40,623 nt of DNA from Candidatus Saccharimonadota bacterium (GTDB taxonomy: Bacteria > Patescibacteriota > Saccharimonadia > Saccharimonadales > Saccharimonadaceae). Position 1 is the first letter of the stretch. Each line of letters opens with the position of its first letter. Positions 1-40,623 of the stretch are shown piece by piece. The position numbers were made by a program, and so were the translations under genes. The stretch spans positions 1 through 40,623 of the forward strand of contig WRFU01000005.1 of NCBI GenBank assembly GCA_009778675.1, written 5' to 3'. The notes under the pieces were generated by a model. The model made no database searches. It saw only the letters and a program-made list of their open reading frames with translations, and was not told the DNA's origin.

Positions 1-260
1 GGGACTGGAAAAAGAAGTTTTGCGAAATCGATATTATCAGCCAAAAAAATGAGCGGCTATATTTTTCCGAAGTTAAATATTGCATCGATGGCTCACGTGG
101 GGGTGGTCTAGCGGCTATCACAAAAGTTAAATATAAACGTATGGAATTTGCTGCCCGAATTTATTTGCAGGCTCAAAACTTGCAAGATATAGACTGCGTG
201 TTATGCGCGGCCACGGTTTCGGGATCAGATTATAAGGTAGACGACTTTATTGAGCTATAG
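1..260 (+). CDS. YraN/UPF0102-family predicted endonuclease, 3' part
   Basis: The reading frame enters from the left edge (first full codon at base 3) and ends with TAG at 258-260, so about 85 C-terminal residues are visible. The segment reads WKKKFCEIDIIS, then YFSEVK, then a GGxLAAITKVKYKRM stretch and a YLQ helix. This is the order seen in the YraN/UPF0102 family, whose fold is a PD-(D/E)XK nuclease: E and D of EIDII and E/K of SEVK would be the metal site. The usual Gly before EID is Cys here. The family is widespread in bacteria but its exact role is not settled; it is suspected to act on DNA or Holliday junctions. It converges on the nuclease gene to its right, with a large hairpin between. 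The start lies outside the window. Confidence 0.75.
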   Translation, partial: DWKKKFCEIDIISQKNERLYFSEVKYCIDGSRGGGLAAITKVKYKRMEFAARIYLQAQNLQDIDCVLCAATVSGSDYKVDDFIEL

Positions 261-286
261 CAGTTTGTCCCCGCCCGCTGTTACAG

Positions 287-370
287 GATAAACCTGAAGC
301 AGGTTAGCAGAGCATTCCCCCTTTAGGGGGTTGGGGGCAATATGCTCTGATAGCCTGCTTCAGGTTTATC
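287..370. repeat. Large imperfect inverted repeat, 29-base arms
   Basis: The left arm (287-315) and right arm (342-370) are reverse complements except at two positions. The 26-base centre holds a second small hairpin, CCCCC-TTTA-GGGGG. It lies between two convergent genes, so it could act as a two-way terminator, but the arms are far longer than in the other terminators here and no T-tract follows. A MITE-like or REP-like element is an alternative. Confidence 0.75.
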
Positions 371-394
371 TGCCTCAAGTATTATTTAGATTTG

Positions 395-1078
395 TTATTT
401 AAGCAGTGGTTCATCGGGGCAGGCCTGCAAAATCTTGGCAATGGCATCTTTTTCGCTAGCCGTAACCCACAACTTATATTTATATTTTACCGAAACTTGA
501 CGGGCAACATAGGTACAGCGAAAGGCTTTGTTGGACGGTAGCCACGTGGCGGCATCACCGTCACTTTTTTGTTGGTTAGCTGCACCATCAACCGCTAGTA
601 ACTCGAGTGGGTCGTTAGCTAATTGCTTTCGTAAAGCCGCCGTAAAATATTGAGCCCCAGTAACCCAGGCATTACTAAGTGCCACCACATGGTCAATCTG
701 TACAGCGTTACTGTTTTGGCCACGCACCAGTGAAATTTCTTTGTTGGTGTATGGGTCGTGCAGCAAGCCGCTCATCACTAAGCAGCCTTTTAGAACCACT
801 TGTTTTAGATCACGTTTTAAGATTACATTACGCGTATCACAACCGCCAATTTCACCCCAACCGCTACCAAATTGATCACGCGCATAACCAGTTTTTGGCG
901 CACGACCTTTGACTTCTAACTGATTTAAAACATCTAGTGCCAAGGTGGACGTATGAACTGTTTGGTTTTTGTAGGTAGGAGTACTGGATTGATAATTTGC
1001 TGGGTTAATAAAAACGACAACACTAACAGTAGCTAGGCTCGCCAGCACTACTATTAGTCGTCGTAATTTGAATCTCAT
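395..1078 (-). CDS. Secreted HNH nuclease (DUF1524/GmrSD C-terminal type)
   Basis: 227 residues. Residues 1-26 are a basic start (RFKLRR) plus a hydrophobic helix, so the protein is exported or anchored in the membrane. The mature part has the pattern of secreted actinobacterial and CPR HNH nucleases: YARDQFGSGW, GCDTRN, a DPYT box, VQIDHVVALSNAW (D129-H130 of the HNH core), NDPLELLAVDG, NQQKSDGDAATWLP and YVARQ. Cys80/Cys99 and Cys188/Cys218 are spaced for disulfides, fitting an extracytoplasmic site. The likely role is degradation of DNA or RNA outside the cell; nucleotide scavenging by a nucleotide-auxotrophic epibiont is an inference. It is transcribed away from the aminopeptidase gene and shares the 26-base gap with it. 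A TATACG box 8 bases before the ATG suggests a very short or absent leader. Confidence 0.85.
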   Translation of the reverse strand: MRFKLRRLIVVLASLATVSVVVFINPANYQSSTPTYKNQTVHTSTLALDVLNQLEVKGRAPKTGYARDQFGSGWGEIGGCDTRNVILKRDLKQVVLKGCLVMSGLLHDPYTNKEISLVRGQNSNAVQIDHVVALSNAWVTGAQYFTAALRKQLANDPLELLAVDGAANQQKSDGDAATWLPSNKAFRCTYVARQVSVKYKYKLWVTASEKDAIAKILQACPDEPLLK

Positions 1079-1104
1079 ATAAATACCGTATACAATATAA
1101 ACTT
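1079..1104. promoter_or_regulatory. Overlapping divergent promoters, nuclease / aminopeptidase
   Basis: Only 26 bases separate the two start codons. On the plus strand TACAAT (1091-1096) ends 8 bases before ATG 1105. On the minus strand TATACG ends 8 bases before ATG 1078. The two -10 boxes overlap, so the promoters should compete, and both mRNAs would be essentially leaderless. No clear -35 is seen. Confidence 0.5.
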
Positions 1105-3600
1105 ATGAAGCAAGTGGAACGGTTAATAAAATATTTTGTACCAAAGTCATATCGGCTAGAACTGACTTTCAATAAAGCTAAAACCAAGGCTTTTGGCGTA
1201 GTTAATATTGAGGGCACAGCTAAAACGACCAACATAAAACTACATGCTAAAAATTTGAAAATCGAACGTGTTACGGTGCAAAATAAGTCAGTCGAGTTTA
1301 CGCAGCAAAATGACGAATTGCAGCTACATGTACCAAAGGGTTTGATCCATCTTTCTATCACATATAATTTCGAACTACATAAACAACTATATGGCGCTTA
1401 TTTGTCGGAATATAATTATAAGGGAAACATAGAAAAGATTATAACCACCCAATTTGAAAGTCACTATGCGCGTGAAGCTTTGCCATGTATTGATGAGCCA
1501 GCGTCTAAAGCCATGTTCACGCTTACTATTATTAACGAAAGCGTAGACGACATGGCACTGTCGAACATGCCAACGATCCAGGAATGTATTGATCAAGGTC
1601 GTAAGATTTCTAAGTTTGAACAAACTCCACCCATGAGCACGTATTTGCTAGCTTTTATAGTGGGTAAATTCCATAAAAAAACATCTCAGTCCAAACGTGG
1701 TATACAAGTTAATGCCTACTGCAGTTTAGCCCAACCACCAAGCAGTTTAGATTTTGCGCTAAATGTGGCTTGCCAAACTTTAGATTTTTACGAAAGCTAT
1801 TTTGGCACAAAATACCCATTGCCAAAATGTGATCAAGTCGCTCTACCAGACTTTGACGCTGGTGCTATGGAAAACTGGGGTTTGGTAACTTATCGTGAAA
1901 GTGCTATGCTGGTTGACGAAAAATTAACTTCTATTAGCACTAGACGGTATGTTTTAACGGTTATTACGCACGAACTATCACATCAATGGTTTGGTAATTT
2001 GGTCACTATGCAATGGTGGGATGACCTGTGGCTGAATGAAAGTTTTGCTAGCGTTATTGAATATGTGGCGGCTGATCATATACAACCTACTTGGGATATA
2101 TGGCAAGATTTTATAACAGGCGACGTCGTATCGGCGCTGCGTCGTGATTGCGTGCCAGGCGTGCAAGCTGTGCACCAAGATGTTAGTTCACCTGATGAAA
2201 TTGGCACACTGTTTGATGGTGCAATTGTTTATGCCAAAGGTGCACGGCTAATCTATATGTTAATAAAATTAATGGGTGAAGATAAATTTAAAGCTGGGCT
2301 AAAAATGTATTTTAAAAAATTTGCCTACAAAAATACAGTTGGCGATGATTTGTGGGCAATGTTAAATAACTTTACCGATTTTGACGTTAAGCAATTTATG
2401 GATACCTGGATCACGCAGCCTGGTTATCCGGTTGTTGACGTAAAAAACGAAAACGGACAGCTAGAACTGGCTCAAAGCCGCTTTATGGTTGATGGTGACA
2501 CCGATAAATCACTGTGGCCAATCCCACTTGGCGCTCGTGATAATCTGCCCAAACTAATGACCACCAGACAGCAACAGTTTGCTGATGCTAACCAAACTAT
2601 ACGCTTAAACCATGGGGCAGTGTCACATTTTATCACTTGCTATAGTGATGATTTATTTAGTCAGATTTTAGGTAGTATTAATCAAAGCAGCCAGGTTGAT
2701 AATCTTGGGCTGTTAATTGAGCAGTCGCTTTTAGCCAAGTCAGGCAAAACGAAAACCATACAAATTCTGGAATTGCTAAAATATTTTAGCGATGATCAGA
2801 CAGAGGCGGTTTGGAGCATAGTCGGCCTTATGATACGCGATGCACGCGTGTTTATAAGTAAAGATACTCCCGAAGACCTAGCCTTTGATCAGTACATAAA
2901 TACATTAACTACCCAGCAATTTAATCGTCTTGGTTTTGACAAACAGCCTAACGAACCCGAAGAAGACGAAAAACTAAGAGTGTTAATTTATGCTATACGG
3001 CTAAGCGCCGAAGACCAAGCGACGATAAATGATGCTATCAAAAAATTTAATCAGGCCAAAAGCCTGGAAGAGCTAGATAAAAATCAACGGCCTAATTATA
3101 TTTGGACCAAAGTTCGTCACGACGGATCGCCCCAACTTATCAACAGTTTACTAAAAATCTATAAAACTACGGAAAATACGGAGCTACGATCGAGCATATC
3201 ATCTGCCCTTTGCGGTAGCAGAAACAAGCAGGTGATTAGTCAGCTGATACGAGTGCTGCAAGATGGTAAAACAATCCGTAAACAAGATTTATTGTTCTGG
3301 ATAGCTGATTTACTGCGTAATTCTTATGCGCGAGATTTAATTTGGCAACTACTGCGTGACAATTGGCCGTGGGTCGAACAACAATTTGGCAATGATCAAT
3401 CTTACGATTATATACCGCGTTTTGTGGCTGGTAATTTTAAAACCAAGCAGCAGCTAGCAGAATACCGTGCATTGTTCACACCTATGTTAGATGATCCAGT
3501 TTTAACGCGGGTTATTACAATGGGCATTACCGAAATTGAAGCCCGGATTAAGCTAATTGCATCACAAAAAGACGCAGTCGCGAAATATCTTTTGGGTTAA
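1105..3600 (+). CDS. pepN: M1-family zinc aminopeptidase
   Basis: 831 residues, full length for the family. It removes N-terminal amino acids from peptides. The exopeptidase motif GAMENWG is at about residues 253-259 and the zinc site HELSHQWFGN starts at His289; the third ligand lies in LWLNESFAS 18 residues on. A beta-rich N-terminal domain precedes this and a long helical C-terminal half follows. No signal peptide is seen, so it is cytoplasmic and should supply amino acids from imported or internal peptides, which fits a scavenging lifestyle. The ATG sits 8 bases after a TACAAT box without a Shine-Dalgarno. Its TAA overlaps the stop of the convergent RNase J gene by two bases. The pepN symbol is used for the M1 family in general, not as proof of orthology with E. 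coli PepN. Confidence 0.93.
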   Translation: MKQVERLIKYFVPKSYRLELTFNKAKTKAFGVVNIEGTAKTTNIKLHAKNLKIERVTVQNKSVEFTQQNDELQLHVPKGLIHLSITYNFELHKQLYGAYLSEYNYKGNIEKIITTQFESHYAREALPCIDEPASKAMFTLTIINESVDDMALSNMPTIQECIDQGRKISKFEQTPPMSTYLLAFIVGKFHKKTSQSKRGIQVNAYCSLAQPPSSLDFALNVACQTLDFYESYFGTKYPLPKCDQVALPDFDAGAMENWGLVTYRESAMLVDEKLTSISTRRYVLTVITHELSHQWFGNLVTMQWWDDLWLNESFASVIEYVAADHIQPTWDIWQDFITGDVVSALRRDCVPGVQAVHQDVSSPDEIGTLFDGAIVYAKGARLIYMLIKLMGEDKFKAGLKMYFKKFAYKNTVGDDLWAMLNNFTDFDVKQFMDTWITQPGYPVVDVKNENGQLELAQSRFMVDGDTDKSLWPIPLGARDNLPKLMTTRQQQFADANQTIRLNHGAVSHFITCYSDDLFSQILGSINQSSQVDNLGLLIEQSLLAKSGKTKTIQILELLKYFSDDQTEAVWSIVGLMIRDARVFISKDTPEDLAFDQYINTLTTQQFNRLGFDKQPNEPEEDEKLRVLIYAIRLSAEDQATINDAIKKFNQAKSLEELDKNQRPNYIWTKVRHDGSPQLINSLLKIYKTTENTELRSSISSALCGSRNKQVISQLIRVLQDGKTIRKQDLLFWIADLLRNSYARDLIWQLLRDNWPWVEQQFGNDQSYDYIPRFVAGNFKTKQQLAEYRALFTPMLDDPVLTRVITMGITEIEARIKLIASQKDAVAKYLLG

Positions 3601-5597
3601 ACTCTATTTATAACCGGGATAACAATCGGCGTGTGTCCGGTGCTATCGAACAAGATATGCGCCACGTCATCTTTAATCTCTTGTTTTAGAGTAGCAAGAT
3701 CGTTGTCGTCTGGACTAATGCGATCGGTTTTTGCCCGCAAATAATGGCGAATTTTACCAATTAATTCTTCACTGTCGTTAAGATACACAAAAGCACGACT
3801 TACTACATCTGGCGTTTTTACTAATCGGCCAGTCTTTTTATTGATAGTAAGTACGATCATAAAAATACCTTCTTGCGAAATATGTAGCCGGTCTTTGACT
3901 ACTGCGTCGTGCACTTGGTTACCAGAGTTGTCGTATAATTCGCAACCAACTGGTATACGACCAGCTTTGCGGATTGGTTTATCGGGCAAGAATTCTATCA
4001 CGTCGCCATCGTCACACACCAAAATATTTTGGCGTGGAATCCCAGCTACGTTTTCGGCCATTTCAGCATTGTGTTCTAACATATAATACTCGCCGTGATT
4101 AGGTAGATAATTACGCGGCTTTAAAGTTGTAACTAGTTTTACATGATCGTCGAAATAAGCGTGGCCAGACAAGTGCAATGGCCCAATACCATGAATGTGA
4201 GTTTTACCATTTTGAATCACACTTGAACCTTCGCGCATAAGTCCATCAACCGTCGCAACCACATGCGGTTCATTGCCCGGGATAGGGTTACTCGAAAATA
4301 CCACTACGTCAGTCGCTTTAATTTTAATAAAACGATGTGCGCCCGTAACCATACGGTTCAGCACGGCATTCAATTCACCCTGGCTACCAGTACAAATAAT
4401 CATTACGCGATCATCAGGCAACTTTGTGATATCTTCCATTTTTATAATGGTATCTTTAGGTATCTTAATATCACGCGACCTTAGAGCCGATTCTAGGTTA
4501 GTAATCATGCTATAACCAGCAAAAGCAACCTTGCGACCACGTTTGTGGGCTTCTTCTAATGCTAATTGAATACGTAAAATCTGGCTTGAAAAACAACTTA
4601 AAATTACGCGACCATATGGAAAATCATCAAGCACTTTGCCAACGTTTTCGGCAATCGTAAATTCGCTATGTGGGTGCGTGCCGGGCGAATCAATATTGGT
4701 TGAATCGTTAATTAGCACACCAATACCTTCTTTTTGGCTGATGTCGACTAAACGTTCCATGTCAAATTTAGGATAAACCGGATCATTTTCAAAGCGCCAA
4801 TCACCCATAAAAACAATTACACCACTAGGCGTGCGAATAATTATTGACGCATTGCCAGGGATCGAGTGCAAAGTATGCACAAATTCAATTGATAAGTTTT
4901 GGCTAACTTTTATGATTTCATGCTTAAACGGATCTACGGTTATGTAATTCATTTCTGGTTGGTCGTCTAGTTCACTCATCTGTTTTTTAATCATATTAAT
5001 GGTAAAACCAGTGCCGTAAATTGGCGTAGTATTGTTAAAACGCGGCAGCAAATGTTTACAAGCCATAATGTGGTCTAAGTGCGCGTGCGAAAAAGCAATC
5101 GCCTTAACCTTGTTGATATTTTGTTCGATATATTTAATATTAGGTGTCAAATAGTTAATACCAGGGTAATCATCACTAGCGAATAGCGCGCCCATATCTA
5201 ATATGATCATTTCATCTTCGTATTCGATAGCTGTCATATTGTTACCAATGCCAAATTCACCGTAGCCGCCAATTGGCAAAATACGAACCGCGCCTTTAGT
5301 CGGCCGAGCGGCTTTTAGCATTTGGGGCGTAACCTGTTGGCCGTTATAACCATTGTAAACTGATTTATTAACCGGTATCTCGCCTGTAATATGCTGTGTG
5401 GCTTTGGCATTAACATCGCCGTTAGTCATTCGCTGCGCCCGGATCATTTCACCACGACGGGTACTAACCGATAGGTTTACTCGGCGCTTATCAATTACCG
5501 CTTTTTCTTCTTTTTGGGCTTTTAGATCTTTTAATCTTTTTTCGCGTAACGCCAATAATTTAGCCTTACGAATTTCTTCTTCTCTATTATTTTTCAT
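3597..5597 (-). CDS. rnj: Ribonuclease J
   Basis: 666 residues. RNase J is a metallo-beta-lactamase/beta-CASP ribonuclease with endo and 5'-3' exo activity in mRNA decay and rRNA maturation. GGYGEFGIGNNMT at about residue 109 and the metal motif H171-A-H-L-D-H176 are clear, followed by MGDWRFE, TDVVVFSSNPIPGNE, GHA and PNHGEYYML boxes typical of RNase J. About 105 residues precede the catalytic domain; they are rich in Lys, Arg and Glu, as in other RNase J proteins with basic tails. The start has a good Shine-Dalgarno (GGAG, four bases before ATG) and follows a leader of about 70 bases served by two tandem promoters. It converges on the aminopeptidase, with stops overlapping. Confidence 0.95.
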   Translation of the reverse strand: MKNNREEEIRKAKLLALREKRLKDLKAQKEEKAVIDKRRVNLSVSTRRGEMIRAQRMTNGDVNAKATQHITGEIPVNKSVYNGYNGQQVTPQMLKAARPTKGAVRILPIGGYGEFGIGNNMTAIEYEDEMIILDMGALFASDDYPGINYLTPNIKYIEQNINKVKAIAFSHAHLDHIMACKHLLPRFNNTTPIYGTGFTINMIKKQMSELDDQPEMNYITVDPFKHEIIKVSQNLSIEFVHTLHSIPGNASIIIRTPSGVIVFMGDWRFENDPVYPKFDMERLVDISQKEGIGVLINDSTNIDSPGTHPHSEFTIAENVGKVLDDFPYGRVILSCFSSQILRIQLALEEAHKRGRKVAFAGYSMITNLESALRSRDIKIPKDTIIKMEDITKLPDDRVMIICTGSQGELNAVLNRMVTGAHRFIKIKATDVVVFSSNPIPGNEPHVVATVDGLMREGSSVIQNGKTHIHGIGPLHLSGHAYFDDHVKLVTTLKPRNYLPNHGEYYMLEHNAEMAENVAGIPRQNILVCDDGDVIEFLPDKPIRKAGRIPVGCELYDNSGNQVHDAVVKDRLHISQEGIFMIVLTINKKTGRLVKTPDVVSRAFVYLNDSEELIGKIRHYLRAKTDRISPDDNDLATLKQEIKDDVAHILFDSTGHTPIVIPVINRV

Positions 5598-5672
5598 AAT
5601 TCTCCGTTTTTAATTTATCTGACCTGGCCCAAATAGGGGTAGGCAAAATAAGAAATTTGCTTAAGTATTATT

Positions 5673-5702
5673 AGTATAGCAAACCTAGGCCTAATGTGTC
5701 AA
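5673..5702 (-). promoter_or_regulatory. RNase J proximal promoter
   Basis: Read on the minus strand: TTGACA (5702-5697), an 18-base spacer, TATACT (5678-5673) with TTTGC just before the -10. Transcription should start near 5666, giving a leader of about 70 bases and a Shine-Dalgarno before ATG 5597. Confidence 0.75.
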
Positions 5703-5719
5703 CATGGCCATATACTACC

Positions 5720-5748
5720 ATTGTAGCACACTGCTTTTGATATGTCAA
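5720..5748 (-). promoter_or_regulatory. Upstream promoter on the RNase J side
   Basis: On the minus strand: TTGACA (5748-5743), a 17-base spacer ending in GTGTGC, TACAAT (5725-5720). This is a near-consensus sigma-70 promoter in tandem with the proximal one. The stretch is almost identical to the promoter at 10325-10353 on the plus strand. Confidence 0.75.
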
Positions 5749-5772
5749 GTACTAACGCCACATTTTACCCAA

Positions 5773-5793
5773 TTCCAACGTCCGTCATTGGAA
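5773..5793. promoter_or_regulatory. Possible operator, TTCCAA-N9-TTGGAA
   Basis: A perfect 6+6 inverted repeat (5773-5778 and 5788-5793) lies between the RNase J promoters and the promoter of the next plus-strand gene. The spacing of about two helical turns is typical of a dimeric repressor site, but nothing else supports it. The rest of this 298-base gap holds promoters only. Confidence 0.25.
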
Positions 5794-5821
5794 AGCCGTC
5801 CCGTATACAATACCCTTATGC

Positions 5822-5852
5822 TTGCGTTTTTCATTAGGGGGGGGGGTATGAT
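5822..5852 (+). promoter_or_regulatory. Promoter with G10 tract in the -35/-10 spacer
   Basis: TTGCGT (5822-5827), then a 19-base spacer whose last ten bases are G (5837-5846), then TATGAT (5847-5852). A start near 5859 would give a leader of about 37 bases and a Shine-Dalgarno AGGAG (5882-5886) before ATG 5896. Spacer length would change with every G gained or lost. Confidence 0.6.
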
Positions 5853-5895
5853 TAAGCTGTTTTCTTTGCACGTTTACAGTTAGGAGTTGGTGAAT

Positions 5896-6624
5896 ATGAT
5901 AATTAACGGTTTGCTAGTGGCAGGTCTTGTTATTGCTGTATTTATCGCATTGTTTGCGTTAGGTTGCGCGTTTGAAGCAAACTGGGATACTAAACCTGCC
6001 ATTATTGTGGCAATTGTATGTGTAATAGTTGCATGGGGCATTTCTTGCGGCGTTGCGCTGGTGCTTACTTCATTGGTTGGGGATGAGAGTTGTGATAATA
6101 CAGTAACATATCAAAAAGCTGCTAGAGAGTTTGGTTTCTCATCGGGTAATAAATACCCATTGATACTTGGCGCGCGCAGTGGTGGCAGCTCAGGTTATAT
6201 CAATGGAACATTTTATTTGGGCATGTTCGGTGGTAGTGGAAATATCGAGGGTAAAACTTCTCCAACATCAATGTTTCCGGTTAGCTTTGAATATGGTGAT
6301 GCAACAAATATGTTGGATATACCTACGGTTAACACTACTTTTAAAAAAGTTGCAAGCCAAGCCGATACTGGTGTAGTTATTAAGCTAAATACAGAGCAAT
6401 ATGCCACTGCGATATCAACTACTACTACCAAACATCGGCGCGGCAGTATAAGTTGGTGGAATTTGTTATTATATTACACCGACATTGCATCTGACCCTGT
6501 AACTGTCAAAAGTACGCTGTTTAAAGAAAAAGGCTTGGCGCCGATTATACAGCAGGGCATCAGCAGCTGCACAGTGTATCTGACGTCCGAGCAGTACGAC
6601 CAACTGCTCGGCAAAATTAAATGA
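5896..6624 (+). CDS. Unknown membrane-anchored protein, possibly phase-variable
   Basis: 242 residues from ATG 5896, chosen because AGGAG lies nine bases upstream; TTG 5887 and GTG 5890 are in frame but too close to it. Two hydrophobic helices fill roughly residues 2-23 and 34-59. About 180 residues follow that look extracytoplasmic: Gly/Ser-rich (GARSGGSSGYINGTFYLGMF), many Thr, a Trp-Trp pair and Cys near residue 61 and near the C-terminus. I do not recognise the family. It stands alone between the poly-G promoter and a terminator. A surface-exposed product under an on/off promoter would fit an antigen or contact factor; this is inference. Confidence 0.75.
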   Translation: MIINGLLVAGLVIAVFIALFALGCAFEANWDTKPAIIVAIVCVIVAWGISCGVALVLTSLVGDESCDNTVTYQKAAREFGFSSGNKYPLILGARSGGSSGYINGTFYLGMFGGSGNIEGKTSPTSMFPVSFEYGDATNMLDIPTVNTTFKKVASQADTGVVIKLNTEQYATAISTTTTKHRRGSISWWNLLLYYTDIASDPVTVKSTLFKEKGLAPIIQQGISSCTVYLTSEQYDQLLGKIK

Positions 6625-6644
6625 TTCAGCAAAGAAAACACGCT

Positions 6645-6667
6645 GGGGCGGCTTTTTAAGGCCGCCC
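6645..6667 (+). terminator. Rho-independent terminator
   Basis: GGGCGGC and GCCGCCC arms around a short T/A-rich loop, followed by TAAGTTTTT, 20 bases after the stop of the membrane protein gene. Confidence 0.75.
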
Positions 6668-6692
6668 TAAGTTTTTGTGGTAAAATTAGTTT

Positions 6693-6986
6693 ATGAAGAA
6701 ACTGCGTATTGTTGTACGGGTTATTACGGCTGCCTTAACTGTTTTGGCGGTTATTGGGGTAATATTGCTAATTACCGATGAAAACAGCGCTGGCACTACT
6801 ACTTATGAAATTATTGCTTTTAGTGTAGGTATGGCTGGTATGATCATGGCAGTCATATCGCAAATTGATGCTGCCCGGCAAGAAAGATTAATTGATCGTA
6901 TGGCACATAATATTAGCGAGGATTTACGGATTGACGAAGATATGCTCGAAGCTGTTAAAAAGCGTAATGGTGCTAAAAAAGCTTGA
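6693..6986 (+). CDS. Small two-helix membrane protein, unknown
   Basis: 97 residues. Two transmembrane helices (about residues 4-27 and 35-58) and a charged C-terminal helix with DRMAHNISEDLRIDEDML, presumably cytoplasmic. No family is recognised. TAAAAT (6681-6686) ends six bases before ATG 6693 and there is no Shine-Dalgarno, so a leaderless mRNA is likely. Its stop overlaps the -35 box of the nusA promoter. Confidence 0.7.
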   Translation: MKKLRIVVRVITAALTVLAVIGVILLITDENSAGTTTYEIIAFSVGMAGMIMAVISQIDAARQERLIDRMAHNISEDLRIDEDMLEAVKKRNGAKKA

Positions 6987-7011
6987 CATTTTAACTTGAG
7001 TCCAATATTAT
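6983..7011 (+). promoter_or_regulatory. nusA promoter
   Basis: TTGACA (6983-6988), 17-base spacer, TATTAT (7006-7011). The leader of about 50 bases contains a hairpin at 7028-7047 (TTCCGGCC / GGTCGGAA, one G-U pair) and then AAAGGA before ATG 7071. Confidence 0.7.
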
Positions 7012-7070
7012 AAAGATTAGTACATTTTCCGGCCGGCAGGTCGGAAGTTTTAGTTTAATGAAAGGAATAT

Positions 7071-8219
7071 ATGGAATCATTAGATATTAAACAAATGGTC
7101 AGTATGATCAAGGTCATTGCCGAAGAAAAGAACTTACCCGAAGATGTAGTCTTTGAAATTATTGAAGCTGCGATTGCAGCTGCTTGGCGTCGCGACAACG
7201 GTGAAAAGGACCAAAATGTTCGGGCTGAACTCAACGTAAATAGTGGTGAAGCTGATGTTTACGTCATGCATACTGTGGTAGAAGACGATGTGGCCTATAA
7301 CCCGGCCAATGAAATCCCGCTAAAAGACGCCAAAGCTATCAAAAAAACCGCTAAAGTTGATGACGTACTAGAGGAAAAACATAAAGTTGCCACCATCGGT
7401 CGTGTAGCAGCCCAAACCGCTAAACAGGTCGTAATTCATCGCTTAAAAGAAGCTGAGAAAGAAATTATGTTGGCGGCATATGCGGACAAAGTTGGGCAGG
7501 TGGTCAATGGCACGATTCTTAGGGTCGAGCCGCGCGTCGTGCAGGTTGATTTAGGCCGTGCCACGGGTATCATGCCGCAAAGTGAGCAGATCCCGGGTGA
7601 ATATTATTCGGTTGGGGCAAGAACCAGGGTTTTTATTAAAGAAATCGACCGTGAAGGTCTAAAGGGGCCACAGCTAATTTTGAGCCGCGGCGCGCCAGAA
7701 TTTGTGGAATATTTATTCCGTCAAGAAGTTCCAGAAATTGAAAACGACACGGTTGAAATCAAAAGTATTGCCCGCGAAGCTGGCTTTAGAACGAAAATCG
7801 CCGTTATTAGCAACGTACCAGGTGTTGACCCGGTCGGCACCTTTGTGGGCGGACGTGGTGTACGGGTGCAAGCGGTCATGAACGAAATTGGTGATCGTGA
7901 AAAAATCGATATTGTAACCTGGAGCGATAACCCCAGTGAATTCATCCGCGAAGCGTTGAGCCCAGCCGAAATCGCAAAAGTTGAAATTGGTAAAGATAGC
8001 GAAGCCAAAGTGTTTGTAACAGAAGATCAACAAAGTATCGCCATTGGCCGTAGCGGCCAAAATGTGCGTCTAGCTGGCCGATTAACTGGCTATAAGCTAG
8101 ATATTGAATTGGTTAAAAAATCAGTCAGCAAACCGCGCAAAAACGTCGAAGATAGCTTGCTTTCGGCCATAGAAGAAGTCGAATCGAACGAAGAGACTGA
8201 AAAACCAGCTAAAAAATAA
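7071..8219 (+). CDS. nusA: Transcription elongation/termination factor NusA
   Basis: 382 residues. NusA binds RNA polymerase and nascent RNA to control pausing, termination and antitermination. The order is an N-terminal RNAP-binding domain, an S1 domain (GQVVNGTILRVEPRVVQVDLG), then KH domains marked by PGVDPVGTFVGGRGVRVQAV, LSPAEIAKV and AIGRSGQNVRLAGRLTGYKLDI. It ends in an acidic tail (SNEETEKPAKK) and lacks the extra C-terminal acidic repeats of proteobacterial NusA. The rimP gene that often precedes nusA is absent here. Start supported by AAAGGA four bases before the ATG. Confidence 0.95.
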   Translation: MESLDIKQMVSMIKVIAEEKNLPEDVVFEIIEAAIAAAWRRDNGEKDQNVRAELNVNSGEADVYVMHTVVEDDVAYNPANEIPLKDAKAIKKTAKVDDVLEEKHKVATIGRVAAQTAKQVVIHRLKEAEKEIMLAAYADKVGQVVNGTILRVEPRVVQVDLGRATGIMPQSEQIPGEYYSVGARTRVFIKEIDREGLKGPQLILSRGAPEFVEYLFRQEVPEIENDTVEIKSIAREAGFRTKIAVISNVPGVDPVGTFVGGRGVRVQAVMNEIGDREKIDIVTWSDNPSEFIREALSPAEIAKVEIGKDSEAKVFVTEDQQSIAIGRSGQNVRLAGRLTGYKLDIELVKKSVSKPRKNVEDSLLSAIEEVESNEETEKPAKK

Positions 8220-8229
8220 CTGTTCATGG

Positions 8230-8264
8230 TAAAATTGATTTAATCGCATATGTGATTAAATCAA
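8230..8264 (+). promoter_or_regulatory. tRNA-Leu(CAG) promoter and perfect inverted repeat
   Basis: TAAAAT (8230-8235) preceded by TGG is a likely -10. A perfect 11-base inverted repeat (8235-8245 and 8254-8264, loop GCATATGT) ends exactly one base before the tRNA. It could be an operator, a 5'-leader hairpin for RNase P processing, or help end nusA transcription. Confidence 0.5.
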
Positions 8265-8351
8265 GCAGGTATGGCGGAATTGGTAGACGCGCTAGCTTCA
8301 GGTGCTAGTGGGCTTATGCCCGTGGAGGTTCAAGTCCTCTTACCTGTACCA
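8265..8351 (+). tRNA. tRNA-Leu, anticodon CAG
   Basis: Acceptor arms GCAGGTA / TACCTGT, class II long variable arm, anticodon stem CTAGC/GCTAG with loop TTCAGGT (anticodon CAG), T-loop TTCAAGT, and an encoded CCA at 8349-8351. Reads CUG. The pgi start codon is nine bases downstream, so both may share a transcript. Confidence 0.95.
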
Positions 8352-8359
8352 GGTTTGAT

Positions 8360-9649
8360 ATGAAGTTAATAGGCAAGTATTTAGATGGCTTTATTAGCCA
8401 ACAACAAATCGATAAGATTAAACCAAAGGTCATACGGGCACACGCTGCTTTACTAAACGGCACTGGGGCTGGGGCTGATTATTTAGGCTGGGTAAATTTG
8501 CCTAAAAATTATGACAAAACGGAATTTGCCCGCATTAAACAACTAGCTAGAAAGATTCAAACAGACAGTGATATCTTGATTGTGATAGGTGTTGGCGGTT
8601 CATATTTAGGTGCACGGGCGGTTATAGAAGCTTTAAAAACTAATTTATACAACGATTTACCAAAAAATACACCGAATGTCTATTTTGCTGGCAATAGCCT
8701 CAGTTCGGTTGATCTAAGTAATTTGCTAAAGTTATGCGAAGGTAAAGACGTATCGTTAAATGTCGTGTCAAAATCTGGCACCACCTTAGAACCGGCGGTC
8801 GCCTTTCGGGTGCTAAAACAGATGATGGAACAAAAGTATGGTGTTAGCCAAGCGGCTAAACGTATTTATGTCACAACTGATTCAAAAAAAGGTGCCTTGA
8901 AAGCAATCAGCGACAAAAATGGTTATGAAACTTTGGTAGTGCCAAACAATATTGGTGGTAGGTACTCGGTGCTAACAGCGGTAGGATTGTTACCAATTGC
9001 TGTGGCTGATGTAAATATCAGTCAGTTGATGGCTGGGGCGGCAAAAGCTAGAACTGATATGAAACTGCCCGATAACCCCGCTAGTCGCTATGCCGTGTAC
9101 CGTAATTTGTTGTATAACCAGGGGTATATAACTGAAATTCTAGTTAATTTTGAACCTAGCCTGGCACAATTTGGGCAATGGTTTGGGCAGTTATTTGCCG
9201 AAAGTGAGGGTAAAGATGGTAAGGGATTACTACCAAACGACGCTATTTTCACCACGGATTTACACTCGATAGGCCAATACCTACAAGATGGTAAATGTAA
9301 GCTATTCGAAACAGTCGTTCGTGTTAAAAATTCACCAGTCGAAATTTTAGTGCCAGCCGTCGACGATAATTTAGATGGGCTGAATTTTTTGGATAATCAG
9401 CCGGTGGCTTTTCTTAACGACTCTGCTCGACGGGGTGCTCTGCGGGCACACAACGAAGGCGGTGTGCCAAATATTGTGCTAGAACTACCTGCACTCGATG
9501 AATTTAACTTAGGGTATTTAATTTATTTCTTTGAATTTGCCTGTGCGATAAGTGGCTATTTATTGGGCGTCAACCCCTTTGACCAACCCGGCGTCGAGGC
9601 TTACAAACATAATATGTACCAGTTAATACATACACCTGGTCATAAATAA
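8360..9649 (+). CDS. pgi: Glucose-6-phosphate isomerase
   Basis: 429 residues, the short bacterial form. It interconverts glucose 6-phosphate and fructose 6-phosphate in the cytoplasm. Clear marks are GVGGSYLGARA, SKSGTTLEPAVAFR (sugar-phosphate SIS motif), GGRYSVLTAVGLLPIA, the catalytic region FAESEGKDGKGLLP, and the C-terminal GVEAYKHN with the active Lys. It starts nine bases after the tRNA with no strong Shine-Dalgarno and is followed by phosphoglycerate mutase 25 bases on, forming a small glycolytic pair. Confidence 0.95.
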   Translation: MKLIGKYLDGFISQQQIDKIKPKVIRAHAALLNGTGAGADYLGWVNLPKNYDKTEFARIKQLARKIQTDSDILIVIGVGGSYLGARAVIEALKTNLYNDLPKNTPNVYFAGNSLSSVDLSNLLKLCEGKDVSLNVVSKSGTTLEPAVAFRVLKQMMEQKYGVSQAAKRIYVTTDSKKGALKAISDKNGYETLVVPNNIGGRYSVLTAVGLLPIAVADVNISQLMAGAAKARTDMKLPDNPASRYAVYRNLLYNQGYITEILVNFEPSLAQFGQWFGQLFAESEGKDGKGLLPNDAIFTTDLHSIGQYLQDGKCKLFETVVRVKNSPVEILVPAVDDNLDGLNFLDNQPVAFLNDSARRGALRAHNEGGVPNIVLELPALDEFNLGYLIYFFEFACAISGYLLGVNPFDQPGVEAYKHNMYQLIHTPGHK

Positions 9650-9674
9650 ACAAGCAAGGTACAATAAATGTATC

Positions 9675-10328
9675 ATGAAAATCTCCAAAAAGTCTGGACT
9701 GCTAGTATTAGTCCGACACGGTGAATCTGAATGGAACAAGCTAGCTAAATGGACAGGTCATACTGATGTTGGCCTAACCAAAAAAGGTATTAAAGATGCC
9801 GGATTGATGGGGGAGCTACTGCAAGATATCCATTTTAATAAAGCTTATATATCACCGTTGGTGCGTACCGAAGAAACATTAAATACTCTGCTAATAACTC
9901 AAGGCCAAACTGATTTAAAACCTGTTGTGGCCAAAGCACTAAACGAGCGTGATTACGGTATTTATACTGGCCTGAATAAGTGGGAGGTGCAAAAAAAGAT
10001 TGGCCATACAGCGTTCCAGGCTGTAAGGCGTGGTTTTAATACACCTATTCCAAAGGGTGAAAGTTTGCGTGTCGTCTACGAGAGAGTAGTGCCATTTTAT
10101 AAAAAAGTTATTTTGCCACAGTTAAAAAGTGGTGAGAATGTACTTATTGTCAGCCATGGCAATACGATTAGAGCTTTAAGTAAATACCTATTTAATTTTA
10201 CCGACAGGGGTATTTCTAGGGTCGAAATGCTATTTGATGAGATCCTGCTGGTGCGTGTTAATAGCTATGGTAAGGCAACTAGCAAACGAGTACGTAAAAT
10301 ACCAAACGAACAAGTCAGGCACTATTGA
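9675..10328 (+). CDS. gpmA: 2,3-bisphosphoglycerate-dependent phosphoglycerate mutase
   Basis: 217 residues, somewhat shorter than the usual 230-250. It converts 3-phosphoglycerate to 2-phosphoglycerate. The catalytic histidine is in LVRHGESEWN; other marks are WTGHTDVGLT, SPLVRTEETL, the acid LNERDYGIYTGLNK, GESLRVVYERVVPFY and the second histidine in IVSHGNTIRAL. TACAAT (9660-9665) ends nine bases before the ATG, so it may have its own nearly leaderless transcript besides read-through from pgi. The stop is TGA. A broad-specificity histidine phosphatase is unlikely given the conserved mutase motifs. Confidence 0.9.
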   Translation: MKISKKSGLLVLVRHGESEWNKLAKWTGHTDVGLTKKGIKDAGLMGELLQDIHFNKAYISPLVRTEETLNTLLITQGQTDLKPVVAKALNERDYGIYTGLNKWEVQKKIGHTAFQAVRRGFNTPIPKGESLRVVYERVVPFYKKVILPQLKSGENVLIVSHGNTIRALSKYLFNFTDRGISRVEMLFDEILLVRVNSYGKATSKRVRKIPNEQVRHY

Positions 10329-10353
10329 CATATCAGCAGTAGTGTGCTACAAT
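10325..10353 (+). promoter_or_regulatory. Strong promoter for the small Cys protein
   Basis: TTGACA (10325-10330) overlaps the gpmA stop codon, then a 17-base spacer ending GTGTGC, then TACAAT (10348-10353). Start near 10360 gives a 60-base leader and a purine-rich GGAAGGAAGAAG Shine-Dalgarno before ATG 10421. The box is nearly identical to that at 5720-5748. Confidence 0.8.
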
Positions 10354-10420
10354 GGAGGTATGGGTGCGTTGTGTAGCTACGCGCCTAGTCCTTGCAGTTT
10401 TACAGGAAGGAAGAAGAGAT

Positions 10421-10666
10421 ATGAAACAGTCTACGTTACGCCCTGGCATGGTAGTGCGATGCGATGGCACGTACTGTCTGGGGAATCCGGATCGCAGACC
10501 AGGTGGTCCTCAATTCTCTAAAAAGATTCCAGGGGTTGAAGACCCTGGACATACGCCGCGCAAGCTGGGTTTTGACCCCAGACCCCCAAAACGGACAATA
10601 ATCCGTAGTATTGGATGTAGGGACCCAAAGTGTTCATACTGTGGTGGTCCATTGAGGCCTATATAG
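10421..10666 (+). CDS. Small Cys-containing protein, unknown
   Basis: 81 residues from ATG 10421. This start is preferred to the in-frame ATG at 10352, which lies inside the -10 box. The protein is basic and Pro/Gly-rich, begins MKQSTLRPGMVVRCDGTYC and ends with CRDPKCSYCGGPLRPI. The C-x4-C-x2-C end and the earlier Cys pair could form a zinc ribbon. I recognise no family. It has its own strong promoter and its own terminator, so it is probably well expressed as a single gene. Confidence 0.65.
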   Translation: MKQSTLRPGMVVRCDGTYCLGNPDRRPGGPQFSKKIPGVEDPGHTPRKLGFDPRPPKRTIIRSIGCRDPKCSYCGGPLRPI

Positions 10667-10694
10667 GCATAGGCGAGCTACAGGTACCTGTATG

Positions 10695-10723
10695 TAGGGG
10701 CGATCATTTTTTGATCGCCCCTA
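10695..10723 (+). terminator. Terminator hairpin
   Basis: Perfect 12-base arms (10695-10706 and 10712-10723) around TTTTT. It has no clean T-tract after it, so efficiency is uncertain. It separates the small Cys gene from the clpC promoter. Confidence 0.65.
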
Positions 10724-10739
10724 ATTAGTATGCATTCAA

Positions 10740-10780
10740 TTAGCACTCTATTGACGTGAGTGCTAACAATAACATATAAT
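10740..10780 (+). promoter_or_regulatory. CIRCE element (HrcA operator) with clpC promoter
   Basis: TTAGCACTC (10740-10748), nine bases, GAGTGCTAA (10758-10766): an exact CIRCE inverted repeat. The -35 TTGACG (10751-10756) lies in its spacer and TATAAT (10775-10780) follows at 18 bases, so HrcA bound here would block RNA polymerase. ATG 10787 is six bases after the -10. Confidence 0.92.
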
Positions 10781-10786
10781 AGCATT

Positions 10787-13255
10787 ATGTTTGATGATTT
10801 TTCAGATTTGGTAAATAAAATGACCGACGACGCCAAAGCGTCTTTGCAGCAAGCTGACATTTTCTCGCGTAAATTAGGCAGTAACTATATTGGTACCGAG
10901 CATTTATTATTGGGCATTTTAGCGCAACAAAATTCAGCCGCTACCAAATTATTAACCGATAACAAAATCACTTTAACCAAAGCCCAAGCAGCGCTGGATC
11001 AAACCCCAAAAGTGGTGGTGCAAACCCAGGCCGCTTTTAAAACCCTAAGTGAAGCCGCGGTGTTAGCGCTCCGGATGGCTCATACTATGGCCTACGAATT
11101 TCACCAGCCGCATATTGGTACCGAGCACATTTTATACAGTTTGGTTAACCAAAAGAATTCTCGGGCAGCTATTTTGCTGGTAGATTTAGATGTTGATTTA
11201 CGAAAAGTGTCGGCTGAACTTGATAAACTATTCGACAACCAAGCGCAGGCCTATAATTTAGTAATTGGTGATCAAGGTACTCGTAAAAAATCACCCGGGC
11301 GATTTTTGAAACAGTTTGGCATAGATTTGACCAATAAAGCCGAAAATGGCCAGTTAGATGTTGTGATTGGTCGCAACCTAGAAATCGAACGCGTCGTGAC
11401 CATTCTAGCGCGTCGCACCAAAAGCAACCCGGTATTAATAGGTGAACCGGGTGTGGGCAAAACAGCTATCGTCGAAGGCCTGGCTCAACGGATTGTAAGT
11501 AGTGACGTGCCAGATGGCTTGTTGGGTAAACGGATTATTCAGATCGATTTGGCTAACATGGTGGCTGGTACTAAGTTCCGTGGCGAATTTGAAGAACGTT
11601 TAAGTAAACTGGTTGATGAAGCCGTAGCCAACCCTGATGTAATTTTGTTTGTCGATGAAATGCATTTGCTTAATGGTACTGGTTCGGCCGAAGGCAGCAT
11701 GGACGCTGCCAACATCTTAAAACCAAGCCTAGCTAAAGGCCAGATTCGGCTGATTGGCGCTACCACTTTCGATGAATATCGTAAATATATCGAAAAAGAT
11801 AAAGCGCTGGCCAGGCGTTTGCAAACAGTGATTGTTGGCGAGCCTGACGTGCCGACGACGCTTAGCATTTTAAAGGGCATCCGGCCACATTACGAAGATT
11901 TTCATGGGTTAAAGATCAGTGACAAAATTTTGAGTGATGCTATCTTTTTAAGCAACCGTTATATTTATGATCGATTTTTGCCAGATAAAGTGATTGATGT
12001 GTTAGATGAAGCAGCCGCGTTAGCTCAAATTCGGGCTGGTTCTACCAGTGGTGGTAAGTTAAAAAAGTACATGACCGAACTTAAACAACTTAACGAACGA
12101 ATGGACACGGCAGTGGCACAAGAAGATTACGAAAAAGCCGCCCTGTATAAAACCCGGATTGCCCAGATTGAAACTAGTGTTAAAAAGATTAAGACCACCA
12201 AACCCGAAAAAGAAATTACTTTAGAAATGGAAGATCTGGCCACTGCGATTTCGTTGCGAACCAATATCCCGGTTAGTAAAGTCCAAGCTGGTGAAAAGCA
12301 ACTGTTGTTAAACTTACAACAGCATTTAAATAAATATATTATTGGCCAAGATGACGCGATTGATCAGGTTGCCCAAGCTATTAAAAGGGGACGGAGCGGT
12401 ATTGCCGATAGTAAAAAACCAATTGGTAGCTTTATATTTATGGGACCAACCGGTGTGGGTAAGACCGAACTAGCTCGGGTGTTAGCTCGGGAAGTGTTTG
12501 GCGGCGACGATGCTTTAATCAAAGTTGACATGAGTGAATTTAGCGAAAAACACAATGTGGCGCGTTTAGTTGGCGCACCTGCTGGTTACGTTGGCTACGA
12601 CGATGGTGGCAAATTAACCGAAGCTATCCGTCGTCGTCCATATAGTGTGGTATTGTTTGATGAAATCGAAAAAGCTCATCCCGATGTATTCAATATTTTG
12701 TTACAGATTTTAGAAGACGGTATATTAACTGACGGCCAAGGTAATAAAGTTAAATTCAACAACACGATTGTCATACTAACTAGCAATTTGGGTTCCAGCG
12801 AAATGATGAAAGAATCCGAGCTTGGTTTTACCACTACCAGTAAGGCTGATGATAAAAAGTTAACCGCCACGCACGAACAAAATGAAATATTTGCTAAGCG
12901 GGCACTTAGTAAATTAATGCGCCCAGAACTTTTGAATCGATTTGACGGCATAATTGTTTTTAACGCTTTAACCAAAAAAGATATCGGTAAGATATTTGAT
13001 AATTTAATCGGTGAACTTAAAGAACGATTAATTATAAAAGGCCTAGGTTTGATTGTAAAACCGACAGCTAAAAATTTAATTATCACAGCCGGCTTTGATG
13101 CTAAAAACGGTGCTAGACCGCTGCGTCGAGCGATTGAAACCAAATTAGAGCGCATAATTGCTGAACAGATTTTAGCCGATAAGTTCAAAAAAGGCACGGT
13201 TGTAACTGTAAGTTCAAACAAAAATGAGCTAAAATTAACCTTAGATAATGAATGA
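10787..13255 (+). CDS. clpC: ATP-dependent Clp protease ATPase subunit ClpC
   Basis: 822 residues from ATG 10787 ([11 protein letters not shown]), the usual ClpC start; an upstream in-frame start at 10760 lies inside CIRCE and is rejected. ClpC unfolds damaged proteins and feeds them to ClpP. Order: two Clp-N repeats ([10 protein letters not shown] and [10 protein letters not shown]), first AAA+ domain with GEPGVGKT near residue 219 and [10 protein letters not shown], a UVR-type middle helix with [13 protein letters not shown] near 440-460, second AAA+ domain with GPTGVGKT near 553 and [13 protein letters not shown], then the C-terminal D2-small domain. CIRCE control means induction by heat or protein stress through HrcA. 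The mRNA is predicted leaderless. The next gene overlaps its end by eight bases. Confidence 0.95.
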
Positions 13256-14282
13256 CAACCAACCAACCTATCCAAACAATACGGCTTACCGTCAGCCACC
13301 AGCTAAAAAACATCACTGGTGGAAAATCATCTGGCCAATTGCAACCATTGGGCTAGTTATGCTGCTAATGGCAAATTCACGCACATTATTAGATTTTTAC
13401 TATTTAAAAACTTTCCAGCCAGGGCAGGGCATGCAAAAGTTGATCGATCGAATCGACCTCACAAACCAGGGTAAACGTATTTTATATAGCGCTCAACCGG
13501 CATTAATTGGCGATAGCACCTTTAATGATAAATGCCGTGGTAGTGAAACTAGCAGCAATATAATTGGTTGTTTTGTCGATAACCGCATTTATGTTTTTGA
13601 TGTTAAGAATCAAGAATTAGACGGCATTCGCGAAGTGACTTTAGCCCATGAAATGTTGCACGCTGCATACGTACGGTTAAGCAATAACGAAAAATCACAA
13701 GTTAACAAATGGGTAGAAGAGGCTTTTACCAAATGTAGTACCGAAGATTTAAAAGCGCGATTTAGCGAATATTACGATAAATACGAACCTGCTGATCGCG
13801 ACAATGAACTACACTCAATTTTAGGCACAGAGTGCAAAGATTTACCAAGCGGTCTAGAAAACTACTACCGTAGATTCTTCAATAATCGTGCTGGGGTGGT
13901 AGCGATGAGCGCTGCCTACATCGGTCAATTCAACGAATTGACGACGCAGATTAACACATTGGTCAAAACGTTAGATGATTTAGCGACTAGCATCAATACA
14001 CAAACCACCGAATATAATGATGCTGCCGAAGAACTAACCCGCGAAATAGCTGATTTTAACACTCGAGCCGACAATGGAGCCTTTGCAAGTCAGGCGGCTT
14101 TTGACGCTGAACGGGCGGCTTTAATGACCGAAGTTGGGCGGTTAGAAACCATGCGTCAGCAAATCGAAGCCGACACTAATACTTACAACGAAAAAAAGGC
14201 ACAATACGACAAATTGTCGCTGAACCTGCAGAGCTTAAATAACAGTATCAATAGCCAACTTGCTCCTGCGCCAAGTGTATAG
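13248..14282 (+). CDS. Membrane-anchored zinc peptidase-like protein with coiled coil
   Basis: 344 residues. A Pro/Gln/Asn-rich cytoplasmic start is followed by one transmembrane helix (about 25-43). The outer part has VTLAHEMLHAAYVRL with H134-E-M-L-H138, a zincin HExxH motif, preceded by Cys96 and Cys108. Residues about 225-340 are a long predicted coiled coil (LTTQINTLVKTLDDLATSIN onward) rich in Gln, Glu and Asn. No named family is recognised; a third zinc ligand is not obvious. The ATG overlaps the last eight bases of clpC, so it is translationally coupled and should share the heat-shock control. A role in envelope protein quality control is inferred from this context. Confidence 0.75.
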   Translation: MNDNQPTYPNNTAYRQPPAKKHHWWKIIWPIATIGLVMLLMANSRTLLDFYYLKTFQPGQGMQKLIDRIDLTNQGKRILYSAQPALIGDSTFNDKCRGSETSSNIIGCFVDNRIYVFDVKNQELDGIREVTLAHEMLHAAYVRLSNNEKSQVNKWVEEAFTKCSTEDLKARFSEYYDKYEPADRDNELHSILGTECKDLPSGLENYYRRFFNNRAGVVAMSAAYIGQFNELTTQINTLVKTLDDLATSINTQTTEYNDAAEELTREIADFNTRADNGAFASQAAFDAERAALMTEVGRLETMRQQIEADTNTYNEKKAQYDKLSLNLQSLNNSINSQLAPAPSV

Positions 14283-14288
14283 TGGACA

Positions 14289-14460
14289 AGTCACTCTCGT
14301 CATACCAAACTTTCACCGCGACTATCGTTGGGTGAGCTTCAACCCGCACTGGTCTGACGGTGTCGATCGCCACTACGCGCGGCCGTCTTTCAGGGGAGTG
14401 ACTAAGCTCTAAGCCCTTGGAATCTTGGTTCTTATGAAGAGCCGCCCTTTATGGGCGGCT
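14289..14460 (+). ncRNA. Possible structured small RNA
   Basis: This 228-base gap (14283-14510) is GC-richer than its surroundings. TATAGT at 14278-14283 would place a start near 14289. There AGTCACTC (14289-14296) can pair with GAGTGACT (14396-14403), enclosing CCGCG/CGCGG (14316-14320 with 14378-14382), GACGG/CCGTC (14356-14360 with 14383-14387) and a GGGT/ACCC hairpin; not all can form at once. A terminator follows. No known RNA family is recognised (not SRP, tmRNA or RNase P). A 46-codon frame from GTG 14275 is the alternative. Confidence 0.3.
14440..14460 (+). terminator. Rho-independent terminator
   Basis: AGCCGCCC / GGGCGGCT arms with a TTTAT loop, followed by TTTCC. It ends the clpC-peptidase unit or the putative small RNA and lies before the radA promoter. 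Confidence 0.75.
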
Positions 14461-14510
14461 TTCCTATGCGTGTAGAAAGTGCATACTGAGCCGCGTGCTA
14501 TACTAGTTTT

Positions 14511-15872
14511 ATGGTAAAAGCAAAAACTAAATTCGTCTGTAGCAATTGTGGGGCGAGTTACTCTAAATGGTCGGGTAAGTGCGCTGAATGTGGGCAGTGG
14601 AATACACTACTAGAACAAATGGTGGAAGATAGCGGTAAATCGGCTGTAGCTTTGGGCGTAAAAAGTGGCAAGCAGCTTAAAACTCAATCAATTAATTCCA
14701 TTGAATCTAGCGAACGATCAGCCCGGTTTAAAACCGGTTTTAGCCAATTGGACGAAGTTTTAGGTGGGGGCATTTTGCCGGCCAGTGTTAGCTTATTGGC
14801 CGGCCAGCCGGGCATTGGTAAAAGCACAATTTTGCTGCAACTAGCCAGCAACATAGCTAAAGATGCGCCAGTGCTGTATATTAGCGGTGAAGAATCAGCC
14901 GCCCAAGTAAAACTTAGGGCTAAGCGTTTAGCCAATAGTCACAGCGAAAATTTGAACTTTGCTAGCAGTACCAGCGCTAACGATATTGCCGCTACTATTC
15001 GCTCGCAGCAGTATAAATTAGTGATTGTTGATTCGATCCAAACTTTAAGTTTAGAAGAAGTCTCGTCCGCACCCGGTTCGGTTAGTCAGGTTACAAATAG
15101 TGGTAATGTGCTAATTCGCGCTGCCAAATCGTCCGACACAGCCGTAATGATAGTAGGGCATGTCACAAAAGATGGCACTTTGGCGGGGCCAAAAGTTCTA
15201 GAACATTTGGTAGATGTGGTGCTTAATTTTGAAGGCGATCGCTATGGTGGTTTTAAAACTTTGCGCGCGGTAAAAAACCGTTTTGGCTCGACTAACGACA
15301 TCGCTATTTTTGAAATGGATAACGAAGGTTTAAAACCGGTTTTAAACCCGTCGCAGGCGCTGTTAGCCGAACGTTTAAACACCGATGGCTCGATTGTGCT
15401 GGCCACTATAGAGGGTACGCGGCCAATTTTGGTCGAAATTCAAGCGCTAGTAAATACGACCAGTTTTGGTTACCCTAAGCGCACCGCTAGCGGTTTTGAT
15501 TTAAATCGGCTTAACTTATTAGTAGCAGTATTGCAGCAGCGGACTAAATTAAACTTGGCCGACAAAGATATTTATGTTAATGTAGTGGGCGGGCTAAAGT
15601 TACAAGATCCAGCCGCTGATTTAGCAGTTTGTATGGCAATCGCCTCGGCTGCTAGTGGTCGCAAACTAGATGATCATTTAATCGTATTTGGCGAAGTGGG
15701 TCTGGGTGGCGAGATTAGGTCAGCCCATAGTAGCGAACGGCGGATTAGTGAAGCTAAAAAACTTGGTTTTACGGCAGCTATTGCACCTAAAACTGCCGCC
15801 AAAGGTATCGGTAAATTTGTCTTGCCAGTTGCAGACTTGCGTAGCGCACTCATAAAATATATAAATAAGTAA
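14511..15872 (+). CDS. radA: DNA repair protein RadA
   Basis: 453 residues, full length. RadA is a RecA-like helicase that drives branch migration in homologous recombination. It has the N-terminal zinc finger (CSNCGASYSKWSGKCAEC), Walker A GQPGIGKST, the RadA-specific KNRFG motif (VKNRFGSTNDIAIFEM) and the C-terminal Lon-like domain (VNVVGGLKLQDPAADLAV). TATACT (14499-14504, preceded by TGC) ends six bases before the ATG with no Shine-Dalgarno, so it is predicted leaderless. The PIN-TRAM gene follows after seven bases, as in many bacteria. Confidence 0.95.
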   Translation: MVKAKTKFVCSNCGASYSKWSGKCAECGQWNTLLEQMVEDSGKSAVALGVKSGKQLKTQSINSIESSERSARFKTGFSQLDEVLGGGILPASVSLLAGQPGIGKSTILLQLASNIAKDAPVLYISGEESAAQVKLRAKRLANSHSENLNFASSTSANDIAATIRSQQYKLVIVDSIQTLSLEEVSSAPGSVSQVTNSGNVLIRAAKSSDTAVMIVGHVTKDGTLAGPKVLEHLVDVVLNFEGDRYGGFKTLRAVKNRFGSTNDIAIFEMDNEGLKPVLNPSQALLAERLNTDGSIVLATIEGTRPILVEIQALVNTTSFGYPKRTASGFDLNRLNLLVAVLQQRTKLNLADKDIYVNVVGGLKLQDPAADLAVCMAIASAASGRKLDDHLIVFGEVGLGGEIRSAHSSERRISEAKKLGFTAAIAPKTAAKGIGKFVLPVADLRSALIKYINK

Positions 15873-15879
15873 GGACAAT

Positions 15880-16689
15880 ATGGAACAAACAATCATCATA
15901 ATTTTACTAGTCATACTAGTGCAAACTACCATTTTAGTATTAAAAAATAATGACAAAGTTTGGGGCAGGGGCAAACGCCAGGTGTTCGTAGACACCTCTA
16001 GTTTAATTGATGGCCGAATTGTGGCAGTCGCCCAAACCGGGTTTATTGGTGACGAACTGGTAGTGCCCCGTAGCGTAATTGGTGAATTGCAACTGCTAGC
16101 CGATGGTCACGATAGCGAAAAACGCAGCCGGGCAAGGTTTGGCTTAGATGTTATAAATAAACTGCAAGAGCTAGATAACGTAAAAGTTACTATTTTTCGC
16201 GACGATGTAAAAACGCCCGAAGGTGTAGACAATCGCCTGCTGGCACTAGCTATTAAGCATAATGGCTTAATTCTAACTAACGATTTTAATTTAAACAAAG
16301 TAGCAGTTACAGCTGGTATAGGGGTACTAAATATTAACGATTTAGCCCAAAGTTTGCGTTCGCAATTCTTGCCAGGCGAAAAGTTACAGATCGAACTAGT
16401 ACAACCAGGTGAGCAATCGCACCAAGCGGTCGGGTATTTGCCCGATGGTACCATGGTAGTCGTCGAAGATGCTGGCAAGGATATTGGTCAGAAAGTCGAA
16501 GTAGAATTTGTGCGCTATTTACAAACCAGTGCTGGTAAAATGATGTTTGCCAAAAAAGTCGGTGCAACCAATAAACCCCAACCAACTGCAACCAGCCCGC
16601 GACCCAAGAACAACAGGTCTAAAAATGGCCGCAAACCTAACCGCAAAGAAACAGACGAAGAAAAGCTAATCCGCCTAGCTAATCGCTAA
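15880..16689 (+). CDS. PIN-TRAM domain protein (YacL-like)
   Basis: 269 residues. One N-terminal transmembrane helix (about 3-22), then a PIN ribonuclease domain with acidic residues in VFVDTSSLIDGR, VIGELQ, VDNRLLALA and LTNDFNLNKVA, then a TRAM RNA-binding domain (GEQSHQAVGYLPDGTMVVV), and a basic, disordered tail ending NRKETDEEKLIRLANR. This is the YacL-type order found in Gram-positives and many CPR, probably a membrane-bound ribonuclease; its substrate is unknown. It is co-transcribed with radA. Confidence 0.9.
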   Translation: MEQTIIIILLVILVQTTILVLKNNDKVWGRGKRQVFVDTSSLIDGRIVAVAQTGFIGDELVVPRSVIGELQLLADGHDSEKRSRARFGLDVINKLQELDNVKVTIFRDDVKTPEGVDNRLLALAIKHNGLILTNDFNLNKVAVTAGIGVLNINDLAQSLRSQFLPGEKLQIELVQPGEQSHQAVGYLPDGTMVVVEDAGKDIGQKVEVEFVRYLQTSAGKMMFAKKVGATNKPQPTATSPRPKNNRSKNGRKPNRKETDEEKLIRLANR

Positions 16690-16706
16690 AAATATTATAA
16701 CTATTT

Positions 16707-16735
16707 AAAAAGCGCGAGTTTTGCTCGCGCTTTTT
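16707..16735. terminator. Bidirectional terminator
   Basis: AAAAAGCGCGAG-TTTTG-CTCGCGCTTTTT: perfect arms with A- and T-tracts on both sides, serving the PIN-TRAM gene and the convergent penicillin-binding protein gene, whose stop abuts it. Confidence 0.92.
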
Positions 16736-19408
16736 CTATGGGCTGACAGCCGTAACGGTATTTTCGTAACCAGCTGTGTCTACCAAACGCACAGCTACTT
16801 TTTGATTAGAGCTAGCAAAGGTATAGGCCACATTCAAGACGTTTGATGATGCCGCACCACTGGCAATAACCGTACCATCTACCGACACGTAATATTCTTT
16901 CAAGCTAAACGTGCCAGCGATTAGACTAATTTGAATAGTATTTGGCGTACTAGCCGCAAAGGTATCGTTAGCAAAACTAACGGTGGCGTTTGGCATGCGG
17001 TCGCTACATTTGTGCACGTCATCGTCATTCTTTGTATCGTAACCATCGGCCACATAGGTATCTTTCTTTGTCACCGGGTCGGTAACTTTGGTTACTTCGA
17101 TATCAATCCTGGTAGTTTGTGGTGTACAGCTAGTAGCCTTTTTACGGCTAATCGTATCAAAGGTCATTTTAGACTGGGTAACGCCAGTGTTATTTTTGTT
17201 ATACCAGCTTGGCCAGATATCGGTCTTGCCATTGATAGTTAATTTTTGAATGCCACTCGGCATAGTCGGGGCATCGCCTGACTTCCATTTACCCTGTTTG
17301 GCGTAAACGTTTTTATGAACATTTTCCATGTACTCATTTATAACGTGACGGCCATAAATGTGGTTGCTATCATCGCCCAACATTGGTGAACCATCATGGT
17401 TGCCTTCCCATACAGCGGTGGCGATAGAAGTAGAATACGACATAAACCACAAATCTTTACTGTGGCCGCTGCCATTATCGGTGGTACCAGATTTGGTAGC
17501 CGTCCAGACACCTGGTACTACAAAACCAAAACCGTATGACGCCGAACCCCACACCAAGCTAGCGCGAGCTACTGGATCGTGCAAAATATCGGTTAACATG
17601 TAAGCAATTTGTGGGTCAATGGCTTGTTTAGCTTTGGGGGCTTCCCACTTTTTAAGAACATCGCCGTTACTATTTTTAACTTCTAAAACGTAAGCCAATG
17701 GTAGGTACTTACCACCCCTGGCAAGCGAGGCGTAAGCGTTAGCGTGTTCAACTGGGGTCACACTGCAACCACCACCAATCGCGGCCGAAAGTCCGGCATC
17801 GTTGTTATCGGTGCAGTACGAAAGGTCACCTAAATCGTGTGCAGTTTTTATACTGGCATCGACGCCACTTATATACATAGCCTTAATAGCCGGAATATTA
17901 AGTGAGTTAGATAGCGCCTGACGGATTGTGATATCGCCATAGAATTTGCCGGTAAAGTTGCTCACACTACAACCAGCTGGTGCCCCGGCACAGTAAATAC
18001 TGTTGATATTCTCATCACGCAGGATTGACCCTGGACCATAATTAACACCGCTGCGTTGTTTGAATAACGTTGAATAATCGGCGATTGGTTTAATCGACGA
18101 CCCTGGTTCTAATAGGCTAGTGGCAGCGTTAGTTTGGCCAAAACCTGGCGCATCATAATTTACACTCCCCACCATAGCAATGACTTGCCCGGTTTTGACA
18201 TCAATCGACGCTAGAGCCGTGTTGTCAGCCCTGGCATAGGACATATATGACACGTTATCCGAAATAGCTTGTTCGGCATAATTCTGGGCATCTAAATCAA
18301 GCGTGGTTTTAATAGTTAAACCACCAGCACCAACCGTTTTTACACCTAGTTCTTTTTCTAATTGACGTTTAACTTCTTGCACAAAATGTGGCGCTTTCAT
18401 ATCTTTATACTGGTCGCTTTCGGGTCTGATTTGATCCAAAATGTTAACTTTTTTGGCTTCTTCGGCCTGGGCTTTGGTAATAAATTTACTCGTTACCATG
18501 TCGTCTAACACCTTGTGTTGGCGTTCTATTAATAGTTCATTGCCGGCAATGTTATAGGGGTTGTAGACCGATGGATTATTCGGTATAGCCGCCAGTAAGG
18601 CTGATTCGGCCAGAGTTAAATCTTTGGCACTTTTACCAAAATAAGTCTGAGCGCCAGATTCTACCCCATTACGACGACCACCATATGGCGATTCGTTCAA
18701 ATATAAGGTAATAATTTGTTCTTTGTCGTACATCCGTTCGATTTCTAGTGATAAAATGATTTCTTTGATTTTACGCGGAATACCGCCTAGGCCTCTATTA
18801 GAAGCTTGATCCGAAAAATAAACTTGTTTAATTAGCTGTTGGGTTAGGGTACTACCACCTTGGGTACTGCCACCGCGCAAGTTATTTAGCAACGATCGCG
18901 CCAGACCTGTCCAGCTAACACCGTGGTGTTTATAAAAATCTTTATCTTCAATTGCTACCGTGGCCTGACGCATGTAAGTAGAAATATCGTTGCCATCAAC
19001 CACTAGTTTATAGTTGCCATCACCTTTGTCTTCCCACAGGATCTTACCATTACGGTCGGTGTAAGTGTTGACAGTCGATTGTACACGTTTGGCTAATTCA
19101 CCAGGGCGAATTGCGTCTAAATCTTTACGAAATAGCAAAAACAAACCAGCAAAAGCAATAACCAGGGCTATTACCATGCTCGCAATAATTTTTAGTAGCA
19201 TTTTGGCGCCACGTTTGCTAAACCAATACTGTTTTAAGTATTTTGGTCGCAAACGGTAAAAGAATCGTTTTACCGGATCTTTAGGTAATTTAGCCAAATG
19301 TTCCGCTTTTTTACGGGCTTCAGCGGTTTTTTTAGTTTTAGCGCGACTAGTTAAGTTAGCGTATAAACCTAAACCTTTAGCCTTAGCGGAAGTCTTTTTC
19401 TTAGCCAC
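16736..19408 (-). CDS. Class A penicillin-binding protein (PBP1A type)
   Basis: 890 residues. A bifunctional peptidoglycan synthase: glycosyltransferase plus transpeptidase, anchored in the membrane and acting outside. A long Lys-rich cytoplasmic tail precedes a transmembrane helix (about 70-92). The GT51 domain has EDKDFYKHHG with catalytic Glu154, GGSTLTQQLIKQ and LYLNESPYGG. The transpeptidase has the S437-S-I-K440 (SxxK) motif, SNSLN, and K639-SGT. A Thr/Lys-rich, probably immunoglobulin-like C-terminal region of about 150 residues follows. Start is GTG 19408, with AAAGGAG six bases upstream; a second AAGGAGG lies further up. It is divergent from tyrS. Confidence 0.93.
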   Translation of the reverse strand: MAKKKTSAKAKGLGLYANLTSRAKTKKTAEARKKAEHLAKLPKDPVKRFFYRLRPKYLKQYWFSKRGAKMLLKIIASMVIALVIAFAGLFLLFRKDLDAIRPGELAKRVQSTVNTYTDRNGKILWEDKGDGNYKLVVDGNDISTYMRQATVAIEDKDFYKHHGVSWTGLARSLLNNLRGGSTQGGSTLTQQLIKQVYFSDQASNRGLGGIPRKIKEIILSLEIERMYDKEQIITLYLNESPYGGRRNGVESGAQTYFGKSAKDLTLAESALLAAIPNNPSVYNPYNIAGNELLIERQHKVLDDMVTSKFITKAQAEEAKKVNILDQIRPESDQYKDMKAPHFVQEVKRQLEKELGVKTVGAGGLTIKTTLDLDAQNYAEQAISDNVSYMSYARADNTALASIDVKTGQVIAMVGSVNYDAPGFGQTNAATSLLEPGSSIKPIADYSTLFKQRSGVNYGPGSILRDENINSIYCAGAPAGCSVSNFTGKFYGDITIRQALSNSLNIPAIKAMYISGVDASIKTAHDLGDLSYCTDNNDAGLSAAIGGGCSVTPVEHANAYASLARGGKYLPLAYVLEVKNSNGDVLKKWEAPKAKQAIDPQIAYMLTDILHDPVARASLVWGSASYGFGFVVPGVWTATKSGTTDNGSGHSKDLWFMSYSTSIATAVWEGNHDGSPMLGDDSNHIYGRHVINEYMENVHKNVYAKQGKWKSGDAPTMPSGIQKLTINGKTDIWPSWYNKNNTGVTQSKMTFDTISRKKATSCTPQTTRIDIEVTKVTDPVTKKDTYVADGYDTKNDDDVHKCSDRMPNATVSFANDTFAASTPNTIQISLIAGTFSLKEYYVSVDGTVIASGAASSNVLNVAYTFASSNQKVAVRLVDTAGYENTVTAVSP

Positions 19409-19433
19409 TTAAAACTCCTTTTAATACCTCCTT

Positions 19434-19451
19434 ATTATATCATGCTATACT
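19434..19451. promoter_or_regulatory. Divergent -10 boxes, PBP / tyrS
   Basis: Minus strand TATAAT (19439-19434) gives a PBP mRNA starting near 19427 with two Shine-Dalgarno-like blocks. Plus strand TATACT (19446-19451), preceded by TGC, ends six bases before the tyrS ATG. The two boxes are only six bases apart, so polymerases should exclude each other. Confidence 0.65.
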
Positions 19452-19457
19452 AGCTGT

Positions 19458-20663
19458 ATGAAACTTTCTGAAGAACTAATATGGCGTGGTTTTAAGGCTC
19501 AAACCACTGTAGCCAATATAACAGATTTAGATAAAAAGTCAAGAAGATTTTACCTCGGAGTTGATCCCAGCCAAGAATCGATGACAATCGGTAACCTAGC
19601 CGCTTTAATGATGTGTAAAGTGTTCATTAAACACGGTTACGAGTCCACATTGCTGGTTGGTGGCGCCACTGGTCGGATTGGCGATCCCAAGATGGATAAA
19701 GAACGCACTAAGCAGACGCCAGAGCAAATTGATCAAAATGCTAAGGGTATCCATACTCAATATATGCAGATTATGGGTCAGGATATACCCTTAGTCAACA
19801 ACTATGATTGGTTCAAAAATATTAAGTATATTGATTTTCTGGACGAAGTTGGCACGCAATTTAGCATGACGCAGCTGCTGGATCGCGAATTTGTCAAAGC
19901 TCGCATTGGCGTCGATGGCTCCGGCATTTCTTACGCTGAGTTTTCATACTCTTTAATCCAGGGGTACGACTTTTTGCATCTGTTCCGCACTAAAGGCATT
20001 GATTTACAACTGTGCGGTGCTGATCAGTTTGGCAACTGCGTTAGTGGCATGCACTTAATTAAACGGCTTGAGAGTACAGAGGTGGATGTGTGGAGTTGCC
20101 CGCTGATCTTAGATAGCAATGGTAATAAGTTTGGCAAGTCCGAAGGCAACGCCATTTGGCTCAGCGAAGCTAAAACCAGTGCTTATAATTTTTACCAGTT
20201 CTGGCTAAACGTTGATGATGAAGGCGTAGAAAGTTACCTTAAAGTATATACTGAACTTGATGAAGCCCAGATTGAGCAACTACTAAAACAACAGCAAGCC
20301 AACCCTGGGGCACGCATAGCGCAAAAAGCTTTGGCTTACGAAGTGACTAAGATTGTCCATGGCCAGCCCAAAGCCGATAGCGTTGTTAATATTACAACAG
20401 TGCTATTTGGTGACCAGGCAATAGATAAACTGTCTGCCACCGAGCTTGATCTGTTGGCGCGTGAAATACCAACTGTTGCAAGTGGTCTAACTGTCGTCGA
20501 AATTCTATTAGAAGCCGGGCTGGTTAGCAGTAATGGCGAAGCTAGAAGATTACTTGAATCTGGTGCAATTAGTGTAAATGGTGCTAAAGTTCACGATAAT
20601 ATCGAGATTAAAAACGTCAGTTTAGTCAAAAAAGGCAAAAACTCATTCGTATTAGTGAAGTAA
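19458..20663 (+). CDS. tyrS: Tyrosyl-tRNA synthetase
   Basis: 401 residues. Charges tRNA-Tyr. Class I signature: TIGNL in place of HIGH (residues near 43-47), GGATGRIGDP, YSLIQGYDFLHLF, GADQFGN, and the KMSKS loop as K224-F-G-K-S228. The last about 65 residues are an S4 RNA-binding domain (LVSSNGEARRLLESGAISVNG). The KFGKS form is typical of many bacterial TyrRS. It is predicted leaderless (TATACT then six bases then ATG). The HD hydrolase gene begins two bases after its stop. Confidence 0.95.
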   Translation: MKLSEELIWRGFKAQTTVANITDLDKKSRRFYLGVDPSQESMTIGNLAALMMCKVFIKHGYESTLLVGGATGRIGDPKMDKERTKQTPEQIDQNAKGIHTQYMQIMGQDIPLVNNYDWFKNIKYIDFLDEVGTQFSMTQLLDREFVKARIGVDGSGISYAEFSYSLIQGYDFLHLFRTKGIDLQLCGADQFGNCVSGMHLIKRLESTEVDVWSCPLILDSNGNKFGKSEGNAIWLSEAKTSAYNFYQFWLNVDDEGVESYLKVYTELDEAQIEQLLKQQQANPGARIAQKALAYEVTKIVHGQPKADSVVNITTVLFGDQAIDKLSATELDLLAREIPTVASGLTVVEILLEAGLVSSNGEARRLLESGAISVNGAKVHDNIEIKNVSLVKKGKNSFVLVK

Positions 20664-20664
20664 T

Positions 20665-21300
20665 ATGGACAACTTTGAATCAGTTTTACGTTTTTATAAC
20701 CTGGCGAACAAACTGAAAACAACCATTCGTACCGGCTGGCAAATTTGGGATATTAAGGCACCGCGCCTGGAAAGTGTGGCCGAGCACATTTACGGCACGC
20801 AAATGTTAGCAATTGCTTTATGCTCCGAACTAAAGCTAAGAGTCGACCTTACCCGGGTTGTTTTAATGTTAGCAGTGCACGAGCTAGGCGAGATTGTGGT
20901 TGGTGACATCACGATGTTTGACGACATTAGCGTTGAAGATAAACATGCTAAAGAGCTGGTGGCTGTTCAGAAAGTTCTATCAGGGCTTAACATGGCGCAA
21001 CAGATAGAGGACATATATACAGAGTTTGAAGCTAACAAAACTACCGAGGCACGTTTTTGCAAGCAGGTTGATAAGTTAGAAGCTTGTTTGCAGGCTAAGA
21101 TTTACGATGAGGCTGGCTATGCCGATTTTACGTCAGTATGTAAAAAAGACGCTGTTGAAACTAGCCGGCTACAATTTATAAAAGATGGCGAAATATCGTT
21201 CTCTCAAGCCTGGCTTGATAATGCTATTGATACGGTTGGCTTCAGGGGGGGGTGCTGGAATTTGCCAAATGGCTTAAAGAAAATGAAAAGAGTAGTTTAA
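20665..21300 (+). CDS. HD-domain hydrolase (YfbR/COG1896-like), 3' end in a shifted frame
   Basis: 211 residues as read. An HD-fold phosphohydrolase with metal ligands in VAEHIYGT (H41), AVHELGE (H72-E73) and KQVDKLEACLQ; relatives are 5'-deoxynucleotidases that clear dNMPs. The last 15 residues look wrong (CWNLPNGLKKMKRVV). They follow a G8 run at 21245-21252. One more G would give a natural helix, VLEFAKWLKENEKSSLKIKG, ending at TAG 21324-21326, two bases before the terminator and 220 residues in total. So either the tract is phase-variable or the assembly lost a G. The gene is tightly joined to tyrS. Confidence 0.85.
   Translation: MDNFESVLRFYNLANKLKTTIRTGWQIWDIKAPRLESVAEHIYGTQMLAIALCSELKLRVDLTRVVLMLAVHELGEIVVGDITMFDDISVEDKHAKELVAVQKVLSGLNMAQQIEDIYTEFEANKTTEARFCKQVDKLEACLQAKIYDEAGYADFTSVCKKDAVETSRLQFIKDGEISFSQAWLDNAIDTVGFRGGCWNLPNGLKKMKRVV
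21245..21252 (+). repeat. G8 homopolymer in the HD hydrolase gene
   Basis: Eight G after TTCA. With G9 the frame continues to a better C-terminus; with G7 it stops after about ten codons. One of five long G tracts in the window. Confidence 0.9.
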
Positions 21301-21327
21301 AAATAAAAGGTGAGTTAACTAAATAGC

Positions 21328-21355
21328 AAAAAGCGCCACAAATGTGGCGCTTTTT
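21328..21355 (+). terminator. Rho-independent terminator
   Basis: AAAAAGCGCCACA / TGTGGCGCTTTTT, perfect arms with flanking A and T tracts. It begins just after the TAG at 21324-21326 that the G9 frame of the HD gene would use, and can also serve the minus-strand gene. Confidence 0.92.
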
Positions 21356-21381
21356 AGCGTTGTTATAGGCTTATATGGCGT

Positions 21382-21964
21382 TTATCCGACGATAAACCCA
21401 CTCGGCTGATCCATCATACCGCCTTTGCAAGTCATGATGTCACGGTAGATTGCTCGGATAGCTGAGGCCATCCACTCTGCGATCATTTCATCGAAGACGG
21501 CTTGTACACCGCTGAATCCGATGATAATGCCGCCAGGCATGATCGTACTGCCGCCCCACTTAGTATCCCCGGCATCGTATAGATAGGGGTATTGGGTCTG
21601 GACAAGTGAACTTGCCATACCTGTTTTGAGCGATACAAATGCTTTGGCTAATGCCAATTCGCGGTATTTGGCAGCGTCTTTGGCTTTCGGGTCGATTTCA
21701 GCGGTAAAGCAAACATAGTTTTCTAAATCATCTTCTTCGCCACCCACAACGGCAGAGAACAATATACCTTCTCTGACATCAGCACGTGGTCCTAAGACGA
21801 CTACACTCCCAGCACAACGATTGAAAATTTCGTTCTGGGGGGGGGGCAGCATTCTTAACAGCTGGCAGGATCATTTCCCATGCCTTTTCGCACACTTCGG
21901 AAAACTCAGGAAACTTGACAGATACAGGGGATTCCAGTTTATCAGGCGCAAGACCATTAGACAT
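21382..21964 (-). CDS. GlcG/HbpS-like protein split by a C10 tract
   Basis: The start at 21964 (MSNGLAPDKLE) has an excellent Shine-Dalgarno (AGAGGTGAT). After about 40 residues the frame runs into ten C (21846-21837, minus strand), beyond which it soon ends; the remaining 150 codons are open in the +1 frame to TAA 21382. With C9 the two parts fuse into about 193 residues. The C-terminal half has YRELALAKAFVSL, GGSTIMPGGIIIGFSGV and DEMIAEWMASAI, which resembles the GlcG/HbpS (DUF336) fold: a KA helix, a GG turn, a GxIxGxSGV strand and a DExxA helix. Function is unknown; relatives bind haem or small ligands. The split looks like an off state of a phase-variable gene or an assembly error. Confidence 0.6.
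21837..21846. repeat. G10/C10 homopolymer inside the GlcG-like gene
   Basis: Ten G on the plus strand, encoding Pro codons in the minus-strand gene. Loss of one base, or gain of two, puts the two halves in the same frame. Confidence 0.92.
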
Positions 21965-22055
21965 ATGATCACCTCTTTCTGGCTACCACTGGCAGCCAAT
22001 CGATTTTAACAACACTTCAAACCTAGCTGGTGCTTATGCAACAGCTACTGTCTTC

Positions 22056-22084
22056 AGTATAGCACACATAGCCTAATAAGTCAA
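22056..22084 (-). promoter_or_regulatory. Promoter of the GlcG-like gene
   Basis: Minus strand TTGACT (22084-22079), 17-base spacer ending GTGTGC, TATACT (22061-22056). The leader of about 85 bases carries a hairpin (TGGCTGCC / GGTAGCCA, one mismatch) just before the Shine-Dalgarno. This accounts for most of the 167-base gap 21965-22131. Confidence 0.75.
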
Positions 22085-22120
22085 GCTATACCCAATAAAT
22101 CTTCACTATAAACCAATTTA

Positions 22121-22147
22121 AAGTGCCGCTACTATGTAGCGGCACTT
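22121..22147 (-). terminator. Terminator overlapping a stop codon
   Basis: Perfect 12-base arms (22121-22132 and 22136-22147) with a three-base loop; the left end includes the stop codon of the minus-strand gene. It is followed on the minus strand by TTTAAATTGG. Confidence 0.75.
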
Positions 22148-22617
22148 GCGCGGTTAAGAGCTTCTAATATGGGTTCTGCGCCTTCTAGTGCATCATACTC
22201 AGTGAAATTATCACTGGTAAATTTTTCCAAACCACCCGGGAACTGCTGATCGATAGCAGCCGCCAGGCCATTATTGCCAGCTTTTTTCATAACGGTTAAT
22301 GCGTTGAGGTATAGAAATTGCACTGGCGTAACAATGGTCTTCGAACTAATGTTCAATCGTCTATCTGGGCCGCATTGTACGCCAAGTTCTTTCAACCTTT
22401 CGGCAGCGCGAAACTTGAGCACTAGGTCATCTGTTATTGACCTTCTTTTGTTAGGATCACACGTAATTGGTAGGAAAACATGAAACCAGTCACCATAGAA
22501 ATCTGTGGCGAGCCCGTCAAAAGCCGTTTCGACTAGACCAGCAATAGTTCCGGTTTCTTCGCCTAAATTCTTGTGAAACAACCTTTGTAGCATTGTAACG
22601 GTATAAAAACCAGCCAT
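22132..22617 (-). CDS. Unknown 161-residue protein
   Basis: ATG 22617 is chosen because AAGGAG lies eight bases upstream; a GTG at 22626 is too close to it. The protein (MAGFYTVTMLQRLFHKNLGE) is soluble, helical in its second half, and has no motif I recognise. Notable parts are DFYGDWFHVFLPITCDP, SKTIVTPVQFLYLNALTVMK and the C-terminal LEGAEPILEALNRASAAT. It has its own strong promoter and terminator. The neighbouring GlcG-like gene has the same layout on the same strand, so the two may be paralogous cassettes in regulation if not in sequence. Confidence 0.7.
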   Translation of the reverse strand: MAGFYTVTMLQRLFHKNLGEETGTIAGLVETAFDGLATDFYGDWFHVFLPITCDPNKRRSITDDLVLKFRAAERLKELGVQCGPDRRLNISSKTIVTPVQFLYLNALTVMKKAGNNGLAAAIDQQFPGGLEKFTSDNFTEYDALEGAEPILEALNRASAAT

Positions 22618-22691
22618 AAATATCACTCCTTAGGATATCAAAATTGAAGACACAATACTTCATTGTAAAACTCTTAACAACGACTGCAGCA

Positions 22692-22733
22692 ACTGTAGTA
22701 GAAAAGCAGTTGGTTGTCAAGCTATGTTAAAAT
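22692..22733. promoter_or_regulatory. Divergent promoters, orphan gene / HAD gene
   Basis: Minus strand: TTGACA (22720-22715), 17 bases, TACAGT (22697-22692), leader about 68 bases. Plus strand: TAAAAT (22728-22733) six bases before ATG 22740, predicted leaderless. Both classes of promoter seen in this window meet here. Confidence 0.7.
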
Positions 22734-22739
22734 TTAACT

Positions 22740-23492
22740 ATGGTCAAAAAAATAATTGCCTTCGATCAAGATGATACGTTAAATGTCACCAAGCTACCAA
22801 TCGAGCCGGAAATGGCTGAACTTTTAACTGAACTGTTAGATAAATATGAAGTCTGTGTGATCTCGGGTTGTTCGTACGAAGTAATGAAGAAAAACGAGCC
22901 TGATCAGATGAAAAAGGCGTCTGATAAAGAACTGGAAAAACTACATTTAATGCCAACTTGCGGCGCGCAGTATTGGCGTTATGAAAATGGCAATTGGGCA
23001 CGTAAATATGCTCATTTCTTGAGTGATGAACAGGTAAGCAAAATTAGTAAAGTTATAGAAACGGCTGCGAAAAAGCTTGATTTTTGGTGCAAGAACCCGA
23101 CTGGCGAAATTATTGAAAACCGCGGTAGCCAAGTTACGTTTTCGGCGCTTGGCCAATGGGCCACACCACAAGATAAACATGCTTGGGATTCACACATGAG
23201 AAAACGCCAGGCAATTGTCGAGATAATAAAGCCTGAACTGCCGGGGCTAGAAATTAAAATCGGTGGCGGCACATCTATAGATGTGACTTTGCCGAATATC
23301 GACAAAGCCTATGGTATGAAACAATTAATGGCTGAAACTGGTTACAAAAAAGACGAGATTTTATATATTGGCGACAAGTTAGATAGAGACGGTAATGACT
23401 ATCCCGTAAAAGCCATGGGAATTGACACAATTGCCGTGACTCGCTGGCAAGATACCGCCAATGTACTGCGTGGCATACTAGCTGTTAGCTAA
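22740..23492 (+). CDS. HAD-IIB phosphatase, phosphomannomutase-like
   Basis: 250 residues. The nucleophile motif is FDQDDTLN (D9, D11), motif II is VISGCS, and the late motif is YIGDKLDRDGNDYPVKAMG, which resembles the eukaryotic-type phosphomannomutase/sucrose-phosphatase group of HAD-IIB enzymes. The cap has GGTSIDVTLPNIDKAYGMKQL, seen in sugar-phosphate phosphatases. A sugar-phosphate phosphatase or phosphomannomutase is likely; which one cannot be told from sequence alone. Predicted leaderless. Its 3' end overlaps the convergent methyltransferase gene by 15 bases. Confidence 0.88.
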   Translation: MVKKIIAFDQDDTLNVTKLPIEPEMAELLTELLDKYEVCVISGCSYEVMKKNEPDQMKKASDKELEKLHLMPTCGAQYWRYENGNWARKYAHFLSDEQVSKISKVIETAAKKLDFWCKNPTGEIIENRGSQVTFSALGQWATPQDKHAWDSHMRKRQAIVEIIKPELPGLEIKIGGGTSIDVTLPNIDKAYGMKQLMAETGYKKDEILYIGDKLDRDGNDYPVKAMGIDTIAVTRWQDTANVLRGILAVS

Positions 23493-23960
23493 ACTATATT
23501 GCCGGTGTAGTTCGTAAGCTATGGCCGAAACGGCCACTGGCAAAGTCAAAAAATCGACTTTATTTTTATCCATCGGTAATTTCACCATTTGGTCTAGCAT
23601 TCTTTGCTTTTTAAATGTCAAACCAGACGATTCGGTGCCAAAAACAATCACCACATCTTTATCTTGCGGCAATTTAACATCGTAGAAGATCTTATCTGCC
23701 TTGCCCGACGTGCCGATTAAATATTTGCCTTTGGTGTGCAGGTCATCCACGGCTTCTTCGAAAGTGTCATAATGAATCGCCTTAAAACCATCTTTGATTT
23801 TCCATGATTTAATCCTATTTATCACTTTCGGCGCGTTAAACGATAGCGAATTCTTGCCAGCCGTGTAAACAATAGCGTCAATTGACTGCGCAACTTGAAT
23901 AATATGTGCCATGTCGTATGGCGCCCGGATGGTGTCAAACAGCAATTCCACTCTTCTCAT
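23478..23960 (-). CDS. SpoU/TrmH-family RNA 2'-O-methyltransferase
   Basis: 160 residues from ATG 23960 (MRRVELLFDTIRAP). This start is preferred to one at 24014 because TACAAT (23973-23968) ends seven bases upstream and the longer form would run through the recG promoter. The SPOUT knot is clear: motif 1 FDTIRAPYDMAHIIQ, motif 2 VVIVFGTESSGLTFKK, motif 3 KVDFLTLPVAVSAIAYELHRQ. It transfers a methyl group from SAM to a ribose in tRNA or rRNA; the target cannot be named. The N-terminal substrate domain of TrmB/RlmB relatives is lacking, so it is the minimal type. Confidence 0.88.
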   Translation of the reverse strand: MRRVELLFDTIRAPYDMAHIIQVAQSIDAIVYTAGKNSLSFNAPKVINRIKSWKIKDGFKAIHYDTFEEAVDDLHTKGKYLIGTSGKADKIFYDVKLPQDKDVVIVFGTESSGLTFKKQRMLDQMVKLPMDKNKVDFLTLPVAVSAIAYELHRQYSLANS

Positions 23961-23967
23961 TTTAGCT

Positions 23968-23999
23968 ATTGTAGCATTTTGCAGATAGTTCGCTACAAT
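23968..23999. promoter_or_regulatory. Face-to-face promoters, SpoU / recG
   Basis: ATTGTAGC (23968-23975) and GCTACAAT (23992-23999) form a perfect 8-base inverted repeat 16 bases apart. Each arm is the -10 of the gene on its side, with seven bases to the respective ATG. Confidence 0.65.
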
Positions 24000-24006
24000 A
24001 GGTTTG

Positions 24007-26028
24007 ATGGACACTAGTACGGATTTAAGTTTTGTAAAAGGTGTGGGCGAAAAAACCGCCGCTATTTTGGCAAAAGCCGGTTTGCATACGGTTAAAGACT
24101 TATTATATTTTTTGCCACGGACTTATGAAGATTTTTCGGTCACGCAATCTATTGCCAGTATTAAACCTGGTCGGGTGGTCGTACGCGCTAAAGTAGAAAA
24201 TATCGAAAGCCACCGCAAACGCCGCGGCCTAAGTTTAGCCGAAGCCACTTTAGTCGATAACAGTGGTAAAATGCGAGCCGTTTGGTTTAATCAACCATAC
24301 CGCGTTCGTCAGTTTAAACCAAACGAATATTACTATTTTTCGGGTGAATTTGAATTTAATTATGGCCGTTACCAGTTAATGAATCCCAGTGCCGAACTTG
24401 CCAGCGATTATCAAAAAACTGGCAACAAAATTGTACCAATTTACAAATCAAGTCACGAACTTAAGCCAGCTGTAACCCGTAAACTGATCAAAGCCCTAAA
24501 ACCTTATATTGCGGTTATGCCAGATAATCTACCGGATTCGGTGGTAGAAGATGACGGTTTGCTGCCTAGGGCTCAGGCGCTGTATAAAATTCACTTTCCA
24601 GATAGTCAACAAGATATAAAAACCGCTACTCATCGGCTAGCTTACGAAGAAGTGTTTGAACTGGTTTTGGCTAGTGTGCTAAATAAGGATGCTAACAAAA
24701 AACTGCGTAGTAAACAGATCCCGTTCGATCAAAAATCGGTGCGCGAGTTTGTGGTTAAACTGCCATTTAAACTAACCGATAGCCAGCGCCTGGCTGCTTG
24801 GGAAATTATTCAAGATTTCGAAAAATCTACCCCAATGAATCGCCTGTTGCAGGGCGATGTCGGCAGCGGTAAAACCGTGGTGGCCGGGCTAGCGGCCTAC
24901 CAAGCCGCTAAAGCCGGTTTGCAAACGGCTATTATGGCACCAACGGAAATTTTAGCCGCTCAGCATGCCGAAACCCTCAATAATTTACTGAAAGTTTTTG
25001 GTGTTACCGTGGCATTGCTCACTAGTGGTAGTAAAAACAAAACTAAGCTGCAGGCTAAAATTGCGGCCGGGCAGGTTGATATTATTGTTGGTACACATGC
25101 TTTAATTGCCGAGAAAGTACAGTATAAAAACTTGGGTTTTGTGGTGATCGATGAACAACACCGGTTCGGGGTGAACCAGCGGCTAAAACTGCTAGGTAAG
25201 GGCAAAGTAATGCCACATCTGTTAAGCATGACGGCCACGCCGATACCACGGTCGTTGCAATTAACGGTATTCGGCGAACTGGATATTTCTACCTTGAACG
25301 AACTGCCACAGGGGCGCAAACCGATTAAAACCGAAATTATTTCACCAAACTCGGTTGATAGTTTATACAAAAAGGTTGAAGAGCAGCTGCAACAGGGGCG
25401 ACAAGCTTATTATATTTGCAGTTTAATTGATGAAAATGGTGAACAACTACTAAAAAGCGTCACGCAAGAGTACCAGCACTTAAAAACGGTCTTTAAAGGC
25501 TATAAAATAGGCCTACTGCACGGCCGAATGACCGCAGACGATAAAAACACCGTCTTGAATGATTTTCTTGCTAAAAAGCTTGATTTATTGGTTAGCACTA
25601 CTGTTATCGAAGTTGGAGTTGACGTACCAAATGCCACGGTGATGGTGATTCGCGACGCTGATCGGTTCGGCTTAGCCCAGTTGCACCAGATTCGCGGCCG
25701 GGTGGGGCGTAGCACTTACCAGAGTTATTGTTATTTAATCACCAGCACTAGCGCTAAACCAACCGCTAGATTGCAAGAAATTGTCAAATCCAACGATGGT
25801 TTTTACTTGGCGCAAAAAGATTTAGAATTACGCGGCCCAGGCGAAATCTATGGTAAATTGCAACATGGGGCGCTAGATTTAAGGGTCGCCACCCTAACAG
25901 ATACCAAATTATTGGCCACTGCCAGCCGGGCGGCCAAGAAATTCGTGACAAATGGCAGAAATCTGTTAGACTATAAGGAGTTAGCTGATAAAGTCCAAAA
26001 ATATCAGCGCTTAACAACATTAAATTAA
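24007..26028 (+). CDS. recG: ATP-dependent DNA helicase RecG
   Basis: 673 residues. RecG remodels stalled forks and branch-migrates Holliday junctions. ATG 24007 is used rather than the adjacent TTG. The N-terminal wedge domain is present (KGVGEKTAAILAKAGL, RTYEDFS, VRAKVENIESH). Helicase motifs are Walker A GDVGSGKTVV, MAPTEILA, the DEQH box VVIDEQHRFGVNQR, MTATPIPRS, TTVIEVGVDVPNATVMVI and QIRGRVGRS, followed by the TRG region. TACAAT lies seven bases before the ATG, so it is predicted leaderless. Confidence 0.96.
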   Translation: MDTSTDLSFVKGVGEKTAAILAKAGLHTVKDLLYFLPRTYEDFSVTQSIASIKPGRVVVRAKVENIESHRKRRGLSLAEATLVDNSGKMRAVWFNQPYRVRQFKPNEYYYFSGEFEFNYGRYQLMNPSAELASDYQKTGNKIVPIYKSSHELKPAVTRKLIKALKPYIAVMPDNLPDSVVEDDGLLPRAQALYKIHFPDSQQDIKTATHRLAYEEVFELVLASVLNKDANKKLRSKQIPFDQKSVREFVVKLPFKLTDSQRLAAWEIIQDFEKSTPMNRLLQGDVGSGKTVVAGLAAYQAAKAGLQTAIMAPTEILAAQHAETLNNLLKVFGVTVALLTSGSKNKTKLQAKIAAGQVDIIVGTHALIAEKVQYKNLGFVVIDEQHRFGVNQRLKLLGKGKVMPHLLSMTATPIPRSLQLTVFGELDISTLNELPQGRKPIKTEIISPNSVDSLYKKVEEQLQQGRQAYYICSLIDENGEQLLKSVTQEYQHLKTVFKGYKIGLLHGRMTADDKNTVLNDFLAKKLDLLVSTTVIEVGVDVPNATVMVIRDADRFGLAQLHQIRGRVGRSTYQSYCYLITSTSAKPTARLQEIVKSNDGFYLAQKDLELRGPGEIYGKLQHGALDLRVATLTDTKLLATASRAAKKFVTNGRNLLDYKELADKVQKYQRLTTLN

Positions 26029-26043
26029 CAGCTTAGTAGACGT

Positions 26044-26174
26044 TTGCCATGCTTAATTTTGGGCAATCGGCTTTTCACTGCGATTCTTCCATTTTTTCAT
26101 GGCTGATTCCAAGAAAAAATGGAAAAATCCAGAGAAAAACGGTCGGTTTGGAGGGCGAAAATTAAGCATGGCAA
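26044..26174. repeat. Nested long inverted repeat
   Basis: Outer arms of 17 bases are perfect (26044-26060 and 26158-26174). Inside lies a second pair of 17-base arms with one mismatch (26082-26098 and 26113-26129) around a 14-base loop. The structure begins 16 bases after recG and ends 22 bases before the next chosen start. It could be a leader RNA, a terminator complex or a small MITE-like element. This explains most of the 168-base gap. Confidence 0.8.
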
Positions 26175-26196
26175 GCATCTGCTAAGCAGGATCACT

Positions 26197-27006
26197 ATGT
26201 ATTCACGAATTACACAAACTAAAGGTCCCGATAGGGTCATTGGCACACATCAAAAGATTGACCGTGCTGCCCGACGTATGCTAGTACCACTGTTAAACAC
26301 TGGGGTAGATTTTCCAACAATTTTAGAAATTTTACATTTCGAAGGTCTAAATGGACCCGATGGTCTAAAAACTAAAAATCCAGGGGTCGATGAACCAAAC
26401 GATATACTAATCCCGGGGGCGAACGACGGTAAATTAGTCCAGCATGTTACAGATTACATGTACAATTTAACAGAGGCGCTAAAGCATCAAGATCGTGTTC
26501 GGGCTAGCTACGAAGCTGCCTGGCTGGCGCATATGGTGGTAGATGGCTTAACGCCGGCGCATCACTACCCGCTAAAAGAAGAATTAAAACATCTTGATGA
26601 CCGCGATATCGAGCATATCGATAAAATTTATAAAAAATGGATTTTACCAGGTTCAAACCCAACTTCGTTTATTCGCAACAATTGGCATTACATCGGTCCT
26701 AAAGGGGTCATGATCAGTCATTTATTGTATGAATTAGGGGTGGCTGTGATAATTTCACCAGTTACACCCAAACAACTGATGGTAAAAATAACCCCGCGTG
26801 AACTAGAAGAGGTTAAAGCAGGCAAGTATTTAGAGGTGTTCAACGAAGGCGTCAATAAAATCAACGACTTAAAAATGTATGACATTTATATGAAAAAGGG
26901 TTGGACTAACGACCTAGCCAGCCAAACTCGCCGGATTTTGATACCAGAAATGGCTCGCTACGTTACACTGGGGTGGCTGGCAGCGATTTACAGAGTAGAG
27001 AAATAG
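26197..27006 (+). CDS. Possible zinc-dependent phospholipase C / P1-nuclease-like protein
   Basis: 269 residues from ATG 26197 (MYSRITQTKGPD), with AGGATC just upstream. A frame open from 26119 would add 26 residues but they lie in the inverted repeat. Histidines and acids occur in the pattern of helical Zn-hydrolases: GTHQKIDRAARR, LHFEGLNGPDG, LVQHVTDYMYN and especially AAWLAHMVVDGLTPAHHYP, which recalls the WxxHxxxD...PxH core of PF00882 and S1/P1 enzymes. No signal peptide is seen, which is unusual for those families. rsmD follows after one base, so they form an operon. Confidence 0.5.
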   Translation: MYSRITQTKGPDRVIGTHQKIDRAARRMLVPLLNTGVDFPTILEILHFEGLNGPDGLKTKNPGVDEPNDILIPGANDGKLVQHVTDYMYNLTEALKHQDRVRASYEAAWLAHMVVDGLTPAHHYPLKEELKHLDDRDIEHIDKIYKKWILPGSNPTSFIRNNWHYIGPKGVMISHLLYELGVAVIISPVTPKQLMVKITPRELEEVKAGKYLEVFNEGVNKINDLKMYDIYMKKGWTNDLASQTRRILIPEMARYVTLGWLAAIYRVEK

Positions 27007-27007
27007 C

Positions 27008-27550
27008 ATGTACCTGCGAATAACTGGTGGCACGTTACAGCGGCAAAAAGTTAAAACCCCCGGCAATCGGCGTACCCACCCTATGGGTGAGCGTATTCGG
27101 GTAGCGATTTTTAATAAAATTGGTGATTGGTTACCAGGGGCAACAATATTGGACGCTTTTGCTGGTACTGGGGCATTAGGCTTTGAAGCAGTTTCTAGGG
27201 GAGCAGCCAGTGTTATTATGATAGAAAAAGATCGCACCGCCCAGAAAATTATTACCGAGAACATTGAATCCTTAGGGGTGGGTGATAAAGTTACACTGGT
27301 ACGAGCGCGGTTACAAGGGTGGTTAAACAGTCGTACCACTGATGATAAGTTTGATATTATTTTCGTTGATCCGCCATATTTTGACCCACAGCTAAAAGTT
27401 GTTGAAAAGTTGACTAGTTTATTAAAAGAAGGCGGGATATTGATTCTAAGCTACTCTAAAGGCCTAGAAACGCCAATTTTACCGAATGTTACACTTTTTG
27501 ACCATCGCGAATATGCCGATGCGGCGATAGCCTACTACCGCCCAAATTAG
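27008..27550 (+). CDS. rsmD: 16S rRNA (guanine(966)-N(2))-methyltransferase RsmD
   Basis: 180 residues. It methylates G966 of 16S rRNA in the assembled 30S head. Marks: N-terminal RITGGTLQRQKVKTP, GERIRVAIFN, SAM motif ILDAFAGTGALGFEAVSRGA, IEKDRTA, and catalytic IIFVDPPYFDP. Starts one base after the stop of the preceding gene. Downstream GCCCAA / TTGGGC at 27540-27563 followed by TTT may be a weak terminator. Confidence 0.93.
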   Translation: MYLRITGGTLQRQKVKTPGNRRTHPMGERIRVAIFNKIGDWLPGATILDAFAGTGALGFEAVSRGAASVIMIEKDRTAQKIITENIESLGVGDKVTLVRARLQGWLNSRTTDDKFDIIFVDPPYFDPQLKVVEKLTSLLKEGGILILSYSKGLETPILPNVTLFDHREYADAAIAYYRPN

Positions 27551-27629
27551 CTTATGCTTGGGCTTTCGGCCGGTAGGTGATTTAATCTAATTAGCTACAA
27601 GTGTGCACATTGAGAGAGGGTGATATAAA

Positions 27630-28388
27630 ATGGCAGTTAACACAAAACGCGCTGTTTTTATAAGTATTGAAGGTACCGGCGAAGGTGTTGGAAAAACGAC
27701 ACTAGTAGAGGGACTGAAAAAACGACTACCTAGTGATAAATTTTATTTTACTAGGGAAATCGGCGGTATTGGCAGTCCAGTGGCAGAAGCTGTTAGGAAT
27801 GTTGTTCTTGATAAAAACTTACCTGCGATGGATCCGATAACAGAGGAATTGCTAGTTATGGCAACTCGAACGGCTCATATGTATGATGTTGTTTTACCAA
27901 AATTAGAAGCTGGTATTAATGTTATCAGCGATCGCTGTATGTTAAGCTCTATGGCTTATCAGGGCAAACGCGGTGATAGTGGCGTTGCGCGAGTTTTATG
28001 GGATCACGCAATATTCTTTCATCGATTCTTTCTAAAATTAGGCTATAGCTTATCTGGATTCCCAAGAGTTGATAATACATCGCTTGATGGATCAATAATG
28101 TCGCTTGGAGGGTACGTCCCATTACCAAATCTAATCTATGTATTAGATATGCCAGTAGACGCTAGCCTAGCACGTAAAGGACAATGCAATCCGGCTGACA
28201 TGAATCGGATTGATCTGGAATTACGCGAGTCACATGATTTGATCTACCAGGGTTATCACGAAGCGATAAAAGTGTTAAACGATTTTGTTTATCCGCCCCC
28301 AACGATTAAGTTAGTGGATGCTGAGCAATCCAAAGACGATGTGCTTGCAATAGTAATGAGAGATTTAACCAAACATTGTATCTTGTAG
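27630..28388 (+). CDS. tmk: Thymidylate kinase-like protein
   Basis: 252 residues, longer than the usual 205-215. Thymidylate kinase phosphorylates dTMP. The DR-Y region ISDRCMLSSMAYQG and LIYVLDMPVDASLAR are family-like. The P-loop reads IEGTGEGVGKTT, which has one residue more than the common EGxxGxGKTT, placing Thr at the first P-loop glycine. The middle (about residues 115-165) carries an insertion with HRFFLKLGYSLSGFPRVDNT and a Gly-rich turn, and the typical LID arginines are not obvious (ARKGQ, NRIDLE). A related deoxynucleoside or other small kinase is possible. Shine-Dalgarno GAGGGTGAT; single gene with its own terminator. Confidence 0.72.
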   Translation: MAVNTKRAVFISIEGTGEGVGKTTLVEGLKKRLPSDKFYFTREIGGIGSPVAEAVRNVVLDKNLPAMDPITEELLVMATRTAHMYDVVLPKLEAGINVISDRCMLSSMAYQGKRGDSGVARVLWDHAIFFHRFFLKLGYSLSGFPRVDNTSLDGSIMSLGGYVPLPNLIYVLDMPVDASLARKGQCNPADMNRIDLELRESHDLIYQGYHEAIKVLNDFVYPPPTIKLVDAEQSKDDVLAIVMRDLTKHCIL

Positions 28389-28394
28389 CTACAA

Positions 28395-28425
28395 GAGGGT
28401 AAGAATCCAACGGATTCTTACCCTC
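28395..28425 (+). terminator. Rho-independent terminator
   Basis: Perfect 14-base arms (28395-28408 and 28412-28425), loop AAC, then GTTTCTTTTT. A separate perfect 16-base palindrome at 28381-28396 overlaps the tmk stop codon. Confidence 0.92.
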
Positions 28426-28440
28426 GTTTCTTTTTACATC

Positions 28441-28469
28441 TTGAAAAAGATCGCGTAGTAGTGTAGAAT
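28441..28469 (+). promoter_or_regulatory. uvrA promoter
   Basis: TTGAAA (28441-28446), 17 bases, TAGAAT (28464-28469) preceded by TG. The start would fall near 28476, after the first ATG (28472), so ATG 28481 is the likely start codon. Confidence 0.65.
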
Positions 28470-28480
28470 GTATGGGATTT

Positions 28481-31330
28481 ATGGCTGATTATATTGAAAT
28501 TAAAGGGGCGCGCGAGCACAATTTAAAGAACGTGGACGTTAAAATTCCACGCGATAAGTTTGTGGTGATTACCGGGCTTTCCGGTTCGGGCAAGTCTAGT
28601 TTGGCGTTCGATACGATTTATGCCGAGGGCCAGCGCCGCTATGTAGAATCGCTAAGCAGTTACGCGCGGCAGTTTTTGGGGATTATGGATAAACCGGACG
28701 TTGATATGATTACCGGTTTAAGCCCTGCTATTAGTATCGATCAAAAATCAACTAGTCGTAATCCGCGCAGTACTGTTGCGACGGTAACCGAGGTTTATGA
28801 CTATTTACGCTTGCTTTTTGCTCGAATTGGTGTACCGCATTGTCCAATTTGTGGCGAACCAGTCCAAAAACGTACGGTACAAAATATCATAGATGAGATA
28901 TTAAAGCTGCAAAGTGGTAGTAAAATTATGATTCTAGCACCGCTAGTAAATGCCAAAAAAGGTGAATTTGCCCATGTACCTCAGCAGTACCTAAATAAAG
29001 GGTTTGCTAGGGCTAGAGTGGATGGTATTGTGTACGCCCTAGATGAGTTCCCAGAACTGGAAAAGCAAAAAAAGCACACCATCGAACTAGTGGTAGATCG
29101 CTTAATTTTGAACCCCGAATCCGAAAGTCGCCTGAGCCAATCAGTCGAACAGGCGCTTGATATTGGTGGCGGTATGGTAGAAGTATTACTGGTAAAAGAC
29201 AGTAGCGTGGCGTTGGGTAATACTAAATTTAAGGGCGACGAAGTGTTAACTTACAGCCAGCGTTATGCCTGTCGGAATCATCCAGATGAAGTTATACCAG
29301 AGTTAGAACCACGGCTGTTTAGCTTTAATGCGCCGCAAGGGGCTTGCCCAACTTGCACTGGTCTTGGTATTCGGCTAGAAGTTGATCCCGATTTAGTTTT
29401 AAACCCGAATTTAACGATTATGGAAGGTGCCATACGGCCATTCAACCGAGTGGGCAGCGATGCTTGGTACATTAAGCGACTGAGCGCGGTCGCAAGTGCG
29501 CACAATTTTAGTTTGCAAGTACCGGTTAAAGATCTATCTAAAAAAGCGATTGAAATGATTTTATATGGTACGGGTGAGCAAAAATATGAAATTCGCCTGG
29601 GTAACGGGCAAGAATACGAAACTACTTACGAGGGTGTAATTCCTAATTTAGAACGTCGTCATAAAGAAACTGACAGCGATTTTATGCGCCGAGATATTGA
29701 GCGTTTTATGCGTGAACGTGAATGTGCTACTTGCCATGGCGCTAGGCTAAAACCAGTGGTGCTGGCCGTTACTATTCATGGCCTGAATATTATGGATATG
29801 ACCGATTTGGATGTTGATGGTGCGTTAGATCTATTCGAAAACAAACTAAAACTGACCGCTCAAGAACAATTTATTGCGGCGCAGATTATTAAAGAAATTA
29901 AAGCCAGAATTAACTTTATGAAAAATGTTGGTTTAAATTACCTAGAACTAGGTCGGGCGGCTAATACTTTAAGTGGTGGTGAAGCCCAGCGGATTCGTTT
30001 GGCGACCCAGATTGGGAGTGGATTAACTGGTGTATTGTATGTGCTAGACGAGCCCAGCATCGGCCTGCACCAGCGTGATAACGATCGCTTGATCGCCACA
30101 CTTAAAGAACTGCGTGATCTTAAAAACACCATTTTGGTAGTCGAACATGACGAAGATACGATTGCCAAGAGTGATTATTTAATTGATGTTGGCCCGGGTG
30201 CTGGTATTCATGGTGGCGAAATTGTAGCTTATGGCACACCAGCGCAAGTTGCTAAAAACAAAGATAGTATTACCGGGCAATATTTATGTGGCATCAAAAA
30301 GATTGACACGCCTAAAACACGTCGCAAAGTGGTGAAAGATCACAATTTGCAGGTGATTGGAGCTCGTGAAAATAACTTAAAAAATATTGATGTTACTTTT
30401 CCGCTTGGCGTTTTAACAGTAGTGAGTGGTGTGTCGGGCAGTGGTAAATCTACATTGGTAAACGACATTTTGGCGCGTGAACTTTCGGCCAGATTGCATC
30501 GTGCCCAAACTGTGCCAGGTGCACACAAACGAATTGATGGTATTGAACAGCTAGATAAAGTGATTGTGATTGATCAAAGCCCAATTGGCCGTACACCGCG
30601 GAGTAACCCAGCAACTTACACTGGGGTATTTACGCCGATTCGCGAGTTATACGCTAATTTGCCCGAAGCCCAAGTGCGCGGTTATAAATCTGGTCGGTTT
30701 AGTTTTAACGTGCGTGGCGGTCGCTGCGAAAACTGCCAGGGCGAAGGGGTAATCAAAATTGAAATGCATTTTTTGCCGGATGTTTATGTCACTTGTGATG
30801 TTTGTCATGGTAAACGCTACAATCGCGAAGCGTTAGAAATCAAATATAAAGGCAAAACTATTAGTGACGTGCTAAAAATGACAGTGGAACAAGCCGCTGA
30901 GTTTTTTGCCAATATTCCGGCTGTCGCTAACAAATTAAATACACTGGTAGAGGTAGGTCTAGGCTACATTACACTTGGCCAACCAGCCACGACTTTTAGT
31001 GGTGGTGAAGCCCAGCGGATCAAGCTAGCCACTGAGCTATCGCGCCGCAGCACTGGACGTACATTATATATTTTGGATGAACCAACTACTGGTTTGCACA
31101 CCGATGATGTTAAACGATTGTTAAAGATTCTGCATCAGTTGGTGGAGGGTGGTAACAGTATGATCATCATTGAACACAACCTAAACGTTATAAAATGTGC
31201 CGATCATATAATTGATCTTGGCCCAGAGGGTGGATTGCACGGCGGTACGATAATTGCCGAAGGCACACCAGAGCAAGTTGCCAAAAACCCAAACAGTTAC
31301 ACCGGACAATACTTAAAGCAAATTTTGTAG
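28481..31330 (+). CDS. uvrA: Excinuclease ABC subunit A
   Basis: 949 residues from ATG 28481 ([17 protein letters not shown]), which matches the usual UvrA start; an ATG nine bases upstream lies before the predicted transcript. UvrA finds bulky DNA damage and loads UvrB. Two ABC ATPase halves: Walker [10 protein letters not shown] and GVSGSGKST, signatures [12 protein letters not shown] and [12 protein letters not shown], Walker [12 protein letters not shown] and [11 protein letters not shown]. The zinc modules show CPICG, CPTCTG, and CENCQGEG with [10 protein letters not shown]. UvrC is 4.7 kb downstream; uvrB is not in the window. Confidence 0.97.
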
Positions 31331-31364
31331 AAATACCGCTGGTTGATTATCTATGATGCCCTAT

Positions 31365-31973
31365 TTACCCACCAATATTAAACTTTGTGATCTTGTCATC
31401 GTATATATGAAAAGACGCGTTATAAGATCTGTCACTACATTTGATTGTACCGCTTGTGTCAGTGTTTTCACCAGAAATTTGAACATTGGTTGCATGATAT
31501 TCGCAACTGGAATCAATTTTTACATTAGAATTTTCAAAACTAGTTTGGAAATCCTTGACCGACGCGTATCCCATGTTGTCATAAAACAAATCATACGCAG
31601 CTGCATAGTCTTGCCGACCTAAGCTGTCTACAAATTTGGATGGTATGGGACTACTGGCATTTAGAATCAAACTAGCAAAAACAAATATACTCAGTACACA
31701 CACAATTATTCCCCAAACGATCGAAATAATTATACCAGCGATTGCTAAGCCCTTACCTTTGCCTGTTTTTTGTTTGGATTTTACCAACCCAATAATTGAT
31801 AAAATTAGGCCGATCAACGGCATCAAGAAAGCAAAGATAAAACCAAGTATCGCTAAAACATTACTTCCTGATTGTTGTTGGATTGGTTGTTGTGGTTGCG
31901 GCTGATAGACTGGTGGCGGTGTGGCTGTCGTTGTTGGTGGTTGATAAATTGGTGGTGTTTGTTGTGGTTCCAT
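31365..31973 (-). CDS. DUF4190-type membrane protein with Pro/Gln-rich tail
   Basis: 202 residues. A low-complexity cytoplasmic N-terminus (TPPPVYQPQPQQPIQQQ) precedes a DUF4190-like pair of helices: LAILGFIFAFLMPLIGLILS, IGLVKSKQKTGKGKGLAIAG and a second helix to about residue 105. The outer domain (FVDSLGRQDYAAAYDLFYDN onward) resembles small NTF2-like or DUF4878-type folds and has two Cys that could form a disulfide. Function unknown; the layout is common for envelope proteins in Saccharibacteria and Actinobacteria. Shine-Dalgarno AAGGA; TATAAT at 32008-32003 on the minus strand, with the G9 tract just upstream. Confidence 0.8.
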   Translation of the reverse strand: MEPQQTPPIYQPPTTTATPPPVYQPQPQQPIQQQSGSNVLAILGFIFAFLMPLIGLILSIIGLVKSKQKTGKGKGLAIAGIIISIVWGIIVCVLSIFVFASLILNASSPIPSKFVDSLGRQDYAAAYDLFYDNMGYASVKDFQTSFENSNVKIDSSCEYHATNVQISGENTDTSGTIKCSDRSYNASFHIYDDKITKFNIGG

Positions 31974-32015
31974 GAAGATCCTTATTTAAGTTTATGCTTA
32001 ACATTATACATCAAT

Positions 32016-32024
32016 GGGGGGGGG
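32016..32024. repeat. G9 tract upstream of the DUF4190 gene
   Basis: Nine G between the divergent DUF4190 and L25 genes. On the minus strand the C9 run lies seven bases upstream of the TATAAT of the DUF4190 gene, where the -35/-10 spacer should be. No convincing -35 is seen (TTGCCC would be at 13 bases). It is about 30 bases upstream of the L25 -10. Confidence 0.85.
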
Positions 32025-32082
32025 CAATATTGGGAATAATCGATTTGTGTTACAATATAATAAAGAAACGACAGGAGAATTC

Positions 32083-32796
32083 ATGAGCGAGACTAGTTTA
32101 AAGTTGCAAAAACGCGAAGCAAAAGGTAAAAAAGTAAAAGTTTTACGTAAACAAGGCATAGTGCCCGGCGTATTATATGGCGCTGGTAGCGACCCGATTT
32201 TGGTGCAATCAGACTATAATCCAATCGAAAAGGTAATTAAAATAGCTGGTAAGCATACGCCAGTCGAACTAGATATTGATGGTAAAAAGCAGCTAGCAAT
32301 GGTTAAGAATATCGATATCGACCCTGTAAAGCGCCGCTTAATCAATATAGAGTTTTTAGCGATTAAGGCTAGTGAAGCTATCGAGACGTCGGCGCCAATT
32401 AGGCTAGTTGGCATGGGCGAAAGCGAAGCCGAAAAAGCAGGTTTGGGCATAGCACAAGTACTAGATGGCGTTGAAATTAAAGCTAAGCCAGCTGACTTGC
32501 CAGAAGCCATAGAAGTAGATGTTGTAGGTCTTACAACACTTGAAGATAAGATTACGTTGAGTGATCTTAAATTACCAGCTGGTGTCGAATTTGCTAACCC
32601 AGACATCGACTTAAGCGCCACCATTGTAAATGTTTACGACCCAGCCGAACAGGCCGCCAAAGCCGAAGCGCAAGAAGCCGCCGAAAAAGAAGCTGAAGCC
32701 GAAGCGACTGCCGAAGCCGCCCCAACCGAAACCACTGCTGATAAGCCAGCCGAAACCGAATCTGAAGAAAAACCAGACGAAGAGCCTAAAGAATAA
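32083..32796 (+). CDS. rplY: 50S ribosomal protein L25 / general stress protein Ctc
   Basis: 237 residues from ATG 32083 (MSETSLKLQKREAKGKK), chosen for AGGAG seven bases upstream; an earlier ATG at 32014 lies upstream of the promoter. L25 binds 5S rRNA. Long Ctc form: N-terminal L25 domain (VLRKQGIVPGVLYG), C-terminal TL5 domain (GVEIKAKPADLPEAIEVDV, LEDKITLSDLKLPAGVE) and a low-complexity Ala/Glu tail of about 45 residues. TATAAT (32056-32061) or TACAAT (32051-32056) is the likely -10. Confidence 0.95.
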   Translation: MSETSLKLQKREAKGKKVKVLRKQGIVPGVLYGAGSDPILVQSDYNPIEKVIKIAGKHTPVELDIDGKKQLAMVKNIDIDPVKRRLINIEFLAIKASEAIETSAPIRLVGMGESEAEKAGLGIAQVLDGVEIKAKPADLPEAIEVDVVGLTTLEDKITLSDLKLPAGVEFANPDIDLSATIVNVYDPAEQAAKAEAQEAAEKEAEAEATAEAAPTETTADKPAETESEEKPDEEPKE

Positions 32797-32797
32797 C

Positions 32798-32828
32798 TTG
32801 ATTTTCTGACATGGGGGGGGGGTATACT
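32798..32828 (+). promoter_or_regulatory. Promoter with G10 tract in the -35/-10 spacer
   Basis: TTGATT (32798-32803), a 19-base spacer whose last ten bases are G (32813-32822), TATACT (32823-32828), then six bases to ATG 32835. Same geometry as at 5822-5852. With G8 the spacer would be the optimal 17. Confidence 0.65.
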
Positions 32829-32834
32829 ACCTGA

Positions 32835-33281
32835 ATGATAGTGACCCTAGCGCTAGCGATTATAGCCGGAATCCTCTATACGTTATTTGATTTATTTGTT
32901 GCCCAGGCCACAGGTAAAATCGGCGATGGATTATCAGCTTTTATATATAATGGCCTTGGTGCAGTGTTACCTCTGATCATCTATTTTGTTTCTAAAGTCA
33001 AAAGTGGTGGTAAAACTACTGTAGCCGGTATAGTTTATTCAATATTGGCCGGTGTCATAATTGCTATTTTCGCGTTAATTTTAATGAGGGCTTTTGCTTC
33101 TAATGGCGGTGATAATGTAGCATTCGTATTGCCATTGATCTATGGAATTGTAGTGGTATTAAGTGCAGTGGCTGGAGTATTCCTATTTAAGGAACATCTA
33201 TCATTGCTTGGTATTATTGGAGTTATAGTCACAGCTGCTGGCATTGGGTTAGTGGTTTTTGCTAAAATGAAAACAGCTTAA
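32835..33281 (+). CDS. DMT/EamA-type half transporter
   Basis: 148 residues with five hydrophobic helices. The end, IYGIVVVLSAVAGVFLFKEHLSLLGIIGVIVTAAGIGLV, is the usual close of an EamA/EmrE-type repeat (here shown as one continuous region, helices 4 and 5 with the KEH turn between). Only one repeat is present, so it would have to dimerise, as small multidrug exporters do. Substrate unknown. The gene is predicted leaderless, and its promoter spacer contains the G10 tract, so its expression may switch. Confidence 0.75.
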   Translation: MIVTLALAIIAGILYTLFDLFVAQATGKIGDGLSAFIYNGLGAVLPLIIYFVSKVKSGGKTTVAGIVYSILAGVIIAIFALILMRAFASNGGDNVAFVLPLIYGIVVVLSAVAGVFLFKEHLSLLGIIGVIVTAAGIGLVVFAKMKTA

Positions 33282-33324
33282 TATAGATTATAATATAGTT
33301 GATATATTATGCTACGTAGACATG

Positions 33325-33349
33325 CGCAAACAAGACTGTCTTGTTTGCG
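33325..33349. repeat. REP-like palindrome 1
   Basis: CGCAAACAAGAC-T-GTCTTGTTTGCG, perfect 12-base arms. It shares the core CAAGAC-N-GTCTTG with the two palindromes on the other side of the transposase gene. It lies between convergent genes and could also end transcription. Confidence 0.8.
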
Positions 33350-33367
33350 TGTCGTTGGCTGGTGAGT

Positions 33368-33982
33368 CTAATTATCTATCTTGATATCCAGAGGGTCTTC
33401 TTCGTCATCGATGTATTCTTCTAAAAATTTTATATATGTCTCAGTATTTTTAAAAAGGTCAAGTATCCTTTTAGGCTTAATCCAATCGGCCTGGCGCTTG
33501 CCGGTGTAAAAATCTAAGCTAGTTGTCGGTGTACCACGCCAATTAATCGGGTTAAGGTGTATGTAACGCGAAATATGGTAAAGCTGGGCTTCATTGACTA
33601 TTAATTTTGCTAGGTAACGGCTTTGAAACACTGGTCCAACACGTTTGTACTCGCGGTTAAAATATTTACTGTAGCTAGTAAGCAATGATCGCATAAATTC
33701 CTCGATAGTCCGTTGCTCGGCCTGATAAACCAACAAATGAAAGTGATTTGGCATTAATGCATAGGCTAGAAGTTCCAGTTGGCCATAATAGTGGGGGTAT
33801 GTTCTGCTTTTATTATTGGTGGCGGGTTGTTTTGATAAGTATCTCTTTAGAAGTCCAAAAAATATCGCATAATCTTTATCGCATGTAAAAATTGGAGCTT
33901 TATTAACACCCCTTGAATATATATGGTAATAACTATCAGGTGAGTACTGTTTATATTGCTTAGAAATACTGCTAATAGCCAT
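33368..33982 (-). CDS. REP-associated tyrosine transposase (Y1/TnpA-REP family)
   Basis: 204 residues from ATG 33982 (MAISSISKQYKQY), since TAAAAT ends six bases upstream. Single-strand DNA transposase-like HUH nuclease: YYHIYSRGVNKAPIF at the start, the HUH pair in ALMPNHFHLLVYQ, and the probable catalytic Tyr in SYSKYFNREYKRVGPVFQSRY, then ISRYIHLNPI. The C-terminus is acidic. Such genes are single-copy and domesticated in many genomes, acting on REP hairpins. Here three matching palindromes lie within 100 bases of it. The frame is intact. Confidence 0.92.
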   Translation of the reverse strand: MAISSISKQYKQYSPDSYYHIYSRGVNKAPIFTCDKDYAIFFGLLKRYLSKQPATNNKSRTYPHYYGQLELLAYALMPNHFHLLVYQAEQRTIEEFMRSLLTSYSKYFNREYKRVGPVFQSRYLAKLIVNEAQLYHISRYIHLNPINWRGTPTTSLDFYTGKRQADWIKPKRILDLFKNTETYIKFLEEYIDDEEDPLDIKIDN

Positions 33983-34009
33983 AAACAAATTTTAACATGA
34001 CAACTCATA

Positions 34010-34034
34010 TTGCCACAAGACAGTCTTGTGGCAA
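34010..34034. repeat. REP-like palindrome 2
   Basis: TTGCCACAAGAC-A-GTCTTGTGGCAA, perfect 12-base arms, 27 bases upstream of the transposase start. Confidence 0.85.
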
Positions 34035-34054
34035 GTGTCTACCAGAGATGCATA

Positions 34055-34083
34055 AACTGCCACAAGACTGTCTTGTGGCAGTT
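34055..34083. repeat. REP-like palindrome 3
   Basis: AACTGCCACAAGAC-T-GTCTTGTGGCAGTT, perfect 14-base arms. It has the same core as palindromes 1 and 2 and lies 19 bases past the stop of the ABC exporter gene, so it may end that transcript too. Confidence 0.85.
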
Positions 34084-34102
34084 CGATGCTTGTTTTTGGA
34101 GG

Positions 34103-35896
34103 TTAACGCTCGATAAAGCCGCCGCTTTGGCGATTCCATAATTTGGCGTATTCGCCTTTGCCTTTAGCTAGTTTGGTATGCGTGCCATCTTCAACAATTT
34201 TGCCGTTTTTTAGCACGATAATACGATCTAATCCAGCGACAGTGCTTAAGCGGTGTGCCACCACAATGCTAGTGCGGCCTTTCATCAACGTTTGTAATGC
34301 GTCTTGAATCAATTTTTCGCTTTCGCTATCGAGCGCACTAGTGGCTTCGTCTAACACCAAAATTGGGGCGTCTTTTAATATAGCGCGAGCTATGGCGATA
34401 CGCTGGCGCTGGCCGCCGGAAAGTTTAACACCGCGCTCGCCAACTAGGGTGCTAAAACCTTGCGGCAAATCCTTAATAAATTCCAGCGCATTGGCCTGCT
34501 TGGCGGCATTTATAACCTCGTCGCGTGTAGCATTAGGCCGGCCGTAGGCAATGTTGTCAAAAATCGAACGGTGAAACAGCAACGGTTCTTGTGGCACATA
34601 AGCGATATTTTGGCGCAGACTAATTTGCGTAACGCGCGAGATATCCTGTCCGTCGATCAGGATATCTCCGCTTTGCACGTCGGCAAAGCGGAGTAATATC
34701 TTTGTAAGTGTGGTTTTGCCCGAACCACTGCGGCCGACCAAACCAACCCGTTGGCCGGCTGGAATATGCAATGTAAAATCATCAAAAACTTTATCGGATT
34801 TTTTAGCGTCGGGATGCCAAAAAACGATATGGTTGAAATTAATATCACCTTTTTTAATCTTTATTGGCTTGGCGTCTTTGGCGTCGTGTACCAGTTGCGG
34901 TTCATCTAAAATTTTTGTCATTTCTACGGCGTCGCCAAACGAACGGTTCACCCCGCGAAAGATGCTATTGATTGACCACAATTGGCCGGTCATTTGTTGG
35001 GTGTAGGTAAAGATCATCACCAACGTACCAATGCCAATACCAAACCAGGCATGACCACCGGTGACAAAAATAATAACTAGTGCTATCATCCCCACAATCA
35101 CAATGCTAAATAACGAATCACGCGTGATCGAGGCCTTCATAAGTTTGGCATCGGCTTGTTGGACATCGATGCTGGCTTTATCGAATAAACGTCTTTCAAA
35201 TTTTTCATGACCATAGCTTTTGACAGCCTCGATATTGGACACACTGTCTGATAACTGACCGCTTCGTTTTGAATACATCGCTGCTGAATTCTTATTAAGT
35301 GGCGCAATTTTTTTAAAACTAAGAAAAGATATAACGGTATAGGCTAGAACTAACATCAACAGGATCACAACATATAACGGTACAATTGGCCATAAAATCA
35401 CGGTAATAAAAACTATGGAGCAGACAATTGGTAGCAAATTATAAGTCAGAATATCCACTAATCGTTCGTAGGCGCCGATAAATTGGCTAGTCTGGCTAAC
35501 TAGTGAACCACTAAAACGATCATTGTGAAAATGCATCGATTGGTTTGCCAAAGCGTCAAATGTTTGATTCCCAAGTTCATACTCAACTTGTATCTCGAGT
35601 TTCCAGTCAGCATAATTTAACAGTTGAGATATCGCTCGGCCAGCTACAATTGCTAGTATCGCCAGTAAAATATAAGAACCAAAAATCGAAAAAACTTGGT
35701 TGGCGGCGATAGCCGTAGTAGTTAACTTGTTTAATATTTGCGCAATAATAAATGGCCCAGCATAGCTCATTAAGAATATTTGGATAGGCGTAGTAATAAT
35801 TAGAATACCAGCTAGCAGCCAGTGCTTTTTGGTGGCTTGCCAGTAGTAATACAGGGTACGTTTAGTCACGCTCGACTTGTCGTCTTTTTTAGACAT
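34103..35896 (-). CDS. ABC exporter, fused permease and ATPase (MsbA/MDR type)
   Basis: 597 residues. Six transmembrane helices (about residues 20-300) of the ABC type I exporter fold, then one ATPase domain: Walker A GRSGSGKTTL with Lys394, Q-loop YVPQEPLLF, signature LSGGQRQRIAIAR, Walker B ILVLDEATSALDSES and H-loop VAHRLSTV. It works as a homodimer. Substrate (lipid, drug or peptide) cannot be told. Start ATG 35896 with AAGGA seven bases upstream and a leader of about 58 bases. It is divergent from uvrC. Confidence 0.93.
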   Translation of the reverse strand: MSKKDDKSSVTKRTLYYYWQATKKHWLLAGILIITTPIQIFLMSYAGPFIIAQILNKLTTTAIAANQVFSIFGSYILLAILAIVAGRAISQLLNYADWKLEIQVEYELGNQTFDALANQSMHFHNDRFSGSLVSQTSQFIGAYERLVDILTYNLLPIVCSIVFITVILWPIVPLYVVILLMLVLAYTVISFLSFKKIAPLNKNSAAMYSKRSGQLSDSVSNIEAVKSYGHEKFERRLFDKASIDVQQADAKLMKASITRDSLFSIVIVGMIALVIIFVTGGHAWFGIGIGTLVMIFTYTQQMTGQLWSINSIFRGVNRSFGDAVEMTKILDEPQLVHDAKDAKPIKIKKGDINFNHIVFWHPDAKKSDKVFDDFTLHIPAGQRVGLVGRSGSGKTTLTKILLRFADVQSGDILIDGQDISRVTQISLRQNIAYVPQEPLLFHRSIFDNIAYGRPNATRDEVINAAKQANALEFIKDLPQGFSTLVGERGVKLSGGQRQRIAIARAILKDAPILVLDEATSALDSESEKLIQDALQTLMKGRTSIVVAHRLSTVAGLDRIIVLKNGKIVEDGTHTKLAKGKGEYAKLWNRQSGGFIER

Positions 35897-35957
35897 GAAA
35901 AATCCTTAGAGTTTAAAATTTTGTAATAAATTAGAAGAGGGAGCGTATAATGCCGTC

Positions 35958-35981
35958 AGTATACCATATCTGTTGTAAAAT
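35958..35981. promoter_or_regulatory. Divergent promoters, ABC exporter / uvrC
   Basis: Minus strand TATACT (35963-35958) for the exporter. Plus strand TAAAAT (35976-35981), six bases before ATG 35988, gives a predicted leaderless uvrC. Confidence 0.55.
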
Positions 35982-35987
35982 GTATAT

Positions 35988-37409
35988 ATGAATAAGCAAT
36001 TAGCTACTAAGTTAAAAACCCTGCCTAATACGCCTGGGGTGTATTTCCATAAAGACTCATCAGGTGAAATTATTTATATTGGTAAGGCCGCAAACTTAAA
36101 GAACCGCGTGCGGCAGTATTTTCAATCTAGTAAAAGGTTCGACAACAAAACTCTGAGCCTAGTAGAGGAAATCGTCGATACTGACTGGCGTGAAGTCGAA
36201 ACCGAGCTAGATGCTCTGTTTTTAGAAAGCGAGATGATCAAGCGCTACCTGCCAAAGTTTAATGTGCTGCTTAGGGATGATAAATCGCACACCTACATAC
36301 GAATCGATTTTAAAAACGATTGGCCAACGGTGACTTTTACCCGCAACCCGCTCGATGACGGCGCGGATTATTATGGCCCGTACTACGCTGGTAGCGGGGT
36401 CAAACAGGCTATGCAGATTTTACGCCGGATTTTTCCGTATTTTACCAAGTTACCAAAAACTGGGCAGCGCCCTAGCCTAGATGCTCACATTGGTCTAGAA
36501 CCAGATAGGGCCAAAGTAACTTCTGCCGAATATAAGCGCCATTTGCACTATTTGGTGCGATTAATGCGTGGCGAACGCCTACAACTAATAAAAGATTTAG
36601 AAAAAGCTATGGGGGTAGCGGCGGCAAGGCAGGACTACGAACAGGCCAAATTGTTACGTGATCAAATTTTAACCCTAAAAGAATTGCGCAAACGCATAAT
36701 TTTTGGCGACAAAGAATCAATCGACATTAGTAAAGATCAAGCCCTAGCCGATTTACAGCAATTACTAAATTTGCCTAAATTACCAGCGCGAATTGAAGGC
36801 TATGATGTTAGCCACCAAAGTGGCACTAATGTGGCGGCCAGCATGGTGGTGTTTAAGAATGGTGCAAGCAGCAGGGCGGATTACCGCAAATTTAAACTGT
36901 ACACCACAAAGAACGACGATTACGCCGGTATGCGCGAAGTTATAACTAGGCGGTTAAAACACCTAGATACATGGGGCAAGCCGGATTTAATAATTATTGA
37001 TGGTGGGCAAGGGCAGCTAAACGCCGTGGCGGATCTGTTGCAAGCCGAAAAAATACCCTATATTGGGCGAAATAAAAGCGGCGATCATACTAGAAATGCC
37101 GATACACAATTAATTTTCCCATGTGGTGATGGGCACTATACTACCAGTGTAGCACAAAGCGTTCATATTGTCAAGCTTATTGCGCGAATTGATGAAGAAT
37201 CACACCGTTTTGCGGTAAGTTATCACACGGCGCTAAAACGCAAAAACCAAGTCAAAAGCGTGCTAGACGACATACCGGGTGTGGGCGTTAAAACTAAGGC
37301 AACGCTAAAAAAACTTGGCGGCGTAGCTAGGCTGAGAACAATGAGCGAAACCGAATTAGCTAAACACATTGGCAAGGCACGGGCGAAAGCTATCAAGAAT
37401 GTGCTATAA
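35988..37409 (+). CDS. uvrC: Excinuclease ABC subunit C, short form without Fe-S cysteines
   Basis: 473 residues against about 600 in E. coli. UvrC makes both incisions in nucleotide excision repair. Present: GIY-YIG nuclease (NTPGVYFHKDSSGEIIYIGKA), UVR helix for UvrB (DYEQAKLLRDQI), the RNase H-like nuclease (RIEGYDVSHQSG, ASMVVF, DDYAGMREVITRR, LIIIDGGQGQL, DEESHRFAVSYH) and tandem helix-hairpin-helix (LDDIPGVGVKTKATLKKLGG). Two oddities: the stretch after the GIY-YIG domain, normally with four cysteines holding an iron-sulfur cluster, reads TGQRPSLDAHIGLEPDRAKV with none; and about 100 residues between UVR and the RNase H part are missing. Catalytic residues look intact, so it should be active. 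Confidence 0.94.
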   Translation: MNKQLATKLKTLPNTPGVYFHKDSSGEIIYIGKAANLKNRVRQYFQSSKRFDNKTLSLVEEIVDTDWREVETELDALFLESEMIKRYLPKFNVLLRDDKSHTYIRIDFKNDWPTVTFTRNPLDDGADYYGPYYAGSGVKQAMQILRRIFPYFTKLPKTGQRPSLDAHIGLEPDRAKVTSAEYKRHLHYLVRLMRGERLQLIKDLEKAMGVAAARQDYEQAKLLRDQILTLKELRKRIIFGDKESIDISKDQALADLQQLLNLPKLPARIEGYDVSHQSGTNVAASMVVFKNGASSRADYRKFKLYTTKNDDYAGMREVITRRLKHLDTWGKPDLIIIDGGQGQLNAVADLLQAEKIPYIGRNKSGDHTRNADTQLIFPCGDGHYTTSVAQSVHIVKLIARIDEESHRFAVSYHTALKRKNQVKSVLDDIPGVGVKTKATLKKLGGVARLRTMSETELAKHIGKARAKAIKNVL

Positions 37410-37417
37410 TCGCGCTC

Positions 37418-37795
37418 ATGGTAAAAGGTAAAATCACAAAAGAAATCGGCGCTGCCCCAGAAAAACATGAACAAAGAACTACAGATGTGCTAGCATTGGC
37501 TGGTTTTGATGTGGTCTTTCTAGTTCCGATACCAGGTCAGAAAACTCCAGATATCAAGATGAGTAATTTAAAGTGGGAGATAAAGTGCCCAAAAGGAAAG
37601 GGTAAGCATCTAATTCATAATACTGTGCATCGTGCAGCTGCACAATCGTCAAATATAATCGTAGATCTATACCGTATTAAAATACCCGAGGCGAAAGTGT
37701 TGGTCGGTATTGTTAAGTATTCTAATGAACTTAAAAATATAAAACGGGTAAAGGTTATCGATAAATCCCGTAAAATCATTGACTTAAAAAAATAA
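37418..37795 (+). CDS. CdiA-CT-like tRNase domain protein, stand-alone
   Basis: 125 residues. It matches the pattern of the CdiA C-terminal tRNase domain (PD-(D/E)XK fold): EKHEQRTTDVLALAGFDVVF, then KTPDIKMSNLKWEIKCPKGK with D45 and E54-x-K56, then AAAQSSNIIVDLYRIK. In contact-dependent inhibition proteins this domain is the toxin at the end of a huge exoprotein and cleaves tRNA. Here it is a separate gene with no signal peptide, no carrier and no obvious immunity gene: uvrC precedes, a holin-family gene follows. TATAAT overlaps the uvrC stop and ends seven bases before the ATG, so it is predicted leaderless. It could be a domesticated nuclease, a toxin with distant immunity, or a repair nuclease. 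Confidence 0.72.
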   Translation: MVKGKITKEIGAAPEKHEQRTTDVLALAGFDVVFLVPIPGQKTPDIKMSNLKWEIKCPKGKGKHLIHNTVHRAAAQSSNIIVDLYRIKIPEAKVLVGIVKYSNELKNIKRVKVIDKSRKIIDLKK

Positions 37796-37817
37796 CTTGT
37801 TATACTTAAAGTATAGA

Positions 37818-37856
37818 GATGTGATCGGAACGAATGCGGGCCGGTCGCATCTTTTT
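37818..37856 (+). terminator. Rho-independent terminator
   Basis: GATGTGATCGG / CCGGTCGCATC, 11 pairs with two G-U, then TTTTT; ends the tRNase-like gene. Confidence 0.8.
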
Positions 37857-37886
37857 GTAAATGCAATCGGAACTGGAATGTACTAT

Positions 37887-37927
37887 AAGAATACCCCCTC
37901 TGCCGGATGGCTCAGGGGGTATTCTTT
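37887..37927 (+). terminator. Second terminator
   Basis: AGAATACCCCCT / AGGGGGTATTCT, perfect 12 pairs, with a small GCC/GGC stem in the loop and a T-tract after. Two terminators in a row within 110 bases suggest a short transcript between them or strong insulation from the next gene. Confidence 0.85.
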
Positions 37928-37949
37928 TTATGTGCTACAATAGTTATCA

Positions 37950-38324
37950 ATGAAAAATCAATTCGCAGTATTTGTGGTGCGGTTGGTGGCGACGGCGATT
38001 GGCTTGTGGCTGTGTGTATCGTTGTTTGGCTCGCTAATTGTGCACGGCGAAACTTGGCTGATCTTTACGATTGCGGCGCTAATTTTTACGCTTATTAACA
38101 CCTTTATTAAGCCAATTATCACCATACTGTCGTTGCCATTTATTTTGGTCACGCTAGGGCTATTTACGTTTTTGATTAATGGCGTCATGGTCTACGTGGC
38201 GGTTAACCTTTCCCCAGGTATAGAAATGGGTTTTTGGGGCGCTTTTTGGTCTGGTTTGGTGATGAGCTTGGTAAATTACCTTGTCAGTAGCGCCATTCAA
38301 GGATACAATGGTAAGCAAGTATGA
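37950..38324 (+). CDS. Phage-holin-4 superfamily membrane protein (PF04020 type)
   Basis: 124 residues with four transmembrane helices. The segments TLINTFIKPIITILSLPF, VTLGLFTFLINGVMVYVA and FWGAFWSGLVMSLVNYLV are typical of the mycobacterial-type four-TMS holin superfamily, a name of convenience: it is found in most bacteria, not tied to phages, and its role is unclear. TACAAT (37936-37941), preceded by TGC, is eight bases before the ATG. Its stop overlaps the secG start (ATGA), so they are translationally coupled. Confidence 0.85.
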   Translation: MKNQFAVFVVRLVATAIGLWLCVSLFGSLIVHGETWLIFTIAALIFTLINTFIKPIITILSLPFILVTLGLFTFLINGVMVYVAVNLSPGIEMGFWGAFWSGLVMSLVNYLVSSAIQGYNGKQV

Positions 38325-38554
38325 GTATTGATAAAGTTTTACAGATCTTAACAATAGTTTCGGCCGTTATTTCGGTGCTACTAATAATTTTACAGCAACG
38401 TGGTGCATCTTTGGGCGCAGGTTTTGGTAGTAGCGGCGAACTTTTTACCGCTCGTCGCGGGTTAGATAAAAGCCTGTTTGACGCCACAGTTATATCGGTC
38501 ACGGTGTTTGTGCTAAGCATTCTGGCCGGGCTATTTATTCCAATCGCTAGCTAA
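38321..38554 (+). CDS. secG: Preprotein translocase subunit SecG
   Basis: 77 residues, two transmembrane helices joined by the SecG-type loop LQQRGASLGAGFGSSGELF, then TARRGLDKSLFDATV. SecG assists the SecYE channel. Overlaps the preceding gene by four bases and is followed at 11 bases by the solute-binding protein gene, so the three form an operon devoted to the envelope. Confidence 0.92.
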   Translation: MSIDKVLQILTIVSAVISVLLIILQQRGASLGAGFGSSGELFTARRGLDKSLFDATVISVTVFVLSILAGLFIPIAS

Positions 38555-38565
38555 AAGGGGTGGTT

Positions 38566-40344
38566 TTGGCAAAAAAACATGTAATAAAACCGGTTGATAT
38601 ACGTCGCAAGCTAGTTGTTGGGGCTAAAAAGCTCCAAAAAAAATCCACCAAACACGTCGAAGAAGAATTTGTCGAACGCTTAGACAACGTGCATTCGGTG
38701 CGTCACCAGGTATTGGCTTGGGCTGCAGCTATTGCAGCTTTAATTTTCTTGACCGGCTTGCAGTTTATGTGGTTTAGGGCTAATTACGAAACTGACAGTT
38801 TTACAGCGGGGGGCGTTTACATTGAAGGTACTTATGGTAAGGTTAATTCACTTAATCCGATTTTTGCCGCCACTGATTCAGAAGTGGCAGTCGAAAAGTT
38901 GGTGTTTTCGAGCTTGTATGGCTACGATACCACTGGGCATATCAAGGCTGATTTAGCCAAAAATACCACCGTGTCGGACGATGGGCGCACCTACACGATA
39001 ACAATTCGTGATGATGCCAAGTGGCAAGATGGCAAGCCGGTGACTATCGACGACGTGTACTTTACCCTGCTAGCCATAAAAGATCCAGCTACCAGGGCGG
39101 TTGATAGTGCCGACTGGCAAGATATCGAAATTAGCAAAAAAAGTGACAGTCAGCTAATGTTAACTTTGCCAGAACGTTTTGCCGGTTTTTTAAATACGCT
39201 AACTTTCCCAGTGTTGCCAGAACATATTTTGGGTAAAGTAAAGCACGAACTACTATACGAAAATGATTTTAGCCTGCACCCAGTTGGATCGGGCCCGTTT
39301 ACTTTTAAGGTGATGCAAACCTTGACTAACCAAAACGACAAAATTATTCACCTAAGTGCCAACGCTAATTATTATGGTGGTAGGCCAAAATTGGATCGAT
39401 TTCAGATTAATACGTTCGACCAACGGGCAGATATTCTAACCGCTTTAAAACGTAGTGAAATCAGTGCGACTGCCGAACTGGCTACTAGCGATTATACTCA
39501 GTTAGACCAAGGGCGGATCAATCTACGCGAAACCGATATTAGTAACGGTGTATATGCCTTTTTAAATACCACTAGCCCGGTGCTAAAAAGTAAAAGTGTG
39601 CGTCAGGCGCTGCAAAAAGGTATAGATATTGGCATTGTCCGCGAAGCACTGTTACGCGAAGTCACACCACTAGATTACCCAATCGTGCCAGCCCAAATGA
39701 CACTAAACTTGCCGGCGCGGCCAAAGTTCGATCGCACTACCGCTTGGAAGCAATTAGCCACTGGGGGGCTAACTTACAAAAATGGGCGGTTGCTTGATAC
39801 TAAAAAACAGCAAGCCACGCTAAGACTAGTGACGGTCAAAAACGATGATTACGAACAGGTAGCCAAAGCGATTAAAAAGCAGCTAGAAGAGCTAGGTTTC
39901 AAGGTGGTGTATGATGTTTACGACAGTGCCGACCCAACCCAAAACTTTTTACAAGCGGTGCTTAGACCTCGTAATTATGATATTTTGGTTGACGAAATTG
40001 CGCTGGGCGCTGACCCAGATGCGTTTGCTTATTGGCATTCGTCACAAGCAGGTGAAAATGGGCTGAACCTGTCTAATTATTCTAATGCCACTAGTGATGA
40101 TATCCTAACTAGCGCGCGTACTACTACCGATGTAAAATTGCGCCAAGTTAAATATGAATCATTTGTAAAAAAATGGCTCGACGATGTACCAGCCATAGGT
40201 GTTTACCAGGTACGGATGGCCTACATGTATGGCGCTGGTTTACGCACTTTTTCGGAAGATAGCCAGCTAAATGTGCCCGAAGATCGTTATAACGATGTAT
40301 TATACTGGGCAGTTAATAAATCAACAGTCCTTAGAACTCCGTGA
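38566..40344 (+). CDS. Membrane-anchored family 5 extracellular solute-binding protein (OppA/DppA type)
   Basis: 592 residues from TTG 38566, chosen because AAGGGG lies six bases upstream; GTG 38560 in frame is too close. A basic cytoplasmic tail of about 50 residues precedes one transmembrane helix (about 48-68), so it is anchored by a helix, not as a lipoprotein. The SBP_bac_5 domain follows: GTYGKVNSLNPIFAATDSE, SSLYGYD, DDGRTYTITIRDDAKWQDG, VGSGPFTFK, ALQKGIDIGIVREALL. Likely peptide capture for import. No permease or ATPase genes are nearby. Residue identity at the ligand site cannot be read. Confidence 0.9.
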   Translation: MAKKHVIKPVDIRRKLVVGAKKLQKKSTKHVEEEFVERLDNVHSVRHQVLAWAAAIAALIFLTGLQFMWFRANYETDSFTAGGVYIEGTYGKVNSLNPIFAATDSEVAVEKLVFSSLYGYDTTGHIKADLAKNTTVSDDGRTYTITIRDDAKWQDGKPVTIDDVYFTLLAIKDPATRAVDSADWQDIEISKKSDSQLMLTLPERFAGFLNTLTFPVLPEHILGKVKHELLYENDFSLHPVGSGPFTFKVMQTLTNQNDKIIHLSANANYYGGRPKLDRFQINTFDQRADILTALKRSEISATAELATSDYTQLDQGRINLRETDISNGVYAFLNTTSPVLKSKSVRQALQKGIDIGIVREALLREVTPLDYPIVPAQMTLNLPARPKFDRTTAWKQLATGGLTYKNGRLLDTKKQQATLRLVTVKNDDYEQVAKAIKKQLEELGFKVVYDVYDSADPTQNFLQAVLRPRNYDILVDEIALGADPDAFAYWHSSQAGENGLNLSNYSNATSDDILTSARTTTDVKLRQVKYESFVKKWLDDVPAIGVYQVRMAYMYGAGLRTFSEDSQLNVPEDRYNDVLYWAVNKSTVLRTP

Positions 40345-40359
40345 TAAAATAGATTCAGC

Positions 40360-40448
40360 GCGCGCGTGCTGGAATTGGTAGACAGGCTAGCTTGAGGTGC
40401 TAGTGCCCCTTTGTGGGCGTGGAAGTTCAAGTCTTCTCGCGCCCACCA
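40360..40448 (+). tRNA. tRNA-Leu, anticodon GAG
   Basis: Class II tRNA with long variable arm (GCCCCTTTGTGGGC region), anticodon stem CTAGC/GCTAG with loop TTGAGGT (anticodon GAG), T-loop TTCAAGT and encoded CCA. The acceptor arms GCGCGCG / CGCGCCC pair at six of seven positions; pair 2-71 is C-C. A TAAAAT box at about 40344-40350 overlaps the stop of the solute-binding protein gene. Confidence 0.93.
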
Positions 40449-40470
40449 TTTTGAAAAGAATTACATAACA

Positions 40471-40623
40471 TTAATTTTGTCGCGCGGCGCGTTTTCGTTT
40501 CAGCGGATCGAGTTCGGCTTTTCTTAGCCTCAGATTCTTAGGTGTGACTTCCAACAGCTCGTCGTCGTTGATGAGATCTAAACATTGTTCCAGCGACATT
40601 TCGGTAAACGGCGTTAACTGCAC
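40471..40623 (-). CDS. typA: GTP-binding protein TypA/BipA, C-terminal end
   Basis: The last 50 codons are visible, running off the right edge; stop TAA at 40471. The residues [39 protein letters not shown] and KRKRAARQN match the TypA C-terminus, where MTLEQALEFIDDDELVEVTP and a KRAxR tail are conserved. TypA is a ribosome-associated GTPase used in assembly and stress. It converges on tRNA-Leu(GAG), 22 bases away. Confidence 0.88.

Follow-up and report, generated by a model that had tools for sequence, protein, structure and literature searches.

A run of ten guanines between the -35 and -10 elements of a Saccharibacterial promoter very probably acts as a slippage switch, set within the core promoter of a gene for a surface or membrane protein. 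The run lies in a 40,623-nt stretch of DNA (the window) from a Candidatus Saccharimonadota genome of the order Saccharimonadales (825 kb, 39 contigs, 95.7% complete). The recurrence of the same design before surface-protein genes across Saccharibacteria strongly suggests that slippage in G-run length turns such genes on and off at random in these bacteria.

The focal promoter reads TTGCGT, nine nucleotides (TTTTCATTA), G10 and TATGAT, exactly the TTGCGT-N19-TATGAT arrangement with ten terminal spacer guanines of the original prediction (Table 1). The present spacer of 19 nt would shorten to 17 nt at G8 (N9 plus G8), and the nine nucleotides between the -35 element and the tract are the commonest such distance among related tract promoters. 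Transcription of the focal gene would start near position 5859. The -35 element agrees with TTGACA at only three of six positions and the promoter was absent from the list produced by a generic scan limited to 16–18-nt spacers; with a -35 this weak and missed by the scan, the single site is insufficient and the focal case rests on the recurring architecture. The gene on the 5′ side (3597–5597, minus strand) is divergent and has its own promoter, and no other usable plus-strand promoter was found between it and the focal gene. An alternative plus-strand promoter at 5873–5900 was rejected on the grounds that it overlaps the start codon. The terminator behind the focal gene makes it a single-gene unit.

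Table 1. Tract loci and associated elements in the window
Feature	Position	Strand	Remarks
Divergent promoter TTGACA-17-TACAAT of the upstream gene	5720–5748	-	Tract-free and ordinary; for comparison
-35 element TTGCGT	5822–5827	+	Sequence; N9 before tract
G10 tract in promoter spacer, proposed length switch	5837–5846	+	The genome has 25 tracts of G≥9, this one included
-10 element TATGAT	5847–5852	+	Sequence; abuts the G10 tract
AGGAG ribosome-binding site	5882–5886	+	9 nt 5′ of ATG 5896
242-aa membrane protein	5896–6624	+	Two N-terminal helices, ~180-aa C-terminal domain
Intrinsic terminator 3′ of the 242-aa gene	6644–6669	+	
G8 tract late in an HD-type gene	21245–21252	+	
C10 tract early in a gene	21837–21846	-	Coding-type tract, apparently OFF
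G9 upstream of the rplY (L25) promoter region	32016–32024	+	Outside any spacer
-35 element TTGATT, second tract promoter	32798–32803	+	
Second G10 spacer tract	32813–32822	+	N9-G10, 19 nt
-10 element TATACT, second tract promoter	32823–32828	+	
148-aa multi-helix membrane protein	32835–33281	+	Weak EamA-like match; behind the second tract promoter

The downstream gene had been described as encoding an unrecognised protein with two helices and a large Gly/Ser/Thr-rich outer domain. With ATG 5896 and its AGGAG motif preferred to TTG 5887, the product is 242 amino acids long and has no family in Pfam or NCBIfam. Two N-terminal membrane helices are predicted, and structure prediction without an alignment yields just two helices at a mean pLDDT of 44. 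The C-terminal domain is moderately rich in glycine, serine and threonine (32% of residues). Diverged homologues (20–30% identity) occur in 6 of 150 other genomes of the family, and none of the six has a tract. All six carry a cysteine pair in the C-terminal domain that is missing from the window's copy; this pair suggests that the domain lies outside the cell. The description thus stood for the helices and the lack of a known family and, in weaker form, for the composition; an outer location may be read from the homologues.

Long homopolymers in the window are made of G alone. G runs reach length 6 twice and 7 never, and then 8, 9, 10, 10 and 10, while C runs stop at 5, only a single A run reaches 8, and A and T runs otherwise stay short. 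The source genome as a whole has 30 tracts of G≥7, of which 25 are G≥9 and very few are 7–8 long; this hump at 9–10 is the look of loci kept for slippage. By our own tally, 14 of the 25 are intergenic, although 92% of the window is coding according to its curated gene list (P = 1e-9). Many tracts are inside genes. At the C10 site, an upstream Shine–Dalgarno/ATG enters the tract in one frame and a 150-codon body follows in another, and the gene is apparently switched off in this assembly. At the G8 site, two reading frames offer alternative C-termini, that of the other frame ending GVLEFAKWLKENEKSS... Rfam returned nothing in five tract loci. As a separate observation, two contig ends (L022 at the end of G000:C6 and L032 at the start of G000:C19) carry similar, non-identical sequence around a G10 and a G11, which may reflect a strain mixture or paralogues.

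We scored a tract as promoter-associated when a TTG-type -35 preceded it and a TANNNT -10 (at least 4/6) followed it, the two elements being 16–22 nt apart. At least 7 of the 25 G≥9 tracts of the source genome lie in such spacers, both window sites included, and neither set of control flanks, reverse-complemented or reversed, gave a single case. Of positions drawn at random from the regions upstream of genes, 3.5% fall in a spacer (P = 2e-5 for the source-genome tracts); when the tract also had to end three bases or fewer from the -10 element, six of the 25 remained (P = 1e-6). A stricter -35 (at least 4/6) retained 2 of 25, which is not significant (P = 0.08); few tracts pass because the -35 elements of this genome are of the TTGC/TTGT kind, and the claim consequently rests on the relaxed criterion together with the relatives. 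In the relative G033, 14 of 21 tracts lie in promoter spacers (P = 1e-14). By the same test, the tracts of G003 and G009 are not enriched in promoter spacers as a group. When the 84 distinct tract/-10 loci from all the DNA stretches taken around tracts were pooled, a TTG -35 (at least 4/6) was present at 54 (64%), compared with 11% with shuffled flanks.

The spacer lengths of these promoters are unusual for the lineage. In the same DNA, 119 of 176 tract-free TTGACW/TATAHT promoters have a 17-nt spacer, 14 have 16 nt and 6 have 18 nt, in agreement with the earlier proposal that the focal promoter would reach its optimum at G8. Among the 54 tract promoters with a good -35, 15 have spacers of 14–15 nt, 6 of 16–17 nt, 30 of 18–20 nt and 3 of at least 22 nt, and only 3 are at 17 nt, a distribution in which fully contracted states are under-counted because tracts shorter than G7–G8 would escape detection. 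The subset found solely by scanning for G8-TATNNT gives 3 of 26 at 17 nt (Fisher P = 5e-8). Most tract promoters, in their consensus state, are thus one or a few slips off the optimum, which the A-form-like geometry of poly-G could itself shift to 18 nt.

Tract length differs among otherwise similar promoters within single genomes. The promoters of three related giant surface proteins in G063, the nearest relative, keep N9 with G9, G9 and G8, and similar promoters in G033 carry G10, G12 and G13; overall, tract promoters range from G8 to G19 within the same flanking layout. Most tracts in G063 are G9 (N9-G9). In G003, coding tracts of 9–14 occur in paralogous secreted proteins.

Genes downstream of tract promoters mostly encode secreted or membrane proteins. 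In the source genome they include several membrane proteins, the window's two among them, and four secreted proteins related by pairwise BLAST (L103, L105, L108 and L118); a C-terminal region is common to three of the four, two contain TIG domains and one of those two also has RCC1 repeats. The poly-G promoters of G033 (L158, L161 and L162; L149, L153, L159, L164 and L166) precede pilin-like proteins and collagen-like MTRLPTPG proteins, with at least four type IV pilin-like and six collagen-like proteins among the targets of that genome. The targets in G063 are TIG proteins and other secreted giants related to the source genome's (L118 versus L335, E = 1e-35). A further promoter, TTGACT-N6-G10-CG-TTTAAT (L119:2620-4396, G000:C30), stands before a 464-nt leader and a retron-like reverse transcriptase. 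The leader is strongly folded, with near-complementary ends (GGTGAGGAGTT and AACTCTCCTCACC), and the locus is possibly a phase-variable retron. A second reverse transcriptase (L112:1046-2015, G000:C17) is split at a G9 into two open reading frames in different frames.

A scan of 393 genomes of the order found 90 sites, in 43 of the genomes, at which a G8 abuts TATNNT, compared with 2 occurrences of the reversed pattern; in a sample of the phylum only 5 genomes outside Saccharimonadales contain G8-TATAAT. G≥9 tracts are patchy, with none in most relatives and 12–61 in some. By agreement of tract coordinates with the named records, G293 is Ca. Nanosyncoccus alces and G063 is the termite-gut metagenome-assembled genome Cf509_bin11. 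The window's NusA has its nearest named relatives among Saccharibacteria of animal guts. The closest two NusA sequences (JAIRRY010000021 and JAIROX010000002, 79% identity; L187 and L188) are labelled Nomurabacteria, probably wrongly, and their isolate names point to termite guts. The genomes compared include no congeneric species. mutS1 was absent from all 61 genomes examined, with a positive control. Lack of MutS would favour slippage, but because the gene is missing from every genome sampled it cannot explain the patchiness of the tracts, and we rejected its loss as the reason why particular genomes have them.

The original prediction placed the focal locus with the transcriptional phase variation of porA and opc. 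This reading is supported by the -35/tract/-10 geometry, which recurs at several further loci in this genome and at dozens across the order, by the avoidance of the lineage's 17-nt optimum and the differing tract lengths of related promoters that share N9, and by the surface-type targets. We infer that in living cells polymerase slippage would alter the number of guanines and hence the distance between the -35 and -10 elements; the promoter would be strong when this distance is 17 nt (G8 at the focal site) or close to it, and weak at 18–20 nt. A clonal population would then contain both cells that express the gene and cells that do not, with products that are presumably exposed at the surface. 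The focal locus would be one member of a poly-G contingency set, with some tracts in promoter spacers and others within coding sequence; promoters of this design recur in other members of Saccharimonadales. The benefit may be that cells differ in how they attach to the host bacterium, or that some escape phage. With less assurance than for the focal switch, we consider it reasonably likely that in these obligate epibionts, with very small genomes and no MutS, poly-G promoters across the order stochastically switch host-attachment proteins (type IV pilins, collagen-like proteins and TIG/RCC1 proteins) and also a retron-like element, and that every population is a mosaic of host-binding states.

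Three other explanations each appear less likely than a slippage switch. The G tract might be a fixed promoter element, acting through DNA shape or bound by a regulator or a variant sigma factor, and would then define a surface-gene regulon without switching. Such an element would fit the functional coherence of the targets and the prevalence of N9-G9 among G063 tract promoters. We nonetheless regard it as improbable, as lengths from G8 to G19 occur in the same flanking layout, similar promoters in one genome differ in G number alone, and a static element leaves unexplained the G tracts that lie within genes of that genome and break their reading frames.

The tracts might instead be meaningless, with G runs growing anywhere once mismatch repair is lost. 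The lack of mutS1 across the order as sampled and the many source-genome tracts inside genes accord with such neutral growth; yet most relatives without MutS have no such tracts, the tracts lie between genes and immediately ahead of a -10 element much more often than this account would allow, and the long runs in the window are confined to G, A and T runs being short, so that we give this account little credence. Least probable of all, and only barely credible, is an artefact in the form of false poly-G from two-colour sequencing chemistry or repeats collapsed in assembly. The genomes are mostly metagenome-assembled and contigs end at a few of the tracts (L022, L032, L151 and L160), but most tracts are bordered on either side by long unique sequence and have a precise place relative to the -35 and -10 elements, and they recur in independent projects, including that of Ca. 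Nanosyncoccus alces.

Slippage-driven phase variation is known mainly from animal pathogens and commensals. The poly-G phasome of Campylobacter comprises roughly two dozen G9–G10 tracts per small genome, both intergenic and coding. The source genome resembles this phasome in tract number, tract length and mixed intergenic and coding placement; it differs in the large share of tracts located exactly in core-promoter spacers, above all in G033 and G063. In Neisseria meningitidis, porA, opc and fetA carry a homopolymeric tract between the -35 and -10 elements; its length is believed to govern how the sigma factor binds and how much of the surface protein is made (PMC2791445). The focal tract occupies the same position, whereas the phylum and genes are unrelated, many loci here share one design, and most tract promoters are at least 1 nt off the lineage's 17-nt optimum. 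The nearest report that we found from the candidate phyla radiation (CPR) concerns a variable surface-protein locus in a Gracilibacterium, with synonymous variation in a 9-mer coding repeat (PMC6851277); unlike the G tracts described here, that repeat is neither in a promoter nor a homopolymer. Our search for phase variation of this kind in Saccharibacteria, TM7, Patescibacteria or CPR covered open-access reports and found none. The mechanism is already known; what appears to be new is its presence in this lineage, how widely it occurs there, the recurrent N9-G9/10 design and the genes that it targets. If such switching is widespread in ultra-small epibionts, it would offer a concrete mechanism for differences in host range and attachment between strains and cells, and the genes behind the tracts would form a ready list of adhesin candidates.

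Two further patterns were observed among the collected loci. Poly-G promoters also stand before soluble proteins at L277, L279, L281, L286 and L287, several of which share a GWESVA/GWDVVS-like motif near the N-terminus. In G009 (L178–L186), an element found repeatedly between genes carries a C9 or G9 run together with the conserved flank CCCACACC...TATATCA.
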